DNA from: Paradevosia shaoguanensis
GTDB lineage: Bacteria > Pseudomonadota > Alphaproteobacteria > Rhizobiales > Devosiaceae
Assembly (NCBI RefSeq): GCF_016801025.1
Contig: NZ_CP068983.1
Coordinates: 4,332,501-4,396,500 of the forward strand
Length of the DNA stretch: 64,000 bases
Direction of reading: 5' to 3'
Under the pieces are notes generated by a model that was not told the origin of the DNA, did no database searches, and saw only the letters and a list, made by a program, of their open reading frames with translations. A program made the translations under genes and the position numbers. Positions 1 through 64,000 of the stretch are shown here, piece after piece; the first letter of the stretch is position 1, and the number at the start of each line of letters is the position of its first letter.

Positions 1-999
1 TCCAAGTGTCGCTTTCACGGAGACCCATCCGTCATCAATGAAGGCCTTGAGAGTTGCTTCTCCAGGCGCCATCGGGTCTGCGCCATCGCGGACAAGCTTG
101 TTTATGAAGCCCTCAATGACCTCATCAGGCCTTGACTGACGATCTCGAAAAGATCGCGCCACCGAGCGCAGCACTTCCCCCTCTGCTCTGGTGAAGCTTC
201 GGACCCAACGGGCATGCGGCGTCGGCCTTGTCCTCGCCCAGGTCACGGATACTTCGAATCCATCACCGGTCTGGCTTAGGGAAGCTGCGGCGTCACAGAG
301 GTTCGCGCTAACTCCCAAATGCACGGACCTGGCAAACACGCCGTCCGGTCCGCCTGACAATAGACTCTCAACACCTGACGCCGCCGCATCAAGGCCTGTC
401 GTTAGGCGCCGTGTAACTCTGCGTTCGTAGGGCTCGTCCTGGAAGTTAGGCCAAAACACAGCTTGTTCAGGTTGAAGCTGAGGCGGAACCGGGGCCAAAA
501 GGGCAACGACAAAGCTCCCCTGCTCCGTTTGACCAAGCCGAACACGACTTAAGAAGTCGTCAGCTTGCTTAACTTTACCTGCTCGGTAAGTTCGCTGTGG
601 GCTCCAGGCAGCACATGCCGCGGACAGCATCAAATCACGAGAGTTACGAACTAATTCAACACCATCATCTACTGAAACCGAGCCATCACTGTCGGCTTCA
701 GCTATTCGAACCCGAACTACGTCTTTGTCAGCAGAAACCAGATCTCTATATACCTGAAGCTCGTCACGGCCCTCGTGCCTCGCGATGCGCCAAATTAGTT
801 CACCAATCACGGAGGCGTAGTCGCCTAGCGCCTCTGTCACGGGGACGACCAACTCATCCGCGAGGGGCTTGTTGGCGTAAACGACGGAATGCTCACCGTA
901 GGCCTCCAAGTTGGCCCAACCTTCTGAAATCAGATACGCCGCCACGGCGGCCGGAGAGACCGCTCTGAGTGCCTCGGCGTCGGTAATGCGTGCCTTCAT
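1..999 (-). CDS. Unrecognised protein, second gene of a coupled pair (3' end outside window)
   Basis: The reading frame is open from ATG at 999 to the left edge, giving at least 333 residues. The start codon overlaps the stop of the DUF4365-like gene (shared ATGA), so the two are probably translationally coupled. The sequence looks soluble, with no membrane segment or signal peptide. The most motif-like stretch is RVRLGQTEQGSFVVALL at residues 152-168. I do not recognise the family with certainty. It sits where the tape-measure gene would be expected in a siphovirus tail operon but does not resemble a tape measure, so it is probably cargo. A role with the upstream nuclease-like protein is inference only. 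Confidence 0.8.
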   Translation of the reverse strand, partial: MKARITDAEALRAVSPAAVAAYLISEGWANLEAYGEHSVVYANKPLADELVVPVTEALGDYASVIGELIWRIARHEGRDELQVYRDLVSADKDVVRVRIAEADSDGSVSVDDGVELVRNSRDLMLSAACAAWSPQRTYRAGKVKQADDFLSRVRLGQTEQGSFVVALLAPVPPQLQPEQAVFWPNFQDEPYERRVTRRLTTGLDAAASGVESLLSGGPDGVFARSVHLGVSANLCDAAASLSQTGDGFEVSVTWARTRPTPHARWVRSFTRAEGEVLRSVARSFRDRQSRPDEVIEGFINKLVRDGADPMAPGEATLKAFIDDGWVSVKATLG

Positions 1000-1508
1000 T
1001 CTATCTTCCCCAGCCGCGACATCTCCATCAAGCGGCGCAGAGCGGGAACGTCAAAAACGTTCTGTCTTGGGATCGGCACACTTACAGTTGCCCTATTTTC
1101 TGTGGGTTCCGCGTCGCGCAATGACACCCAGTACGCACAACGTTGGATTACTAACTGTTCTGAGCTGGCCGTTAGCCATTTTTCTGGTTCCGATGGGAGA
1201 TCCAACACCACAAGAATCCGTGGCGTCTGAGTTGCCACTCGCAGGTCTTCATAGTTTTTCAGTTTGACCGGATACGAAAAGTGCACCTCTGACCCCTTGA
1301 GGTTGACGGTCGACTTAAGCTGGATGTCCAGCTTGGGGCGCATTTGCCCACCTGCCCAAATCTGCAGATCGATGCTATCGCGGTCAGGCTGAGGCGCCTC
1401 GCTGCAATTGTACCCGGCATGGGCGGCGATAGCATAGACGTAGGCTATCGAAAGAGCGCTCTCGACGTCCGTTTGGTGCAGTAAAGCATCCCCATCAAGC
1501 AACTTCAT
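996..1508 (-). CDS. DUF4365-like protein, candidate PD-(D/E)XK-type nuclease
   Basis: A 170-residue soluble protein. The opening helix (residues 14-35) is followed by an acidic strand DSIDLQI (44-50) and then LDIQLKST (60-67). This acid plus Q-x-K arrangement is typical of DUF4365 proteins and resembles a PD-(D/E)XK nuclease core. I chose ATG 1508, preceded by GGGGG; a TTG at 1517 is the alternative. The gene has its own likely promoter (1530-1557) and shares ATGA with the next gene. It interrupts the tail operon between the tail chaperones and the rest of the tail genes. Nuclease activity and a defence role are inferred from family and context. Confidence 0.75.
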   Translation of the reverse strand: MKLLDGDALLHQTDVESALSIAYVYAIAAHAGYNCSEAPQPDRDSIDLQIWAGGQMRPKLDIQLKSTVNLKGSEVHFSYPVKLKNYEDLRVATQTPRILVVLDLPSEPEKWLTASSEQLVIQRCAYWVSLRDAEPTENRATVSVPIPRQNVFDVPALRRLMEMSRLGKIE

Positions 1509-1529
1509 GACCCCCAAAACTCACTAGAG

Positions 1530-1557
1530 ATCATATTGAGGATTCGTTGATAAACAA
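1530..1557 (-). promoter_or_regulatory. Candidate sigma-70 promoter of the DUF4365 pair
   Basis: On the minus strand, TTGTTT (1557-1552) and TATGAT (1535-1530) are separated by 16 bases, about 20 bases before the start at 1508. The gap is AT-rich compared with its surroundings. A private promoter would let the pair be expressed in the lysogen when the tail operon is silent. Confidence 0.5.
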
Positions 1558-1606
1558 TCCTATGGCTTCTTGGAATCTGGCTCAGTACTTCACACTCCCA
1601 CTTGCG

Positions 1607-2319
1607 CTAAGAAACGCCATCGTGGTTCGCTGAGCCGGCAACGGCCAAGAACGAGCCATCCATATCCATCAGAATGGCCGCCTCTTCGGGCCGGACAACA
1701 TGCCCGGTCCGTTGCACCCATGCCATCATCTCGGTGTTGGTCACGGGATTGGGGCCATTGAACCCAGCTGGTTGTGACCGGCGCAGATCCCAGAACCACT
1801 CCCAGAGGTACTCCCCAACCGGCGGGACCTCCACCGGGGGGCTTTCGTGGCCGAAACGCGCATTTCGTTCCCTGCGCGTTTCGCCGTCTTTGTCGGGGAA
1901 GTCATAGCGGACGAGGACGCGGACGGCCTCGGCCAGTTCCTCCCCTATTTCTGAAAAAAAGCGGCTTCATCCGTCAGGGCAGCGTCGATCTGCTGGGCGA
2001 GCCACGGGGCATCGGTCAGAACGATCTTAAGGTTGCCCGAGGTGAAGTCCAGCTTCTTGCCCTTCCAATCGGACTCCCCGCCCCACTCCCAGCCGACGAC
2101 GGCGGCCATAAGGAGTTCGTTTCCGTTCTCCTCGATCGTCTCGGCTGTAGTGGTCTTGTTGCGGGCGCGCAGAGCCTTGTTCTGGAGCCGGCGACGGACG
2201 GCGGCCACCCGCTCATCCTGCAGCGACACGGCCTTGATGACGAGCCCGGTCGGCTCTCCCGTCCCCGGATGGGTGATCGGAATGTCGATGGTGTCAGGCT
2301 TGATGGTCGAGAGGTCCAT
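1607..2319 (-). CDS. Tail assembly chaperone GT, product of -1 frameshifting
   Basis: Residues 1-122 are read in the G frame; a -1 slip on the T7 run at 1960-1954 then continues 115 more residues to a TAG at 1607-1609, giving about 237 residues. The -1 frame is open without a stop from the slippery site through position 1834. The extension contains EYLWEWFWDLRRS and ends in a helix rich in M, D and A, the usual look of the T part of siphovirus tail chaperones. In lambda, G and GT coat the tape measure during tail assembly. Gene order (tail tube, then chaperones) fits. The downstream frame has only a GTG candidate start at 1834, so independent translation is less likely. Confidence 0.8.
1945..2319 (-). 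CDS. Tail assembly chaperone G
   Basis: A 124-residue acidic protein that terminates two codons after the slippery run (…AAFFQK-stop). It is the 0-frame product of the G/GT pair. It follows the tail tube gene by 9 bases, as in many siphophages. Helical segments around residues 35-75 carry no catalytic motif. Excess of G over GT is expected because frameshifting is partial. The assignment rests on position, size and the slippery site; sequence alone would only support a hypothetical protein. Confidence 0.75.
   Translation of the reverse strand: MDLSTIKPDTIDIPITHPGTGEPTGLVIKAVSLQDERVAAVRRRLQNKALRARNKTTTAETIEENGNELLMAAVVGWEWGGESDWKGKKLDFTSGNLKIVLTDAPWLAQQIDAALTDEAAFFQK
1954..1960 (-). promoter_or_regulatory. 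-1 ribosomal frameshift slippery heptamer
   Basis: The mRNA reads GC T-TTT-TTT CAG AAA TAG, an X-XXY-YYZ heptamer in the correct phase for simultaneous -1 slippage, six bases before the 0-frame stop. After the slip the -1 frame is open for 115 codons. No strong downstream stem-loop was worked out. Confidence 0.8.
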
Positions 2320-2328
2320 GTGCGCTCC

Positions 2329-3072
2329 TTACGCGGCGATGACGTCGGCGGTAGCGCCGCTGGTCTTCGAGAGATTGCCGGCCGAGTTCGTGGCGGTCAC
2401 AGCGACCGAGATGTCGGCGCCCACGTCTCCGACGACCGGCACATAGGTTTTGCCGCTGGCCCCCGCGATATTGGTGCCCGCCTTCTTCCACCGGTAGGCA
2501 AAGGACGGCTCGCCGGTCCACTCACCGGACAGAGCAGTGAGCACCTGCCCAACCTGGGCGATCCCGGCGATGGCCGGCAGGAGCGTATTGGTCGGCGCAA
2601 CGATGGACTGCGGGTCAACGACGATTTCGCGCTGATTGAGCGCCATCGTGAAGACTTCAAGGATGAAGTCCTCGTTCCGGCCATTGGGGCGCGTCGGCCC
2701 GGTCACGAGGCCGCGGTTGTAGTAGACCGAGTTGGTGTGGTCCGCGTCCGGGGCGTCCTTGTCCTCGAACTTGAACGCATAGTTGAAATTGGTCTTGGCC
2801 GCAGCGCGCAGCGCGACCTGGCCGGGATCGGTCGGGTTGCGGGCGCATTCGATCGTCGGATCGCCAGCGTTCGAGATGCCCTTCCCCTTCTGAGTCACAT
2901 CCGTGGCCAGTTCGTCATAGGAAACGACATTGGTCTGCGTGCCGCTCTCGCCGATCGCGCCGACATTGCCGATCTCGATCCACGTCAGCGCCTCGAACGC
3001 TGCCTGATCGAGGACGTTCGGCTGCGGGGTAGTGCAGATGTAGGCCTTGCGGTCCTTGTTGGTCCGTGCCAT
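2329..3072 (-). CDS. Major tail tube protein with C-terminal Ig-like domain
   Basis: A 247-residue protein. Residues 1-165 have the layout of siphovirus tail tube subunits. Residues about 166-245 form a bacterial Ig-like domain (PAIAGIAQVGQVLTA... YRWKKAG... ISVAVTATNSAG), a common decoration on tail tubes that projects from the virion. The start at 3072 is preceded by a strong GGAGAG site. A terminator-like hairpin lies just upstream (3099-3118), so this abundant protein may be transcribed or processed apart from the connector genes. The gene is followed at 9 bases by the tail chaperone. Confidence 0.8.
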   Translation of the reverse strand: MARTNKDRKAYICTTPQPNVLDQAAFEALTWIEIGNVGAIGESGTQTNVVSYDELATDVTQKGKGISNAGDPTIECARNPTDPGQVALRAAAKTNFNYAFKFEDKDAPDADHTNSVYYNRGLVTGPTRPNGRNEDFILEVFTMALNQREIVVDPQSIVAPTNTLLPAIAGIAQVGQVLTALSGEWTGEPSFAYRWKKAGTNIAGASGKTYVPVVGDVGADISVAVTATNSAGNLSKTSGATADVIAA

Positions 3073-3098
3073 CGCTGGCTCTCCTTCTCAATGGCATG

Positions 3099-3118
3099 AA
3101 AAGCCGCCCGGAGGCGGC
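3099..3118 (-). terminator. GC hairpin with U-run upstream of tail tube gene
   Basis: On the minus strand a 6-bp GCCGCC/GGCGGC stem with a 4-base loop is followed by TTTT and CATGCC. The same 16-base hairpin recurs at 8058-8073. It lies between the tail terminator and tail tube genes inside the late operon, so late transcription must read through it, or it acts in mRNA processing. Confidence 0.6.
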
Positions 3119-3143
3119 GTGTGACCCGGATGGCCGGGATGGA

Positions 3144-3569
3144 TTAGGCAAAGCACTCGTAGGGCACGCTCACCGGAGTCATCCAGCGAGCGCTCGCATC
3201 GTCGCGGAAGCCCTGCGCCACTGTCGGGCGGGCGGTGATGTCTACGCGGGCTCCCGAATAGACCAGCGATAGCCCGGCCGGGAAATGCGCTGCCACCTGC
3301 CCCGCGATCTCCCTCGCAACCGTCTCGCCGTTTAGAACCGCCAGCGGGTACATGGCAGATATCTGCAGGATGCCGCGATACCAGTGCGGGTCGGCGCCCT
3401 TGAGGAATAGGCGCTCGGTGCGGTTAGGAAGGTGCGTGACCCTGAGATAGGCCCCGGCCGGCGCCGTAAACGCCTCGTTCGGCCAAGCCACTGGGTGAAC
3501 AGTGTTGAGCACCAAGGTCTCCACCCTGCCCCGTAGCGCGAGCCAGATTGCCGTTTCGATTGCGGGCAT
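3144..3569 (-). CDS. Tail terminator / tail completion protein (DUF4128-like)
   Basis: A 141-residue protein in the position of gpU-type tail terminators, between the HK97 gp10-like gene and the tail tube. The pattern PNEAFTAPAGAYLRVTHLPNRTERLF followed by a GILQISAMYP strand matches the DUF4128 type. It would close the tail tube and dock it to the connector. ATG 3569 lies four bases upstream of the preceding gene's stop region. The call rests on order and pattern. Confidence 0.65.
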   Translation of the reverse strand: MPAIETAIWLALRGRVETLVLNTVHPVAWPNEAFTAPAGAYLRVTHLPNRTERLFLKGADPHWYRGILQISAMYPLAVLNGETVAREIAGQVAAHFPAGLSLVYSGARVDITARPTVAQGFRDDASARWMTPVSVPYECFA

Positions 3570-3572
3570 CGC

Positions 3573-3977
3573 CTATTCCTTGCTCAGCTCGCGCGCGACG
3601 GCATCAACGATCGGTCGCCATCTCTGCACGGTAAGGCGAACCATGCCGTTGGGTGCCTGGCTGGAATAGCCATACTCGAGCTGCCCAGCGTAAGGCAGGT
3701 TGTTGACGAGGTAGATCACCTGCCCCGCTGAGAGGTTCATCGCCTCCGCCTGGACCTTCGAAATCGTCGCGATGCCCGCTTTGTCGTCGAGCTCCAGCGT
3801 GCCTTGCGGGATACGTCCGATCGCGACCTGCCAATTACCCCGGAAGCGTCCCGTATCCACGGGCGACATCATGATCACCTCGGAGAAGACATCGAGGGCA
3901 ATTTTGCGAATAGCAGTATCGATCTTCGCCTCGGTCTTGCGATTGAAAGCTGTGACCTGTGCAGCAAATCCCGGCAT
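3573..3977 (-). CDS. HK97 gp10-like neck / tail protein
   Basis: 134 residues from ATG 3977; the longer frame to 4076 would run into the oppositely oriented Excalibur gene. SPVDTGRFRGNW (near residue 40) followed by a C-terminal LEYGYSSQAPNGMVRLTVQRW is characteristic of HK97 gp10-like proteins, which act at the head-tail interface or as tail completion factors. It lies immediately upstream of the tail terminator. Confidence 0.7.
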   Translation of the reverse strand: MPGFAAQVTAFNRKTEAKIDTAIRKIALDVFSEVIMMSPVDTGRFRGNWQVAIGRIPQGTLELDDKAGIATISKVQAEAMNLSAGQVIYLVNNLPYAGQLEYGYSSQAPNGMVRLTVQRWRPIVDAVARELSKE

Positions 3978-4027
3978 CTGGACAATCCTTTGCTGCGTAT
4001 GCACGAATAGCGGCGGGGGTACTTCAA

Positions 4028-4282
4028 ATGAGAATTGCGATATCCATCGCGTTGATGCTTTCGTCGGCACCAGCATTTGCTGGAAACCTAAGCACCGCGC
4101 TCTTACCAGAAACCGGCATTGTCATCGCACAGAGCTGGAGTTGCGATCAGCGCAAGACTTGCGGGAAAATCAGATCTTGCGATGAAGCCACCTGGTATCT
4201 GTACAACTGCCGTTGGGGCGGCAAGCTGGACGGAGACGACGACGGCGCACCCTGCGAAAATCTTTGCGGCAGCAACAATTAG
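4028..4282 (+). CDS. Small secreted Excalibur-like protein (moron)
   Basis: 84 residues from ATG 4028 after GGGGG. Residues 1-19 form a signal peptide (MRIAISIALMLSSAPAFA). The mature part has TCGKIRSCDEATWYLYNC and LDGDDDGAPCENLC, the paired cysteines and D-x-D-x-D-G-x-x-C-E loop of Excalibur calcium-binding domains. It is on the + strand inside the leftward head-tail block, and its stop overlaps the stop of the gene at 4279. Likely periplasmic. A lysogen-expressed function is inferred; none is known. Confidence 0.65.
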   Translation: MRIAISIALMLSSAPAFAGNLSTALLPETGIVIAQSWSCDQRKTCGKIRSCDEATWYLYNCRWGGKLDGDDDGAPCENLCGSNN

Positions 4283-4689
4283 CGGCTGACGATCAGGTCG
4301 TGGAGGACAGGAACGCCGGCCGGCGCCAACATCTTGGCCGCCGAAACGATCCATGGCTCGCCCCCCACATATTCATTGCCGACAAACTCACCATTGACGA
4401 GCAAGATGTCGGTCGTGGTGGGCACAATGGCGAGACCAACGGGCGAGACCAAAGCTTGCTGATCGCTCGCTTTGATGACGGTGCCTGATATGTCGCGCCC
4501 CACGTCTTGCAGATCGATCGGCAGGAGCGCGACGGTCACCCGATGGCAGGTGGTCACGTTCGTCGGCGGGTCCCAAGGGTTTGGTCCTGGCGTGGAGACT
4601 GAGCGCGGGATCGCGCCGATCTGGCCGAACTCAGCGATCAGATCTTCGGCGTCCTGCTGGCTCTGGAGGTAGTCGAACTTTTCCACCAT
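4279..4689 (-). CDS. Putative head-tail stopper / adaptor protein
   Basis: 136 residues with no recognised motif by eye. It lies between the DnaT-like connector gene and the HK97 gp10-like gene, where siphophages encode head-closure or stopper proteins. The middle is beta-rich (RVTVALLPIDLQDVG... ILLVNGEFVG), fitting small SH3-like closure proteins. The start at 4689 is four bases from the preceding stop. Assignment is by position only. Confidence 0.5.
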   Translation of the reverse strand: MVEKFDYLQSQQDAEDLIAEFGQIGAIPRSVSTPGPNPWDPPTNVTTCHRVTVALLPIDLQDVGRDISGTVIKASDQQALVSPVGLAIVPTTTDILLVNGEFVGNEYVGGEPWIVSAAKMLAPAGVPVLHDLIVSR

Positions 4690-4692
4690 GGC

Positions 4693-5133
4693 CTATACCC
4701 GGAGAATGTCTACCGACGCGCCACCCGCGGGGCGCAGCAGACCGGCGAGAAGCTGATCGATGATTGCAATGTCGGGCCGCACTGCCGACGCTTTAGAAGC
4801 TTCGGAGTACTCAAGCTCCTTCTCAAGCGGCCCTACTTTCTTCCGCTCCCGCCTGAGCACCTTTGAGGCGATGAAGTCGGGGTTGAGCGAGCCTGGCGAG
4901 ACGAGCTCTCGGCGTGCGGCTTCTATGATCGCGTATTTCACCTCCGCGGGGGCATCGTCATTGTGCCATTCGTTTGCCCAACGACCGTTTCCGATGCCGG
5001 CAATGTAATCTTGGGCCCGCCGGATAGCACCGGCCTTCACCTGGTCGGGGCCGACCCACTCCGCCCAGGCACGCAGGATCGCGTAGGCGTCGGCGTCGAC
5101 AACTGAGACCGCTGGGTCGGTGAAGCTCAGCAT
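4693..5133 (-). CDS. Head-tail connector with DnaT-like domain
   Basis: 146 residues from ATG 5133, overlapping the preceding gene's end by 7 bases. The helical sequence with DADAYAILRAWAEW near the start and KYAIIEAARRELV in the middle is typical of phage proteins labelled DnaT-like ssDNA-binding, usually found directly after the capsid gene as adaptor proteins. A longer in-frame extension to 5232 overlaps the upstream gene and is unlikely. Expected to join the portal vertex to the tail. Confidence 0.6.
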   Translation of the reverse strand: MLSFTDPAVSVVDADAYAILRAWAEWVGPDQVKAGAIRRAQDYIAGIGNGRWANEWHNDDAPAEVKYAIIEAARRELVSPGSLNPDFIASKVLRRERKKVGPLEKELEYSEASKASAVRPDIAIIDQLLAGLLRPAGGASVDILRV

Positions 5134-5582
5134 GCGAAATCCCCATGCGATATCGCGCGCACACGGCCAAAGGCACTCGATCCATGCTCCTTGGTCGCTT
5201 CGATCGCCTCGACGGCACTGGCTCCGGCCCACAAGGCACCAAATGCTGTCGCGGAGCCCCCACCGATGGCGAAATACGGGGCGTCGTAAGCCTCGACGCC
5301 CTTTGCTGCGATAAGCCGAACTGGGCCGCCAGGACTCACAGCGAGCACGATGAACGAATTTCCATCATCGCCAACAGCTTCGGGTTTCGGCATCGTCGCA
5401 GGATCTGCTCCAGCCCTTACCCATTCGAGGAAAGCCATCGCCTCGGGAGCGTGACCGGCAGCGCCGTAAAGGGTGCCGTCTGGGCCTTGGGCAAGCTTGT
5501 CCGCCCAGCCATGGCAGGCATCGCCCATCCAAGAGCCGCTATCTGCGGCCATTATCCCGTCGCGATACGCGATTGTGGTCAT
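5127..5582 (-). CDS. HslV/proteasome-beta-like Ntn hydrolase in the head module
   Basis: 151 residues from ATG 5582. The N-terminus MTTIAYRDGIMAADS resembles the mature start of HslV. After Met removal Thr1 would be the nucleophile, Asp13 (AADS) and Lys28 (ADKL) fall where HslV has Asp17 and Lys33, and LYGAAG follows as in HslV. YFAIGGGSATAFGALWAG resembles the HslV glycine-rich segment. It sits between a conserved capsid-module gene and the connectors, where no head protease is otherwise seen. A peptidase role in head maturation or in host protein turnover is inference. Confidence 0.65.
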   Translation of the reverse strand: MTTIAYRDGIMAADSGSWMGDACHGWADKLAQGPDGTLYGAAGHAPEAMAFLEWVRAGADPATMPKPEAVGDDGNSFIVLAVSPGGPVRLIAAKGVEAYDAPYFAIGGGSATAFGALWAGASAVEAIEATKEHGSSAFGRVRAISHGDFAC

Positions 5583-5611
5583 GGTCTGCCTCTCCGTCGC
5601 AAGGCCCGGGG

Positions 5612-6070
5612 TCAAGCAGCTTTGGCCAGTTCCTCGAGCTGATCGCGCGTCTCGTCCGACACACCGACACCCTTGCCGGTAAGAAAGGTCTTCAGTTCCG
5701 TGTCGCTGAGCAGCTTGATGAGTGCAGCGACGATCTCGTCCTTCTTGTCGGGCGTGGCGTCGCCCAGCACCTTTTTGGCGGCGGATTTGAAGGCCATGAA
5801 GTTTCCACCGGCCGTGCCCAGCGCATCGAGGGCGGCAGAAGTATTCAGAGCGCCTGCCCCGTCACCGCCGGTAGCAGAATTGGCCGCCGTCGCCTGCTGA
5901 GGAACGGCTATCGTGGCCTCAGCGCCGATGGAGCCGTCGCGGATTTCTGCATCAGCCGGGGCGAACGATGCGTCGACGATCCGGTAGCCCTCGCTGTTGA
6001 GCTGGCGCTTGAGTTCGGGCAGGACGGGATGGCGAACGAAAGCGGTCTTATCGAGTACGATCTTGGACAT
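5612..6070 (-). CDS. Conserved head-module protein of unknown function
   Basis: 152 residues from ATG 6070 with GGAAAG upstream; the frame to 6580 antisense-overlaps nothing but lies inside the capsid gene and is not the start. Residues 15-45 (HPVLPELKRQLNSEGYRIVD) could form a compact domain, residues 50-80 are low-complexity Ala/Gly/Thr, and the last 60 are helical and charged. It lies right after the capsid gene. It could be a decoration or head-completion protein, but no motif supports one choice. Confidence 0.6.
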   Translation of the reverse strand: MSKIVLDKTAFVRHPVLPELKRQLNSEGYRIVDASFAPADAEIRDGSIGAEATIAVPQQATAANSATGGDGAGALNTSAALDALGTAGGNFMAFKSAAKKVLGDATPDKKDEIVAALIKLLSDTELKTFLTGKGVGVSDETRDQLEELAKAA

Positions 6071-6137
6071 GGTGTCTTTCCTTTCTGGCCTTGGTGATGG
6101 AGGCGAGCGAACCCGCCTCCACTGCAAAAGCCAGCGC

Positions 6138-7121
6138 TTAGGCCTGGCCGATGGCCATGACACCGGCGGTGTGCTTGATCGACGTCGCCACCTTGTCCCA
6201 ATTGGAGCCGGTGCCAAGCTCGGCATCGGTCGGAGACTTGCCGCCGTTCGTTTCGTCCCAGGTGTACCCCTTGAGGCCGAGGCCGAAGGTGTAGTCGATC
6301 TGCAGCGTGGTCTCGATCCGCTCCTTGCCGTTGCTCGTCTCGATGTTCGAGATGATGTCGCGGCTGTCCGACACGGTTGCGGCGTTGGACGCCAACGAGA
6401 GCACGCGACGCTTGGCAGGAACTTCCGGCGGTCCCGCATCCCCCGCGGTGTAGAGCGCGGGAGCATCGGTAACGACGACCGTGCGGCCGAGGATGTCCAC
6501 GACGCGCACGTTGCCGGCCTGGAAGAGGGTCTGGCCGTTGGTGAGGTTCTGACCGATGAAGCCGTGATAGCTGGCACCATCCATCACCTGAGCAACCAGA
6601 AGCGGCGAGTGGTCACCGAACAAGGCATGGCTATCGTTGACCGCGACGTAGTCCACCTTCTTGGTCGCCGACACGTCCACCGTAGTCGCATTGCCCTGAT
6701 TGCCGATGGCGGCGACGAGAGCGGCGATCGAGGTGTTGAGCTGGTCCTGCAGCAGCGCCTCGGCGAAGTTGCGGGAGGCGACCTCGATCCCCTCTGCCGT
6801 AGGCTTGTTGAGCCAGGTCATCTGCGACGGCTCGAACCTCACCGGGCCGAAGCCGCCAGCAACCTTCACCGAAGAGTGCTTGAGCTGGGTCAGGTCGGTG
6901 GCAGCGGCGGCATTGTTCGTGGCGTAACGGTTCACACGGCGGCGAGCCGAGTGGATGGCAGCGTAGAACGACTCCTGCAGGAAATCGCCCTCGAAGCCTT
7001 CGGTGGTCAGGCGGATCGCGCCGCCGGACGCACCATTGAACTTGTCGACGAGCTGCGCCAGCGTCTCGATCGTCGCCGGCATGATGTACTTGTTGAAGAC
7101 CTGCATCTGGGACAGGGACAT
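6138..7121 (-). CDS. Major capsid protein
   Basis: 327 residues directly downstream of the scaffold gene and upstream of connectors, the canonical place of the major capsid protein. Features include KYIMPATIETLAQLVDKFN near the N-terminus and a C-terminal region with DYTFGLGLKGYTWDETNGG followed by WDKVATSIKHTAGVMAIG, as in capsid proteins of other alphaproteobacterial siphophages. There is no N-terminal propeptide of HK97 type; the separate scaffold gene substitutes for it. Start at 7121 is unambiguous. Confidence 0.8.
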   Translation of the reverse strand: MSLSQMQVFNKYIMPATIETLAQLVDKFNGASGGAIRLTTEGFEGDFLQESFYAAIHSARRRVNRYATNNAAAATDLTQLKHSSVKVAGGFGPVRFEPSQMTWLNKPTAEGIEVASRNFAEALLQDQLNTSIAALVAAIGNQGNATTVDVSATKKVDYVAVNDSHALFGDHSPLLVAQVMDGASYHGFIGQNLTNGQTLFQAGNVRVVDILGRTVVVTDAPALYTAGDAGPPEVPAKRRVLSLASNAATVSDSRDIISNIETSNGKERIETTLQIDYTFGLGLKGYTWDETNGGKSPTDAELGTGSNWDKVATSIKHTAGVMAIGQA

Positions 7122-7236
7122 AGCTGAACCTCAATGTTCCGATTGTGGGTGATGTTGGGGTGTGCCGTCAGACCGGCTGAGTGGCGCATCGCGCCGGGCC
7201 GCACCCCATCGAGGGCAGCCGAGAGACACGAACCGG

Positions 7237-8013
7237 CTATTGCTGAGCCAGTTCGGGAAATTTCGCCGCGATCGCCTTGGTGCGCTCGCTCTTGTCGCCG
7301 CCGAAGTTGCCGGTCGGCAGTTTGGGGCCGCGGCCGCCATTGTTGCCTTCGGGGCTGGGGCCGCTCGGCTTGGCGAGGAACGCCTTGCCCTTGGACTGCG
7401 CCCAGTCCTTGACGAATTCCGGCACGGCGATCTCGCCGAGATCGGTTTCCACGATGGCCTTGCGACTTCCGTCGTCGGCACGCTGAACCTTCACGGACGG
7501 CTTGAGGTAGGCGAGTGCACCGTCGAGAAGATCGGGGTCGACGCCGACCTCGAGGAGCGAGCTCTTCAGCCCGTCTTCGGCAACGGACCTGTCGATAAAG
7601 CCATGGGCCTCGGCGAGGGCCTCGTCCTTGGCCGCCAGCTCTTCGGTGTGCTTCTTCACCAGGTTGGTGATCCGCGTTTCGTAGAGCTGCTTCTGCGACT
7701 GGATATGCTCGTCGTTGATGCGTTTCTTCGCCGGGTCATTTTCGTCGCCGGCAGCGGCCTTGAGAGCGAGGTACTCCTCCGCGTCGAAGCCTTCCGGGAT
7801 CTCGGCGAGCTTGGCCTCGAGGTCGGCGACCTTGGCCTTGTACTCGTCGCGCTTGGCGACGTTCGCGCGGTTGGCGGTGATGACGCCGCGCACCTTGGGG
7901 TGATCATCGATCCCCTCGATGTCGAGGACGAACTTCCCGCCCTCTTCCTTGTAGAACTCGACAAAGCTCTCGGGGAGCCCGTCGAGCGTTTCGAGAAGTG
8001 CTTTCAAAGCCAT
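7237..8013 (-). CDS. Capsid scaffolding protein
   Basis: 258 residues, acidic and highly helical. A coiled coil spans roughly residues 50-145 (KRDEYKAKVADLEAKLAEIPE... KKHTEELAAKDEALAEAH), and the Gly/Pro-rich segment PSGPSPEGNNGGRGPKLP precedes a short basic C-terminal helix that could bind the capsid. This architecture and the place just upstream of the capsid gene are typical of phage scaffolds. A terminator-like hairpin lies 39 bases upstream. Confidence 0.75.
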   Translation of the reverse strand: MALKALLETLDGLPESFVEFYKEEGGKFVLDIEGIDDHPKVRGVITANRANVAKRDEYKAKVADLEAKLAEIPEGFDAEEYLALKAAAGDENDPAKKRINDEHIQSQKQLYETRITNLVKKHTEELAAKDEALAEAHGFIDRSVAEDGLKSSLLEVGVDPDLLDGALAYLKPSVKVQRADDGSRKAIVETDLGEIAVPEFVKDWAQSKGKAFLAKPSGPSPEGNNGGRGPKLPTGNFGGDKSERTKAIAAKFPELAQQ

Positions 8014-8051
8014 CGGCTTTCCTTTCAGTGGGAGCCCGGCTCGCGGGCATG

Positions 8052-8073
8052 AAAAAAGCCGCCCGGAGGCGGC
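8052..8073 (-). terminator. GC hairpin with U6 upstream of scaffold gene
   Basis: On the minus strand GCCGCC-TCCG-GGCGGC is followed by six T and CATGCC, a good intrinsic terminator. The stem-loop is identical to that at 3103-3118. It separates the packaging/portal genes from the scaffold-capsid genes, so antitermination or read-through is needed for head gene expression from an upstream promoter. Confidence 0.7.
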
Positions 8074-8134
8074 AGTTGTTAAAAGAAAACACAGACACTC
8101 TGGATACCAGTGCGCTTGTGATGAGGGCGGTCAA

Positions 8135-9013
8135 ATGTTGCTTGTATGGATAGTTTTGCCGCTGCTTGCTGCGGCGGTATGCGTAATTTGGATTTACTGG
8201 GCACACAGCTCTCTAGCTTTGATCACGCATTTCTCAGGGGCAAAAGACTGGAGCGAGGCCGGGCAGTGGGGCGACTCGTTTGGGGGGTTCAATGCACTCT
8301 TCGGCGCCCTCGGCTTCTCCGCCGTAATGGCGACGCTGCTTTTTCAGGCCATCTCACTGAACCGGCAACAGCGGGATTTGCATCGGCAAGCGTTCGAGAG
8401 CTCGTTTTTCGAGCAGTTGAGGCTGTTGCGAGAGGCGCGGAATGAGGTCAGATACCTCTTCAGCGCCGCCTATCGAAACGAAGTTCCTTCTTCAAATTCC
8501 TCACTCAGGGGCGAACAAACCGGTCTCAAGGCGTTCCGTGCCGCAGTGCTCGAAGCCAAGCACTGGATGGACCGCGATGCCAAGGCTGGTGAGAAACTCA
8601 CGGCAGAGGAGGTCGGAAGAATTTATCAGAAGCGTATCCATAGCCGCTTTGAAAGCACTTTCGGGACCTATTTTCGCTTATTGAATGCCGCATTGGCTCG
8701 CATCGACAACGACAAGATGCTCTCGAAGAGCCAGAAAATAACTTACGCGAACCTCCTACGAGGGCAGCTTTCGACGTTCGAAGCCGCTTTAGCAGGATAT
8801 AATGCGCTAGCCCCTTTCTCTGGGAATTTCAAACACTTGGTGATCGAGTTCCGTTTACTAAAATACATACGAACTGGCGCGACAAGGACACTTCTAAAGC
8901 AGTACTACCCGGAGAGCACTTTCATCTCTAGGCCGAAGCGCCGTGGCCTTTGGCCGCTCCAGAACAACCTGGTGAGCCAAGAAAACGACGTCGAAGCTGT
9001 TGATGAAGCCTAA
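8135..9013 (+). CDS. putAbiC-type membrane protein (putative phage abortive infection)
   Basis: 292 residues. Two membrane helices (about 2-22 and 53-74) frame the segment WSEAGQWGDSFGGFN; then comes RQAFESSFFEQLRLLRE, and later YFRLLNAALARID, TYANLLRGQLSTFE and FKHLVIEFRLLKYI. These blocks match the order seen in putative phage abortive infection proteins (putAbiC family). It starts ATG 8135 after GAGGG. It is on the + strand between MuF-side and scaffold genes, so it probably has its own promoter and acts in the lysogen. Superinfection exclusion or abortive infection is the inferred role. Confidence 0.75.
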   Translation: MLLVWIVLPLLAAAVCVIWIYWAHSSLALITHFSGAKDWSEAGQWGDSFGGFNALFGALGFSAVMATLLFQAISLNRQQRDLHRQAFESSFFEQLRLLREARNEVRYLFSAAYRNEVPSSNSSLRGEQTGLKAFRAAVLEAKHWMDRDAKAGEKLTAEEVGRIYQKRIHSRFESTFGTYFRLLNAALARIDNDKMLSKSQKITYANLLRGQLSTFEAALAGYNALAPFSGNFKHLVIEFRLLKYIRTGATRTLLKQYYPESTFISRPKRRGLWPLQNNLVSQENDVEAVDEA

Positions 9014-9051
9014 CTAGTAGCTGCGGTTCTGGAGCAAGCTCCTCCGGAGCC

Positions 9052-9333
9052 TTAAAGCAACCTGGTGACCTTGCCTCGCGCCATGCAGTGGGCACATACC
9101 CACGCCTTGGTCCCGCCGACCTTCTTTCCGGCGGGGCTGCGGCGCGGGGCCAGCGTCACCTCAGTAACCATGCTGGTAGCGATGCCGGTGTCGAGCTCGC
9201 ACTGCCAGCAGGTCACCTGCTCATCCTGATCGAGCGCGGTACGCCGGCCCGCCCGCGGCGTGTCGGCCGGTCGGTCGCCTTCGATGCTGGTCAGATGGGA
9301 GCGGTCGCGGAAATCGTCCTTCACGCCCGTCAC
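9052..9333 (-). CDS. Small zinc-ribbon protein beside the MuF gene
   Basis: 93 residues with CWQC (about 40-43) and CAHC (about 82-85), a likely four-cysteine zinc site separated by a basic Pro/Lys/Gly-rich stretch. It overlaps the MuF-like gene by one base and is co-transcribed with the head genes. I do not recognise a family; a DNA- or protein-binding role is possible. Confidence 0.55.
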   Translation of the reverse strand: MTGVKDDFRDRSHLTSIEGDRPADTPRAGRRTALDQDEQVTCWQCELDTGIATSMVTEVTLAPRRSPAGKKVGGTKAWVCAHCMARGKVTRLL

Positions 9334-10406
9334 TATGCCGCAATGCCAGCTTTGGCGAAAGCCTCCTCGTCGAGCCGCCGCAACTGGTCCAGGGTCAGTT
9401 CTTCCCCTGCCCAGTTGGTGAAACTGTCTACCTTCATGCCACCCTTCCGGAACAGCGCTGCGCGTGGCGGGCCCAGGGCCTCGTTCTGCGTGCTCGCAGG
9501 CTGCTTTCGTAGCCAGCTGTCATAGGTTTCGGTTGCACTGACCTGACCGTTCATGCTGGCGCGCGTCGCCGGCGGCAGTTCATCGATGTCGAACCCGAGC
9601 TCGCGCCATGACTTCGTGACTGGCACGCGGATACACCGGCAACCGATGTGCGCCGGCGTCCGCGTCCCCTTACCAAGTTCGAACCTCTGCCCGTCCAGCC
9701 CCATGCAGTGCGGACAGGTCCGTGTATCAAGCGTCGAAACCCATTGCTCGGCGGCAATCAGATCGTCGTTGGCCGCGTAGAGCTCGTCGCGGGCCGCCGT
9801 GGTCGTGTGGGCGACGGCGGTTCGCACCATGGCTTCAGCACCGCGGCGGCCGATCTGCATGATGCCGTCGGCGTAGTTCAATGCCCGGGTGCCGCGCGCC
9901 CGGCGCACGATCTGGTCTACCGTTTCGCCCTGGACGACGCCGAGGCGGATGGCATCGCGCAGCCTGCGTGCCTTGGCGTCCGATAGCTCCGTCACCCATT
10001 CCTTGAGCAGGCGGCCCTGAAACGGCCGGGACGTCACGGCCGCCTTGAGCATTTCCGCCGTGGGCGACACGAAGTCCCATGCGATGGGTAGAGCGGACTG
10101 GATCAGCCGCTGTTGAAAGCCAACCTCGTACTTGGCGATGGCTAGGAGATCGGACCGAAGCTCTTTGCCAACAGTGACATGGGCGGCCTGGTTGATCTCC
10201 CTGATGGCGTCGAGCAGCTTCTGCAGGCGCACTGACGTGAACGAGCCTTTGAGCGTCGCGCCGCGCGAAAGCAGCTTGTCGACAATCTCTGCGTCGGCGC
10301 GATCCAGAAGGCCGATGAGGCGCCTCAGTACCCCGGACCCGAGCCGCTGGACCTGCACCTGATGGCGAATTTCCAGATCGCGGATGCGATCATTGACCGC
10401 CGACAT
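9333..10406 (-). CDS. MuF-like minor head protein
   Basis: 357 residues. The N-terminal 200 residues are helical and the C-terminal region has VSTLDTRTCPHCMGLDGQ and TPAHIGCRCIRVPV, the conserved Cys/His blocks of Phage Mu F-like head morphogenesis domains. MuF proteins attach to the portal inside the procapsid and may be injected. The gene overlaps the portal gene by 17 bases and precedes a small zinc-ribbon gene. Confidence 0.85.
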   Translation of the reverse strand: MSAVNDRIRDLEIRHQVQVQRLGSGVLRRLIGLLDRADAEIVDKLLSRGATLKGSFTSVRLQKLLDAIREINQAAHVTVGKELRSDLLAIAKYEVGFQQRLIQSALPIAWDFVSPTAEMLKAAVTSRPFQGRLLKEWVTELSDAKARRLRDAIRLGVVQGETVDQIVRRARGTRALNYADGIMQIGRRGAEAMVRTAVAHTTTAARDELYAANDDLIAAEQWVSTLDTRTCPHCMGLDGQRFELGKGTRTPAHIGCRCIRVPVTKSWRELGFDIDELPPATRASMNGQVSATETYDSWLRKQPASTQNEALGPPRAALFRKGGMKVDSFTNWAGEELTLDQLRRLDEEAFAKAGIAA

Positions 10407-11808
10407 TGCCGCCCGTCAGGTCTGGGTTGCCGAGTCCTGCTCCCTCAGTCGAAATGAGCTCCTGCTCTTCCTCGAAGGTGCGTTCGGCCGGAACAAGTTC
10501 GCCCTTTTTGAAGCGGTCGAACATCGTTTGCTTCGAGTAAGCGCCAGCCTGCCAGCCAGCCACAACGGCGGTGATCTCCTGTGGCGACAGGGTATGATCG
10601 AAGAAGTCCGTGTTGGGCGTAACGACGACGCCCTCCGGGTCCTCGCCCATCCATTTCGCGAGATTGCGAAGGGCGCGCTCCAGCCCTTCGGCCGATGTGA
10701 GCGCAATGGTTTTGAGTGTCGACGTCTGGTTGCCCAGCCGAAGCTTGATCGCCTCACCCGATTCTGCGGTCCGCTGCGTGTCGGCCAGAAGGTTGGCGCC
10801 GAAGATCACGGCGCGGTCGAGGCTATTCTGGATTGCCTTCTCCTGCGCGGCGAGGCCCGGCCCCGAGAACTCCAGGTATCCAGCTTGCGCGCCTTCTGGC
10901 AGCAGCCACAACTTGGATGAACCCAGTGTCGTCGGCGCCTGCCCGTTCTTCACCGCCTCCGCCGGGTCGGCAAAGCCATTCGCCCAGGGCGTCGGCTCCG
11001 AGGTCATATGCAAGGCGAACGTATAGTCGGCATCGAGACGATAGACCCGCACGGCAAGCTTGCCGAGGCCGTAGAGCGGCACGTCGTCAGGATCCGGGGT
11101 CAGGTCGTTGGTGTCGATGAAGACGAACGGCAGCTCATCGAGAGGTCGCCGCTTGCGCGTCGAAGCTTCGACCACCTCAGTCGCAGTCCAGCCCGCGCTG
11201 GTCCTCACCCAGACGCGAGCGCCGTACCGTCCGTCCAGCACGAAACACTCGCGATACTGATCGAGCGCCTCCCATTTTCCGGTCGACCGATCGAGCACCG
11301 GACGACTTTCGTTGAGCATCAGCCAGTCCGGCCGCTGCTCGGCGTCGGTGTCCCAATTGGTGATCGCTTCGGCCACGTAGCCGGCAAGATACGGCTCACC
11401 GCCGGCGGAAATACCAGGCAGGACGCCATAACGCCCCGTCACCATGAGTTCGGTGCAGATGCGCCGATGCAGCGCCTCCAGCGACAGACCGTCGCGCGTC
11501 GACCGTTCCCGCAGCGGTTCGAGTGCTGGCGGCAGGACGACATTGGGCGGCTGATCAAGGATGGTGCCAACTGCGCCGCGGACCGTAGGCGCTACGAGCT
11601 CGGGGAACTCGGCACGTTGCTTGTATCCATCGTAGGCTGCTTGCCTGAGCTGCACATCTGCAATAGCCCGAGTGCCCGATTTCATGGGCAGGTAGCTCAC
11701 GCCCTTGGCCTTTATCTCATCTTCACCAGCCATGCAGTCGCGCATGAGGCGCCAGGAGGGGGCAAAGGCATCGTAAGTCGGATGAGTGGCGGTCGGGTCG
11801 AAGGCCAT
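10390..11808 (-). CDS. Portal protein (DUF4055 type)
   Basis: 472 residues, the usual size for the DUF4055 portal family. HPTYDAFAPSWRLMRDCMAG at the start, YLPMKSG, and a helical C-terminal half ending in a Gly/Asn-rich tail fit the family. It overlaps the TerL stop by one base and the MuF start by 17 bases, giving the standard TerL-portal-MuF order. Twelve copies would form the DNA-entry vertex. Confidence 0.85.
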   Translation of the reverse strand: MAFDPTATHPTYDAFAPSWRLMRDCMAGEDEIKAKGVSYLPMKSGTRAIADVQLRQAAYDGYKQRAEFPELVAPTVRGAVGTILDQPPNVVLPPALEPLRERSTRDGLSLEALHRRICTELMVTGRYGVLPGISAGGEPYLAGYVAEAITNWDTDAEQRPDWLMLNESRPVLDRSTGKWEALDQYRECFVLDGRYGARVWVRTSAGWTATEVVEASTRKRRPLDELPFVFIDTNDLTPDPDDVPLYGLGKLAVRVYRLDADYTFALHMTSEPTPWANGFADPAEAVKNGQAPTTLGSSKLWLLPEGAQAGYLEFSGPGLAAQEKAIQNSLDRAVIFGANLLADTQRTAESGEAIKLRLGNQTSTLKTIALTSAEGLERALRNLAKWMGEDPEGVVVTPNTDFFDHTLSPQEITAVVAGWQAGAYSKQTMFDRFKKGELVPAERTFEEEQELISTEGAGLGNPDLTGGNVGGQ

Positions 11809-13220
11809 CAGTAAAATCCAGTCTCAACCACGGTTGCGGGGCCAGTCTTCGGCTCGATCAGTGCGTTGAACGCTCGGCTAGTGCTGTCGGCGTCATCGTC
11901 ATGGGTCGCCTCGGGGAAGCCCTCCAAGGCAGTGAACCAGTCATCGTTCCATCGCCCGCGAAGAACGAGCACGTTGCCCGCCTCGGCCTGGGCCGAGAAC
12001 GGAGAGAAGCGTGTCACCTTGTCGCCGCTCTCCGGCGTTGCCCGCGCAGTGAAGCCGCTCAGTAGCTTAATCAGGTTCGTCACCTGCGACTTGCCCGCCT
12101 GGCCGGGGTCTTGCGGAAGCGAGATTTCGGTGTCGCGCCCGTCTTGCTCTGCTGTGTTCTTGATCAGCGTCTCGACCCCGTTTGGCGAGGCCCAGTCTTT
12201 CACGTGATGCCCGACCAGGTAGCGACCATCGGGCAGCTTTCCGATCTTCGTGCCCGCCGTGCCGTCCGGATCGTTGCCCTCGGTCTTCGGCGTTGCCGCC
12301 AGGTCCCAGCCCCGCATCCAGCGAACACCGGCCGGCACCGCGTCGACGATCTGACACCAGCCACGCTGGAACAGCAGCCCGGCCGCCGGCCTGATCTTCC
12401 AGTTGCCGCCTAGGAGCCGCTCGCGTTCCACAGTGGGGAGCGACATGAGGTTGGCGAGGTAGCCTGGATCGGCTGCCATGAGCGCCTTGTTGTCGCTCAG
12501 GCGCGCCGGAATGAAGGTGACCGACTTCGGCGGGATCGGCCGCTCGATGCCGTTCTCGTCTGGCGCTGTGTAGCTGGCCAACTCCTGGGGGCTGTCGCCC
12601 CAAATGATCTTGTCGCCTATGCGGATGAAGTGGCGCAGGACTCCGGCCCGCTCGATGATCGGCAGGCCCGTCGACTGATCGATCCACCAGGCAATGAACT
12701 CGGCGACCCAGCTGTCCGCGTCGGGGTTGCAGGTCGCCCGTATGTAGGGCCGAACGCCGCACATGGAGCGATTGCGGCTGACCATGTACCAGAACCGCCT
12801 GGCGGTGAAATGCGTCAGCTCGTCAAAACATTCCAACGGGATCTGCGAGCCCTGCCAGTTGAGCACCGTCTTCTCGTGCTCGAGGTGGGCAAAGCTGACT
12901 GAGGCTCCGGACGGAAAGGTCCACGACATGTCCGGCGCACTACGCGGATCGGCCTGCAGCAGTGGATAGATGTTCTCGCTCTCGTCCCAGAGGCCGCCTT
13001 CGTTGCGTACCTGGGTGAGGTTGCGACGGAAGAAGACCGCGCCGAAGCCGGGATTGGCTATGTGCCGCAGCGGCTCCATGAGCAATGCCCACGTCTTGCC
13101 GCCGCCGGCCGCACCACCGTAGATCGCGATATCCGCCGCCGAGCCAAGGAACTGCGTTTGCGGTCCCGGCTGAGGCCGGATGACTTTCGGGGCGCCCTGC
13201 CCTTGCTCAATCCCTCCCAT
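11808..13220 (-). CDS. Terminase large subunit
   Basis: 470 residues. Walker A is GGAAGGGKT (35-43), Walker B is LECFDE followed by LTHF, and the nuclease half has GWDLAAT, QDPGQAGKSQ and a C-terminal DDDAD cluster. These define an ATPase-nuclease that packages DNA into procapsids. The start overlaps the small-subunit gene by 14 bases. Complete and intact in the window. Confidence 0.92.
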   Translation of the reverse strand: MGGIEQGQGAPKVIRPQPGPQTQFLGSAADIAIYGGAAGGGKTWALLMEPLRHIANPGFGAVFFRRNLTQVRNEGGLWDESENIYPLLQADPRSAPDMSWTFPSGASVSFAHLEHEKTVLNWQGSQIPLECFDELTHFTARRFWYMVSRNRSMCGVRPYIRATCNPDADSWVAEFIAWWIDQSTGLPIIERAGVLRHFIRIGDKIIWGDSPQELASYTAPDENGIERPIPPKSVTFIPARLSDNKALMAADPGYLANLMSLPTVERERLLGGNWKIRPAAGLLFQRGWCQIVDAVPAGVRWMRGWDLAATPKTEGNDPDGTAGTKIGKLPDGRYLVGHHVKDWASPNGVETLIKNTAEQDGRDTEISLPQDPGQAGKSQVTNLIKLLSGFTARATPESGDKVTRFSPFSAQAEAGNVLVLRGRWNDDWFTALEGFPEATHDDDADSTSRAFNALIEPKTGPATVVETGFY

Positions 13221-13671
13221 TGCTGGGCAATTCGAAGAAGGTCACCGGAGCGGCTGGGGCCGGCAGGTCTTTGCCATCTTTGCCAGTGAGCTCGCGACGG
13301 TTGGAGTAGACATTGCCGACTTCTTCCGCCGCCTGCTTCATCAGCGATGCCGCCAGGACCATGTTGCCCTGAGTCTCGGCCTTCTCCGCCATTCGCTGCA
13401 ACGCCCGAAGCCGAACCGCGCGATGACTGATCGCGATCTCCGCAGTGTTCTCCAGGAATGCCTTCCGGGTCTCTTCGAAGAGCGCTCGCCACCTGGCTGC
13501 CAGCTTTGCTCCAGCCCTCTTGTTGGGGTCGTAGCCTTCGACGGCCTGCCGGGTGATTTCCTCGCCGTATTCCTTCTTGACTGCCGCGACCACAACAGAC
13601 GGGCTGTCGAAACAGGCTAGGCTCTGGACGATGAACGTCTGAACCGCGACCGGCATGTTGCCTTTTGCCAT
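13207..13671 (-). CDS. Terminase small subunit (DUF2280-like)
   Basis: 154 residues beginning with a helix-turn-helix-like segment (FDSPSVVVAAVKKEYGEEITRQAV, residues 22-45 region) and a long helical middle, as in DUF2280-type small terminases. It directly precedes and overlaps TerL. It would recognise the packaging site and recruit TerL. Confidence 0.8.
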   Translation of the reverse strand: MAKGNMPVAVQTFIVQSLACFDSPSVVVAAVKKEYGEEITRQAVEGYDPNKRAGAKLAARWRALFEETRKAFLENTAEIAISHRAVRLRALQRMAEKAETQGNMVLAASLMKQAAEEVGNVYSNRRELTGKDGKDLPAPAAPVTFFELPSNGRD

Positions 13672-13709
13672 GGTTGTGTCAGGCTCCGGTCAGGTTTGGA
13701 GAAAAGCTC

Positions 13710-13916
13710 ATGGTTGCCAAATGCCCGAAATGCGAGAGCAGCATCACAAATGCAAATCTCGCGGACTTAAATGTCGGGTCTCCGTTCGCTCAGCAATGGA
13801 AAGGCATTGCCTACACCTGTCCTAGATGCAGTACGATTCTGAGCGTTGCGATTGATCCTATCGCCATAAAGACCGATATTGTGAAAGAGGTCCTGCGAGG
13901 CTTGGGTAAGTCTTAG
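13710..13916 (+). CDS. Lone zinc-ribbon protein (moron)
   Basis: 68 residues from ATG 13710 with GGAG nine bases upstream. CPKC near the start and YTCPRC at about 35-40 form a four-cysteine ribbon, followed by TILSVAIDP. This is closely like the N-terminal ribbon of the DUF4145-type protein at 14568-15227 (CPFC... YKCKTCGSVMSVA). It is on the + strand between TerS and the metallopeptidase and ends overlapping the latter's stop by 4 bases. It may be the ribbon half of a once larger protein or an independent adaptor. Confidence 0.65.
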   Translation: MVAKCPKCESSITNANLADLNVGSPFAQQWKGIAYTCPRCSTILSVAIDPIAIKTDIVKEVLRGLGKS

Positions 13917-14530
13917 GCCGCCCTTAGCTGACACGTGCCACACGCCCGGGTAACATCGACCCGGGCGATTTCGGGCCCCGCGTTAGCCGCTGCTACCATT
14001 TCCTCGACGTGCGCAGCCGAGTCACCATACCGACGGACCACGCCGACGAACTCCTCCACGTCATGGCCGCGAATGCCATAGATCGGCTTGCCGGTCTGTT
14101 TGTTGAACCGCGGGGCGCCGAAGGCATCACGCTCTTGGCCGGCGTGATACAACTCGTGCTCGACCAGGGCCATGAACTCAGCATCGGTGCAGGTCGCGGT
14201 GTATTCGGCATCAAAGGTCAGCAGGAAGGTCGGCACCTCTCCGAACCAGTCGAGGAGCTGGCGCTCCATACGCGCCCTTCCCCATTTGCCCATCGGTGGG
14301 ACGCCCATTTCACATTGACCGACCACACGGCGGCCGGCGCGGCCATTCGGCACGTTGGTCCACAGCGCGCCGATGCTTGCCCAGCGGAGGTGACGATGGT
14401 CTTCGTTGAGGAGCACCGCGCCTTCGTTGATGAAAGTCTCACGCGACCAGTCAACCAGGTCCCGCGCAGGGTAAAATACCGGTTCGGCTGGATTGTCGAA
14501 TATCCCGTCTGGCGGCATCGGCCTCTTCAT
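13913..14530 (-). CDS. Putative phage metallopeptidase
   Basis: 205 residues with VEHELYHAGQ near residue 125, a HExxH zinc-protease motif, and a later RRYGDSAAHVEEMV segment. This is the layout of the phage putative metallopeptidase family found near terminase genes. Its substrate is unknown; roles in maturation or in anti-host activity have been suggested for such genes only by context. The C-terminal TRACGTCQLRAA holds a CxxC. Confidence 0.75.
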   Translation of the reverse strand: MKRPMPPDGIFDNPAEPVFYPARDLVDWSRETFINEGAVLLNEDHRHLRWASIGALWTNVPNGRAGRRVVGQCEMGVPPMGKWGRARMERQLLDWFGEVPTFLLTFDAEYTATCTDAEFMALVEHELYHAGQERDAFGAPRFNKQTGKPIYGIRGHDVEEFVGVVRRYGDSAAHVEEMVAAANAGPEIARVDVTRACGTCQLRAA

Positions 14531-14567
14531 GCAACGCTCTTATGACCATGGTTTGGGAGGATGGGCA

Positions 14568-15227
14568 TTGATCAAAACAAAAACCGATAACAGTCCGAAC
14601 AACAGAAAAATGCCTGGCCCGCAATTGGTGGGAATGCCGCGATGTCCATTCTGCAACGTCGTCGATCCGCTGTTAGAGAGGGTTTGGGCTACAGACAAAC
14701 CCACTGAGCGCTCGGATGGATCTAGGAGTCGATATTGGGGAGCCTACAAGTGCAAAACTTGTGGATCAGTGATGTCCGTCGCGGCAAACTACATCGGCGA
14801 TTGGTTCGACGTCGAAGATGTTTTTCCCGTGCCGAAGCAGGCTCACGCAGATATCCCTGAGCCAGCCAGGACGTTTTTGCAGCAGGCATATGATACCCTA
14901 CATGCTCCGGATGCTGCTGCAGTCATGTCAGGCAGCGCTGTCGACGCAATGCTCAAAAAGTTCGACTTGGCCAACGGCAGCCTATACTCACGAATTGACC
15001 AAGCCCTTGAGCAGAACATCTTGACGAAAAGCATGGCTGACTGGGCTCATGAGGTGAGACTGGGATCAAACAGGCCGCGCCATGCCGACGCAGATAACCC
15101 TCACGTCAAACCGGACGAAGCTCGCCAGTCAGTAGAGTTTGCCGAAGCTCTAGGCCAATTTCTCTTTGTACTGACAGCACGCATTCAGCGTGGCATTGAC
15201 GCCGCAAGGGCTGCCGAAGCGGGCTAG
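14568..15227 (+). CDS. Zinc-ribbon DUF4145-like protein (moron)
   Basis: About 219 residues from TTG 14568, which has GGGAGGA seven bases upstream; an ATG at 14529 is the alternative but overlaps the metallopeptidase start. A ribbon (PRCPFC... YKCKTCG) precedes a helical domain with EPARTFLQQAYDTLHAPDAAAVMSGSAVDAMLKK, the core of DUF4145 proteins, which are often linked to restriction or other defence genes. The gene is on the + strand within the leftward operon and AT-richer than its neighbours. Function in the lysogen is inferred. Confidence 0.7.
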   Translation: MIKTKTDNSPNNRKMPGPQLVGMPRCPFCNVVDPLLERVWATDKPTERSDGSRSRYWGAYKCKTCGSVMSVAANYIGDWFDVEDVFPVPKQAHADIPEPARTFLQQAYDTLHAPDAAAVMSGSAVDAMLKKFDLANGSLYSRIDQALEQNILTKSMADWAHEVRLGSNRPRHADADNPHVKPDEARQSVEFAEALGQFLFVLTARIQRGIDAARAAEAG

Positions 15228-15392
15228 GCCACTCGCTTCCACCCGAGATTGCCCTGCGTTGCGTCCACCCCACGGGACTTGGTGCGCCCGCTTGGACTGC
15301 GCGCGTCTAGGCCTTGTCCGTGTGCCGGGATTGCGGGTCGAAAAAGGAGGCCGCGCCGCCCTGAGGCAACGCGCCAAACGTTGGCCTGCCCG

Positions 15393-15680
15393 CTAGCAGC
15401 GCGCGCCGTACTCGGTCAGGGTGAAGCCGCCCGCCGAGAACAGGTCATGGACGGCGGCACGCTCAGTGAAAGCGCGCTGGCACACAAGATTAGGATCGGC
15501 GGCGCCCAGCATGGCGGAGTGTGCGAGGCGGTCGAGGGCCAGGCTTTCGCCGACGGGCAGGAGCAGCGGAATATCGAAGGCATAGGCCGCCATGGCGGCG
15601 CCGGTAGCGAAGTAGCCACCAATTGCGAGGCAGGCCGTGGTGACCACGGCAAAGATCGTCGATCGCAGCGAGCGATACAT
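15393..15680 (-). CDS. Hypothetical protein with N-terminal membrane helix
   Basis: 95 residues, AAAGGAAA upstream of ATG 15680. One hydrophobic helix (about residues 8-36, IFAVVTTACLAIGGYFATGA) could be a signal anchor. Two cysteines are present (residues 67 and 95). No recognised family. It is isolated between a NusG-like gene and the DUF4145 gene, with about 165 and 200 bases of non-coding DNA on each side in which I see nothing else. Confidence 0.5.
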   Translation of the reverse strand: MYRSLRSTIFAVVTTACLAIGGYFATGAAMAAYAFDIPLLLPVGESLALDRLAHSAMLGAADPNLVCQRAFTERAAVHDLFSAGGFTLTEYGARC

Positions 15681-15884
15681 AGGCTTTCCTTTCGAGTGGG
15701 ATATGCCGGCGTTGCGACCGGCGCGCAGATATAAGAAAATCCGCTTGAGACTCTCTCAGCGGCTTCGAATTGCGCGCATGCAAAAGCTTCGCGCCGATCT
15801 GCAATGGATGGCTGGGCTTGCCCGGCACAAGTCTCCAAATCTGGAGCCGCGCTAACGGTCAGCAAGTTCGTCCTAAAAACGCCG

Positions 15885-16466
15885 CTATGCTGCTTCGGGG
15901 ACCTCGTCAAGCTCCTCCACCCAGTCCGGAGGAAACTCCACCGGCGATAGCCGGCCGAACACGTTCAAGACGGCACTGATGGTGCCCCTGCCGCTGACGT
16001 TGACCACCTCGGCGGGGAACCCAGTGAAGGGCCCGCGCTTCGCCAGGACGTGGCTGCCCACCGGGAAGCGCAGCTTCGTCGTCTCCTTTTTCGTCCGACC
16101 GATCTCTTTGCGATGCAGCTTCCCTGCTCGAGTGTCATCGAACGCAAAGTTCTGCTCCGCGTCGCGAACGGCCAAAAGGGCATTGGTCTCGACTTGGTTG
16201 AGGGCCTGGGGCCGCCCCTCGGCGCCTAACACGCGCTCGACCCCTTCACAGGCCCGCAGGCGATACCATGCAACCGGTCCATCGACTTCCACGAAGAGGT
16301 AGCGCGGAAAGATGCGGAATTCCGTCTCGCGCCAAATCTTCTTCCTTTTGGAGAACTTCTCCACACGCCCCATCGGCGCATAAGCCGAGAAGCCAGCGCG
16401 GCGCAGATTGCGCCCCGCCTTCTCCTCGCACTTCACGTTCGTCAGAACAACGTACCATCTCGACAT
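15885..16466 (-). CDS. NusG-family transcription (anti)termination factor
   Basis: 193 residues from ATG 16466. The N-terminal domain (1-110) has RWYVVLTNVKCEEKAGRNLRRAGF and FPRYLFVEV, the NGN pattern; the C-terminal part (about 130-175) is a KOW-like module (FPVGSHVLAKRGPFTGFPAEV). Specialised NusG paralogues such as RfaH or LoaP promote read-through of terminators. It lies upstream of the structural genes, which contain two intrinsic terminator-like hairpins, so processive antitermination of the late operon is a reasonable inference. Confidence 0.8.
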   Translation of the reverse strand: MSRWYVVLTNVKCEEKAGRNLRRAGFSAYAPMGRVEKFSKRKKIWRETEFRIFPRYLFVEVDGPVAWYRLRACEGVERVLGAEGRPQALNQVETNALLAVRDAEQNFAFDDTRAGKLHRKEIGRTKKETTKLRFPVGSHVLAKRGPFTGFPAEVVNVSGRGTISAVLNVFGRLSPVEFPPDWVEELDEVPEAA

Positions 16467-16622
16467 GACTAAAACCCCCATGGGTGTTGAAACCAATGAG
16501 GCTGGGGCAGATCGAACTAAGGAACACCGAGGTTCTCGCTCAGTTTGCGCCGCCTATCAAGTCCATCCTGCTTTCGTTGCTCGCTTGTGCGCAGAAAGAG
16601 AGAGTGCGACAAAGGCATAGAA

Positions 16623-18041
16623 ATGCGGGCTCAGGACATGCGTAGTATCAGGCTGTTTCTTGCGTTATTTATCGCTGTTGTGATTGCGTTTGGTGGCGGC
16701 TCGGCTGTCGCCAGTTTTCAATCGAGCAAGACTTGGTTTGACCACCTCTCGATGGAAGACCGCCTTCTGCTGCAAGGCAAGCTTGTGTTGTTAGGCCTTT
16801 ACAGCGGCTTGATCGACGGAGAGTTCGGTGCTGGCACATTCCGAGCGCTCGAGACATTCCAGAAGCAGGAATTTGCATTCAGCGATGGGGTGTTGACACC
16901 ATCCCAGAGTGATTTGCTCGACAAGCAGGCCGCAGCGGTTTTTGGCGCCCTAGGCATGACGGACATCTTCGAGAGCGAGGCGGGCGTGGACATAGTTGTG
17001 CCCAAGGCCTTGTTGACTCGAGACATAAAGACACGGTTCGGGAAGCGCTTTACGTCTCCGGATGGTTCACTTTCCATGGAAACCATGCGCAGGGCATTGC
17101 CGGGTGCTGGCTTCTCCGCGGCATATGCAAGCGCCAAGGCACCTCGTCCGGGCTTGGTGGTCAAGTATTCCACCTACACCGAAAACCGCTTCGTGATTTC
17201 GGGGCTCGAGAACGGAAGCTTCTTCTATCTGATGACCTACAACACTGGCGACACCAGCGTTGGGTACCGCGTCACATGGACAAATCAGCTCGACAAAGTT
17301 GGTCCCGTTGTCGCTACGTTTGCTGCGTCGACGTTCTCCCCGAGCCATTCCCGAGAGACCTCTCCTGTTGCCGCTGGCGCGACCGAAACGCCCACCACGC
17401 CGGCGCAACCGGAGCCAGCCATCTACTCCGGATCCGGCTTCTTCTTCGCTCCCAGCGGAATGCTGGTGACCAACGCACACGTCGTAAACTCTTGCGCCAC
17501 TATTGAGGTACCCGGCTACGGCGAGGCCACCGTTCTCAAGGCAGACAAAGAGATTGATCTGGCTGCCCTGCAGCTAAAGTCCGGTCGGAGCCCAGCGTGG
17601 GCAACCATCAGGGAGAGCGCGCCGGTCCTGGGTGAAGACGTGATTATGCTCGGCTATCCCCTCGCCGACCTTCTGAATTCATCGCTTAACGTTGGAACCG
17701 GAATTGTATCGGCCGAAACGATGGCGAGTGGCGTTCGCGGCTGGTTTACAACCAACACCGGGATTCAGCCTGGAAACAGTGGCGGCCCGATACTTGACGG
17801 GTCAGGGCTGGTCGTAGGCGTCGCCGTCGCTAAGGTGAACGACAAGACGCTCATTGCCGAGGCAGGCACAGTCGCACCCAATGTTGGATTTGCCATTAGT
17901 TCGCGGGTGCTTTTGGACTTCCTCTCGATCTTCCAACATGGGGCCGAGCCGGGCGGGCAGAAGGACAAACAGCTGCATAGCACGAAGGACCTTGTCAGCG
18001 TGGCACGCCGTTACACAGTGCAAATTATCTGTCGCCAGTAG
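16623..18041 (+). CDS. Secreted trypsin-like serine protease with peptidoglycan-binding-like domain (moron)
   Basis: 472 residues from ATG 16623 (AAAGG upstream). A signal peptide ends near residue 30 (FGGGSAVASF). A peptidoglycan-binding-1-like module covers about 45-85 (LVLLGLYSGLIDGEFGAGT). A Pro/Thr linker (245-265) leads to an S1/Deg-type protease with His286 (TNAHVV), Asp312 (EIDLAAL) and Ser386 (GNSGGP). No PDZ domain. On the + strand between NusG and the replication gene, whose stop it overlaps by 17 bases. Likely a lysogen-expressed periplasmic or secreted enzyme; the substrate is unknown. Confidence 0.8.
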   Translation: MRAQDMRSIRLFLALFIAVVIAFGGGSAVASFQSSKTWFDHLSMEDRLLLQGKLVLLGLYSGLIDGEFGAGTFRALETFQKQEFAFSDGVLTPSQSDLLDKQAAAVFGALGMTDIFESEAGVDIVVPKALLTRDIKTRFGKRFTSPDGSLSMETMRRALPGAGFSAAYASAKAPRPGLVVKYSTYTENRFVISGLENGSFFYLMTYNTGDTSVGYRVTWTNQLDKVGPVVATFAASTFSPSHSRETSPVAAGATETPTTPAQPEPAIYSGSGFFFAPSGMLVTNAHVVNSCATIEVPGYGEATVLKADKEIDLAALQLKSGRSPAWATIRESAPVLGEDVIMLGYPLADLLNSSLNVGTGIVSAETMASGVRGWFTTNTGIQPGNSGGPILDGSGLVVGVAVAKVNDKTLIAEAGTVAPNVGFAISSRVLLDFLSIFQHGAEPGGQKDKQLHSTKDLVSVARRYTVQIICRQ

Positions 18042-18918
18042 GTTGTGTTCGCGCTCGTTCGACGATGTCCCTGCGAAACGCCCACTGCATGTCCGATGTC
18101 GGCGCCTTTTTGCCCATGATTGCCTCGCATGTTCTCCACAGGTCGCGGTCCCGCTCTCGATCCAGCTTGACCATCGCGACGGCCGCCGCCGGGGCTGCGC
18201 CTCGCTCAGCCATACCTTCCCATCCGCGATTGGCTATCCAGGTCGAGAGCTTCTTGACGTACCGCCGCTGGTGGTCGACACGCACGCCGCTGACCCGGCA
18301 CGAGGCGGCGAATGAGTCAGCGAAAACCTGGGCGCCGGTGCGGCATGCCAACTGCTGCAGTGGGTCGAGCTTATCGAACTCTCGCCGGGCTTGCGCTTTG
18401 AGGCTATTGGGGTGCTGAGGGAAGACTGACCAGACCTGATCGAAAAGCACGTCGGCATCGTCGCCCCCCGACAGGGGGGTTAGGGGGGTATTTCTAGTCT
18501 CTTCTGTATCTGTTGGTTGGTTGCGTTCGACTGCGTTCGCTTGCGTTCGCTCTGGTTCTGTTGCGGTCTTTTCAGTCTTCTTGCGCGCGCGCCATTCCTT
18601 CGCTCGCTCACTGGATCCATCCTCTCGCTTCGGCTGGCGCTTCTCCCAACTCGCGAACCTACCGTTCACAATCATGCCTTTGTCAGTCATGGCGGCGATA
18701 ACCGCGTCGACCCGCTCCGGGTCACAGCCGAAGAAATAGGCTAGGCCCTCAGCGTCGTAGCCATCGATTGAGCCACGGTCATCTGCCTGAGAGGCTCTGT
18801 CCATAAGGGCCCACGCGATGGCCACGGCGATGCCGGGCGCCACGTCGGCTCGCCTTGCGATGCCCAGCCATTTGGGGTCGGTGGGCGCGCCGTGCCAAGA
18901 TCTGAACCAATCCGTCAT
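18025..18918 (-). CDS. Phage replication initiation-like protein
   Basis: 297 residues. An N-terminal winged-helix-like part (WFRSWHGAPTDPKWLGIARR... GLAYFFGCDPERVDAVIAAM) ends in a FASWEKRQPKRED stretch typical of phage replication/primosome proteins; a charged, low-complexity linker (110-150) leads to a C-terminal helical domain. It starts overlapping the GcrA-like gene by 4 bases. Role in recruiting host replisome is inferred from this architecture. Confidence 0.6.
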   Translation of the reverse strand: MTDWFRSWHGAPTDPKWLGIARRADVAPGIAVAIAWALMDRASQADDRGSIDGYDAEGLAYFFGCDPERVDAVIAAMTDKGMIVNGRFASWEKRQPKREDGSSERAKEWRARKKTEKTATEPERTQANAVERNQPTDTEETRNTPLTPLSGGDDADVLFDQVWSVFPQHPNSLKAQARREFDKLDPLQQLACRTGAQVFADSFAASCRVSGVRVDHQRRYVKKLSTWIANRGWEGMAERGAAPAAAVAMVKLDRERDRDLWRTCEAIMGKKAPTSDMQWAFRRDIVERARTQPTGDR

Positions 18919-19358
18919 TTTTCAGCGTCCGAACGATAGCCGACGCTGGCATGCGCGGCGCAGAACGAGCCGCGCGCCACCTTGCAGCCGCAGAAGAGAT
19001 AGGGCTTGGTGTCGTTGATGGGCCAGGCGCAAAGATCGCGCGTCAGCTCTTCCAGGCTGATCGGCACGGTGCCCGGCAGTGCGTGCCACATCTCCGCTGC
19101 GGCAATGGTCGGCTGCGGCTTCTCAACGACCGGGAGCGGCTCTCGCACCACTTTCGGTCTGGGCGGCGGCGAGACGCGCACAACGGTCGGGCGTTGCTTG
19201 ACGCCTTTGAGGCGGCTCAGCTTGCCGGCCACGGCACTGCGAGTAACGCCGTCCCCCAATTCCCTGGCAATCACCGTCAGGCTCAAGCCGTCGGCCCAGA
19301 GGGCGCGGAGGCGCTCGACGCGCCCTTCAGTCCACGTGTCGGAGGTGAAGTGCTTCAT
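18915..19358 (-). CDS. GcrA-family cell-cycle regulator homologue
   Basis: 147 residues. WTEGRVERLRALWADGLSLT and VTRSAVAGKLSRLKG (residues 9-52) form the GcrA DNA-binding domain. The C-terminus has LCAWPIND, FCGCKV and SFCAAHAS, the cysteine-rich sigma-interacting end of GcrA. In Caulobacter, GcrA acts with sigma-70 at CcrM-methylated GANTC promoters. Here it is translationally coupled (ATGA overlaps) to a methyltransferase upstream and a replication gene downstream, so it may tie phage gene expression to methylation state. Confidence 0.85.
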   Translation of the reverse strand: MKHFTSDTWTEGRVERLRALWADGLSLTVIARELGDGVTRSAVAGKLSRLKGVKQRPTVVRVSPPPRPKVVREPLPVVEKPQPTIAAAEMWHALPGTVPISLEELTRDLCAWPINDTKPYLFCGCKVARGSFCAAHASVGYRSDAEK

Positions 19359-20047
19359 TCCGCGGCGACCTCCACCCAGGACAGCAGGCTGTCTTGATCA
19401 CGAGCAGCCGGAGGCACGTCCTCGTCAGTCTGGGGGAAGACTTTGCAGGCTTCCTTCCAACTAACCCAGCGCACCGGAACTTGTTTAATGGGGCGCTTGT
19501 CGCGTTCGAAGATGAACCAGGCGAAGCACATGCCTGCGTTGGACAGCTTCGGCCCGTCATAGCCATGCCGATGCATCATCGGCAGGCGTTCTCCAATCAC
19601 ATGGACTCGGCGAAGACCGACATGCGGAAACCATCGCATCCGTCCTTCGCTTTCCAGAAAGGCGAGACGCAGAAGCAGGGCGACGTAGGGCGCGAATCCG
19701 ACGGCACGCTCGACATACTCCTCCACCCCGTCAAAGGGCGGATTGGTGACGATGCCGAATGGTTCCTTTGGCGCGTGGACGTCGGCGAGGTTCGAGAAGA
19801 AGTCGACCTCGCCGACGCTGTCTGGACACCCCCACCAATGCAAGTCGGTGGCCGCGACCTCAAATCCGCGATTCCGAAGAGGCAAAACGAGAGCACCGTT
19901 TCCACAAGACGGTTCCCAAAGGACGCGAGGCACGCGCCTCCCCTCGGCCACGAGAAGAGACGGAAGGGCGGCGAACGGCGACGCATAGAAATCCGGCCCT
20001 CGCGTTGCCTTTGACGCAGTTTTGTTGCCGGTGAGCATGGCAGTCAT
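19355..20047 (-). CDS. NPPF-motif DNA methyltransferase (probably N6-adenine)
   Basis: 230 residues. EPSCGNGALV (45-54) is the SAM-binding motif I and TNPPFDGVEEYV (101-112) is the catalytic motif IV of amino-methyltransferases. No recognisable target-recognition domain of size remains, so specificity is unknown. It overlaps both neighbours by 4 bases, in one unit with a cytosine methyltransferase and GcrA. Confidence 0.75.
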   Translation of the reverse strand: MTAMLTGNKTASKATRGPDFYASPFAALPSLLVAEGRRVPRVLWEPSCGNGALVLPLRNRGFEVAATDLHWWGCPDSVGEVDFFSNLADVHAPKEPFGIVTNPPFDGVEEYVERAVGFAPYVALLLRLAFLESEGRMRWFPHVGLRRVHVIGERLPMMHRHGYDGPKLSNAGMCFAWFIFERDKRPIKQVPVRWVSWKEACKVFPQTDEDVPPAARDQDSLLSWVEVAAE

Positions 20048-21906
20048 TCTGCCGCCTCCATCAGTTCGCGCCGGCAGTTTGCCTCGGCCAGCAGCTGCAC
20101 CATGCGCGGCGGCACCGAGTTGCCCACCAGGTGGCCGATTTCGGTCTTGTTGGGCTTGCGCCGCACCTTGCGACCGCGCCCGTCTGTGACCTCGATCTCG
20201 TGCTGGAGCGAAGCGGGATCGAATCCATGCGCCCGAGCGGCCTCCAGCGGGTCGAGCATCCGCATGCAGATGTCGGTGATGACCATTGTCTGGCCATCGA
20301 CCTCGACGGTGACGATGCCGTGCCGGTCATTGACCGTGACGGTGCGCAGCGGCTCGCGCGCGTCGTGATTGTTGTCGCCCGAGCCGTAATAGGTCTGGAG
20401 GAACGGCATGATCAGCATGTCATGCCCGCCGCCAGCCGACTGGGCCGGCAGCGGCTCGCGCGCATCATGTTCCTTGCTCGTTCCGCGCAGCGTGGCAATC
20501 ACCGGCGCGATCTGCGTCACGCCCCGCTCGCCACCCGTCGTCAGCGTAGGCATGGGCTCGCGAATGTCGCTCCCGACTACGCCAGTATAGTGCTTGGCGA
20601 GAAAGGCGGAGACGATGGCTTCTTTGCCGCCACCGGCCACCTGCGTACCTGTCGGTTCTTCGATATCCTTGACGCGCGGCGCCTGGCCCTCGCGCTCGCC
20701 ATAGCCGGTCTGGACCATGGTGGCCGCGACAAGCGCATGCCCCTGCCCGCCCGCCATCACCGTGTTGAGCGGTTCACGCGGATCGAAAGCGACTGCGTTC
20801 TCGCTGAACTTCGCCAGATGCACAGCGGAAAGGATGCGGTCCTCCTTCGTGGATGTGGTGCTCAGCGGCTCCCGAACGTCCCTGGGTCCGGTCTGTGCAG
20901 CGCGGCCACCTGCGCCCGCCAGAACCGGAGCAAGCACGGCAAGCTCGCCTCGATGCGCGGTCGTCAGCGTCCGCAGTGGATCGTTGATGTCGTGGACACG
21001 CACATCGCCAACATGGGTGATCGGCACAATGAACGGATCGTTGGCCTCGATGACTTTCTCGACCACACCGCGCGCGATGCGGCGCTTCGTTGCATCGGCC
21101 AGCTCCTTGTCCCGCCCGAAGATCGATCGCATCGGCAACGACCAGTCGATGATGGTGTTGGCTCCGACCCACGGTTTGAGGCCCAGGGCCTTGGCCTTGT
21201 CGCGTGGCGCGTGTGTCCGGGACGGCCAATGGATGACGCCGCCGTCGGCACGGCCGACGCCGAACAGCCGTGTGCGGATCGTCGGCACCCCATAGTCGGC
21301 GCAGCAAAGGTTCTTGAACTCGAAGCTGTAGCGCAGGCTGTGCATATGCTTGAGCCAAGCGCGCCAGATGCGTCCCTTGTGGCGCGGATCTGGGATCAGC
21401 CACTGCTCCGCGACCGGCACCCTCTCGCCCTTGGCAGCGACGCTGCCGTCGAGCCGCAGCACGCGGCCGGTCGCCTTGTCGCGCTTGGCGATCAGCGGCC
21501 CCCAAGTCGTGATCTCGCGGACGTTCTCCAGCGTCACCACCTCCGGACGGACGGTGCCGCACCAGCGAGGGATCACCCACGCGAGTGAGCGGCGGCGCTT
21601 GCTGACGGGCTTACTGCCCTTCGCGACGCTAAAGTGCGTGCAGTCGGGAGATGCGTGGAGATTGCGCACGCGGCGCCCCTTGGTCGCGTTCTTCGGATCG
21701 ACCTCGAACACGTCGCAGCGCAGGTGCGTCGTGTGCGGGTGCCGCGTCTCGTGCACGGCGATGGCGAGGGGGTCGTGATTGACGGCGAGGTGCACGTGGA
21801 AGCCAGCGTCCTCGAGCCCGTCGCAGCCGCCCCCCATGCCGGCGAACAGCACCACGGTCATGCGGTCATCCAGGTTCCAGGACTGGGAGGGAAGATGCTT
21901 GTTCAT
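20044..21906 (-). CDS. C5-cytosine DNA methyltransferase with seven-repeat target region
   Basis: 620 residues from ATG 21906. Motif I is FAGMGGGCDGLEDAG (21-35), catalytic Cys89 lies in SPDCTHFS (86-93), ENVRE is 128-131, YGVPTIRTRLFGVG (205-218) is motif VIII, and GNSVPPRM (595-602) is motif X. Between motifs VIII and X, residues 300-530 hold seven imperfect repeats built on D-x-x-E/D-P-x-x-T. The long frame to 22032 is not used because a small gene ends at 21903 with a shared ATGA. It could protect phage DNA from host restriction or change host methylation. Confidence 0.85.
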   Translation of the reverse strand: MNKHLPSQSWNLDDRMTVVLFAGMGGGCDGLEDAGFHVHLAVNHDPLAIAVHETRHPHTTHLRCDVFEVDPKNATKGRRVRNLHASPDCTHFSVAKGSKPVSKRRRSLAWVIPRWCGTVRPEVVTLENVREITTWGPLIAKRDKATGRVLRLDGSVAAKGERVPVAEQWLIPDPRHKGRIWRAWLKHMHSLRYSFEFKNLCCADYGVPTIRTRLFGVGRADGGVIHWPSRTHAPRDKAKALGLKPWVGANTIIDWSLPMRSIFGRDKELADATKRRIARGVVEKVIEANDPFIVPITHVGDVRVHDINDPLRTLTTAHRGELAVLAPVLAGAGGRAAQTGPRDVREPLSTTSTKEDRILSAVHLAKFSENAVAFDPREPLNTVMAGGQGHALVAATMVQTGYGEREGQAPRVKDIEEPTGTQVAGGGKEAIVSAFLAKHYTGVVGSDIREPMPTLTTGGERGVTQIAPVIATLRGTSKEHDAREPLPAQSAGGGHDMLIMPFLQTYYGSGDNNHDAREPLRTVTVNDRHGIVTVEVDGQTMVITDICMRMLDPLEAARAHGFDPASLQHEIEVTDGRGRKVRRKPNKTEIGHLVGNSVPPRMVQLLAEANCRRELMEAAE

Positions 21907-22043
21907 GCGCGGACGCTCCCGAGCAGGCGCTTCCGCTTCAGGGCGGCGCGCAATTCGTTGATCTTGAGGTTGAAGGCGTCGGGCGACCGGTAGCGCGACC
22001 TGCGCTTGATCTTGACCCGGCCGATGCGGCAATGCGGGTCCAT
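21903..22043 (-). CDS. Small basic protein between clamp and methyltransferase genes
   Basis: 46 residues from ATG 22043, two bases after the clamp gene's stop, ending in a TGA that shares ATGA with the methyltransferase start. It is rich in Arg and Lys (RVKIKRRSRYRSPDAFNLK) and predicted helical. The tight junctions at both ends support a real gene despite its size. It may bind nucleic acid. Confidence 0.6.
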   Translation of the reverse strand: MDPHCRIGRVKIKRRSRYRSPDAFNLKINELRAALKRKRLLGSVRA

Positions 22044-22045
22044 GG

Positions 22046-23224
22046 CTAGACCCTCATCGGCATGATGACGCGGGTCATCGTCTCGTCCTCGTCCATCACG
22101 AGGAATGGGCTACTGGCATCGATTTGGCGGAGGGTGACCTTGCCGGTGCAGTGCTTGAGCACGTCGAGCAGATATGTCGCCTTCAAGCCGAAGTCCGCCT
22201 TTGCGCCCGGCCAGGTGGTCGATAGCACCACGGACGCGCTGCCATGGTCCGCGTTCTTGGCCTCAACCGCCAGGCGGCCATCGCGCTCGAAGAAGCGGAG
22301 CGCATGGGCCGAGAACTTGGAGAAGATGACGCTGACGCGGCGGAGCGCTGCCGTCACCTCAGGGAGGTCGAGCGCATAATCGAACCGCACATCGCTCGCC
22401 TTGGGCGTTACGCGGTCGATGTCCGGATACGTGCCGTCGATCAGCTTCGCCCGGATCACCAGGCCCGGCGCAACGAATTCAATCGCGGCACCGTCGGGGA
22501 CGCGCGCCACACTGTATGCCGTAACGTCCAAGCCGGCCGTGTGCTTTTCGAGCAGGCCGACAACCTTCAAGGGGATGATGCGGCGGGCTGATGACTGCCC
22601 CAGCGACTTGCCCTCATAGAGGTTGACGGCCAGACGGTGCCCGTCGGTCGCGGCGAAGCGGCGCCCGGTCGTCCCGATCTCCCAAAGCGCGCCGTTGATG
22701 TAGTAGCGAAGGCCATCTGTGCTGATGAACTGCGATACCTTCGCCAGCGACGCGGCGAGCATGCCGTTGGTGAAGCGCTCGATGGTCAGGCCGCGCTCGC
22801 CTGGCAAGCTCGGGAAAGCATCTGACGCGAGAACGACGAGATCAAAGGCGGCGCCATCATCGAAGCGCAGATCGAGGTTCTCATCGCCGCGGGGAGAGAT
22901 CGTCACATTGGACGAGCCGGCGACGCGGGCAATGTCGCCGAGCACCCTCGCATCGACGCAGCCGGACCACGCACCGCCCGCATCTTCCACGTCGACCGTG
23001 ATGATCACCTCGATTTCAAGGTCTGTGCCGCTGATGATCAGCGTCGTGCCTCGGATTTCGAGCTTCGCGCAGGAGAGGGTGGGATAGGCGTTTCGCCGCT
23101 CGGTGACGTAGTTCACCACCTGCAGCGCCTTGGCCAGCGCCCTACCCTCGACGGTTGCGAAGGGCTTGGCAGCATCCCGTAATTCAGAGCGAGCAACATC
23201 GTTCGTTGCGAAGGCAACGTTCAT
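22046..23224 (-). CDS. DNA polymerase III beta clamp homologue (phage-encoded)
   Basis: 392 residues, slightly longer than host DnaN proteins. The three-domain clamp pattern is seen from LAKALQVVNYVTERRNAYPTLS near residue 30, through FAATDGHRLAVN in the middle, to the conserved C-terminal RVIMPMRV. No polymerase subunit is encoded nearby, so it would load on host or phage replisomes. It sits in the replication/methylation gene set and is coupled to the small basic gene. Could recruit host polymerase or displace the host clamp. Confidence 0.85.
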   Translation of the reverse strand: MNVAFATNDVARSELRDAAKPFATVEGRALAKALQVVNYVTERRNAYPTLSCAKLEIRGTTLIISGTDLEIEVIITVDVEDAGGAWSGCVDARVLGDIARVAGSSNVTISPRGDENLDLRFDDGAAFDLVVLASDAFPSLPGERGLTIERFTNGMLAASLAKVSQFISTDGLRYYINGALWEIGTTGRRFAATDGHRLAVNLYEGKSLGQSSARRIIPLKVVGLLEKHTAGLDVTAYSVARVPDGAAIEFVAPGLVIRAKLIDGTYPDIDRVTPKASDVRFDYALDLPEVTAALRRVSVIFSKFSAHALRFFERDGRLAVEAKNADHGSASVVLSTTWPGAKADFGLKATYLLDVLKHCTGKVTLRQIDASSPFLVMDEDETMTRVIMPMRV

Positions 23225-23316
23225 CGGTCTGTTCCTTTCATGTTAGGGGAGCCGGGACGGGCAGATGTTCCTTAGTCCGACCTGCCCCGGCCCCATGCGG
23301 CGAGCGCCGCTACTCG

Positions 23317-23733
23317 TCAGTCGGAGCCGTCAGCTCCGGCGCGATCCATTCCGCCAACCCGTTCCCGCGCGAGATCAGCCAGTTGGCGACCACGATACGA
23401 AGCCGGGTCGGCAAGAAGCGCCGCCAGCCGAGCTTGACGGGCTTTGCTTCGTTGCAGTTCAAGCGCGGCCTCCTTCCGGGCGATGGCCCGCAGATCTTCG
23501 ATTTCATAGTGGTCGATCCGTTTGGCTTCCTTGCCGTTCCAGATCGACCGAACGCGACGCTCGGTCCATGCGCGCGGACGTTCACGCAGAACGTCGGGGT
23601 TGGCCTGCGCCAGGTGTCGTTCACGACCCTTGAGTGCCTGGAAAGCCTCGCCGATCGCAGCCTTGACGTTGCGGCTCGCCGATACCGGGAAGGCTTCTTG
23701 AAGAATTTCAGTCGCTAGAGTGGCGTCAGTCAT
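23317..23733 (-). CDS. Charged protein of unknown function
   Basis: 138 residues from ATG 23733 (upstream in-frame Met at 23808 is less likely because of the tight TGA/ATG junction here). Very rich in Arg, Glu and Ala; the middle has RAWTERRVRSIWNGKEAKRID, which could be an HTH-like DNA-binding unit. No family recognised. It is in the early leftward operon between a small uncertain gene and the clamp gene. Confidence 0.55.
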   Translation of the reverse strand: MTDATLATEILQEAFPVSASRNVKAAIGEAFQALKGRERHLAQANPDVLRERPRAWTERRVRSIWNGKEAKRIDHYEIEDLRAIARKEAALELQRSKARQARLAALLADPASYRGRQLADLARERVGGMDRAGADGSD

Positions 23734-24025
23734 GGGCGCCTCGTCCTTGGATGACTCGTCCAAGCTCTTGGGTGAGAAAGCCACGTCCTTGTCCTCGCTC
23801 GCTGGCATGGTGGGTCCATGCCACGGAGGCGAGATTGGAAGGACGATGCTGATGATGAAGCGACTTGGAGAGACCTTGCCGGGAGCACTCCGAGCGCTTG
23901 CGAACGAGATTGAGGAAAGAGCGGGCGCAGCCAGCAGTTGCGAAGAGCGACTGCGCCCGCAGTGCGACCATAGCCAGGGAGTTATCGGCCATGATCGGGA
24001 GGAGGAGCGAAACAGAGGCGGTCAC
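23726..24025 (-). CDS. Possible small gene in the ParB-like/charged-protein gap
   Basis: A frame from GTG 24025 (overlapping the TGA of the small membrane gene) to TGA 23726 (overlapping the next ATG), 99 codons. The overlaps fit the operon style, but the product (Ser/His/Arg-rich, no motif) looks more like non-coding sequence. I list it so the 290-base stretch is not left unexplained. Confidence 0.3.
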   Translation of the reverse strand: MTASVSLLLPIMADNSLAMVALRAQSLFATAGCARSFLNLVRKRSECSRQGLSKSLHHQHRPSNLASVAWTHHASERGQGRGFLTQELGRVIQGRGAHD

Positions 24026-24120
24026 GGTAACCACCCCGAAATTTGAAGGGCGATGATCGCCGCCGCGCCACCAAGAAGGACGGCAATCATGAGAAGGCCT
24101 GCGAGCGCGTTCTTGATCAT
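24022..24120 (-). CDS. 32-residue single-pass membrane protein
   Basis: Starts ATG 24120, sharing ATGA with the stop of the GapR-ParB-like gene. The product is essentially one hydrophobic helix (LAGLLMIAVLLGGAAAIIAL) ending GWLP. Function unknown. A similar 32-residue membrane peptide is encoded at 27927-28025 on the other early operon. Confidence 0.5.
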   Translation of the reverse strand: MIKNALAGLLMIAVLLGGAAAIIALQISGWLP

Positions 24121-25286
24121 GCTGCGACCTCAGCTTCCAGACCCAACATTTCCATGATTTCGGAGACGCGATGCGCAACGCTCGGCAGCTTCATCAGCTT
24201 GTTGGCGATGGCCTTGCGCTCATTTGCCGTGAGGGCGCGCGCGGCGAGGTTCCACCGAATGACGTCGGCGAGCGGATCGCTGCCGGCATATTCCGTGACG
24301 GGGTATTCAATCCCCAGCTCGCGGGCGATCGTGTAACGGGCCCGACCGTCGAGAACGTCATCGCCGATCTTGACGATGGAGCACTTCACACCGTTGGCGC
24401 GGATGTCATCCGACAGTTCGGCTCGGCCCGGCCCCCACAATTCAGGGAAGCAACGGGAGAGCTCATGCCAGCGAACCGGGGCAGTCGGGCAGCGCTCAAG
24501 CCAGGTGGCGCCCGGGGCGCGCGGCACTTCACGGCCAGCCGACGAGTTGTTGAGGGGAGCGACACCTGCGGATATGCCACCCCCCTCTCCTGCCAGCGTG
24601 CTTGGGGGCTCGGGGCTGGCGGGAATGGAATGGGTGAGGACGGGCGCTGCTCCACCAGCGGCTTCAACATTCCGCCCGTCCTCTGCGGAGGCCTTTTCAG
24701 GTTCCGCGCTCTGAACAGCCGTTTCCGGCTGAATTGGGTGCTGGCCTTCGTCGCCCTCCGCGCCAGCGAAAGAGGTGCAGCCCGGAGCATCGACGGAAGT
24801 GCTTTGGAGATCGATGGTGTCCGTGCACGACTGCTCAGCCGTTTCCGGCTGGGGTTCGTTGTTTGCACTTTCTGCAAAGAATTCGGTGCCTACGGGTTCG
24901 ATGATCTCGCCCGTGGCCATATCGATGGTCGCATCGCCAACCGACATGGTGGTACTGGCGCCGGTCGATGCCTGGAGATTGCGCAACGGATCGGACGCAT
25001 GCGTGTGCGTAGCACGCGGCGTGCCAACTCGACCCTTCGCGCTGTCGTAGGCTTCGAGGTAGAGATCGAAGATAGCCTCGGTCTCGTTGAGCTGATTAGG
25101 GTCGCTCGACCGTTTCTCGACATAGACCACCAGCTTGCCGAGCACCGTCTTATCAAAGCCGCTGCCCTTGGCCTCGGCATAGATTTCGCGGATATCGGCA
25201 TTGATCGCCTTCGCCTCTTCTTTGAGGCGCATGATGCGATCGACGAAGGCAACGATCTGATCCTGGGCGACGCTGTTGTCGGACAT
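24117..25286 (-). CDS. GapR (DUF2312)-ParB-like fusion protein
   Basis: 389 residues. Residues 5-80 match the GapR/DUF2312 pattern (VAQDQIVAFVDRIMRLKEE, IREIYAEAKGSGFD, AIFDLYLEAY); GapR binds overtwisted DNA ahead of replication forks and stimulates topoisomerases. A low-complexity linker (about 95-265) leads to a ParB/Srx-type domain (HELSRCFPELWGPGRAEL, ILDGRARY-like VLDGRARYTIARELGI, then ALTANERKAIANKLM). The junction is in one continuous frame. ATG 25286 overlaps the previous gene's stop. Probably a replication/partition or nucleoid-organising factor; the combination is unusual. Confidence 0.75.
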   Translation of the reverse strand: MSDNSVAQDQIVAFVDRIMRLKEEAKAINADIREIYAEAKGSGFDKTVLGKLVVYVEKRSSDPNQLNETEAIFDLYLEAYDSAKGRVGTPRATHTHASDPLRNLQASTGASTTMSVGDATIDMATGEIIEPVGTEFFAESANNEPQPETAEQSCTDTIDLQSTSVDAPGCTSFAGAEGDEGQHPIQPETAVQSAEPEKASAEDGRNVEAAGGAAPVLTHSIPASPEPPSTLAGEGGGISAGVAPLNNSSAGREVPRAPGATWLERCPTAPVRWHELSRCFPELWGPGRAELSDDIRANGVKCSIVKIGDDVLDGRARYTIARELGIEYPVTEYAGSDPLADVIRWNLAARALTANERKAIANKLMKLPSVAHRVSEIMEMLGLEAEVAA

Positions 25287-25600
25287 CAGAAACTGACCTC
25301 CTCGACTTCGGCGGGTACCCGATGATCGTCGCCGTTCCAGAAATCGACCTTGCGACCGCCGAAGTAATTCGCAGCATCATGCTTGCGCTGGCCGTTGCGC
25401 CGAACACCGGCGGTCGACTTCGACTGCCCCAACGAACGTCCGTGCTGATTGGCAAAGAACGCGACGCTCCCCGGATGGCCGCCGCTGGCGAGCGCGATCT
25501 GCCGCGCCGTCATGCCAAGTTCGATGCCTCCGTCGATCTGTGCCAATCGTTGCTCGGTGTTGGCGCGATACCACCAGCCTTCTCGAAGGGCTCGCGTCAT
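25286..25600 (-). CDS. Small HTH-like early protein
   Basis: 104 residues. The segment LAQIDGGIELGMTARQIALA followed by HPGSVAFFANQHG resembles a helix-turn-helix of GcrA-like spacing. Basic overall. It overlaps the Cro-like gene upstream by 4 bases and the fusion gene downstream by 3 bases, so it belongs to the leftward early operon. Probably DNA-binding; the family is not certain. Confidence 0.55.
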   Translation of the reverse strand: MTRALREGWWYRANTEQRLAQIDGGIELGMTARQIALASGGHPGSVAFFANQHGRSLGQSKSTAGVRRNGQRKHDAANYFGGRKVDFWNGDDHRVPAEVEEVSF

Positions 25601-25794
25601 GCCGCGACCTCGCGCTCTGCAAAGAAGTCCGCCGGCTGCACTTGGCCGCCGGTCGCCTCGCAGATTTCCTCGATGATCCCCTTCGTGAGGTTCTCACCGC
25701 GGATGTACCTATGAACCTGCGCCCGACTGCGCTTTATGCGCTTCGCAAACGCAGTGACCGTCGTATTGTCGCGGATGTAGGTTTCGAGCTTCAT
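25597..25794 (-). CDS. Cro-like HTH repressor
   Basis: 65 residues from ATG 25794, first gene of the leftward operon. TTVTAFAKRIKRSRAQVHRYIRGEN is an HTH of the Cro/C1 type. The start codon lies inside the palindromic operator 25794-25812. It diverges from the CI-like repressor, the classical lysis-lysogeny arrangement. The longer frame to 25830 would cover the operator and is not favoured. Confidence 0.75.
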   Translation of the reverse strand: MKLETYIRDNTTVTAFAKRIKRSRAQVHRYIRGENLTKGIIEEICEATGGQVQPADFFAEREVAA

Positions 25795-25812
25795 GTAACA
25801 ATATTTGCTACA
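25794..25812. promoter_or_regulatory. Immunity operator O1
   Basis: TGTAACA-ATATT-TGCTACA, 7-bp arms with one mismatch and a 5-base spacer. It overlaps the Cro-like start codon. The same motif occurs at 25837, 27226 and 27258. Confidence 0.75.
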
Positions 25813-25836
25813 CATAAAGCAGCGCGTCAAGTCATA

Positions 25837-25855
25837 TGTAACATTTTATGGCATA
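25837..25855. promoter_or_regulatory. Immunity operator O2 (weaker half)
   Basis: TGTAACA-TTTTA-TGGCATA: a consensus left arm with a degraded right arm, just upstream of the CI-like gene. Fits an autoregulatory, lower-affinity site. Confidence 0.55.
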
Positions 25856-25870
25856 GTCGAGAGGCCGGCC

Positions 25871-26602
25871 ATGCTCAATAAGTGTCGCATGGCTAATTGG
25901 CTCGCACCTTTTCTCGCAGTATCGAAGCTCTCGCAGGAGCAGCTGGCAGATGAACTCGGCGTGTCACGCGCGACGATCAACCGCTTGGCCAATGACCACT
26001 CGAAACTCAAGCTTGACCGTGCCCGCGAGATGGCGCGACTTCTCGGTACGACGGTTGAGGCCTTGATGCTGAATGATCCGAGCGCCGGTCAGGACAGCGA
26101 CCAAGCGGCCGAGATCAGACCTTCCGGTACTGGGCTGGTCCCGGCACATGTCGCCGGCACAGTTGAGGCTGGCGCATGGCGCGAGGTGGACGAGCTGGAC
26201 CAGTCCGATCTCCAGTGGATTTCGCTTCCGCCCGACCCGCGATTTCCGAATGTCACCCAAGAGGTCTACGAGGTCTCGGGTGACTCGATGAACAGCCTTG
26301 AGCCCTTTCCCATTCTGCCGGGATCACGAGTCGTGGCACTTCCCTATGAGGAAATTGCAGGCCGCGTCCCCTTGCGTGACCGCCTGGTGGTTGTGGTGCA
26401 GCGGACTCGCGACGGCGGGCATACCCGCGAACTCTCCATCAAGCAGGTTGAGTTCTATGGGGACCGGATCGAGTTTCACCCGCGCTCATCCAACTCCAAA
26501 CACAAGCCTATCGTGGTCCAGCACGATTCCTGGGCCGACAACGGGATAACTGTGGAGGTGAAGGCAGTAGTGACTCGAACCATGAACGAGCTACCGTTCT
26601 AG
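25871..26602 (+). CDS. CI-like repressor with S24 peptidase domain
   Basis: 243 residues from ATG 25871 (GAGAGG upstream). The HTH is LSQEQLADELGVSRATINRL (about 21-40). The C-terminal half has the S24 serine site GDSMNSL and a later ELSIKQVEFYG with the candidate catalytic Lys; HVAGTVEAG is a plausible Ala-Gly cleavage site. RecA-stimulated self-cleavage would allow SOS induction. It diverges from the Cro-like gene across operators O1 and O2. Confidence 0.85.
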   Translation: MLNKCRMANWLAPFLAVSKLSQEQLADELGVSRATINRLANDHSKLKLDRAREMARLLGTTVEALMLNDPSAGQDSDQAAEIRPSGTGLVPAHVAGTVEAGAWREVDELDQSDLQWISLPPDPRFPNVTQEVYEVSGDSMNSLEPFPILPGSRVVALPYEEIAGRVPLRDRLVVVVQRTRDGGHTRELSIKQVEFYGDRIEFHPRSSNSKHKPIVVQHDSWADNGITVEVKAVVTRTMNELPF

Positions 26603-26619
26603 CTACTGGCCCGAAAACT

Positions 26620-26916
26620 TCACCCCAGGTCTGGCACTTCACCGTAGGTCGCGATCACGACCGGATCGTCAAAGTCCCCGGTGGTCGCATCCCCCTGACG
26701 GGAGAATGCAATGACCGCCGGTCGCGTCGTGGAAATCCTCGCCGCCAACTTCTGGCAATCCTCATATGATCGCGCCATCTTGGGCTCATCTGGCACAAGC
26801 GAACCACGCTTGCCTCGTCGATACCCCTGCACGACGTACCAGGTCTCCGATCCGCCCTTTAACTTCGCGACAGGCACCTCTGCCCGATACTCCGGCTCCC
26901 TCGCGTCACGCTGCAC
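26620..26916 (-). CDS. Hypothetical early protein
   Basis: 98 residues, with ETWYVVQGYRRGKRGSLVPDE and RPAVIAFSRQGD. No motif known to me. It lies convergent to the repressor gene and overlaps the zinc-ribbon gene upstream by 11 bases, forming a two-gene leftward unit next to the immunity region. Confidence 0.5.
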   Translation of the reverse strand: MQRDAREPEYRAEVPVAKLKGGSETWYVVQGYRRGKRGSLVPDEPKMARSYEDCQKLAARISTTRPAVIAFSRQGDATTGDFDDPVVIATYGEVPDLG

Positions 26917-27130
26917 GGCTCGCCTCCATTATCTTGAAGGCGACGATCTCGGCATAAACGGCTTCGCATTTTGGGCAGCGAAACACCAAGTCGCGCACGA
27001 AGGCGCTCTCGATGAGTTCCTCCCCGTCTAGAGGAACCTCGTCGCCAGCCGGAATCGGCAGGTCCTGCTGGTACATCTTCAGGCAGTGGCTGCACCGAAC
27101 GTGCAGAAGAATTGATCTCGCGTCACACAT
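26906..27130 (-). CDS. Small zinc-ribbon protein in the immunity region
   Basis: 74 residues from ATG 27130. CSHC near residue 14 and FRCPKC near 50 make a four-cysteine ribbon. It is transcribed away from the rightward early promoter, with about 95 bases between, so operator O3 may also affect it. Function unknown. Confidence 0.6.
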   Translation of the reverse strand: MCDARSILLHVRCSHCLKMYQQDLPIPAGDEVPLDGEELIESAFVRDLVFRCPKCEAVYAEIVAFKIMEASRAA

Positions 27131-27225
27131 AAACGCCCCCAATTTGTTCTTGTTATGTTCTCATTGAGACTCGATTTCGACAGCTTGTCGAATCGAATCT
27201 GTCGCCCCTATGGCAATTTTCCACA

Positions 27226-27244
27226 TGTAGCAGTTTTTGCTACA
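27226..27244. promoter_or_regulatory. Operator O3 (perfect dyad)
   Basis: TGTAGCA-GTTTT-TGCTACA, a perfect 7-bp inverted repeat with 5-base spacer, immediately upstream of the -35 box of the rightward promoter. Confidence 0.8.
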
Positions 27245-27250
27245 TCTTGC

Positions 27251-27278
27251 TTGACAGTGTCGCATTTATTGTTACATT
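27251..27278 (+). promoter_or_regulatory. Rightward early promoter (PR-like)
   Basis: TTGACA (27251-27256), 16-base spacer, TACATT (27273-27278). The -10 box is covered by operator O4. It drives the recombination and integration genes. Confidence 0.65.
27258..27276. promoter_or_regulatory. Operator O4
   Basis: TGTCGCA-TTTAT-TGTTACA, the same 19-base pattern, lying between -35 and -10 of the rightward promoter. Its centre is 32 bases from that of O3, close to three helical turns. Confidence 0.65.
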
Positions 27279-27309
27279 TTTCTCCATCAGATCACCGATG
27301 GAGACCGAC

Positions 27310-27651
27310 ATGGCCGCCGAAATCACAGTACGAGTTGGAACGGACCGTAGTGGCAAGACGCGCGATCTCATGCTCTTCGTGGCGCTGCCCGATGGTCGCG
27401 AGGTCGTTTGCGACCTCTGCGAGTGCAGTTGGGCCGCTGAATACATCAAGGGCCGGACCGGCATCGACGCGACCGAGGCGATTGTTGCTGCCATCGAGCG
27501 CGACGCGGTGCCGAGCATCTATCAGCATGTCGACGCCGACGCGCTGAACTTCGCTGCATTCCATCGCGCCCGGCTCGACGCCGAGGCCGGGCTGGTCGCC
27601 CTCGACGGCGCGATTGCTGCCATCCCCTCCCTCTTCCCGGTGGAGGCGTAG
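27310..27651 (+). CDS. Hypothetical first gene of rightward operon
   Basis: 113 residues from ATG 27310, which has GGAG six bases upstream; an ATG at 27298 is the alternative. Contains CDLCECSW and acidic helical parts. No family recognised. It is under the O3/O4-controlled promoter and its stop overlaps the next start. Confidence 0.6.
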   Translation: MAAEITVRVGTDRSGKTRDLMLFVALPDGREVVCDLCECSWAAEYIKGRTGIDATEAIVAAIERDAVPSIYQHVDADALNFAAFHRARLDAEAGLVALDGAIAAIPSLFPVEA

Positions 27652-27927
27652 ATGGCACGCGAAGCGAAACATACGCCCGGGCCGTGGGGCTACGAACGCA
27701 TCACGACCAGCGGCATCGACAAGTTTGCGATCACGGCGCCGCATGCTTGCATGACGGCCAGCAGTCCACTTGCGACTGTGTCGGATGTTTTAGGGGATGG
27801 CGAACCGGATGCCCGCCTGATCGCAGCCGCTCCTGAAATGTTGGAAGCGCTACGTGGCCTGCTGAACGGAGACGTTAGAGCAATTGCCCTTGGCGAAGCT
27901 GCCATCGCAAAGGCGGAGGGCAAGTGA
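27652..27927 (+). CDS. HTPGPW-motif phage protein
   Basis: 91 residues. KHTPGPWGYE near the start and DARLIAAAPEMLEALRGL near the end are the two hallmark blocks of a widespread family of small phage proteins of unknown function, usually found in early operons. It is followed by an overlapping membrane peptide gene. Confidence 0.7.
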   Translation: MAREAKHTPGPWGYERITTSGIDKFAITAPHACMTASSPLATVSDVLGDGEPDARLIAAAPEMLEALRGLLNGDVRAIALGEAAIAKAEGK

Positions 27928-28025
27928 TGGAACGCATCACCATCGCAGCCTACTCGGCCATGCTGCTGGTCGCGGCGACCACGTTCTGCGCCGCCGTCAT
28001 CGTCGGAGGCTGGAATGGCTTCTGA
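27927..28025 (+). CDS. 32-residue membrane peptide
   Basis: ATG 27927 overlaps the stop of the preceding gene (TGATG). One hydrophobic helix (SAMLLVAATTFCAAVIVGG). It ends 10 bases inside the next gene. Function unknown. Confidence 0.5.
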   Translation: MERITIAAYSAMLLVAATTFCAAVIVGGWNGF

Positions 28026-28215
28026 TCGCCTCCCCAGACCGACGCTCCGCGTTCACATCACCGATCGCGGCACCGGCATCCTCGTCAAGGACGAGGCGCC
28101 GGCCGAGTTCCCCAAGTCCCTGCCCTGGCGCGAATTCATCGCCATGGCCCTCATCTGCGCCCTCACCGGCTTCGGTGTGTACGTGGCGCTCGCTTTCCGC
28201 ACTGGAGGTCTGTGA
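28015..28215 (+). CDS. Small single-pass membrane protein
   Basis: 66 residues with a C-terminal helix (MALICALTGFGVYVALAF) preceded by a charged N-terminal part. Overlaps the membrane peptide gene by 11 bases and touches the Gp157 start at 28215. Could be a small phage-exclusion or inhibitor protein, but nothing specific shows it. Confidence 0.55.
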   Translation: MASDRLPRPTLRVHITDRGTGILVKDEAPAEFPKSLPWREFIAMALICALTGFGVYVALAFRTGGL

Positions 28216-28733
28216 TGACCGAAGTCGAATTCAAGGTTCGGCGGCAGACCGAGGCCGCGAAGCTGCTGCTTGTGTCGCTCCACGAAGCTGGAGCGGCTGA
28301 CGATGAAGAGCTGCGCGCCGATGCAATCGACGGCGAAACCGATCTGAATGAAGCTCTCGCGGCCGCGCTGGCGGAGATCGACGAGCGCGAAATCCTGATC
28401 AAAGGCCTTAAGGCCAAGGAAGGGGAATTCGCTGAACGCCGCGACCGCGAGGAGCGAAGCGTCGAGCGCATTCGCACTCTCATCGAACAGGCGTTGCTCA
28501 CTGCTGAGCTGCCGAGCATGAAGCTGCCGACGGCCACTCTATCGATAGCGCGCCGTAAGCCTGGCGTCGTCGTCACCAACGAAGCGGATATCCCGTCTCG
28601 CTTTTGGGTCATCCCCGATCCGCAGCCGAAACTGGACAAGAAGGCCTTGGCCGATGCCTTGGCCGCCAACGAGAACGTGCCAGGCGCGTCCCTGGACAAC
28701 GGTACCGTGTCCCTCACCATTCGGAGGAAGTAG
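28215..28733 (+). CDS. Siphovirus Gp157-like protein
   Basis: 172 residues from ATG 28215. A long acidic coiled coil (about 40-105, LAEIDEREILIKGLKAKEGE) precedes LPTATLSIARRKPGVVVTNE and IPSRFWV, then DKKALADALAANENVPGA, the conserved C-terminal half of Gp157. Members often accompany phage annealases, as here with the Bet-like gene four bases downstream. Some have been linked to phage resistance. Confidence 0.8.
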   Translation: MTEVEFKVRRQTEAAKLLLVSLHEAGAADDEELRADAIDGETDLNEALAAALAEIDEREILIKGLKAKEGEFAERRDREERSVERIRTLIEQALLTAELPSMKLPTATLSIARRKPGVVVTNEADIPSRFWVIPDPQPKLDKKALADALAANENVPGASLDNGTVSLTIRRK

Positions 28734-28736
28734 GCG

Positions 28737-29699
28737 ATGAACGCCATCACTCAGTTTGCCTACACCAGCTCCCAGCTTGCGGTCATCAAGCAATCGGTCG
28801 CCAAGGAATGCAACGGCGAGGAGTTCAATCTCTTCATGGAAGCGGCCCGCTCCTACGGGCTCGACCCTTTCCGCCGGCAGATCATTCCTCTGGTGTTCAA
28901 CAAGGATGCCAAGGACCAGTCTAGGCGCCGCATGTCGATCGTCGTCTCGCGCGACGGCCTGAGGGTCGTTGCGCAGCGGTGCGGTAACTACCGCCCCGCG
29001 TCTGAGCCTGCAGAGATCATCTACGACGAAGACCTTAAGGGGCCAACCAACCCCAAGGGCATCGTCATGGCCCGTGTATACCTCTGGCAGCAGGACAAGC
29101 GCGGCGACTGGTTCAAGGTCGTTGGCGAGGCCATGTGGGACGAGTTCGCCCCCCTGTCATACCCTGCCGATGCATGGGAGTGGCACGACACTGGGGAAGT
29201 CTACGAGGACAGCGGGAAATCGAAGAAAGCCAAGCGCCTAAAACCCGGCGCCCTCCAGGTCCTCGACGGCTCTGGCAACTGGCCGAAGATGCCCGTCGTG
29301 ATGATCACCAAATGCGCCGAGGCCCAGGCTCTGCGTGCTGGCTGGCCGGAACAGTTCGGCGGCATTTATGCCGAAGAAGAAATGGACCGCGCCAAGGTCA
29401 TTGACGCGACCGCTACGGAGATCGTCGAGGCCGAGCGCGAAGAACAGCGCATGCGCGCCATTGGCGCAAACGACAGCATCGTCGTCACCTGGGGCGACAA
29501 CTGGCAGCTCGACAGCGTGCCGGTTGGCCAGTTCTTCGACCGCGCCGCCGAGTTCGTTCAGCAAGAGGAGCCTGCACAGGTTTCCCGTTGGGCCTCGGCT
29601 AACCAGGTCGGTCTCCGCCAGTTCTGGGCCAAGCACCCCAGCGATGCCCTTGAGCTCAAAAAGCTCATCGAAGGCAAGACCGCGCCCGTTGCGGCGTAA
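28737..29699 (+). CDS. bet: Bet/RecT-family ssDNA-annealing protein
   Basis: 320 residues. EFNLFMEAARSYGLDPFRRQI (28-48) and MSIVVSRDGLRVVAQR (66-81) are the Redbeta signature, followed by PVVMITKCAEAQALRAGWPEQFGG. It anneals single strands during phage recombination and replication. Nuclease genes at 30404 and 31096 may partner it. The last 100 residues are an acidic, less conserved tail. Confidence 0.88.
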   Translation: MNAITQFAYTSSQLAVIKQSVAKECNGEEFNLFMEAARSYGLDPFRRQIIPLVFNKDAKDQSRRRMSIVVSRDGLRVVAQRCGNYRPASEPAEIIYDEDLKGPTNPKGIVMARVYLWQQDKRGDWFKVVGEAMWDEFAPLSYPADAWEWHDTGEVYEDSGKSKKAKRLKPGALQVLDGSGNWPKMPVVMITKCAEAQALRAGWPEQFGGIYAEEEMDRAKVIDATATEIVEAEREEQRMRAIGANDSIVVTWGDNWQLDSVPVGQFFDRAAEFVQQEEPAQVSRWASANQVGLRQFWAKHPSDALELKKLIEGKTAPVAA

Positions 29700-29756
29700 C
29701 CCATTCCCACCAGCAAGGGCGGCGGGTCAGCTTAACAAGCGCCGCCGAGTTATTCG

Positions 29757-29966
29757 ATGAGCCCGTCTGAGGATCACGTGAAGGCTGCGGAGCAGGCGTT
29801 GAGCGCCATCCGCACGGCCGACGACTACGACCGCTGGCACGACACGTACGCCCATGGTGAGCAGTACGTCGAACTGCCCGACGCCTATGCAGCCCGCATC
29901 GAGCAGTTGGCCCAGCGGGGCCGCGAGCGGGCGATGAGCCACACTTTCCCGTTGCTGGCGGGCTGA
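29757..29966 (+). CDS. Hypothetical small early protein
   Basis: 69 residues, acidic and helical (DDYDRWHDTYAHGEQYVELP). No family recognised. Between bet and ninB, with 3 bases to the latter, so clearly within the recombination operon. Confidence 0.55.
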   Translation: MSPSEDHVKAAEQALSAIRTADDYDRWHDTYAHGEQYVELPDAYAARIEQLAQRGRERAMSHTFPLLAG

Positions 29967-29969
29967 CCC

Positions 29970-30404
29970 ATGAGCGATCGCCAGTCCTTCGTGCTCATCA
30001 ACGACCATGTGCGGGGCAACGCCATGCGTGCCCTGCGCGACGCGGCGCCGAATAGCCGCGTCACCGTTGCCCCGCCTCAGCGGAGCCTAGACCAAAATGC
30101 GAAGCTGCACGCTATCCTGACGGACCTATCGCGGTCGGGCATCGAGTGGGCCGGCGCTCAGCGTACCGTGGATGAATGGAAGGTGCTCATGGTGTCGGGC
30201 CACGCCGTCGCCACCGGCGCAAAAGCCGAAGTGGTGCCCGGGATCGAAGGCGAGTTCGTGCCGATCCGCGAGAGCACGGCCAGCATGTCGGTGGCGCGGG
30301 CGGCGAGCCTCATCACCTACATTCTCGCCTTCTGCGACATGAACGGTGTCGAGCTGCACGAAACCCGGCGCGGTGGCTTCCTCGATGGCGCGAGGGCGGC
30401 CTGA
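29970..30404 (+). CDS. ninB: NinB-like recombination protein
   Basis: 144 residues. PQRSLDQNAKLHAILTDLSR (36-55) and WKVLMVSG, with a C-terminal FCDMNGVELHE, match the NinB family of lambdoid phages, which binds ssDNA and acts like Orf/RecFOR loading factors. The stop overlaps the next start by one base. Confidence 0.8.
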   Translation: MSDRQSFVLINDHVRGNAMRALRDAAPNSRVTVAPPQRSLDQNAKLHAILTDLSRSGIEWAGAQRTVDEWKVLMVSGHAVATGAKAEVVPGIEGEFVPIRESTASMSVARAASLITYILAFCDMNGVELHETRRGGFLDGARAA

Positions 30405-31099
30405 TGCCAGCTTATCGCAGCAGTGCCGAGGCCGAAGTGCGTGATGCCGTCGTGGAAAGACTTCGGCTAATCCGCCCCCAAGCCAGGATAATCCACGAAA
30501 TAAACGTGAGCACCTATGGCCCCAATCGCATTGACGTGCTGGCCGTAAGCCCGGCCGAGATCGTTGCTGTCGAGGTGAAGTCGGCAAGGGACAAACTGGA
30601 CCGCCTGCCGAGCCAGATCAAAAGCATGATGGGATGCGCCCACCATGTCGTCGCGGCCCTTCACGAGAAATTCCTTGTCGAGCGAGAGACAGGTGTACAC
30701 GCAGCGCACTACCAGCGCGACGGACGGTACTATTTCCGCGACCTTCCCGAGAACACCGGCATCAGACATCCTGTTCTTGCTTGGATTTTCCCCGAGAAAC
30801 GTCGGGCAATGAAATCCGTGGTAGAGGGCGGCGTCGACTACACGGCCTACTGGAGCCAGCCCGACCAAACCTACGAGGAAACACTACCAGCCGCAGCCTT
30901 GGAAATCCTATGGCGCGATGAGCTCGCCGAGCTTTGCGGGAGCCTCGGTGTTCCCTCGGGGCGCCGCTCGAACATGTCGGACATGGCGCGCGCCCTGCGC
31001 TGGCATTGCAGCGGCAAGGAACTGACGAAGGGCATTTGCTCCGCGTTGCGGGCTCGCCGCTGCGTCGAGGCCGACCCTGAAATCGAGGCTGCCGCATGA
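30404..31099 (+). CDS. PD-(D/E)XK-type nuclease
   Basis: 231 residues from ATG 30404, overlapping the NinB stop. IHEINVSTYGPNRIDVLAVS followed by IVAVEVKSARDKLDRLPSQI gives the D and E-x-K residues of a PD-(D/E)XK nuclease (MmcB/VRR-NUC-like arrangement). The C-terminal part is helical with SGKELTKGICSALRARRC. As the only nuclease between bet and a YbcO gene it may resect or process ends for annealing. Confidence 0.65.
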   Translation: MPAYRSSAEAEVRDAVVERLRLIRPQARIIHEINVSTYGPNRIDVLAVSPAEIVAVEVKSARDKLDRLPSQIKSMMGCAHHVVAALHEKFLVERETGVHAAHYQRDGRYYFRDLPENTGIRHPVLAWIFPEKRRAMKSVVEGGVDYTAYWSQPDQTYEETLPAAALEILWRDELAELCGSLGVPSGRRSNMSDMARALRWHCSGKELTKGICSALRARRCVEADPEIEAAA

Positions 31100-31569
31100 C
31101 CCCGCGCCAACGCCTCGAGCCCATCCGTTCCAACAAGTACCTCTCGGCCGCCAAGGGCCAGCCGTGCCAGCTTCGCTTCGCCGGCATCTGCCTCGACCCT
31201 TCCGGCCTTGGCCACGAAACCACCGTGTTCGCCCATTTCCGGCACGGCAAGGGTATGGGCCAGAAGGCGCACGACTTCGACGGCGCCGACGCCTGCGCCA
31301 ATTGCCATCGCTTCCTCGACGAGGGTTGGAGCGGCAAGGTCAGCTACGCCATCGTCCTCGAGACAATGCTGCGAGGCCTGGAGCGCACGCTGGAGAACCG
31401 TATCAGGCGCGGCGTGCTGGTGATGCCGATCACCATCGAAACGCCGGCTAGCGCCCGCCCTATCAAGTCGCGCAAGCCCCGCGAGGAGCGCCAGCGCATT
31501 CCCAGATCGCAAAACCCATGGCCGCAAGGGAGGAAGATCCCGACGCGGCAGAAGGAGCGGACATCGTGA
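31096..31569 (+). CDS. YbcO-type nuclease (DUF1364)
   Basis: 157 residues. SNKYLSAAKGQPCQLRFAGI, ETTVFAHFRHGKGMGQKAHD and DACANCHRFLDE are the conserved blocks of the DUF1364/YbcO family, HNH-like nucleases of lambdoid phages found beside NinB and RusA genes. The C-terminal 40 residues are basic and Pro/Arg-rich. ATGA overlap with the upstream nuclease. Confidence 0.8.
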   Translation: MTPRQRLEPIRSNKYLSAAKGQPCQLRFAGICLDPSGLGHETTVFAHFRHGKGMGQKAHDFDGADACANCHRFLDEGWSGKVSYAIVLETMLRGLERTLENRIRRGVLVMPITIETPASARPIKSRKPREERQRIPRSQNPWPQGRKIPTRQKERTS

Positions 31570-31805
31570 CTAAGCTCATCTCGCCAGACACCATCAGCTT
31601 CCGCGCCACCGTCACCGAGGAAGAAATTCGCGAGCGCATGGCCTCTGAGGTGCTGGAGCAGATCGGAGGCCTCGATCCCAACGGCAAGCCGTTCCCGGGC
31701 ATCAAGGTCAGGGTGAACCGCGGCACGGGGCGCGGCGGCGGCTACACGATCGATGTCTCTGGCCCGGCGCCCGCGCGCATCTACCTGCCGAAAGGTGGCG
31801 ATTGA
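31566..31805 (+). CDS. Hypothetical small protein
   Basis: 79 residues from GTG 31566, which overlaps the preceding TGA (GTGA) and has AAGGAG eight bases upstream; an ATG at 31518 would overlap the nuclease gene by 52 bases. Contains DTISFRATVTEEEIRERMA and RVNRGTGRGGGYTIDV. No family recognised. Confidence 0.55.
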   Translation: MTKLISPDTISFRATVTEEEIRERMASEVLEQIGGLDPNGKPFPGIKVRVNRGTGRGGGYTIDVSGPAPARIYLPKGGD

Positions 31806-32275
31806 TGAGTCGCCAGGCCGACGCCATTACCTCCCCCGATCTCCATTCCCTGCTGGATAGGGTGCGCAAGGCGACGGGACCTGATGCGGTGCTCGACGCG
31901 GAGATAGCGGTCGCGATCGGCCCTATCGTCATGCGCCAGACCTCATACGGAAGCTACGCCTTTTTCGATCGGCGCCGGGACAACATGTGCTTCCTGTGCA
32001 ACGTCCGGAGCGCTCCGTTTGACGAGCTAAGCACTTGCCTTTCCGTTCCCTCCTACTCCTCCTCCCTCGACGCCACAGTTGCGCTGATCGAGGAGAAGCT
32101 GCCGGGTTGGCAACGCGCAAGCGGCACCTGTGGCGAGCAGGATATGCCATGGGCCTGCCTCACCGAGCCTGACGAGCCGTGCCGGGACTTCTCCGCCGAT
32201 GCGCCGGACGAAGTGCTCGCCCTTCTCGACGCCCTCCTCCAAGCCCTTATCGAGGTGCACCATGACGAAGCCTGA
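31805..32275 (+). CDS. Hypothetical accessory protein
   Basis: 156 residues from ATG 31805, sharing one base with the prior stop. Contains LLDRVRKATGPDAVLDAEIAVAIG and a C-terminal acidic helix; similar short proteins in phages carry a DUF-type segment starting LLDRVxxATGPD. Function unknown. Confidence 0.6.
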   Translation: MSRQADAITSPDLHSLLDRVRKATGPDAVLDAEIAVAIGPIVMRQTSYGSYAFFDRRRDNMCFLCNVRSAPFDELSTCLSVPSYSSSLDATVALIEEKLPGWQRASGTCGEQDMPWACLTEPDEPCRDFSADAPDEVLALLDALLQALIEVHHDEA

Positions 32276-32540
32276 CGATATCCCGCAGGATGTGTGGGAG
32301 ACGGCGCAGTCCTCTATCGCTGAGGGAATGCGTTCCACGAATATCCCCGAGGCAGTGTCCCGCGCCATCCTCGCCGAGCGTGAGCGCTGCGCGAAAGTGG
32401 CTGAGCGTGATGCCGACTGGTCAAAGTTCGGGGAAAGAGACGTCTCCCAATGGGAGGATGGACCCGATGGGGCACGGGACTACCGCCTCGGAATCGCTGC
32501 CGGCCGTTCTATTGCCGCTGCCATCAGGAGCCACTCATGA
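32262..32540 (+). CDS. Hypothetical small accessory protein
   Basis: 92 residues from ATG 32262, overlapping the previous gene by 14 bases. IPQDVWETAQSS, ILAERERCAKVAE and a C-terminal AAGRSIAAAIRS are recurring pieces of small phage accessory proteins. No function known. Confidence 0.6.
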   Translation: MTKPDDIPQDVWETAQSSIAEGMRSTNIPEAVSRAILAERERCAKVAERDADWSKFGERDVSQWEDGPDGARDYRLGIAAGRSIAAAIRSHS

Positions 32541-33667
32541 GCACCAACCCCATTAGCGAGAAACTGCTGGCGGAAATGCTGGCCGGGCTGGAAGGCGTGA
32601 CGCCGGGGCCTTGGTATACGACCGGGGCGCCGTGGTTCTCTGGCAATGATGGCGTGCTGGCTGGCTCCCCAGATGGCAATATCGCCTACCTGATTGCAGA
32701 CTGCGACGATGGCATGAACCCTCGCAACGAATATGTCGAAGGTCATGGGCCGTTCCCGCTTGGCGACAAGGACGCTGACGCCGCCCACATCGCCCGCTGC
32801 GATCCCGACACTATCCGCTCCATCCTCACCGAACTCCGCGACCGTCGCGCTGCCGACAGCCACGCCAACCAGGCCGTGGTGACGGAGGAGGTGCGACAGG
32901 CCGCTATCGACGTCGATTTGTGGCTGAAATCGGCTCTGGAATGCCGAGAGTGGGTTTGGGATGGCGATCAACGCGCGGCCGCAGAGGATGCCCGTACGGC
33001 CCTCACCGCCGCCCTCTCCCGCGCAGAAGGGCAAGAGCCGGTGGCCTATCTGCACAAGCCCACGGGCAATGTCTTCAAGGCCGCAGAGTTCCGGCCGCTC
33101 TTGACCGCTTGGCAACGGCAATTCGCCGATACGCATGCCGCTGAGGAAATAGAGGCAGATTTCCTCCCTCTCTACCGCTCGGCACTGGTCGAGGCTCCCG
33201 CGCCGGCCGTGCCTGATGGGTGGAAGCTGGTGCCGGTAGAGCCGACCGAGGCAATGAAAGTGGCTGCGTTCGGCCCCATTATTGAAGGCGGTCGCGGCGG
33301 CCCCATCACCAAGGATTTTCTGCGGCAAGAGATTGGCATCGGGACTTTCAAGGCCATGATCGCCGCCGCCCCGCTGCAACCCGTTGCAACGCACCGCCAC
33401 AAGAAGAGCGGCGGCGAATACGTGCTGCTCGGCATCGGCAAGATGCAGGCGAAGCACTGGGTGGACAAGAAACCGTCCATTGATGCGCTGATGAAAGAAC
33501 CGCCAGCGTCGGTGCCGCCTCCCTCCGTCGATATGCACCCAGTCGCTATGTACCAGTCCACCGATGACGGATCGCTCTGGGCGCGCCCGATCGAGGAATG
33601 GGAGGATGGCCGTTTCGAGGTTCTGGCCGCGCCTTACCAGCCTCTAGTGAGGGGAGAGGGCGAATGA
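32537..33667 (+). CDS. Mosaic phage accessory protein (Ead/DUF-type modules)
   Basis: 376 residues from ATG 32537 (ATGA overlap). It is a chain of modules each common in phage accessory genes: GVTPGPW with DAAHIARCDPDTI (1-100), a helical middle, PDGWKLVPVEPTEAM (about 225-240), then YVLLGIGKMQAKHW and VAMYQSTDDGSLWARPIEEW, a DUF1653-like end. No catalytic motif. It probably arose by recombination among Ead-like genes. Confidence 0.65.
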   Translation: MSTNPISEKLLAEMLAGLEGVTPGPWYTTGAPWFSGNDGVLAGSPDGNIAYLIADCDDGMNPRNEYVEGHGPFPLGDKDADAAHIARCDPDTIRSILTELRDRRAADSHANQAVVTEEVRQAAIDVDLWLKSALECREWVWDGDQRAAAEDARTALTAALSRAEGQEPVAYLHKPTGNVFKAAEFRPLLTAWQRQFADTHAAEEIEADFLPLYRSALVEAPAPAVPDGWKLVPVEPTEAMKVAAFGPIIEGGRGGPITKDFLRQEIGIGTFKAMIAAAPLQPVATHRHKKSGGEYVLLGIGKMQAKHWVDKKPSIDALMKEPPASVPPPSVDMHPVAMYQSTDDGSLWARPIEEWEDGRFEVLAAPYQPLVRGEGE

Positions 33668-34194
33668 GCTGCGGCTATGAAGGATACGAATTCGGCGGAG
33701 GCTATATCGATAGCTGCTGCATTGATGGTTTCTTATGGGATTTGGATAGCTGCGACGAACCCGGTGGTGGGCTGACCCATGGTGGTGACTTCGCCTGCCC
33801 CCGCTGCAACACCGGTGCATTCCTTGAGCAGGCCATAGAAGATGCAGAGTCCTGCGGGGTGAGCATGAGAACGCCCTGGTGTGGTGCAGAACAGTGGGAG
33901 CGTGCTGTCGCCAAGGCCAGAAAGGAGAACCAGGAAGGCGCAGAGGCATTCCTTGCTTCCCTTAAGCCATTCATAGCTGCCGATTGGCCCGATCGCCAGG
34001 CCGTGCACGAGGGTCGAGCAAGCTGGGAAAATACGATCAGTCGCCAATGGCCTTGGGAGCAGGAGGCGCAGGAACAGATAGAGCAGAAGCTCACGCGATC
34101 TCGCAAAGAGCCCATGATCTTCTTGCCCAGCGAGATCGAACGCGCGGCTTTCATGGCCCGTTCCGCCCTCAACCCCGAGAGGGCCGAGAAGTGA
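33664..34194 (+). CDS. Cysteine-rich hypothetical protein
   Basis: 176 residues from ATG 33664 (ATGA overlap). The first 60 residues hold many cysteines (SCCIDG, SCDEPGG, CPRCNTGAFL), possibly a metal-binding knuckle, followed by an acidic helical segment with WPDRQAVHEGRASWENTISR and a C-terminal helix. Unknown family. Confidence 0.55.
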   Translation: MSCGYEGYEFGGGYIDSCCIDGFLWDLDSCDEPGGGLTHGGDFACPRCNTGAFLEQAIEDAESCGVSMRTPWCGAEQWERAVAKARKENQEGAEAFLASLKPFIAADWPDRQAVHEGRASWENTISRQWPWEQEAQEQIEQKLTRSRKEPMIFLPSEIERAAFMARSALNPERAEK

Positions 34195-34391
34195 ATCTGA
34201 CCTACGCGCAGTACGATTTCTTGGAAGCGCTGGAAAACGGATGGAGGCTCAAACCAGCCGACGATGCCGAAGATCGCGTTCGCCAGTTTTGCAGGAAGAA
34301 CGGTCTTGCGGAGGTGTTGGCGAAGCCACGTCGCTGGAGCATCACCCCCGTCGGCCGCGCTGCCCTCCAAGCCGCGAGGTCCAAGGAATGA
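34191..34391 (+). CDS. Small winged-helix-like protein
   Basis: 66 residues from GTG 34191 overlapping the previous stop (GTGA). LTYAQYDFLEALENGWRL with a later RRWSITPVGRAAL resembles a short winged helix. No further evidence for function. Confidence 0.5.
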   Translation: MNLTYAQYDFLEALENGWRLKPADDAEDRVRQFCRKNGLAEVLAKPRRWSITPVGRAALQAARSKE

Positions 34392-34630
34392 CCAGCATGC
34401 GGGAGAAGATCGCGATGGCGATTCTGGCCAAGGTGCCCCGTGGTTATGGCATGACCAAAGCCGAGGCGTCCGACTACGCCGATGCCGTCCTCGATGCTCT
34501 CATGGAGCCTACGCAGGAGATGAATGTGGCCGGCAGTGCCACCAGCGAATTGACTCCAGATGAAGTTCGCCCAAGCACTGCGGCAACCATCTTCCGCGCC
34601 ATGATCCAAGCCGCGAGGGATGGAGCATGA
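34388..34630 (+). CDS. Hypothetical small protein
   Basis: 80 residues from ATG 34388 (ATGA overlap). Begins MTSMREKIAMAILAKVPRGY and contains KAEASDYADAVLDALMEP, a pattern common in small phage proteins that accompany Ead-type genes. Unknown function. Confidence 0.55.
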   Translation: MTSMREKIAMAILAKVPRGYGMTKAEASDYADAVLDALMEPTQEMNVAGSATSELTPDEVRPSTAATIFRAMIQAARDGA

Positions 34631-34962
34631 GCGGGTTGCTCAAGCCGGCCCAAGCTGCCGATGCGCTCGGAATATCTGACCGCCAGCTCCGAGATTTGAC
34701 GGACGATGGCTCTCTGCCCTTTATCAATGTCGGCAGGGGTGAGAAGCGCCTTTCACGCCGATACGATCCGAACGATATTGAGGCGTTCAAGGTCGCCCGC
34801 AGGAGAGTAGAATGTCCGTCTACAAGCGCAACGGCGTCGGCACCTATCGCTACGACTTCGAGGTCGGTGGTAAGCGATTTGTCGGAGATACGGGCGAGAC
34901 TGACAAGCGCAAAGCCGAAGCAGCTCAAAAGCGCGAGCGGGAGAAAGCCCGAGATCGCCTGA
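34627..34962 (+). CDS. Excisionase-like HTH protein
   Basis: 111 residues from ATG 34627. LLKPAQAADALGISDRQLRD and LPFINVGRGEKRLSRRYDP are a MerR/excisionase-type winged helix (residues 4-55). The last 50 residues are read from the integrase region in another frame (151-base overlap) and are Ser/Ala/Pro-rich. Adjacent to the integrase, so it is a good recombination directionality factor candidate. Confidence 0.7.
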   Translation: MSGLLKPAQAADALGISDRQLRDLTDDGSLPFINVGRGEKRLSRRYDPNDIEAFKVARRRVECPSTSATASAPIATTSRSVVSDLSEIRARLTSAKPKQLKSASGRKPEIA

Positions 34963-35957
34963 GGGCCGCTGCCGACAAATTCAGCGCTAATATGACCTTC
35001 GGCGCTGCTTGCGTGCGCTACATGGAGGAAGTTGGCGAGCACCATAAGAACGCTCTGACAACCCTGTCCAATCTCGAATGGCTCCAGGCTCAACTTGGAG
35101 CCAAGACGTTGGTCTCCAACATAGACGACAACAGGGTCTCGTTCGTTGTCGCAAAGCGCCGCCGTGAGTTCCGCAAGGTCGGAAACGATCAGACGCCGAA
35201 GACACTCGTCAGCAACGCCACTGTCAACCGGACCTGCACCGAGCAGCTGCGCAAGGTGTTGCGGCGTGCCGAAACGAAGTGGGGATGCGCGGTCGGGGAA
35301 ATAGATTGGGCTGGCCACATGCTGCCAGAACCGAAAGAGCGCGTTCGCGAAGCTTCAGTCGAAGAGGAAGGTCTGGTTATGGACCAACTGGACCGAGGCT
35401 ATGATGATGGGGTGTTGTTCGCCGTGCTTACAGGATGCCGTCGCATGGAAATCGTTGGTCTAACATGGCAGTCCGTTGATTTCTTCAACCGCGTGTTCAC
35501 TGTGATCGGAAAGGGCGAGAAAAGCCGCACGGTGCCCATGAGCAATGCGGTGTTCGACTTGCTCTGGTCTATCAAGGACAACGATCCGCAATGGGTTTTT
35601 ACCTATGTGGCGGCGCGAACGGACAAGCGAAAGGGCATAGTCCGGGGCATTAGGTATCCGATGACCGACGCTGGGCTCCGAACAGCGGCCAGGCGAGCAG
35701 TCAGTGGGGCTGGCATCAAGAACCTGCGGTTCCATGATCTGCGCCACACGGCCGCGACACGTATTCTGAGGAAGTCAAATCTCAGGGTCGTGCAGAACCT
35801 GCTCGGGCACGCCGAGCCATCGACCACGGCGAAATATGCTCATGCTATGGTTGAAGACATCCGCGCCGCCATGGATGCAGCAGGCCCCGCCACAATCCCC
35901 GCCGACGAGCTGGCTTTTCGTATTAACTCACTGACGAAGCGCGGGAAATCGGGTTAA
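34812..35957 (+). CDS. int: Tyrosine integrase
   Basis: 381 residues. N-terminal Arm-binding-like domain (SVYKRNGVGTYRYDFEVGGK), SAM-like core-binding domain (80-160), and catalytic domain with Arg in TGCRRMEI, HDLRHTAATR (H-x-x-R), GHAEPSTTAKYAH with the nucleophile Tyr and the second His. All catalytic residues are present. It ends 8 bases before the tRNA-Pro fragment, the expected place for a phage integrase at attR. Confidence 0.92.
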   Translation: MSVYKRNGVGTYRYDFEVGGKRFVGDTGETDKRKAEAAQKREREKARDRLRAAADKFSANMTFGAACVRYMEEVGEHHKNALTTLSNLEWLQAQLGAKTLVSNIDDNRVSFVVAKRRREFRKVGNDQTPKTLVSNATVNRTCTEQLRKVLRRAETKWGCAVGEIDWAGHMLPEPKERVREASVEEEGLVMDQLDRGYDDGVLFAVLTGCRRMEIVGLTWQSVDFFNRVFTVIGKGEKSRTVPMSNAVFDLLWSIKDNDPQWVFTYVAARTDKRKGIVRGIRYPMTDAGLRTAARRAVSGAGIKNLRFHDLRHTAATRILRKSNLRVVQNLLGHAEPSTTAKYAHAMVEDIRAAMDAAGPATIPADELAFRINSLTKRGKSG

Positions 35958-35964
35958 GGGAGCA

Positions 35965-36006
35965 TGTCCCCCAGACAAATGCGCTACCAGGCTGCGCTAC
36001 ACCCCG
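35965..36006 (-). other. Right attachment junction within tRNA-Pro(GGG) (5' portion only)
   Basis: Read leftward from 36006, the sequence has the tRNA-Pro acceptor 5' strand CGGGGTG, D-arm GCGC-AGCCTGGTA-GCGC and an anticodon loop CTGGGGG (anticodon GGG). It matches a tRNA only to about position 41; the second anticodon-stem strand, T-arm and acceptor 3' strand are absent, replaced by prophage sequence beside the integrase stop. It marks the attachment junction. The complete tRNA would be expected at the far end of the prophage, outside this window. Confidence 0.75.
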
Positions 36007-36016
36007 ACTGCGGGGA

Positions 36017-36045
36017 GACATAGTGAAACCGGCCTTTGGAAGCAA
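36017..36045 (-). promoter_or_regulatory. Orphaned tRNA-Pro promoter
   Basis: On the minus strand TTGCTT (36045-36040), 17-base spacer, TATGTC (36022-36017), ending about 11 bases before the tRNA 5' end. It is on the host side and now reads through the tRNA stub into the integrase gene antisense. Confidence 0.45.
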
Positions 36046-36181
36046 CCCCGATTTTCGCCCCATGGGGACAATCTGTGAGATTCGGCAGGCGTCCGAACGG
36101 CCTAAGTCCCAATGCTGCCTTGAAATCTTCAACAAGGCTGTCGAATAGTCATTGGGACGACATCGCGAAGAGGAAAGTTCA

Positions 36182-36679
36182 ATGGGACTGTTCGACGACA
36201 TCAAGGCCAAGATCTTCGGCGCACCCGCCACGGCCACTCCTGCCCCCAATACCAGCGCTGACGATGCCGCCAAGGCTATCGGAATCGCTGCCGCCAACCG
36301 CGTGGCCGCTTCGCTTGCGCCCACACCGACGGCCAATGTTCAGGTCGCACAGGCTGCACCGCCCCCGGCGCCCACGCCTGCTCCGGCTGCCGCCCCTGCT
36401 GCGGCACCTGCCGCTCCCTCGGCGCCTGTCGATGTCGCCGCAGTGCTCGATGCTGCCGTGGCCAAGGCCGGACAGAAGCTCGACTGGCGCAAATCGATCG
36501 TGGATCTCATGAAGGCGCTCGGGCTGGACAGCGGCCTCGCAGCCCGCAAGCAGCTTGCCGCCGAGCTCGGCTACAAGGGCGATACCGGTGATTCCGCTGC
36601 GATGAACATCTGGCTGCACAAGCAGGTTATCCAGAAGCTCAAGGACAATGGCGGCAAGGTGCCGGCCGATCTCCTCTAG
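36182..36679 (+). CDS. DUF3597 protein
   Basis: 165 residues from ATG 36182 with GAGGAA upstream. An Ala/Pro-rich spacer (about 60-85) separates MGLFDDIKAKIFGAP from the DUF3597 domain (VDVAAVLDAAVAK... LGYKGDTGDSAAMNIWLHKQV). The domain is a small helical fold of unknown role, common in Hyphomicrobiales. First host gene beside attR. Confidence 0.75.
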   Translation: MGLFDDIKAKIFGAPATATPAPNTSADDAAKAIGIAAANRVAASLAPTPTANVQVAQAAPPPAPTPAPAAAPAAAPAAPSAPVDVAAVLDAAVAKAGQKLDWRKSIVDLMKALGLDSGLAARKQLAAELGYKGDTGDSAAMNIWLHKQVIQKLKDNGGKVPADLL

Positions 36680-36748
36680 CCCGCGCGGCACATGGTAAAG
36701 TTTTCGTAAATATGCAAATATCCTCCCGGGTCTCTCTCGGGGGGAATT

Positions 36749-37204
36749 ATGGCATCGCTCAACGTCAAACTGGCGCGCGCCGTCAAGACCAGCGCGATCT
36801 ACGACCTCGTCACCTGCCTGCCGCTGGCGCTGCCCGGCATTGCCGGTGTCTACCTTTCGGTATTGAATGCGCTCAACGGGGCGATGAGCCTCGGCGGTTC
36901 GGTGGGCGAGCTTTCGCCGCTGGCCATGATGTTCATCAATTTTCTCGGCTCGCTGATCTCGATCTGGGCCGTGCTGCGCCTTATCAATCCGAGCTGGGCC
37001 AATGGCCTTACCGACGTGGCGGTTCGCACGCTCTTCTCGATCGCGATGCTCAACGCCATCCTCAATGGCGTCCCCGGTCTCGTCGGTGTGCTCTGGGTCT
37101 GCGAGCTTGGGCTATTGCTAGCCCAGGCCTATTACCTCCACCGCGTCTGGCAGGCAGAGCACCACGCCGCGACCTCGTTCGGCGCCCACGCTCCCGCCGA
37201 ATAG
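36749..37204 (+). CDS. Four-helix inner-membrane protein, unknown
   Basis: 151 residues with four predicted membrane helices (about 20-42, 62-82, 96-112, 113-132). No motif recognised. Monocistronic and convergent with the MHS transporter gene; they share a hairpin terminator. Confidence 0.6.
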   Translation: MASLNVKLARAVKTSAIYDLVTCLPLALPGIAGVYLSVLNALNGAMSLGGSVGELSPLAMMFINFLGSLISIWAVLRLINPSWANGLTDVAVRTLFSIAMLNAILNGVPGLVGVLWVCELGLLLAQAYYLHRVWQAEHHAATSFGAHAPAE

Positions 37205-37236
37205 AAAAGGCGCTCCCGCATCGCTGCGGAAGCGCC
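37205..37236 (-). terminator. Terminator between membrane gene and MFS gene
   Basis: A 12-bp stem (GGCGCT-C/T-CCGCA type, one mismatch) with a TCGC loop; on the minus strand it is followed by TTTT. It mainly serves the MFS gene and may act on both. Confidence 0.7.
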
Positions 37237-37258
37237 TCACAAGACATCCGTCGGCCGA

Positions 37259-38608
37259 TCAGGCCTCGATATCGACGTCCTTGGTTTCCTTGCCGAGCAG
37301 CAATGCGATGAGCGTCAGCACCGACATGGCGGTGAGGTAGATACCCACCCAGAACGGGCTGCCCGCTCCATAGCTCCAGAGCGCCACCGCGATGAACGGG
37401 GCCACTGCCGCGCCCAGGATCGAGGACACGTTGTAGGAGATGCCTGAGCCCGTATAGCGGACATTGGCCGGGAACAGTTCGGGCAGCAGCGCGCCCATCG
37501 GGCCGAAGGTCATGCCCATGAGCGAGAAGCCGAGGATCAGCCAGGCCATCACGCCGAACGAACCGCCGGCGAGCATCGGCACCCAGACGAGGCCGAAGAG
37601 CGCGATGGCGATCGTCACCCAGATCAGGGTGCGGCGACGGCCCCAGCGGTCGGCCCAGGGCCCCGAAACCAGCGTGAAGATGCCGAAGAACACCACGCCC
37701 ACGATCATCATGAGCACGAACGTGTTGTAGCTGTAGCCGAGCCCCGGCACGCCGGCATCTGCCGCCGCGCGGCCATAGCTGAGCGAGAACGTGGTCATCA
37801 GGTAGAAGAGCACGTAGGTCGCCAGCATGTAGAAGGTGCCGAGGATCAGTTCCTTCCAATGGCTGCGGAACACGGCGGCCAGCGGCAGGCGCTTGACTTG
37901 GCCGGTCTTCACCGTCTTCTCGAAAGCCGAGCTTTCGACGAGGCTCAGACGCACCCAGAGGCCGACCGCGACCATTACGATCGAAAAGAGGAACGGGATA
38001 CGCCAACCCCAGTCGAGGAAGGCCAGGGAGGGCCGCGAAGGATCGTCGGACGGCATCATGGCCGCGATGATGAGGAAGAGCCCGTTGGCGATAATGAAGC
38101 CGACCGGCGCACCAAGCTGCGGGAAGGTGCCGAAAATGGCGCGCTTGCCCTTGGGCGCGTTCTCGGTCGCAACGAGTGCGGCGCCGCTCCACTCGCCGCC
38201 GAGCGCAAAGCCTTGGGCGAGGCGCAGGATCACCAACAGCGCCGGCGCCAGCCAATTGGCCATCGCATAGGTCGGCAGGAGGCCGATGAGGAACGTGGCG
38301 ATGCCCATGGTGAGCAGCGCGCCCACCAGCGTCACCTTGCGGCCGCGACGGTCGCCAAGATGGCCGAAGAAGATCGCGCCGAGCGGGCGAGCCACCATGG
38401 CAGCGCCGAAGACGGCGAACGAGGCCAGGAGCGCCGTGGTTTCATTGCCGGCGGGGAAGAACAGATGAGGAAATACGAGTACGGCCGCGGTCGCGTAGAC
38501 GTAGAAGTCGTAGAACTCGATAGTCGTGCCGATGAGACTGGCCAGAAGCACGCGCGAACGCGGATTGGCCGGCGCTGCATCGGCAGACGACGCAGCTAAA
38601 GAAGACAT
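37259..38608 (-). CDS. MFS transporter, metabolite:H+ symporter (MHS) type
   Basis: 449 residues, 12 predicted helices. SLIGTTIEFYDFYVYATAA near the start, GHLGDRRGRKVTL in loop 2-3, and LAQGFALGGEWSGAAL are the MHS (ShiA/ProP-like) hallmarks. Likely imports a dicarboxylate or similar solute with protons; the substrate cannot be read from sequence. Single gene ending in a terminator. Confidence 0.8.
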   Translation of the reverse strand: MSSLAASSADAAPANPRSRVLLASLIGTTIEFYDFYVYATAAVLVFPHLFFPAGNETTALLASFAVFGAAMVARPLGAIFFGHLGDRRGRKVTLVGALLTMGIATFLIGLLPTYAMANWLAPALLVILRLAQGFALGGEWSGAALVATENAPKGKRAIFGTFPQLGAPVGFIIANGLFLIIAAMMPSDDPSRPSLAFLDWGWRIPFLFSIVMVAVGLWVRLSLVESSAFEKTVKTGQVKRLPLAAVFRSHWKELILGTFYMLATYVLFYLMTTFSLSYGRAAADAGVPGLGYSYNTFVLMMIVGVVFFGIFTLVSGPWADRWGRRRTLIWVTIAIALFGLVWVPMLAGGSFGVMAWLILGFSLMGMTFGPMGALLPELFPANVRYTGSGISYNVSSILGAAVAPFIAVALWSYGAGSPFWVGIYLTAMSVLTLIALLLGKETKDVDIEA

Positions 38609-38784
38609 AAAAGTCGGCTCCGGAAGTACAGGCGCCCTGGAACTCGAAATCGAGGGCTCAAGGCGCGTTACTGCAAGTTTGCCCGCATGTCACGGGGTCG
38701 ACCTTGTTTACGCTCCGTTCCGAAATTGTAAACGATCGATGAAAGTGAGCCGGATGTCGCCGGAGCGAGCGTTGCCGCGAGGCA

Positions 38785-39375
38785 TCACTCCGCGTCTTCG
38801 GTTTCCTTGGGGAGAACAGCCAGCCCGTCCCTGCCCCAATGGCTGAAACGGTCGAGCAGCCGCGCGAAGGTCACGATCTCGTCTTCGCTCCACTTGCCCA
38901 TGGCCCGCGCCAGCATCTTCCACTTGAGGATGCGGAATTCCTCGGTGAAGGCGTGCCCGGCTTCGGTCAGTTCGAGGCAGATACGGCGTGCATCGGCCTG
39001 TGACGCGACCCGGCGGGCATAGCCCTTGTCGACGACCTCCGACACCAGCCGGCTGGCGCGCGAAGGGTCGATAGCGAGCCGCTCGGCCACCAGCCCGACC
39101 GTCACTTCGCTCTCGGGTGAGGGATGGCCCCAGTTGGCGATGGCCCCCATCGTATCGAGATGCTGCAAATCCACGTCCGGCCCGAGCGTCGCCACGAGCT
39201 TGGCGGCAAATTCGCGTTTGCTGACACCGCGGCGGATGCGCTGCATGGTAACGTCGATTTCAGCGATGGCCTCGGCCGACCGGCGGCCGATACCCTCACG
39301 CTCGAAAACCTCGAGGCGCTTGTCGTCGTCGTTGAAATAGCAGGGGCTGCCGGGCTTTTTGGTCGGGTCGTTCAT
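38785..39375 (-). CDS. MarR-family regulator of the divergent MFS exporter
   Basis: 196 residues from ATG 39375. A winged helix (VGLVAERLAIDPSRASRLVSEV, RRVASQADARRICLELTEAG) with an N-terminal extension starting MNDPTKKPGSPCYFNDDD. It diverges from the DHA2 exporter at 39498 across a palindromic site (39413-39429), so it probably represses itself and the exporter until a ligand is bound. Confidence 0.8.
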   Translation of the reverse strand: MNDPTKKPGSPCYFNDDDKRLEVFEREGIGRRSAEAIAEIDVTMQRIRRGVSKREFAAKLVATLGPDVDLQHLDTMGAIANWGHPSPESEVTVGLVAERLAIDPSRASRLVSEVVDKGYARRVASQADARRICLELTEAGHAFTEEFRILKWKMLARAMGKWSEDEIVTFARLLDRFSHWGRDGLAVLPKETEDAE

Positions 39376-39412
39376 GAACCGCCTATAGCACGTGTATGTG
39401 CGCCCAGCAATA

Positions 39413-39429
39413 ATATGCGTTACGCATAT
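39413..39429. promoter_or_regulatory. MarR operator palindrome
   Basis: ATATGCG-TTA-CGCATAT, a perfect 7-bp inverted repeat in the MarR/MFS intergenic region, nine bases before the -35 box of the exporter promoter. Confidence 0.7.
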
Positions 39430-39437
39430 ATATGTGA

Positions 39438-39466
39438 TTGACACGCATGTGTAGGAGGCAGATAAG
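39438..39466 (+). promoter_or_regulatory. MFS exporter promoter
   Basis: TTGACA (39438-39443), 17-base spacer, GATAAG (39461-39466), 31 bases before the ATG at 39498. Close to the operator, allowing repression. Confidence 0.55.
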
Positions 39467-39497
39467 TCTGCGCCTACGCAAGGGACACTCGCAAATC

Positions 39498-41057
39498 ATG
39501 ACTTACATGGCCGCCGCATCCACCCCGCCCGTCCTCTCGCAACGCCGCAAGATCGTCGTCTACCTGGCTGTACTGGCCGGCATGTTCATGGCTTCGCTCG
39601 ACATGCAGATCATCGCCACCGCGCTGCCGACGATCACCGAGGCGTTGGGCGATCTCGAGCTTTTCGGCTGGGTGGGCGCCGGCTATCTGCTGGTCACGGC
39701 GGCGGTTACGCCCTTCTACGGCAAGCTTGGTGATCTCTTCGGGCGCAAGCGCGTCTTCATGGTCGCCATTGCTCTCTTCACCCTGGGCTCGCTCGCCTGT
39801 GGCATGGCCTGGTCGATGCAGAGCCTCATAGCAGCCCGCGTGCTCCAGGGTCTTGGCGGCGGCGGCCTCATGACGTCGGCCTTCGCTATCATCGCCGATC
39901 TTTTCGAGCCGCGCGAGCGCGCCAAGTATCAGGGCTTCAGCTCCGCCGTCTTCACGCTTTCCGGCCTCATCGGCCCGGTTGCAGGCGGCTTCATCGCGCA
40001 GAGCTTTGGCTGGGAGTACATCTTCCTCATCAACCTGCCCGTCGGCGTCCTGGTCATCGCGGTTCTGGCCTTTGCCATGCCCTCGTTCAGCCCCAAGCGC
40101 AGCCATTCGATCGACTACCTGGGCGGCCTGCTACTCGCCGGTTCAGTCACCGCGCTGGTCTTCTGGGCCGAGGAAGCGCTGGGCGGCAGCTATTCGGGCC
40201 CGCTTATCTTCATCCTGCCGATCGTAGTCATCGCCGCCCTCACCGCCTTCGTGATGGTCGAGCGCCGTGCCGCCGAGCCCATCCTGCCGCTCGGCATTCT
40301 CAAGAATCGGCAGATTGCGCTCACGCTCGTCATGTCGATTCTGATGGGTGTGGCGACGCTGGGCATGCTCAACTATTTCGCGCTGGCCATGCAGATGATC
40401 ACCGGCCTGCCGCCGGCCATGGCAGGCCTGCTCTTCCTGCCCTCCTCGGTCGGCTCGCTACTTGCCGCCATCGTCTCGGGCAACATCACTGCCCGTACCG
40501 GCCGCTACAAGATCTTCCCGGTCATCGGCATGGCGCTCGGCGTGGCCGCGCTCTACGCCTTCAGCTTCATCAATGCGGAGACTCCCTATTGGGCCATCGG
40601 CATCCTGATGTTCTGCTTCTCGATCTGCATGGGCCTGCAGATGCAGACGCTGATGGTCGCGGTGCAGTCCTCCGCGCCCAAGGCCGATGTCGGCGCCGCC
40701 ACTGGCGCCCTCACACTTTCGCGCATGATCGGCGCATCCCTTGGCCTCGCCGCCAATGGCGGCCTGCTCCACGGCGCCCTGCAGCGCGCCCAGAATGCCT
40801 TGCCGGCTGACGTGGTCGCCCAACTCCCTGCACCGCTCCCCGACCTGACGCCCAAGGCCGTCCAGGAACTGCCGCCCGAACTGGGCGCCCGGATGGTCGA
40901 AGCCTTCGCCGGTGCCTTCTCCAACGTTCTCTATTTCGGCGCCGGCCTCTTCGCCGTCGGCTTCCTGCTGGCCCTGCTCCTCAAGGACGTGCGTCTGCCG
41001 GTGCAGAACAAGAAGACTGAGGAGAATGGTGCAGCCATGCCGGCGGTGGCGGAGTAG
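39498..41057 (+). CDS. DHA2-family MFS drug exporter (EmrB-like)
   Basis: 519 residues with about 14 helices. SLDMQIIATALPTITEALG (TM1) and YGKLGDLFGRKRVF (loop 2-3) are the DHA2 signatures, with GVATLGMLNYFALAMQM later. ATG 39498 is chosen because upstream Met codons fall inside the promoter. Likely proton-coupled efflux of a drug or toxic compound; regulated by the divergent MarR protein. Confidence 0.85.
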   Translation: MTYMAAASTPPVLSQRRKIVVYLAVLAGMFMASLDMQIIATALPTITEALGDLELFGWVGAGYLLVTAAVTPFYGKLGDLFGRKRVFMVAIALFTLGSLACGMAWSMQSLIAARVLQGLGGGGLMTSAFAIIADLFEPRERAKYQGFSSAVFTLSGLIGPVAGGFIAQSFGWEYIFLINLPVGVLVIAVLAFAMPSFSPKRSHSIDYLGGLLLAGSVTALVFWAEEALGGSYSGPLIFILPIVVIAALTAFVMVERRAAEPILPLGILKNRQIALTLVMSILMGVATLGMLNYFALAMQMITGLPPAMAGLLFLPSSVGSLLAAIVSGNITARTGRYKIFPVIGMALGVAALYAFSFINAETPYWAIGILMFCFSICMGLQMQTLMVAVQSSAPKADVGAATGALTLSRMIGASLGLAANGGLLHGALQRAQNALPADVVAQLPAPLPDLTPKAVQELPPELGARMVEAFAGAFSNVLYFGAGLFAVGFLLALLLKDVRLPVQNKKTEENGAAMPAVAE

Positions 41058-41100
41058 GCAGCTCAGCGCCCTCGGCACGGGGCCAACTCCAAAACACGCA

Positions 41101-41137
41101 AGTGCTTTTCCCCGGCGCAGGCCGGGGGCTAGGCACT
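41101..41137. repeat. Intergenic palindromic element (CCCCGG type)
   Basis: AGTGC ... CCCCGG-cgcagg-CCGGGG ... GCACT, a GC-rich inverted repeat in the 185-base gap between the exporter and the MerR gene. Its CCCCGG core recurs at 49186-49211 and 58320-58402. Nothing else is seen in this gap. Confidence 0.5.
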
Positions 41138-41242
41138 CGATACGGGGTCCTGGCCCTCGCTGGGAACAGTCGATCTGAGGATATAGGCAGGCGGGGGCCA
41201 CCTTCCCGCTGGAAGCAGAAGGAGCGTTGGACTCCCCCCTGC

Positions 41243-41731
41243 CTAGTTCTCCCGTGCTCGCTCCAGCATCCGCTTGCAGTCGAGCAATTCCCTGAGCACG
41301 CCTTCGAGCTTTTCGCGGTCCGCTGCATCCAGCGTCCGGCTGCGCGGCTCGGCAATTACGGCGGGAATGTGCTCGGAATGACCATTGGGAGCCATCTCGA
41401 TCAGCTCCTCCGATTCGTCCTCGGTGTCGCTCGGAAGCGGCACGAGAGTCTCGAGCGGAGTGCCATCGGCGATCGCGATGACATAGCGGCTGCCATGATC
41501 CTTGAGGATGCGCTGCACGCCCTTGATCGTGAACCCCTGATCATAGAGCAGGTGACGTATCCCCTTGAGGAGCAACACGTCTTCGGGACGATAATAGCGT
41601 CGACCACCCCCGCGCTTGAGCGGTTTGATGGTCGCAAAGCGCGTCTCCCAGAAGCGCAATACGTGCTGCGGGAGATCAAGCTCCTCTGCGGCTTCCGAGA
41701 TAGTACGGAAGGCGTCCGGTGATTTTTCCAC
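41243..41731 (-). CDS. MerR-family regulator
   Basis: 162 residues. An N-terminal winged helix ([47 protein letters not shown]) then an acidic, poorly conserved tail. In alphaproteobacteria this gene regularly follows ihfA, here 24 bases away. No metal-binding cysteines; the ligand is unknown. Confidence 0.8.
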
Positions 41732-41755
41732 CTCACGGCCTCCTAGAAAGAACGC

Positions 41756-42067
41756 TTATTTTCCAGCACGTACCATAGATTTGTTGATCTTGGATTTCAA
41801 CACGTTGCTGGGTTTGAACACCAGTACCTGCCGAGGCAGGATCGGCACTTCCTCGCCCGTCTTCGGGTTTCGGCCGATCCGCTCGTTCTTGGAACGAACC
41901 TGAAACGAGCCAAACGACGAAAGTTTGACGTTCTCCCCCTTCACGAGGGCGTCACCGATGAGGTCTAGAACTCTTTCCACAAGTTCTGCCGACTCGGTCC
42001 TGGATAGGCCCACAGCTTCGTAGACTGCTTCAGCCAAATCCGCTCGCGTCACAGTTTTTTGTGCCAT
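41756..42067 (-). CDS. ihfA: Integration host factor subunit alpha
   Basis: 103 residues from ATG 42067. [19 protein letters not shown], the [12 protein letters not shown] strand and [12 protein letters not shown] match IHF-alpha, which with IHF-beta bends DNA by minor-groove intercalation. It lies between fabH and merR, the usual alphaproteobacterial position. Also a likely cofactor for the prophage integrase. Confidence 0.92.
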
Positions 42068-42162
42068 TCGCACCCCGCTCCGCCTCTATGGTTCCGGTTA
42101 AGCCCCTCCGCCCCCGGCACTTTTAGACTAGCGCTCAGTGCCATGGGCGGTCAACGCGCCTT

Positions 42163-43128
42163 TTACCAGCGGATCAACGAAGCGCCCCAGGTGAACCCGC
42201 CACCCATGGCTTCGAGCATCACGAGGTCGCCCTTCTTGATCCGGCCGTCTTCGGCAGCGACGCTGAGCGCCAGCGGTACCGAGGCGGCGGAGGTATTTGC
42301 ATGGTGGTCGACGGTCAGCACCACCTTTTCAGGCGGGATGCCAAGCTTGACGCCGGCGCCGTCGATAATGCGCTTGTTGGCCTGGTGTGGGATGAACCAG
42401 TCGAGGTCGTCCACCGTCGTGCCCGTCTTGTCGAACACGTCACGCACCACGTCGGTGATGTTGCCGACGGCGTGCTTGAACACCTCTTTGCCTTCCATGC
42501 GGATGTGGCCGATGCTCATCGTCGAGGATGGCCCGCCATCCGTGTAGAGCTTGCTCCAGTGGTGCCCGTCCGAGCGCAGGCTCGACGCCAGCACACCGCG
42601 GTCGCCGTCTTCACCCAGTTCGAGCACCATGGCGCCCGCACCGTCGCCGAAAAGTACGCAGGTCGTGCGGTCGGTCCAGTCGAGGATGCGCGAAGACGTC
42701 TCGGCGCCGATGACCAGCGCGCGCTTGCCCAGCCCGTTCTTCAACTGGCTGTCGGCCGTGGCCACTGCGTAGACGAAGCCGGAGCACACGGCCTGGAGAT
42801 CGAATGCCGCGCCATGATGCATGCCCAGCTTCTGCTGCACGACCGCAGCGGTGGCAGGGAACGTCATGTCAGGCGTCGTCGTCGCCACGATGACGAGGTC
42901 GATGCCGTCGATGGTCAGCTCAGCGGCCTCTAGGGCCCGCTTTGCCGCCGCCACGGCGAGATCCGAGGTCAGTTCGCCCTCGGCGGCGATATGACGCTGC
43001 TTGATGCCGGTGCGCTGCTGAATCCATTCGTCGGAGGTGTCCACGAGCTTGGACATCTCGTCGTTGGTCATCACCCGCTCGGGGAGATAGCCGCCAACGC
43101 CACGGACTATCGATCGCAACTCACTCAC
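42163..43128 (-). CDS. fabH: 3-oxoacyl-ACP synthase III (KAS III)
   Basis: 321 residues. The catalytic triad is Cys115 (LQAVCSGF), His in PHQANKRI and Asn in HHANTSAAS. It condenses acetyl-CoA with malonyl-ACP to start fatty-acid synthesis. Overlaps plsX by 4 bases. Confidence 0.95.
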
Positions 43129-44192
43129 GCAGATTTTCCCTCAGCTTCGAGTTCCGGCTGGCTCTCCACGATAGGTGGGAACCGGGACAGGCCCTCGGAA
43201 ATCTTATCGATCAGATGGCTGCGCGCCATTTCATAGGCGAGGCCAAGCGCGCTCTTGTAGCCGATCTCGTCGGTACCGCCATGGCTTTTTATGACGATGC
43301 CGTTAAGACCCAGGAAAACGCCACCATTGACGGTGCGCGGATCCATCTTGCGGCGCAAGGCCGTCAGCGCCTGCCGCGCGAAGAACGCGCCGACCTTGGA
43401 CATGAAATTGGCCGTCAGTGCGCCGCGCAGATAGCCGGCCACCTGCCGCGCCGTGCCTTCTGCGGTCTTGAGCACGATATTGCCGGTAAAGCCCTCGGTG
43501 ACGACGACGTCCACCGTGCCCTTGCCGATATCGTCGCCCTCGACGAACCCGTGATAGAGGAACCCTGCCCCGCTGGCGTGGCTGAGCATGCGCCCGGCGT
43601 CCTTGACGGTATCGAGCCCCTTGACCTCTTCGCTACCCACATTGAGCAGGCCCACCGTGGGCAGGTCCTGATCGAAGAGCGAACGCGCCAGAGCAGAGCC
43701 CAGCACGGCAAAATCTACAAGCTGCTTGGCGTCCCCGCCCACCGTCGCGCCGACATCGAGCACCACGATATCCGAGCGCAGCGTCGGCCAGATGGCCGCA
43801 ATGGCCGGGCGTGAAATGCCTTCCATCGGCCGGAGGCAGAAGGTGGCCATGGCCATGAGCGCGCCGGTATTGCCGCCGGAAATCGCCACATCGGCCTCGC
43901 CGTCCTTCACCGATTGCAGGGCGGCCCACATCGAGGAATTGCCCCTGCCCTTGCGCAGGGCCTGGCTGGGCTTCTCGTCCATGGCGATGACGGTTTCGCT
44001 GTGACGGACTTCGGAGACGGGCTTGAGTTCAGGGAATTGCTCGAGCAAGGGCTCGATAGCTTCCTTGCGCCCATGGAAGATGAAGCTGGTGTTCTTGCGC
44101 TCCTTCAGGGCAAGAGCCGCTCCATGGATGGCCACGCGCGGACCGATGTCGCCACCCATGGCGTCCACGGAGATTCTGATTCTATCGTTCAT
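43125..44192 (-). CDS. plsX: Phosphate acyltransferase PlsX
   Basis: 355 residues from ATG 44192. ISVDAMGGD at the start, [13 protein letters not shown] in the middle and [14 protein letters not shown] are PlsX hallmarks. It makes acyl-phosphate from acyl-ACP for phospholipid synthesis. Translationally coupled with fabH (ATGA). Confidence 0.95.
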
Positions 44193-44276
44193 ATCGCCCT
44201 TTAATGCGGCCTGCGGCAGCGTGGCGCCAAGATATCCAATCACGGAGTCGGCGCAAGTCCCGCGGAGACCCGCAGT

Positions 44277-44822
44277 CTAGCTCTTATCGCCGCTGTCTCG
44301 AAGAGATTTGAGGCTGGAGAATGGCGAATCCGGTTCATCGTCCGGATCCTGCGCAATATCGGCGACGCTCGCGCCGGGTGCGCGCGGATAGGGATCGATC
44401 GCCAAAGACAGTGTTTCCACAATCAATTCGGTGAGATCGACCTCGGGACCCTCGAAATAATCGGGGGCGTCCTCTTCTTCCATGTCGATAAAGACCTCGG
44501 CGCCGGGCGCATGCTGCTTTTCGCGACCGGGCAGGAAGACGCGGTCGATCGGCTCGTCGATGTCCTGCGTTACCGGCACGAAGCTGACGACGCAGGGCTG
44601 CACGACTCGCGCCTGAAGCCGGCCGAGTACCCTGATGCCGCCGCGGAACGGGGCGACGTTGAGACTCACATCGAGCTTTTCGAGATCGCTGATACGCAGC
44701 CGCTCCGTGAGTGCGGCACGCTGCTCCGCATTGGCGGAAAGCTTGAGGTCCCTGCCTTCCGGCGGGAGGTGGTCGATGCGGACGGAGGCGTCGAGCGCAC
44801 TGTCTTCGGGTCGCTTGGTCAT
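44277..44822 (-). CDS. YceD/DUF177 family protein
   Basis: 181 residues. The conserved LQARVVQPCVVSFVPVTQDID and ILDLTELIVETLSLAIDPYPR-type block (VDLTELIVETLSLA) mark the family, usually just upstream of rpmF-plsX. The alphaproteobacterial form may assist 23S rRNA or lipid metabolism; its function is not settled. Overlaps the upstream chaperone gene by 4 bases. Confidence 0.85.
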   Translation of the reverse strand: MTKRPEDSALDASVRIDHLPPEGRDLKLSANAEQRAALTERLRISDLEKLDVSLNVAPFRGGIRVLGRLQARVVQPCVVSFVPVTQDIDEPIDRVFLPGREKQHAPGAEVFIDMEEEDAPDYFEGPEVDLTELIVETLSLAIDPYPRAPGASVADIAQDPDDEPDSPFSSLKSLRDSGDKS

Positions 44823-45346
44823 GCGTTGAGCTCCATCGTCACATTCCCCGCCATGATCGCTTCGATCGACTGGCCGCCGAGGAGGTCGGATTGCGCCACC
44901 ATGTATTCGGAGAGTTTTCGCACCGGCGGATTATCGACTTCCGCATAGACATTGCGGGAAAGCACGTCGTCCAGTGCCTGCATGTTCAGGCTATCCATGG
45001 CCGCGTTGACCGCTGCCAGCAAGCCGAAGAACTGATTGCCCATCTTCTGGATGCGCTTGGCGATCGAGAGGTCGCCCACGCCCATTTCACGCAGCGAGCG
45101 ATCCATATCCTTAAAGAAGAGGTCGAAGACCGCCTGGGAGAATTCCTTGACCTTGCGATCATCCGAGCGCAGGCGCCGGAAGAGCAGCGCCATATGCAGG
45201 CTGATCATGTCGAAACGGCCCGTGACCGTGTCGGGAACGCCCCACTCGGCGTAGAAAACCGGTTGCCGGGATTGCGCCACAATGGCGTTATAGACGGCAT
45301 AAACCGGCGCGGTATCAGTGTTTTTTCTGAACAGGGACAGGATCAT
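44819..45346 (-). CDS. Ubiquinol-cytochrome c chaperone family protein
   Basis: 175 residues from ATG 45346. YNAIVAQSRQPVFYAEWGVPDT and FDMISLHMALLFRRLR, with VFDLFFKDMDRSLREMGVGD, are the Ubiq_cyt_C_chap pattern, related to mitochondrial CBP3/UQCC1 that helps assemble the bc1 complex. Longer in-frame Met codons upstream extend into the bamE promoter and are not favoured. Confidence 0.85.
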   Translation of the reverse strand: MILSLFRKNTDTAPVYAVYNAIVAQSRQPVFYAEWGVPDTVTGRFDMISLHMALLFRRLRSDDRKVKEFSQAVFDLFFKDMDRSLREMGVGDLSIAKRIQKMGNQFFGLLAAVNAAMDSLNMQALDDVLSRNVYAEVDNPPVRKLSEYMVAQSDLLGGQSIEAIMAGNVTMELNA

Positions 45347-45491
45347 GGCTACGCTCGGCGTCGTGACCGGTCGGCAGAGAGCCAGCTTGCAGTACGAAGC
45401 ATTGGCGGCTAAACATTCCGGCGGCCTTAGTGTGGGCTTATCAAGCCCTGTCGCGAGCCTATAGTCGAGTGCCATCGGGAAAGTCAAATTC

Positions 45492-45929
45492 ATGCCGTTG
45501 AAACGCCTAGCTCCGCTCGCCGCTGCCCTGGTCCTGGGTGTTGGCCTTGCCGCCTGCTCGACCGGCGGCGGTCTCATCGTCAACAAGACCGAAGGCTACG
45601 AGATTTCGGACGATGCGTTGCTGCAGATTCGTCCCGGCCAGAGCATGGAACTGGTGAACACCGTTCTCGGCTCGCCGCAGACTACCAGCACCTTCGGTGG
45701 CGAAACGGCCTATTATTACGTCGAGACCAAGCTGGCGACGACCGCGATGGGCCTGAGCTCCATCAAGGAACGGCGCGTGCTGGCCATCTATTTCGACAAG
45801 AACAAGAAGGTGAAGGACAAGGCCCTCTACGGCGCCAAGGACGGCAAGGCCGTCACCATCGAATCGCGCCGTACGCCGTCGTTCGGTGAGGACAAGACCT
45901 TCATCGAGTCGATCCTGTCGTCGCTGTAA
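45492..45929 (+). CDS. bamE: BamE/SmpA outer-membrane lipoprotein
   Basis: 145 residues. Signal peptide with lipobox LAAC (Cys22). EISDDALLQIRPGQSMELVNTVLGSP is the SmpA/OmlA fold core. Part of the BAM complex that inserts beta-barrel proteins. It diverges from the cytochrome chaperone gene and ends in a strong terminator. Confidence 0.88.
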   Translation: MPLKRLAPLAAALVLGVGLAACSTGGGLIVNKTEGYEISDDALLQIRPGQSMELVNTVLGSPQTTSTFGGETAYYYVETKLATTAMGLSSIKERRVLAIYFDKNKKVKDKALYGAKDGKAVTIESRRTPSFGEDKTFIESILSSL

Positions 45930-45957
45930 GCCAACAGCGCGCACCACGAGATTATCG

Positions 45958-45990
45958 GACGCTCTCCCCATGGGAGGGCGTCTTTTCTTT
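45958..45990 (+). terminator. bamE terminator
   Basis: GACGCTCTCCC-CAT-GGGAGGGCGTC followed by TTTTCTTT, 29 bases after the bamE stop. Confidence 0.85.
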
Positions 45991-46087
45991 GTTTCGACTT
46001 GGGGGGTAGAGGCTCCCCGGGCTTCGCCGAAGAAGAAACATTTGTGGAAGTTGTCAGCAGGGCTGCGCGGATAGCGCGCCTCCACCC

Positions 46088-46576
46088 TTACGCGTTCGGA
46101 TGGCCGCTTTCGCGTATGATACGGTCCAGTACGCCGTTCACCAGACCGGTCGCATCGTCCTCGTAGAACGCCTTGGCGATATCCACGTATTCGCTGATCA
46201 CCACGCGGGCCGGAATATCCTGCCGCCGCAGCAATTCCCATGCGGCGGCGCGAAGAATCGCCCGGAGCGTCGCGTCGACGCGCGTTACCGGCCAGTCGTC
46301 CGTCAGGGCATTGTCGATAGCCGGGTCGAGTTCACGCTGGAACTTCACGACGCCGCGCAGAATCTGGCGGAAGAAATCGGCATCGGCCGGGAGGTATTGC
46401 TCGCCCTCGATCTCGCGGCCGCCCAGGTGCTGTGCGTTGAACTGATCGAGCGTGTCTTCCAGGGTCTGGCGGCCCACATCCATCTGATAGAGAGCCTGCA
46501 CGGCGGCAAGGCGGGCAGCGCCGCGCTGGTTTGCCGGGCGTTCGCCATTTTCGCCGCGTTTGGAAGGTTGCGCCAC
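46088..46576 (-). CDS. nusB: Transcription antitermination factor NusB
   Basis: 162 residues, all helical. RGAARLAAVQALYQMDVG at the start and RVVISEYVDIAKAFYEDDATGLVNGVLD at the end match NusB, needed for rRNA antitermination. The usual rib genes between nrdR and nusB are absent here. Confidence 0.92.
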   Translation of the reverse strand: MAQPSKRGENGERPANQRGAARLAAVQALYQMDVGRQTLEDTLDQFNAQHLGGREIEGEQYLPADADFFRQILRGVVKFQRELDPAIDNALTDDWPVTRVDATLRAILRAAAWELLRRQDIPARVVISEYVDIAKAFYEDDATGLVNGVLDRIIRESGHPNA

Positions 46577-46698
46577 GAGAGGTAGTCCTTAGAAAACTGG
46601 AAGAAGCGCGGTTCCGCCCGCGCTGCAACGATTTGGGAGGTTATCGTCCATCCCCTGCCCGCCGGTCAACATCCGTCAAACCGGCAGCAGGTATGCGA

Positions 46699-47181
46699 TT
46701 AGTCGTCATCGGCCTCATGCCGCGGGCTCTTGCCGTTGCCGAGTTCGGCAAGGAAGGAGCGGAAGTCGTCGGCCGCCGAGAAGTTCTTGTAGACCGAGGC
46801 GAAGCGGACGAAGGCGACGTCGTCGAGGCCCTTGAGCCCCTCCATCACATATTCGCCGATCTGGTCGGAGGTGACTTCCACATCGCCCAGGCTCTCGAGC
46901 TGGCGGACGATGCCGGAGATCATGCGTTCGATGCGTTCGGGTTCGACCGCGCGCTTGCGCAGGGCCGTGTAGACCGACCGCGAGAGTTTCTCGCGGTCGA
47001 ACGGCACCTTACGGCCCGATTTCTTGACCACCACGAGGTCGCGCAATTGCACGCGCTCGAAGGTGGTGAAGCGGCCGCCGCAGGCATTGCAGATGCGACG
47101 GCGCCGGATTGCACTCGAATCCTCGGTCGGCCGGCTGTCCTTGACCTGTGTATCTTCGTTGCCGCAGTAAGGACAGCGCAT
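46699..47181 (-). CDS. nrdR: Ribonucleotide reductase repressor NrdR
   Basis: 160 residues. Zinc ribbon [19 protein letters not shown] and [13 protein letters not shown], then an ATP-cone ([22 protein letters not shown]). It senses dATP/ATP and represses nrd genes. Three bases downstream of glyA. Confidence 0.95.
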
Positions 47182-47184
47182 GGT

Positions 47185-48486
47185 TTACTGACCGTAGATC
47201 GGGAAAGCGTCGGTGAGCTTCTTGACCTTGTCGCGGACACTGGCCTCGACAGCGCCGTTATTGTCCTCGCCGTTGAGAGCAAGGCCATCGAGCACTTCGA
47301 CCATCAGTTCGCCCACGAGCTGGAATTCCGGCTCGCGGAAGCCGCGCGAGGTCGCCGCCGGGGTGCCGACGCGGATACCCGAGGTGATCGCCGGCTTTTC
47401 CGGGTCGAACGGCACGGCGTTCTTGTTGCAGGTGATGTGGGCGCGCTCAAGAGCCTTCTCGGCAGCCTTGCCGGTGAGCTTCTTGGGGCGCAGGTCCACC
47501 AGCATCAGGTGATTGTCGGTGCCGCCGGTGACGATGTCGAGGCCGCCACGCACCAGCGTCTCGGCCAGCACCTTGGCATTGGCCACGACCTGGCGCGCAT
47601 AGAGCTTGAACTCGCCCGTCTGCGCTTCTTTGAAGGCCACGGCCTTGGCCGCGATGACATGCATCAGCGGGCCGCCCTGGATGCCGGGGAAGATCGCCGA
47701 ATTGATCTTCTTGGCGATATCCTCGTTGTTGGTCATGATCATGCCGCCACGGGGGCCGCGCAGCGTCTTGTGCGTGGTGGTGGTAGCGATATGAGCGTGG
47801 GGGAACGGGCTCGGATAGACGCCGCCGGCCACGAGGCCCGCAACGTGGGCCATGTCGACCATCAGCAGCGCGCCGATCTCGTCGGCCACGGCGCGGAACG
47901 CCGCCCAATCCATGACGCGCGAATAGGCCGAGAAGCCGGCCACGATGAGCTTGGGACGGTGCTGGAGCGCCAGGGCGCGCATCTCGTCCATGTCGACGCG
48001 CCCGTCCTGCTTGCGCACGCCGTACTGGATGGCGTTGAACCACTTGCCGGACTGGTTCGGCTTGGCGCCGTGGGTCAGGTGGCCGCCGCCATCGAGCGAC
48101 ATGCCGAGGATGGTGTCGCCCGGCTGCAGCAGCGCCTGGTAGACGCCCTGGTTGGCCTGTGAACCCGAATTGGGCTGCACGTTGACGAATTCGCAGCCGA
48201 AGAGGTCCTTGGCGCGCGCGATGGCCAGGTTTTCGGCGATATCGACGAACTCGCAACCGCCGTAATAGCGCTTACCCGGATAACCTTCCGCGTACTTGTT
48301 GGTCATGATCGAGCCCTGGGCTTCGAGTACGGCCTTGGAGACGATGTTCTCGGACGCGATCAGTTCGATCTCGTTCTGCTGACGACCGAGCTCCTGCTTG
48401 ATGGCCTGGGCGATCTCGGGATCGGTCTGGGCCAGCGAGTCAGTGAAGAAATGCGGAAAGAGCGGAAGTGACGTGGCAGCGCTCAT
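47185..48486 (-). CDS. glyA: Serine hydroxymethyltransferase
   Basis: 433 residues. The PLP lysine is in [13 protein letters not shown], and [19 protein letters not shown] and [15 protein letters not shown] are signature segments. It interconverts serine and glycine with tetrahydrofolate. In an operon with nrdR. Confidence 0.96.
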
Positions 48487-48660
48487 TGGCGTTCCCCGGG
48501 AAGGTTGAAAGGTGTCGTGTTTCGCTGACGCGCGTCGTTTACCACATCGGGGGTGACGATTCCAAGCCGCCGACTACCCGTTGAGGTGCCAATTGTGACG
48601 CAACCGATGCCGATGGCTTTCGTTGAGGGTGTGACAAGACGCTTGCCACGGAGAAAACAA

Positions 48661-49077
48661 ATGAAACCAGTCATCGCAAGCATAGCTGTCGCCTTGGCGA
48701 CCGCCTCGATGGCGCTCGTTTCTGCAACGCCGGTGGCCGCCCAGGGTTATGGCGACCGTTACCGGTACGTGCAGCGGTATTGCGACCGCTTCCCCAATGA
48801 TCCGGACTGCTACGACTTTGGCCGCCAGGGCCATCGCTGGGACAATCGCCGCTACAACCAGTGGTATTACTCCCACTACAATAACGGCGCCGATGCCGCC
48901 ATCGCCGGTATCTTCGGTCTCGTAGCCGGTGCGATCGCCAGTGGCGCATTCAACTCGCGCAAGCCTGTGGTCAGCAGCGGCCACGTGCAGCGTTGCTCGG
49001 CCCGCTTCAAATCCTACGATCCGCGTAGCGACACCTATCTCGGCTACGACGGCCGCCGCCATGCCTGCAACCTTTAG
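48661..49077 (+). CDS. BA14K-like secreted protein
   Basis: 138 residues from ATG 48661. Signal peptide ends near residue 27 (TPVAAQ). The middle is Tyr/Arg/Asp-rich, a Gly/Ala-rich helix (IAGIFGLVAGAIASGAF) follows, and CSARFKSYDPRSDTYLGYDG near the C-terminus is the BA14K hallmark. BA14K proteins are Hyphomicrobiales envelope proteins, immunoreactive in Brucella. Confidence 0.8.
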   Translation: MKPVIASIAVALATASMALVSATPVAAQGYGDRYRYVQRYCDRFPNDPDCYDFGRQGHRWDNRRYNQWYYSHYNNGADAAIAGIFGLVAGAIASGAFNSRKPVVSSGHVQRCSARFKSYDPRSDTYLGYDGRRHACNL

Positions 49078-49098
49078 GACGGGGTGCAGGTGACGAGG

Positions 49099-49131
49099 GA
49101 GAGCCGCTCAAGGGCGGCTCTCTTGGTTTTT
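49099..49131 (+). terminator. Terminator after BA14K gene
   Basis: GAGAGCCGC-TCAAGG-GCGGCTCTC followed by TTGGTTTTT. Confidence 0.8.
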
Positions 49132-49185
49132 GTACGTTAGGCGCCCTGCGCCACGCCATTTCCACATAACCATCCCCACCCCTTA

Positions 49186-49211
49186 CTTCCCCGGCTCTGC
49201 GCCCGGGGAAG
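49186..49211. repeat. CTTCCCCGG inverted repeat
   Basis: CTTCCCCGG-ctctgcgc-CCGGGGAAG in the gap between the BA14K and WYL genes. The same 9-base arms occur at 58320 and 58402. Confidence 0.55.
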
Positions 49212-49242
49212 TTTCGTGGTTGGGGTGAGATCACGGGGCACC

Positions 49243-49932
49243 TCACCGCCCCCGCCTCTCCTCCCGCCAGACCTCCCACCGGCGCCTTAACCGCGCGTGG
49301 CTCCATCCATGCCGCTCCTGCAGCATTTCCATCCCGACCACCCGATCCGTCCGAAAGTGCCGAAAATCCTCGCGTAGCTCACACCACGCGACCAGAAGGC
49401 TGGTCGCCTCCGAGTAACCCAGCACCACCGGCCATACCGTCCGCTCGCTCTCCTCACCCGTCTCGGTCCGGTAGCGCAGCCGCAGTTTTTGCCCGTTCCG
49501 GATCGCCATGCGGATAGGCGTCGTATCCAGCCGCTCTCCTTGCGCATCCACAGGCTTCACGCCCACGCTCGGCACTTCGATGAACGGGCGCAGATGCTCG
49601 GGTACGACGGCCGCGATCTTGGCGATGACATCGCGCGCCGCAGTTGAGAGCGCCTTGTCGGAACGATCCGCAACCCATTGAGCGCCCAGCACAATCGCTT
49701 CGACCTCGTCGGCGCTAAGCATCAGCGGCGGCATGTCGTAGCCGGCATCCAACACATAGCCGAAACCGGCCTCACCCTGTATCGGCACGCGCTGCCCGAT
49801 GAGGTCGGCGATGTCGCGATAAACGGTGCGCTTGGAAACCTCCAGTTCCTCGGCAATCGCCGCAGCCGTGATCGGCCGCGTCGAGCGGCGCAACACCTGG
49901 ATGATCTGGAACAATCGATCGGCTCGACGCAT
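49243..49932 (-). CDS. YafY-type WYL-domain regulator
   Basis: 229 residues. N-terminal HTH_11 (RLFQIIQVLRRSTRPITAAA, ELEVSKRTVYRDIADLIGQR) and C-terminal WYL domain (IRNGQKLRLRYRTETGEESE). Such regulators usually control a neighbour; the VOC protein gene at 50024 diverges 90 bases away. Confidence 0.85.
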   Translation of the reverse strand: MRRADRLFQIIQVLRRSTRPITAAAIAEELEVSKRTVYRDIADLIGQRVPIQGEAGFGYVLDAGYDMPPLMLSADEVEAIVLGAQWVADRSDKALSTAARDVIAKIAAVVPEHLRPFIEVPSVGVKPVDAQGERLDTTPIRMAIRNGQKLRLRYRTETGEESERTVWPVVLGYSEATSLLVAWCELREDFRHFRTDRVVGMEMLQERHGWSHARLRRRWEVWREERRGR

Positions 49933-50023
49933 CTGCTGACTCCTGCTGCCACAATGCTGGCAGCAGCCATTAGCGACAAGGCTCCATCAACGCCGCGCTT
50001 CGTGGCCCTCGAAAGGAACCCTC

Positions 50024-50422
50024 ATGAAATTCGCTTCAGTGCGCCTCGTCGCCGCCGACATCAAAGCCGTCGTCGCCTTCTACGAGACCGTCACAGGCAA
50101 GAAAGCCGAATGGCTCGCGCCCGTCTTCGCCGAGATCGTTACACCGTCGGCCACCCTCGCCTTCGGCTCGGCCGAAATCGTCGCGTTGTTCAAGGAAGGC
50201 AGTGCCGAACCTGCTGCCAATCGCAGCGCCATCATCGAAATCCAGGTCGATGACGTCGAAGCCGAATATGACCGGCTCAAGGATCGGGTGGAGGTGGTGA
50301 TGCCGCCCAAGCTCATGCCCTGGGGCAACCTGGCCACCCAGTTCCGCGATCCGGAAGGCACGCTGGTGAGCCTTTACACCCCGGCCACCGACGCGGCGCG
50401 GCAGCGGTTCGGCAATCGCTAG
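50024..50422 (+). CDS. VOC-superfamily (glyoxalase-like) protein
   Basis: 132 residues. VRLVAADIKAVVAFYETVTG at the start and GNLATQFRDPEGTLVSLYTP at the end are the two beta-alpha-beta-beta-beta halves of the VOC fold. Could be a bleomycin-resistance-like or dioxygenase-like protein; metal ligands are not clear. Likely controlled by the divergent WYL regulator. Confidence 0.75.
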   Translation: MKFASVRLVAADIKAVVAFYETVTGKKAEWLAPVFAEIVTPSATLAFGSAEIVALFKEGSAEPAANRSAIIEIQVDDVEAEYDRLKDRVEVVMPPKLMPWGNLATQFRDPEGTLVSLYTPATDAARQRFGNR

Positions 50423-50427
50423 TACGG

Positions 50428-50640
50428 TCAGAACAGCCGCTGCGGGGCGGCACCGCCCTGCCCTTCGCCCTCGGCCAGCCTGCGTTTGAGCTTGGCCATG
50501 GCAAGCGCCTGCATCTGGTAGCGGCTGGCGGTGACGGGCGTGATGACGATGACTTCGATCTTGGTGTCCGCGTCGATCGCGGACACCCGCATCTGCTGGC
50601 CGATCTGGGTGAACTCGAAGAGAACTTCGCGTTCGCCCAT
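50428..50640 (-). CDS. Conserved small protein
   Basis: 70 residues: EVLFEFTQIGQQMRVSAIDADTKIEV and LAMAKLKRRLAEGEGQG. A conserved short Hyphomicrobiales protein found downstream of the L,D-transpeptidase; no function known. Five bases separate it from that gene. Confidence 0.6.
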   Translation of the reverse strand: MGEREVLFEFTQIGQQMRVSAIDADTKIEVIVITPVTASRYQMQALAMAKLKRRLAEGEGQGGAAPQRLF

Positions 50641-50645
50641 CTTTG

Positions 50646-51908
50646 TCAGCCCTGCTCGAACGTGGTGCGGCCTTCGGCGTCGAAATTGTAGACGTCGTCG
50701 CGGAAGCTGACCGTGCCCTGGCGATTGGCCCAGGCGGTGATGTAGGTGGTATGAACCGGGGTCGGGTTCTTCACCTTGACGTCGAGGCGCTCGTTGGACG
50801 CAAACGTCTGCTGGACGCGACCCACATCCCAGTCGCCATTGCTCTGGAGCAGCCAGGCCACCAGCGAATCCACCTCGTTGATGCGCATGCAGCCCGAGGA
50901 GTGGAAGCGCGCATTCTCGCCGAACAGCGACTTGGTGGGCGTGTCGTGCATGTAGACGTCGTAGGGGTTCGGGAAGTTGATCTTCACGTGACCCATCGAG
51001 TTCTCGGCGCCCGGTTCCTGGCGGAACATGTAGTTGACGGCTTCGTTGGTCGACCAGTTGATATCGGTCGGCTGCAGCTCGTTACCCTTGCCGTCGTAGA
51101 TGTGGATGCGGAACTTGGTCAGGTATTCCGGATCTTCATTCATGTACTTGATCAAGTCCTTCTGGATGATGGACTTGGGCACGTGCCAGTACGGGTTGAA
51201 ATTGATCTGGTGCACCTTGGAGTGCAGGATCGGCGTCTGACGGTCGATACGGCCGACGACCGCGACGTGGCGCTGGGCCACCGCACTGTTTTCGATCGCT
51301 TCTGCCGAAGCCGCCGGCACGTTCACGACCAGGTAGCGGTCGGTGAGCGTCTGGCTGATGTTCTGCACGCGGGTGAGGTTGAGGCGCAGCTGGTTGAGGC
51401 GCGTCTCGGCCGGCACGGCCATGGCGTAGAAGGTCGGCTCGTCCACCTGGCCGGTGACGATAAGGCCGTGGCGCGCCTGGAAATTGCGGACCGCCTGGTC
51501 GGTCTGGGCATCGAACATGTCGTCGATGCGCTCTGCCGGCGGCAGGTCGCCAGAGGACATGAGGCGGCGCTTGAGGGCGACGACCGAGCGGCGGCCATTG
51601 CCGAGCGTCAGGCCGAAGACTTCCTTGGGCACCTGTTCCCAGCCACCGGCCGCGACGAACGGCTCGTACTGCGCAATGGCCTGCTGGAGATTATAGGCGG
51701 TATCGACCGACAGGATCGGCTCGTTGGTCTCGATCGCGGCGTTGGCCGCGGCGGTGTTGCTGTTCCGGTCGGTATCGCGCAGCACGCGGTTCCGGCTGAA
51801 CATGTCCCAGATGGAGTCGCCCTCCTGAGCCCTGGCCACCGCGGGTAGCGCGGCGACTGCACCGGCAGCCGCCATGGAGCGAAGAAGAGTACGCCGAGAA
51901 AGCCGCAT
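50646..51908 (-). CDS. Periplasmic L,D-transpeptidase
   Basis: 420 residues from ATG 51908. A Tat-like signal (SRRTLLRSMAAAGAVAALPA), a peptidoglycan-binding-like region (about 150-185, DAQTDQAVRNFQARHGLIV), and a YkuD domain with the catalytic Cys in HSSGCMRINEVD. It forms 3-3 cross-links or attaches proteins to peptidoglycan. LdtR is encoded just upstream, matching the known Liberibacter/Sinorhizobium regulator pairing. Confidence 0.88.
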   Translation of the reverse strand: MRLSRRTLLRSMAAAGAVAALPAVARAQEGDSIWDMFSRNRVLRDTDRNSNTAAANAAIETNEPILSVDTAYNLQQAIAQYEPFVAAGGWEQVPKEVFGLTLGNGRRSVVALKRRLMSSGDLPPAERIDDMFDAQTDQAVRNFQARHGLIVTGQVDEPTFYAMAVPAETRLNQLRLNLTRVQNISQTLTDRYLVVNVPAASAEAIENSAVAQRHVAVVGRIDRQTPILHSKVHQINFNPYWHVPKSIIQKDLIKYMNEDPEYLTKFRIHIYDGKGNELQPTDINWSTNEAVNYMFRQEPGAENSMGHVKINFPNPYDVYMHDTPTKSLFGENARFHSSGCMRINEVDSLVAWLLQSNGDWDVGRVQQTFASNERLDVKVKNPTPVHTTYITAWANRQGTVSFRDDVYNFDAEGRTTFEQG

Positions 51909-52110
51909 CAATTCACCTGCATCGAAGTCGAAAGAGTCGCCAAAGCAAAGCACACGATCATTTACTATCGCCTTACCATCCTGTCGGCACGCCGAACAAC
52001 GGCGCTCAAACAGCTGTGAACCGACGTCCGGGCCGATACGCAGGCGAACGCGACGAATGACTGCTACTTTGCGTGTAAGCCAGCTAGATACGGGAATTTG
52101 AGGCGCAAAT

Positions 52111-52143
52111 AAGAAACGCCGGCATCAGGTGCCGGCGTTTCTT
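52111..52143 (-). terminator. ldtR terminator
   Basis: AAACGCCGGCA-TCAGG-TGCCGGCGTTT, an 11-bp perfect stem flanked by A and T runs, usable on both strands. It lies 34 bases after the ldtR stop and separates it from the transpeptidase promoter. Confidence 0.85.
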
Positions 52144-52176
52144 GGTCGGTGTGGCGCGAATGCCACAGTGCTCGAG

Positions 52177-52689
52177 TTAGAGCTTGTAGAGGATCTGGTC
52201 GACCCAGAAGCGCTCGAGGCGAGCCAGGGCCTTGTTGAGGCCGTCGAATTCGCCGTCGCCCAGGCCGCCGACCTTCTCGATCGACTTCAGGTGGCGATCA
52301 TAGAGCTCGTCGATCACCTCGGCCACTTCCTCGCCCTTGGGGGTGAGGCGGATACGGACCGAACGGCGGTCGGCGCGGGAACGCTCCTGGTAGATATAGC
52401 CGGTCTCGACGAGCTTCTTGAGGTTGTAGGAAACGTTCGAGCCCAGGTAGTAACCGCGCGACCGCAGCTCGCCGGCCGTCATCTCGGCATCGCCGATGTT
52501 GAACATCAGCAGGGCCTGCACCGGGTTGATATCGTCCCAGCCCATACGGTCGAACTCGTCCTTGATCAGGTCGAGCAGGCGGCGGTGCAGGCGTTCGACC
52601 CGTGACACGGCTTCGAGGTAGAGGGGCTTCAGGCTTTCTGCCTTGCCGGGATGTTCAATTGCCTCAGCGGCGTTCGACTTGGTTACCAT
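52177..52689 (-). CDS. ldtR: MarR-family regulator LdtR
   Basis: 170 residues from ATG 52689. DDINPVQALLMFNIGDAEMTAGELRSRGYYLGSNVSYNLKKL-type winged helix with YIYQERSRADRRSVRIRLTP wing. This sequence pattern and its place beside an L,D-transpeptidase gene match LdtR, which controls ldt genes and stress tolerance in Liberibacter and Sinorhizobium. Confidence 0.82.
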   Translation of the reverse strand: MVTKSNAAEAIEHPGKAESLKPLYLEAVSRVERLHRRLLDLIKDEFDRMGWDDINPVQALLMFNIGDAEMTAGELRSRGYYLGSNVSYNLKKLVETGYIYQERSRADRRSVRIRLTPKGEEVAEVIDELYDRHLKSIEKVGGLGDGEFDGLNKALARLERFWVDQILYKL

Positions 52690-52880
52690 TGTTGGCCTCT
52701 CTGCTAAATTTTGCGCGATTTGTTCGCGTCTCAGTAGGGCCAAATTACAGGGGCCCGAATAAGATCGCCTTAAGCCGCACACTTAATGGCATCTTACTGG
52801 AAATGTTCGGGAATTTGGCTGAATCAAAGGTTACACTGCACAACACAATTGTAACCTGAATGAAGCCTAAACGGCTTCCG

Positions 52881-55440
<2,560 letters not shown>

Positions 55441-55461
55441 GCGTTCCCAGTATCACAATTC

Positions 55462-55475
55462 TTGAACCGTTTCAA
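55462..55475. promoter_or_regulatory. LacI-type operator 1
   Basis: TTGAACCGTTTCAA, a palindrome with central CG, 22 bases before the LacI start. Matches the operator at 55511 except at two bases. Confidence 0.7.
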
Positions 55476-55510
55476 AATTCGATTGACTGCCTCTTTGTAT
55501 CGGTTCAATT

Positions 55511-55524
55511 TTGAATCGTTTCAA
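55511..55524. promoter_or_regulatory. LacI-type operator 2
   Basis: TTGAATCGTTTCAA, 49 bases (centre to centre) from operator 1, just before the RBS of the small gene at 55540. Confidence 0.7.
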
Positions 55525-55539
55525 CCAACGGAGGCTCAA

Positions 55540-55797
55540 ATGACCAGCCTCGCCCATGACATTACCGCCTTCCTCGAAGCCGAAAAACCCGCCCGGCGCC
55601 CCTGGACACCCCGGGCGCTCGCCTACCTGCGCCGCCGATATGCCGAGCATGTCGCTCGCCAGGCCCTGGCCCGCCGCGACCCGCGGCTTCTGGCCGATGT
55701 CGGATACGAATCCGACCCGGTTCTCGGCGAAATCCGCCGTACCGTGCCCGATCCGTCCTCCCTCACCCCTGCGGTGAGGGACCGAGAGCGCAGCTGA
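55540..55797 (+). CDS. DUF1127-like small protein
   Basis: 85 residues from ATG 55540 with GGAGG. ALAYLRRRYAEHVARQALARRDPRLLADVGY is close to the conserved DUF1127 helix-turn ending. The C-terminal 20 residues run into a palindromic sequence and may be non-native. Under the LacI operator. Function unknown; some DUF1127 proteins bind RNA and affect phosphate or carbon metabolism. Confidence 0.65.
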   Translation: MTSLAHDITAFLEAEKPARRPWTPRALAYLRRRYAEHVARQALARRDPRLLADVGYESDPVLGEIRRTVPDPSSLTPAVRDRERS

Positions 55798-55907
55798 GTC
55801 GCAGGCTTTCAACGGTTCCAGGGCACAATTTTGTGCCCGCGCTCTTGCACGGGACCTCACAGTCCCCAAATAGCACGCGACGAACCCCTGGCCAGAAAGG
55901 CACTCCG

Positions 55908-56408
55908 ATGAACGCTGCCCTGCCCGATCCCGACACCGCGCCCGAGCTCTTCGAAGGCGTGCTGACGCGGCGCATGATGGCGTTCGTTGTCGACATGGTC
56001 ATCATCTCGATGATGGTCTTCGCGCTCGCCATCGTCGGCGGCATAGCCGGCTTCCTGACCTTTGGCCTCGCCTGGCTCGGCCTCATCGTCCTGCTGCCGC
56101 TCTCGATCGTGCTCTACTACGCGGCCACGCTCGGCTCTCCGCGCCGCGCCACTGTCGGCATGCAGATGATGGACATCGTCCTCACCCCGACTCGCGCCTC
56201 GACGCTTGATGGCGGCATGGCCGTGCTGCACGCTTTGCTCTTCTGGGTCAGCGTCTGGATCTTCTGGCCGATCTCGTTGGGCATCGCGCTCTTCACGCCG
56301 CGCCGACAGATGCTGCATGACCTGATCCTGGGTACGCTCATGGTGCGCCGCTCGCCCATGACCCGCCATTGGGCCAGCTACCAGGCCAACGCCGGACGCG
56401 CTTTCTGA
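55908..56408 (+). CDS. RDD-family membrane protein
   Basis: 166 residues from ATG 55908. GVLTRRMMAFVVDMVIISMM is the RDD start, then two further helices (VLHALLFWVSVWIFWP). Its constant neighbourhood with hemB and bpt in Hyphomicrobiales is seen here too. Function uncertain. Confidence 0.8.
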   Translation: MNAALPDPDTAPELFEGVLTRRMMAFVVDMVIISMMVFALAIVGGIAGFLTFGLAWLGLIVLLPLSIVLYYAATLGSPRRATVGMQMMDIVLTPTRASTLDGGMAVLHALLFWVSVWIFWPISLGIALFTPRRQMLHDLILGTLMVRRSPMTRHWASYQANAGRAF

Positions 56409-56483
56409 CACCCCGATTTCTCCCCGTTGCACGGGGGCTCAGTCCGCAATAGTCTATGAGCCGGGTCGCGACCTGGACAATAG

Positions 56484-57212
56484 ATGACGGATCATACCCC
56501 CGATAACACCCAACTGTTCCTCACGGCAGCAATGCCGTGCCCCTATCTGCCTGGGCGCCAGGAACGAAAGCTCTTCACGCACCTGACGGGCCGCCGTGCC
56601 GCGTCGTTGCACCAGTTGCTGAGCGATAACGGCTTCCGCCGTAGCCAGAACCTGATTTACCGCCCTGCCTGCGAAGGCTGCTCGGCGTGCCAGTCAGTGC
56701 GCATCGTCGCCCGGCATTTCAAGCCGAACGCCCGTTTCCGCCGGGTGCTCAAGAACAATACCGATATTGTCGCCCGCGTCTGCGAACCGCGCGCGACCAC
56801 TGAACAGTTCGTATTGTTCAAGCGCTATCTCAATGCCCGTCACGCCGGTGGCGGCATGACGCAGATGAATTTCATCGACTACGAATACATGGTCGAGGAC
56901 ACCCCGGTGCAGTCCGTGCTGGTCGAGTATCGGCTCAATTCCGTCCCCGGCAATCCGCTGGTCGCCGTGGCACTGACCGACGTCATGCCGGACGGGCTGT
57001 CGATGGTCTACAGCTTCTATGACCCCGACATGGCCAATCGCGGATTCGGCAACCTGCTGATCCTCGATCACATCAGCCAAGTCTGTGAACAGGGGCTCGA
57101 CTACGTCTATCTGGGCTATTGGGTCAAAGATTCGCCCAAAATGGCCTACAAGGCGGCATTTCGTCCGCTGGAAGTCCAAAAGGGACCGCTCGGCTGGCGC
57201 CCGCTAGACTGA
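56484..57212 (+). CDS. bpt: Aspartate/glutamate leucyltransferase (Bpt)
   Basis: 242 residues. PCPYLPGRQERKLFTHL, CEGCSACQSVRI and GYWVKDSPKMAYKA are the ATE/Bpt conserved blocks. It transfers Leu from Leu-tRNA to N-terminal Asp/Glu, marking proteins for ClpAP (N-end rule). Confidence 0.92.
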   Translation: MTDHTPDNTQLFLTAAMPCPYLPGRQERKLFTHLTGRRAASLHQLLSDNGFRRSQNLIYRPACEGCSACQSVRIVARHFKPNARFRRVLKNNTDIVARVCEPRATTEQFVLFKRYLNARHAGGGMTQMNFIDYEYMVEDTPVQSVLVEYRLNSVPGNPLVAVALTDVMPDGLSMVYSFYDPDMANRGFGNLLILDHISQVCEQGLDYVYLGYWVKDSPKMAYKAAFRPLEVQKGPLGWRPLD

Positions 57213-57238
57213 CGCAGTTTTTCCAGACCGGACGCTTC

Positions 57239-58246
57239 ATGCGCCTCATCATCAGCGCCCTGCGCTTCATCCTCGGCACCGGCGCCCTCGTATTCTCCGT
57301 TATGGCGATCCTGGCGGTGCTGGGCTTTGCCGTGCCGTATTTCGACCTGCTCAACCACCTGCAGGCCGTGTTGTTCATCGGTACGTTGCTGTCGCTGCTC
57401 TTCGTGCCGGCCATCCTGCGCCGGGGCAATTGGCGCCGCTTCATGCTGGCGGCCACGGCCACCGGCTTCTTCGCCTCGGCCATCACCGTCGTGCCCGAAT
57501 TCGCCGCCTCCCTCCAGCCGCGCCCGCCGGTCGCCGAGGGGCGCGCCACCGTCAAGGTGATGACGCACAATCTCTTCGGCATGAATTACGACATGCTGCG
57601 CGTGCTCGACGTCATCCGCAAGGAACAACCCGACATCATCGCCGTACAGGAATTCTTCGGCGAGCAGCGCTCCGAACTGGCGCCGCTCCTCAAGGAAACC
57701 TACCCCTATTCCGCCTTCTGCCGCGGTGGCAAGCGCGCCAATCTCGGCCTCTTCTCCAAGATTCCGTTCGAGCAGGCCCAGGATGGCGCCTGCCCTGATA
57801 ACGCTTACGGCGATCAGCGCACCGCCCATATCCTGGCGCGCTTCGCGCTGGCCGACGGCTCGCAATTCTCGCTCCTCACCACGCATCTCGACTGGCCCGC
57901 CCCCCGCATGGCCCGCCAGCGCGAAGAGTTCGACCTGCTCGCCTCCGCCATCCAACAGGTTTCCGGGCCACTGGTCGTCGTTGGCGACTTCAACTCGACC
58001 TCCTGGTCCTACGCCCTGCGCAACTTCGCCCGCGGCGCCGGCCTGACGCGCGAGGACCACAGCCTCCTCACCTACCCGACGCTGTTCCACTATTTCGGCG
58101 CCTGGCGCCCAACGCTGCCCTTCCTGCCGCTGGACCACGTGCTGACCCGCGACGTCGCCGTGCACGAACTCCACGCCGCAAGCGCCACAGGCAGCGATCA
58201 CCTGCCGGTGGTATTCACGATGTCGGTTGAGAAACCCGCGGAATAA
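57239..58246 (+). CDS. Membrane-anchored endonuclease/exonuclease/phosphatase-family protein
   Basis: 335 residues from ATG 57239. Three N-terminal helices (about 8-85), then an EEP domain: MTHNLFGMN, ADIIAVQEF-like IIAVQEFFG, GDFNSTSWS and SDHLPVVF. Could act on phosphodiesters or lipids in the periplasm. Inserted between bpt and parC. Confidence 0.82.
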   Translation: MRLIISALRFILGTGALVFSVMAILAVLGFAVPYFDLLNHLQAVLFIGTLLSLLFVPAILRRGNWRRFMLAATATGFFASAITVVPEFAASLQPRPPVAEGRATVKVMTHNLFGMNYDMLRVLDVIRKEQPDIIAVQEFFGEQRSELAPLLKETYPYSAFCRGGKRANLGLFSKIPFEQAQDGACPDNAYGDQRTAHILARFALADGSQFSLLTTHLDWPAPRMARQREEFDLLASAIQQVSGPLVVVGDFNSTSWSYALRNFARGAGLTREDHSLLTYPTLFHYFGAWRPTLPFLPLDHVLTRDVAVHELHAASATGSDHLPVVFTMSVEKPAE

Positions 58247-58565
58247 CAGATCGGGGTTGCACACGAGCCAGTGTGAACTGCCACCTGGGTCGTACCTCCA
58301 ACCTCTCCCCACCACCGCACTTCCCCGGACTTGATCCGGGGCCTATTGCACCCCTCCACCCGAGTGGCGCCATCCGTGGGCCCCGGCTCTAAGGCCGGGG
58401 AAGATCGAGTGCGAGGCGAGTGCCGGTGTTCCACACGAGATCGAGCCCCAACGCCCTCGCCCCTTGAGAGAGAGGGTGTCCGAAGGGCGGGTGAGGGGTC
58501 GCCCCAACCACCGCAGCCATCTTCTCCTCAAGCATCGAAGGAAGCCTGCTGCGCCATCAAGTCAG
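58247..58565. other. 319-base gap with palindromic repeats
   Basis: No gene is supported. It contains an element at 58320-58402 whose outer arms are CTTCCCCGG and CCGGGGAAG around two inner CCGGGGCC/GGGCCCCGG stems, and a second GC-rich palindrome near 58452-58503 (CGCCC...GGGCG). Confidence 0.6.
58320..58402. repeat. Composite inverted repeat
   Basis: Two GC hairpins (CCCCGG-acttgat-CCGGGG and CCCCGG-ctctaagg-CCGGGG) nested in a larger palindrome with 9-base arms. Related to 41101 and 49186, a small chromosomal repeat family. Confidence 0.6.
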
Positions 58566-58874
58566 CTAAACCTCGATATCAAACACCAATATCCCCGCGA
58601 GCCCACCCTCGGCCGCCGCAACCAGCCGTGCGCCTGCCGCCTGATGGTCCGGATGCACGAGATACGCATCCCGGGCACCCGCATCGGCGAAGTCCATTGT
58701 GAACCCGTCCGCGAAGCCCTGCCCCAGCCCTTCCGGGCTGACATTCGGCCCGAAGCTCGCGCGCTCCAGCCCCGGCACCCTGTCCTTGAGCGCCGCGAGA
58801 TCCGCATAGATCGATGCCCGCTCGTCCGCGCCGACATCGCTCCTGAACTTCACCCAGACGCAGTGCCGGATCAT
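58566..58874 (-). CDS. Dabb-type stress-responsive alpha/beta barrel protein
   Basis: 102 residues starting [22 protein letters not shown], ending GILVFDIEV, the ferredoxin-like Dabb fold. Overlaps parC by 4 bases. Homologues are often dimeric; enzymatic role unknown. Confidence 0.75.
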
Positions 58875-61129
58875 CCGCCGACGAACCGGTTGTTGCGCGG
58901 GAAGCCGTTGGGCGGCTGGCGGCCGGCCTGGGCGCGGTCACCGACCCACTCGACGAGCTCGCCCATCGGTCGGGTAAAGGTGCGGCCCGAGCTATCGGTC
59001 CAGGTCAGCCCTTCCTCGGACCTGAAGGTCTTGAGGTCCGAAATGCCGCCGTCCTTGTACTTCTGCAGGCGCACGCCCTTGCCGCGGCTCATTTCCGGCA
59101 ATTGCTGGGCCGGGAAGATCAGCAGCTTGCGGTTCTGGCCGATGACCGCGACCATGTCGCCGCCCGCCGGCACCAGCAGCCGCGCCTCGTCGTCACCCGA
59201 GACGTTAAGCACCTGCTTGCCCTTGCGGGTGTTGGCGATGAGGTCGTCCTCGGCCACGACGAACCCGTTGCCGGCGCTCGAGGCCACCACGCGCTTGGCG
59301 CCCGGCCGATAGACGAAGAGGTCGACGATGTCGTGCCCCTCCTCGATATCGACCATGATGCGCACCGGCTCGCCCTGCCCACGCCCGCCCGGCAGCTTGT
59401 CGCCGCCCAGCGTATAGACCTTGCCGCCGGTCGTGAGCATCAGGAGCTTGTCCGTCGTCTCCGCCTTGACCGCCAGCTTCAGTCGGTCGCCGGCCTTGAA
59501 GCCCTTTTCGTCGACGTCGTCGGTATGGCCCTTCATCGCCCGGATCCAGCCCTTTTCGGAGAGGATCACGGTGATCGGTTCGCGCTCGATGAAGGCGGTT
59601 TCGATCTCGGAGCTGTCGGCCGTCGGCGCGTCGCCGATCGCCGTGCGGCGCGGGCCGAGCGGATGGTCGTCGCCATAGGCCTTCTTGAGATCGGCGACCT
59701 GCCGGGCGATTTCACCCCATAGCCGACGGTCCGAACCCAGCAGCGTTTCGAGATGCCCGCGCTCGGTCAAAAGCCCGGAATGCTCGGTACGCAATTCCAT
59801 TTCCTCGAGCCTGCGCAGCGACCGCAGGCGCATGTTGAGGATGGCTTCGGCCTGGTTGTCCGTGAGGTTGAAGGTCGCCATCAACTGCGCCTTCGGGTCG
59901 TCTTCCTCGCGGATGATGCGGATCACCTCATCGAGGTTGAGGAAGGCCACGATATAGCCTTCGAGCACCTCGACACGCTTGGCGATCTGGTCCAGCCGGT
60001 GCTGGCTGCGGCGGATGAGCACGATCTTGCGGTGATCGAGCCAGGCGCGCAGCGCTTCGGGCAGGCCCATGACCTTGGGCACCGTGCCCTTGTCGAGCAC
60101 GTTCATGTTGAGCGGGAAGCGGACTTCGAGGTCCGAGACCTTGAACATCTGCTCCATCAGGATCGTGGCATCGACCGTGCCAGCGCGCGGTTCGAGCACC
60201 AGCCGCACGTCGTCCGCGCTCTCGTCGCGAATGTCCTTGAGCAGCGGTAGCTTCTTGGCCAGCAGTAGCTCGGCGACTTTCTCGATCAGCCGCGACTTCT
60301 GCACGCCATAGGGGATCTCGGTGACGACGATCTGGTAGACACCGCGCCCCTTTTCCTCGCGCTCCCATTTGGCGCGCAGGCGGAACGAGCCGCGGCCCGT
60401 CTCGTAGGAGTTGATGATCGATTCCTGGCCCTCGACCAGGATGCCGCCCGTCGGAAAATCCGGCCCCCTCACGAACTGCACCAGCTCGCGTGCGTCGGCA
60501 TTGGGGTTGACGTTGATCAGGTGCAGCGCCGCGTCGCAAAGCTCGCCGACATTGTGCGGCGGAATGGACGTGGCCATGCCCACGGCAATGCCGGTCGAGC
60601 CGTTGGCCAGCAGGTTCGGGAAGTTCGAGGGCAGGACGACCGGCTCCTCGTCCTCGCCGTCATATGTCGGCTTGAAGTCGATGGCGTCTTCCGCCATGCC
60701 TTCGAGCAGGCGGCTGGCGACGTCGGTCATGCGGCTTTCGGTGTAGCGCATGGCCGCCGGGCTATCGCCGTCGATATTGCCGAAATTGCCCTGACCGTCG
60801 ACCAGCGGGTAGCGCTGCGCGAAGTCCTGCGCCATGCGGACCAGCGCGTCGTAGATCGACTGGTCGCCGTGCGGGTGGAACTTACCGATCACGTCACCGA
60901 CGATGCGGGCGGATTTCTTGTAGCCCTGATCCGGGTCGAGCCGCAGCAGGCGCATGGCGTGCAGGATGCGGCGGTGTACGGGCTTGAGCCCGTCCCGCGC
61001 GTCCGGCAGCGCGCGCTGGGTAATGGTGGAGAGCGCATAGGAAAGGTAGCGCTCTTCGAGCGCCTCGCGCAGGTCGACGATACGGGTCTCGCCGCCGTCC
61101 TCCGGCTTGGGGAGGTCAGCGTCGTCCAT
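58871..61129 (-). CDS. parC: DNA topoisomerase IV subunit A
   Basis: 752 residues. The active-site Tyr lies in [19 protein letters not shown] and [20 protein letters not shown] precede it; the C-terminal domain is a beta-pinwheel. It decatenates replicated chromosomes with ParE. Confidence 0.96.
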
Positions 61130-61246
61130 GGATGTACTCAGTCTTGCGAATCATTTCGCGAGTATAGCGGCAGCAGGGCGAAAATTGGTGCGGTTGTGGA
61201 AAAGCAGGCGGCGGAACGAGCGGTTTTCCGGGGGCATCCAACGCGC

Positions 61247-61948
61247 TCACCGCCCCAGCATCTCCACCAGCACTCCGCGCACCGCCGGTGGCTCGATCTG
61301 CCGCGGGTGCCACACATGCATATCCAGGAAGTGTCCGCTGATGGCGAAGGCATCCGCCACATCCTGTGGCGTCGCCGTGCCCTCTCCACGGAGGAAGGCG
61401 GGCAGCCTGAACAGCCGGTCGAGATAGGGCTCCGCCGCCTCCCGGCAGACAGCCCGGCCCGTACGTGGCGAAACGTGGGTCAGCTCTTCCGTATTGCCCG
61501 TCACCGCGCAGCTTTCGAGGTCGAGACCGAAGCCCAGTTCCTCCAGCAGCCGCATCTCGAACCGCGCCAGCTTCTCGCCGCTCACCGGTCCGTCGAGCAG
61601 CCGCACGGCTTCCATCAGCAGCCGATCATGGGGGTCGCGCTCGGGCAATAGCCGCAGGTGCTCGGTCAGCAACTGGCTCATATAGAGCCGCGCCCGGTCG
61701 GCGATGAGTTCGGCAGCGCGCGGCTGCAGCAATTCGATGGCAAAGGTGCCCAGGTGGTCCTCCAGCCGCGCCCGCCAGGTGAGTTGCACGCTGTTGCCCG
61801 GCTGGAGCGTTGCCGCCTGCTGGCGCGAGCGACCGCCGCGCACGAGGCCGAGATAGCGCCCTCGCCCCAGCACCATGGCCTCGGCGATCACGCTGGTCTC
61901 ACCGTGCCGTCGCACGCCGATCAGCAAACCTTCGCCAGTCCATTCCAA
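61247..61948 (-). CDS. recO: DNA repair protein RecO
   Basis: 233 residues from TTG 61948, preceded by GGAG; a longer ATG start at 62002 is possible but the homologous start is at EWTGEGLLIGVRRHGETSVI. C-terminal zinc-free variant (no clear CxxC pair) with SPRTGRAVC. It loads RecA at gaps. Confidence 0.88.
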   Translation of the reverse strand: MEWTGEGLLIGVRRHGETSVIAEAMVLGRGRYLGLVRGGRSRQQAATLQPGNSVQLTWRARLEDHLGTFAIELLQPRAAELIADRARLYMSQLLTEHLRLLPERDPHDRLLMEAVRLLDGPVSGEKLARFEMRLLEELGFGLDLESCAVTGNTEELTHVSPRTGRAVCREAAEPYLDRLFRLPAFLRGEGTATPQDVADAFAISGHFLDMHVWHPRQIEPPAVRGVLVEMLGR

Positions 61949-62023
61949 ATCGCCAACTCCAGAGCCGGCTGCACGATAAGCGCAGCGCCCGTTCATTTCC
62001 ACACTTTGCCGCAGAGGTTAATA

Positions 62024-62038
62024 TGACTTTGACAATCA
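62024..62038. promoter_or_regulatory. RirA-type iron box
   Basis: TGA-N9-TCA (TGA 62024-62026, TCA 62036-62038), the rhizobial iron-responsive operator pattern, overlapping the -35 box of the siderophore-uptake promoter. Confidence 0.45.
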
Positions 62039-62057
62039 CCATTAGTGTCTCTATGCG
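62029..62057 (+). promoter_or_regulatory. Promoter of the siderophore uptake operon
   Basis: TTGACA (62029-62034), 17-base spacer, TATGCG (62052-62057), 30 bases before the TTG start. Confidence 0.5.
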
Positions 62058-62087
62058 AAGAGCAGAAACAATCAATGGAGTAGACCC

Positions 62088-63017
62088 TTGAAGACCTTCG
62101 GAAAGTCGCTGGCCGTTGCGCTTGGCGCGGCGCTTCTTCTGGCCCCCGCCGTCTCGTCGGCTGCGGAGATCGTTGTCAAGCACGCTCAGGGCGAGACCAC
62201 CCTTCCCGGCGTGCCGTCCAAGGTTCTGGTGCTCGATATCCCGTCGCTGGATACGCTCGACGCGCTTGGCGTCGATGTGGCCGGCGTGCCGGGCTCGAAC
62301 CTGCCGCCCTATCTCTCCAAGTACGCCGATGAGAAGTACACCAAGGTCGGCACGCTTTTCGAGCCCGATTACGAGGCCGTGAATGCCGCCGGCGCCGATC
62401 TCATGATCATCGGCGGCCGTTCCGCCGCCAAGTATCCCGATCTTTCGGGCATGCTGCCCACGATCGACATGACCATCGATCCGGCCGCCTACACCGACAA
62501 CGTCAAGGCCAACGTGGTCAAACTCGGCGAAGTCTTCGGCAAGCAGGCCGAGGCTACCGAACTCACCGCCAGGCTCGATGCGAAGCTGACCGCCCTCAAG
62601 GGTCTCGCCGCCGACGCCGGCACTGCCATGATCCTCGTCACCACCGGCGGCAAGGTCGGCGCCTATGGCCCGGCTTCGCGTGTGGGCTGGCTCCACAAGG
62701 AAATGGGCTTCAAGCCGGTTGCCGACGACATCGACGACCGCTTCCATGGCGGGGACGTAGTGTCCTTCGAATACATCCTTGAAGCCAATCCCGACTGGAT
62801 CTTCGTCATCGACCGCGACGCTGCCGTCGGCCAGGTCGCCGAAGGCCAGGCTGCCAAGCAGATTCTCGACAATGAGCTCGTCGCCCAGACCAATGCCTGG
62901 AAGAACGGTCATGTCGTCTATCTCGACCCGGCTTCCGCCTACATCGTGAGCAGCGGCTACAACGCCATCAACACGCTGGTCGATCAGGTCAGCGAGGCCG
63001 TGTCCGCAGCGAAATAA
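62088..63017 (+). CDS. Siderophore/iron ABC transporter substrate-binding protein
   Basis: 309 residues from TTG 62088 with GGAG upstream. A signal peptide ends near residue 25 (VSSAAEIVV). VLDIPSLDTLDALGVDVAGV and PDWIFVIDRDAAVG match FatB/FpuA-like cluster A proteins that bind petrobactin-type or catecholate siderophores. No lipobox, as usual in Gram-negatives. Confidence 0.88.
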   Translation: MKTFGKSLAVALGAALLLAPAVSSAAEIVVKHAQGETTLPGVPSKVLVLDIPSLDTLDALGVDVAGVPGSNLPPYLSKYADEKYTKVGTLFEPDYEAVNAAGADLMIIGGRSAAKYPDLSGMLPTIDMTIDPAAYTDNVKANVVKLGEVFGKQAEATELTARLDAKLTALKGLAADAGTAMILVTTGGKVGAYGPASRVGWLHKEMGFKPVADDIDDRFHGGDVVSFEYILEANPDWIFVIDRDAAVGQVAEGQAAKQILDNELVAQTNAWKNGHVVYLDPASAYIVSSGYNAINTLVDQVSEAVSAAK

Positions 63018-63023
63018 GAACCC

Positions 63024-63052
63024 GTGCGGCCGGATCAACAACCCGGCCGCAC
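63024..63052. other. Intercistronic hairpin
   Basis: GTGCGGCCGG-N9-CCGGCCGCAC, a perfect 10-bp stem between the binding-protein and permease genes, without a T-run. Likely an mRNA stabiliser giving more binding protein than permease. Confidence 0.6.
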
Positions 63053-63061
63053 CCTTGTGCC

Positions 63062-64000
63062 TTGAAGCTCCTTTCCGCAGCCATTGCGCTCACGATCGGG
63101 CTGGCCATAGTCAGCCTCTTCATCGGCGCTAGCGACGTATCGCTCAGCACACTGCTTTCGGGTCAGGACCGCGCCGTGCAGGTTCTGCTTGCGAGCCGTA
63201 TTCCCCGCACGCTGGCCCTGATGCTGGCCGGCAGCTCCATGGCGATCGCCGGCATGATCATGCAGATGCTGGTGCGCAATCGCTTCGTCGAGCCCTCGAC
63301 CGCCGGTACCGTCGAATCCGCCAGCATGGGCCTTCTCGTCGCCACGCTCGTCGCGCCCGGCATGCCGGTCTTCGGCAAGATGCTGGTCGCCGCCCTCTTC
63401 GCCCTCGCCGGCACCGCGCTTTTCCTGCGCATCCTGCGCCAGGTGAAGATGCGCGATGTGCTGATCGTGCCGCTCATCGGCATCATGTTCAGCGGCGTGA
63501 TCAGCGCCATCACCACCTTCTTCGCCTATCGCTTCGACCTGCTGCAATCGCTGCTCGCCTGGACCACCGGCGACTTTTCCGGCGTCCTGCGCGGCCGCTA
63601 CGAGCTGCTCTGGATCGGCTTTGTCCTCACCATCTTCGCCTATATCGCCGCCGACCGCTTCACGGTCGCTGGCATGGGCCGTGATTTCACCGTCAATCTG
63701 GGTGTCAACTACCGGCGCGTCGTCTCGCTGGGCCTCGGCATCGTCTCGCTCGGCACGGCCGTTGTCGTAGTGACGGTGGGCATGATCCCCTTCCTCGGGC
63801 TCATCGTGCCCAATGTCGTGAGCATCATGTTCGGCGACAACATGCGCAAATCCGTGCCCTGGGTCGCGGTTATGGGCGCCAGCTTCGTGCTGCTCTGCGA
63901 TATCGTCGGCCGCGTCATCCGCCAGCCCTACGAAATCCCGATCGGCGTGGTCGTCGGCGTCGTCGGCAGCGGCATCTTCCTCTACCTCCTGCTGCGGAGG
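63062..64000 (+). CDS. FecCD-type siderophore ABC permease (3' end outside window)
   Basis: Starts TTG 63062; 313 codons are seen and the frame is open at the right edge. SRIPRTLALMLAGSSMAIAGM and EPSTAGTVESASMG are FecCD signatures and many helices are present. A second permease and ATPase are expected beyond the window. Confidence 0.88.
   Translation, partial: MKLLSAAIALTIGLAIVSLFIGASDVSLSTLLSGQDRAVQVLLASRIPRTLALMLAGSSMAIAGMIMQMLVRNRFVEPSTAGTVESASMGLLVATLVAPGMPVFGKMLVAALFALAGTALFLRILRQVKMRDVLIVPLIGIMFSGVISAITTFFAYRFDLLQSLLAWTTGDFSGVLRGRYELLWIGFVLTIFAYIAADRFTVAGMGRDFTVNLGVNYRRVVSLGLGIVSLGTAVVVVTVGMIPFLGLIVPNVVSIMFGDNMRKSVPWVAVMGASFVLLCDIVGRVIRQPYEIPIGVVVGVVGSGIFLYLLLRR

What the first reader, a model, noticed from the sequence alone, without database searches (positions are those of the whole stretch)
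1..1557. Coupled DUF4365-like nuclease plus unknown large protein as prophage cargo
The tail operon is interrupted by a pair with its own promoter (1530-1557) and an ATGA overlap. The first protein has an acid plus Q-x-K core like PD-(D/E)XK folds; the second (at least 333 residues, cut by the edge) has no known domain. A self-contained two-gene unit at a position used for phage cargo is the profile of an undescribed defence system. The pairing, promoter and overlap are seen; nuclease and defence roles are inferred.
Basis: partly seen in the sequence, partly recalled or inferred. Interest (0 to 1): 0.8.

Follow-up and report, generated by a model that had tools for sequence, protein, structure and literature searches.

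The report
Prophage cargo: nuclease plus sensor pair
A virus hidden in a bacterial chromosome carries a two-gene unit, a DNA-cutting enzyme and a likely sensor for it, that belongs to an already catalogued but untested family of candidate anti-virus systems found across many bacteria.

Summary
The pair is real and its two genes are strongly linked. Gene A (window 996-1508, minus; 170 aa) is a DUF4365 nuclease. Its model best matches the DREN nuclease of SPARDA, and it keeps the catalytic D-Q-x-K residues. Gene B (window <1-999, minus; 381 aa complete) has an N-terminal HicA-like domain, an unassigned middle and a C-terminal OB fold. In 77 of 102 relatives, A's stop overlaps B's start by 1 or 4 nt. 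The pair is cargo: two relatives (86% DNA identity) lack it at this site, it is AT-rich, and a 39-nt direct repeat flanks it.

It is not undescribed. PADLOC lists both proteins as candidate PDC-M02 (A 3e-60, B 2e-117). No paper that I could search names PDC-M02.

Two features look new. In 15 of 80 genome relatives the locus (A-B in 11, B alone in 4) lies between hsdS and hsdR of a type I restriction locus, the kind in which PrrC is embedded. Cyanobacterial plasmids carry a short B with only the N-domain and OB fold, which points to the N-domain as docking part.

Most likely mechanism: B senses infection through its OB and middle parts and releases A to degrade DNA. Nothing was tested at the bench.

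The parts
996..1508 (-). Gene A: DUF4365/DREN-type PD-(D/E)XK nuclease, 170 aa (PDC-M02A); catalytic residues D47, Q63, K65, with D42 also nearly invariant
1..999 (-). Gene B (PDC-M02B), first 333 of 381 residues; the gene ends 147 nt beyond the window (L002:17854). HicA-like N-domain, unassigned middle, OB fold (partly outside the window)
996..999 (-). ATGA overlap of A stop and B start (translational coupling inferred)
   Evidence: conserved as 4-nt or 1-nt overlap in 77 of 102 relatives
1530..1557 (-). promoter-like TTGTTT-16-TATGAT upstream of A; weak, not above chance in the scan
1597..1635 (.). right copy of a 39-nt direct repeat (36 of 39) that flanks the cargo; the left copy is the 3' end of the bPH_2 gene at L002:17682-17720 (outside the window)
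1945..2319 (-). tail assembly chaperone-like gene, upstream neighbour in the interrupted tail operon (role recalled from position; no Pfam hit)
2329..3072 (-). tail tube protein (Phage_tail_3 E 4e-4, below the curated cut-off); used to find relatives without the pair

Best explanation
The pair is a two-component nuclease defence module (PADLOC candidate PDC-M02) carried as cargo by a temperate phage. A is a DREN-type PD-(D/E)XK nuclease. B is its probably non-enzymatic partner: the N-terminal HicA-like domain docks on and controls A, and the OB fold with the middle domain reads an infection signal, most likely single-stranded or otherwise abnormal nucleic acid. Without the signal B keeps A inactive or A is idle as a monomer, as isolated DREN is. 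With the signal B brings A molecules together and A cuts DNA with little specificity, so the infected lysogen dies or stalls and the superinfecting phage is not propagated. Shown by computation here: folds, catalytic residues, gene overlap, co-inheritance, cargo status, neighbourhood. Inferred: docking role of the N-domain, ligand of the OB fold, activation by assembly, lack of specificity, anti-phage effect.
For: A: DUF4365; model pLDDT 94, best PDB matches SPARDA DREN (Foldseek E 8.5e-7; VIA Z 14.5, 139 residues, rmsd 3.1), then Hjc resolvases; D42, D47, Q63 and K65 invariant in 47 of 47 rows and kept in 71, 72, 71 and 71 of 72. In NbaSPARDA the catalytic residues are D41, Q60, K62 and isolated DREN has undetectable activity (PMC12205087, passages); in TmuRE Q62 and K64 are the predicted active-site pair, and the Q62A/K64A double mutant served as the inactive form (PMC10810196, passages). 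B: OB fold at 289-378; no enzyme-like set among the conserved columns listed (my reading). Partnership: overlap in 77 of 102, r = 0.84, the 6 A places found in 385 genomes all lie next to B (at most 9 candidates a genome were scored). Modularity: 6 of 6 cyanobacterial short partners read are N-domain plus OB only. Cargo: site without the pair and repeat, low GC. Defence context: HsdR relative in 21 of 80 loci; Abi, DUF262/GmrSD and TA neighbours; a second defence-type cargo, putAbiC, in the same prophage.
Against: No activity data. PADLOC candidates are unproven, and PDC-M63AB showed no defence activity in the one model system where it was tested (PMC12409345, passages). The OB matches are modest (Foldseek E 2.4e-3 at best, Z about 8; SilF, a metal-binding protein by its title, tops the VIA list at 10.5) and OB folds bind many ligands, including proteins. 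The HicA-like match is one PDB row (Z 8.4). B is intact where A is partial or not found in 24 of 80 genome loci (one of them cut by a contig edge), against 2 of 80 the other way, so B may have a role without A; or the search by B biased the sample. Two of the six cyanobacterial short B genes have no A in front of them.
Confidence: 0.6

Rival explanations
1. Direct restriction: B recognises a feature of foreign DNA (sequence, modification or replication structure) and delivers A to cut that DNA, and the infected cell survives, like a type IV restriction enzyme.
For: A also resembles EcoRV, Hjc and restriction enzymes. Relatives sit with restriction genes. In PMC9519451 (section 7 read), 7 of 11 new systems with putative DNA-binding or cleaving parts gave direct immunity.
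Against: The closest structural relative, DREN, is a collateral nuclease. No recognisable modification reader was found in B by Pfam, although the middle domain was not tested alone by structure.
Confidence: 0.2
2. Toxin-antitoxin or addiction module: A is a toxic nuclease, B its antitoxin, and the pair stabilises prophages and plasmids.
For: Present on plasmids of about 55 kb beside ParA and integrase genes and in phages. A is partial or not found while B is intact in 24 of 80 loci, one of them at a contig edge.
Against: B is large with an OB fold and a further domain. The position between hsdS and hsdR and beside other defence genes fits defence better. The excess of broken A may come from searching with B.
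Confidence: 0.15
3. Phage recombination or packaging module: a Hjc-like resolvase with an SSB-like partner used in the phage's own DNA metabolism.
For: Foldseek and VIA rank Hjc resolvases second; the OB fold resembles SSB and PriB; it lies in a late phage operon.
Against: Absent from 86%-identical relatives of the same phage; found in many bacterial genomes and near restriction genes; best match is DREN.
Confidence: 0.04
4. Tail component or tail-fibre accessory, as its position alone might suggest.
For: Lies between tail chaperone and tape measure.
Against: Missing from the same site in two relatives, non-phage contexts, nuclease fold.
Confidence: 0.01

Closest known systems
PADLOC-DB PDC-M02 (PDC-M02A + PDC-M02B), an unpublished phage defence candidate
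   Same: Both proteins hit the profiles strongly (A 3.1e-60, B 1.7e-117 with the 333 aa in the window) and are adjacent in the same order.
   Different: PDC-M02 has no described mechanism or test in the papers I could search. The window's pair is a plain member; I found no description of the short-B form of cyanobacterial plasmids or of the hsd-nested form, but searched only for the names given.
SPARDA (short pAgo with DREN/DUF4365-APAZ)
   Same: Same nuclease domain fold and catalytic residues; two-gene operon with a nuclease and a second protein.
   Different: A ends after the nuclease domain (170 aa, no APAZ). B is not an Argonaute: no Pfam match and a different fold.
PrrC in the EcoprrI type I restriction operon
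   Same: A killing nuclease embedded in a type I restriction operon (PMC3874165, passage); here 15 of 80 relatives have hsdS upstream and hsdR downstream.
   Different: PrrC is a single anticodon nuclease. The window's genome has no HSDR_N match, so the window's copy is not of this form. That PrrC lies exactly between hsdS and hsdR is recalled.
DUF6575 proteins
   Same: A DUF6575 phage protein is the second best BFVD structural match of B (E 2.7e-7). DUF6575 occurs in an experimentally found E. coli defence system (PMC9519451, passages and section 7).
   Different: TM-score only 0.31 and no Pfam match of B to DUF6575, so this is a lead, not membership.

Membership tests
PDC-M02 (PADLOC candidate system) | A matches PDC-M02A profiles | tested here: met
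   E 3.1e-60
PDC-M02 (PADLOC candidate system) | B matches PDC-M02B profiles | tested here: met
   E 1.7e-117 with the truncated B, residues 1-332 on profile 1-332 of 380
PDC-M02 (PADLOC candidate system) | the two genes adjacent on one strand | tested here: met
   ATGA overlap at 996-999; that PADLOC requires adjacency is inferred
PDC-M02 (PADLOC candidate system) | anti-phage activity | not testable with these tools
   no experiment; none found in print for PDC-M02
SPARDA | DREN/DUF4365 nuclease domain with catalytic D, Q, K | tested here: met
SPARDA | APAZ domain fused to the nuclease | tested here: not met
   A is 170 aa and aligns only to about residues 3-150 of the 387-423 aa SPARDA chains
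SPARDA | short Argonaute (MID-PIWI) gene in the operon | tested here: not met
   B has no Piwi or other Pfam match over cut-off; both flanking genes belong to the phage
Restriction-operon guard (PrrC-like position) | nested between hsdS and hsdR | tested here: not met
   no HSDR_N match in the window's genome; met in 15 of 80 genome relatives
PD-(D/E)XK nuclease superfamily | core fold and catalytic residues | tested here: met
Toxin-antitoxin system | toxicity of A and neutralisation by B | not testable with these tools
   only indirect signs
HicA toxin | conserved catalytic His in the HicA-like domain (recalled) | tested here: inconclusive
   the aligned position is His in 28 of 65 rows, so it is not conserved in the family; the window's own B does have His there. 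Fold match to one PDB chain, 1whz, Z 8.4; that 1whz is a HicA-type fold is recalled

The most novel reading that the evidence does not exclude
PDC-M02 is a modular guard. The HicA-like N-domain of B is a general docking and control module for DREN nucleases, and the rest of B is an exchangeable sensor: middle plus OB in most bacteria, OB alone in cyanobacterial plasmids, another tail in Azospirillum. Where the pair is built into type I restriction loci it would watch the restriction enzyme itself, as PrrC watches EcoprrI, and unleash DREN when a phage disables restriction. Mobile copies such as this prophage's would use the OB sensor alone. I know of no other system in which one nuclease partner serves both as a stand-alone sensor and as a restriction guard (recall, not searched).
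Probability: 0.2. Interest if true: 0.75.

Novelty: new member of a known kind. Interest (0 to 1): 0.5.

Why it matters
It turns an entry of a candidate list into a concrete hypothesis: which residues should kill activity (D47, Q63, K65 of A), which part of B should bind A (N-domain), and which part should sense (OB, middle). DREN nucleases are known from short Argonaute systems; a widespread Argonaute-free pair would show that the same effector is driven by an unrelated sensor. The form nested in restriction loci, found in several distant phyla, suggests a second layer of defence behind restriction. For the prophage it is one of two defence-type cargo genes set in structural operons, the other being putAbiC.

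Tried and rejected
Close-relative scans with B as a single protein found nothing in genome contigs, viral contigs or phages; the alignment query did. A tail role was rejected. Membership in SPARDA was rejected (no APAZ, no Argonaute). A HicA-type RNase role for B is unlikely but not excluded: the His is not conserved in the family (28 of 65 rows), yet the window's B has it. Sequence search of B against the PDB gave only a chance-like hit (thymidylate synthase, E 1.9); A gave EcoRV at E 0.038. The DUF6575 link could not be tested: only two weak genome hits. A reverse viral scan with the A alignment was impossible, so the excess of broken A over broken B (24 against 2 of 80 genome loci, one of the 24 at a contig edge) keeps its search bias; some 'partial' A genes may be divergent rather than broken. 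The genome scan kept the best 80 of 148 relatives. In the Fisher test I dropped L053 (contig edge). HsdR counts use one reference protein; L024's hit lies upstream and was not counted as downstream, and the hits in L027 (contig end) and L066 are short fragments. HsdS hits of the fused MNT-HsdS reference may be to the MNT part, so I count with the pure HsdS reference; in some loci other genes lie between hsdS, the pair and hsdR. The HsdR control is of the window's phylum while the loci are of many phyla. In the tree L025, L102, L103, L111 and L115 were dropped as near-duplicates or fragments, stops were masked, and the search was the quick one. In the neighbour scan I used 117 of 149 nearest neighbours: 23 were under 130 aa, and 9 others were left out as near-duplicates or to keep within the size limit.

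Full report
What is there. The window lies in a 4.63-Mb single-contig genome at 4332501-4396500. One genome of the same class is Tistrella mobilis by identical coordinates of its hit, so the host is an alphaproteobacterium (inferred). In the genome B ends 147 nt further left and has 381 aa. The prophage continues on both sides: integrase at window 34812-35957 (PF00589), terminase-to-tail genes down to 1945, tape measure (PF06791) and later tail genes at L002:17200 and below. The pair sits between the tail chaperone and the tape measure, next to a small opposite-strand membrane gene (bPH_2; 280 phage records hold a relative).

Cargo status. A relative contig, L124, matches the phage at 86% DNA identity up to window 1656 and again from L002:17714, with no pair between. 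It holds a different small ORF there, 126 aa with a lipoprotein-like start by eye and no Pfam match. L125, from a similarly numbered sample and perhaps the same phage, shows the same junctions. The pair is flanked by the only direct repeat of 20 nt or more that the search found in that 3-kb stretch: 39 nt, 36 identical, which is the 3' end of the bPH_2 gene and a second copy at window 1597-1635. The pair has 56.3% GC; of 240 overlapping windows of equal length across the prophage, those over the pair included, 2 were as low.

What A is. Pfam DUF4365 at 8.7e-25. The AlphaFold model (47 rows, pLDDT 94) finds the DREN nuclease of SPARDA first (Foldseek 8.5e-7; VIA Z 14.5 over 139 residues, rmsd 3.1), then archaeal Hjc resolvases and EcoRV. 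D42, D47, Q63 and K65 are invariant in 47 of 47 aligned rows; in a larger set of 72 they are kept in 71, 72, 71 and 71. The catalytic residues of NbaSPARDA DREN are D41, Q60 and K62, its isolated DREN domain showed undetectable activity, and tetramerisation on a filament switches it on (PMC12205087, passages). In TmuRE, Q62 and K64 are the potential active-site residues, and the Q62A/K64A double mutant served as the inactive form (PMC10810196, passages).

What B is. No Pfam match over cut-off and no NCBIfam family. The model was made for a relative, L098, 62% identical to the window's part of B, with 65 rows and pLDDT 93.3. Its C-terminal 289-378 is an OB fold: SSB, PriB and RPA-type rows, VIA Z about 8 to 8.6 (SilF 10.5), best Foldseek E 2.4e-3. 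Residues 7-89 match one PDB chain, 1whz, at Z 8.4 over 70 residues; I recall that chain as a HicA-type fold. The His expected in HicA is present in 28 of 65 rows, the window's B among them, so it is not a family trait and an RNase role is unlikely. The middle 90-288 is unassigned. Against viral models the best match is a protein of Leptospira phage LE1 (E 1.8e-21). In LE1 the B gene (profile E 4.1e-50) follows an A gene (profile E 2.6e-37) directly. The next match is a DUF6575 protein (E 2.7e-7 but TM 0.31). DUF6575 occurs in a functionally selected E. coli system (PMC9519451, passages and section 7; the text I saw does not say which one).

The partnership. An alignment scan brought 80 genome loci (the best of 148) and 22 viral loci. 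A is found in 89 of 102, in one of them 2.6 kb away from the main part of an interrupted B. B's start overlaps A's stop by 4 nt in 50 and by 1 nt in 27 of 102 (genome 61 of 80, viral 16 of 22). Pairwise distances of A and B correlate at r = 0.84 over 71 intact pairs; 2000 permutations reached at most 0.25. In 385 genomes of the class, B has 7 places in 6 genomes, one of them a weak chance-like hit at 8.6e-4 and one a truncated copy. A has 6 places in 5 genomes, all next to a B place, one being a remnant at a contig edge; at most 9 candidates a genome were scored. On plasmids the full B is matched in 9 of 72,556 records.

Modularity of B. With A as query, 44 plasmid records match, 30 of them listed. 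Of eight loci opened from these A hits (seven plasmids) and (one phage), a full-length B follows A in Caballeronia, Pusillibacter and a Mycobacterium prophage. A short partner follows in three Nostoc plasmids and Azospirillum. One Bradyrhizobium record has a truncated A and no B annotated. The six cyanobacterial short partners read (three from these loci, three from N-domain hits) are the N-domain (profile 1-91) joined straight to the OB domain (296-378), 6 of 6, with the middle missing. Four of the six follow an A; in front of L156 and L157 no A was seen. Azospirillum keeps the N-domain with another tail. The N-domain used alone finds 22 plasmid records; comparing positions, 19 of 22 lie directly behind an A hit. 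The other three are L156, L157 and Pigmentibacter, where the preceding gene looks by eye like a transposase fragment. So the N-domain is the part most constantly tied to A, which is why I assign docking and control to it (inference). PADLOC profiles reach these short forms.

Neighbourhood. Of 117 nearest neighbours scanned (of 149), type I restriction genes lead: HSDR_N 8, Methylase_S 7, DUF1828 7, DUF1829 5, Polbeta nucleotidyltransferase 5, GmrSD_N 3 (PADLOC agrees). Over whole loci (mean 12.7 kb), an HsdR relative is in 21 of 80, and 20 of these lie downstream on the same strand, two as short fragments. 15 of 80 have HsdS upstream and HsdR downstream: 10 with an intact A, one with a partial A, four with B alone. 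In L027, L032 and L060 the hsdS stop overlaps A's start by 4 nt as well. As a control, only 91 of 150 whole genomes of the phylum have any HSDR_N match. On the B tree the restriction label needs at least 14 changes and the absence of A at least 8, so neither is one clade; but the label is also clustered, with 4 changes against a shuffled mean of 13.7 when set only against the viral rows, so the loci are not all independent. Loci without A carry HsdR more often (6 of 9 against 14 of 70, Fisher p 0.007, relatedness not corrected). Beside some lone B genes stands another protein, such as a Vsr/DUF559 nuclease (L026) or DUF1828/1829 (L030, L040, L041). The window's genome itself has no HSDR_N match. 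In the viral loci no HsdR was found.

Mechanism. The best-supported picture is a sensor-nuclease module. A is a DREN nuclease idle by itself; B docks with its N-domain, reads a nucleic-acid signal with its OB fold (and an unknown one with the middle), and brings A to activity, probably by assembly, so that DNA is degraded without much specificity and the phage is not propagated. Fold, catalytic residues and gene coupling are computed results; docking and everything after it is inferred from SPARDA and from the domain content. For the restriction-locus form a PrrC-like guard role is attractive: PrrC is embedded in a type I operon and is released when T4 infects (PMC3874165, passage).

Known or new. 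PADLOC-DB 2.0.0 holds this pair as PDC-M02. PDC systems are described as unpublished candidates from the PADLOC authors, and several coincide with named systems (PMC11811056, passages); one, PDC-M63AB, showed no activity when tested in one host (PMC12409345, passages). PDC-M02 is in no paper of the library I searched (exact terms). Of the 10 papers that name DUF4365, four are on Argonaute systems by title or abstract; I read passages of two of these and saw only the listing of the others. So the window's pair is a new member of a known candidate kind; the short B and the hsd nesting are the parts I have not seen described, with the limit that only open PMC papers were searchable and no search was made for those two features by themselves beyond.

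Noticed in passing
window 8135-9013 (+): Membrane protein with a putAbiC domain (PF16872, E 4.3e-15) on the opposite strand inside the head operon: a second defence-type cargo gene of the same prophage.
   Followed up: partly
L002:17682-17720 and window 1597-1635: 39-nt direct repeat (36 of 39) made of the 3' end of the bPH_2 gene flanks the pair, as if the cargo arrived by recombination in that gene end.
   Followed up: partly
L124:5259-5639 (-): At the site where the window has the pair, an 86%-identical phage carries a 126-aa ORF with a lipoprotein-like start; the site takes different cargo.
   Followed up: partly
L147, L148, L153, L155, L156, L157: Cyanobacterial plasmids encode a short B (175-180 aa) made of N-domain plus OB fold without the middle domain.
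   Followed up: yes
L027, L030, L032, L033, L037, L040, L041, L059, L060, L063, L067, L084, L085, L087, L088: A-B (11 loci, one with a partial A) or B alone (L030, L033, L040, L041) between hsdS and hsdR of type I restriction loci in several phyla.
   Followed up: partly
L030, L040, L041, L026: B without A stands beside DUF1828/DUF1829 proteins or a Vsr/DUF559 nuclease, as if the effector can be exchanged.
   Followed up: partly
L099:6504-8155: In another phage contig the pair lies between the terminase/methyltransferase genes and the capsid-protease gene, so head operons may be used as cargo sites too.
   Followed up: no
window 22046-23224 (-): Phage-encoded DNA polymerase III beta clamp, all three Pfam domains.
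   Followed up: no
window 16545-18041 (+): Peptidoglycan-binding plus trypsin-like protease protein on the opposite strand within the prophage.
   Followed up: no
window 15885-16496 (-): NusG-like protein encoded by the prophage (PF02357), possibly an antiterminator for the late operon.
   Followed up: no
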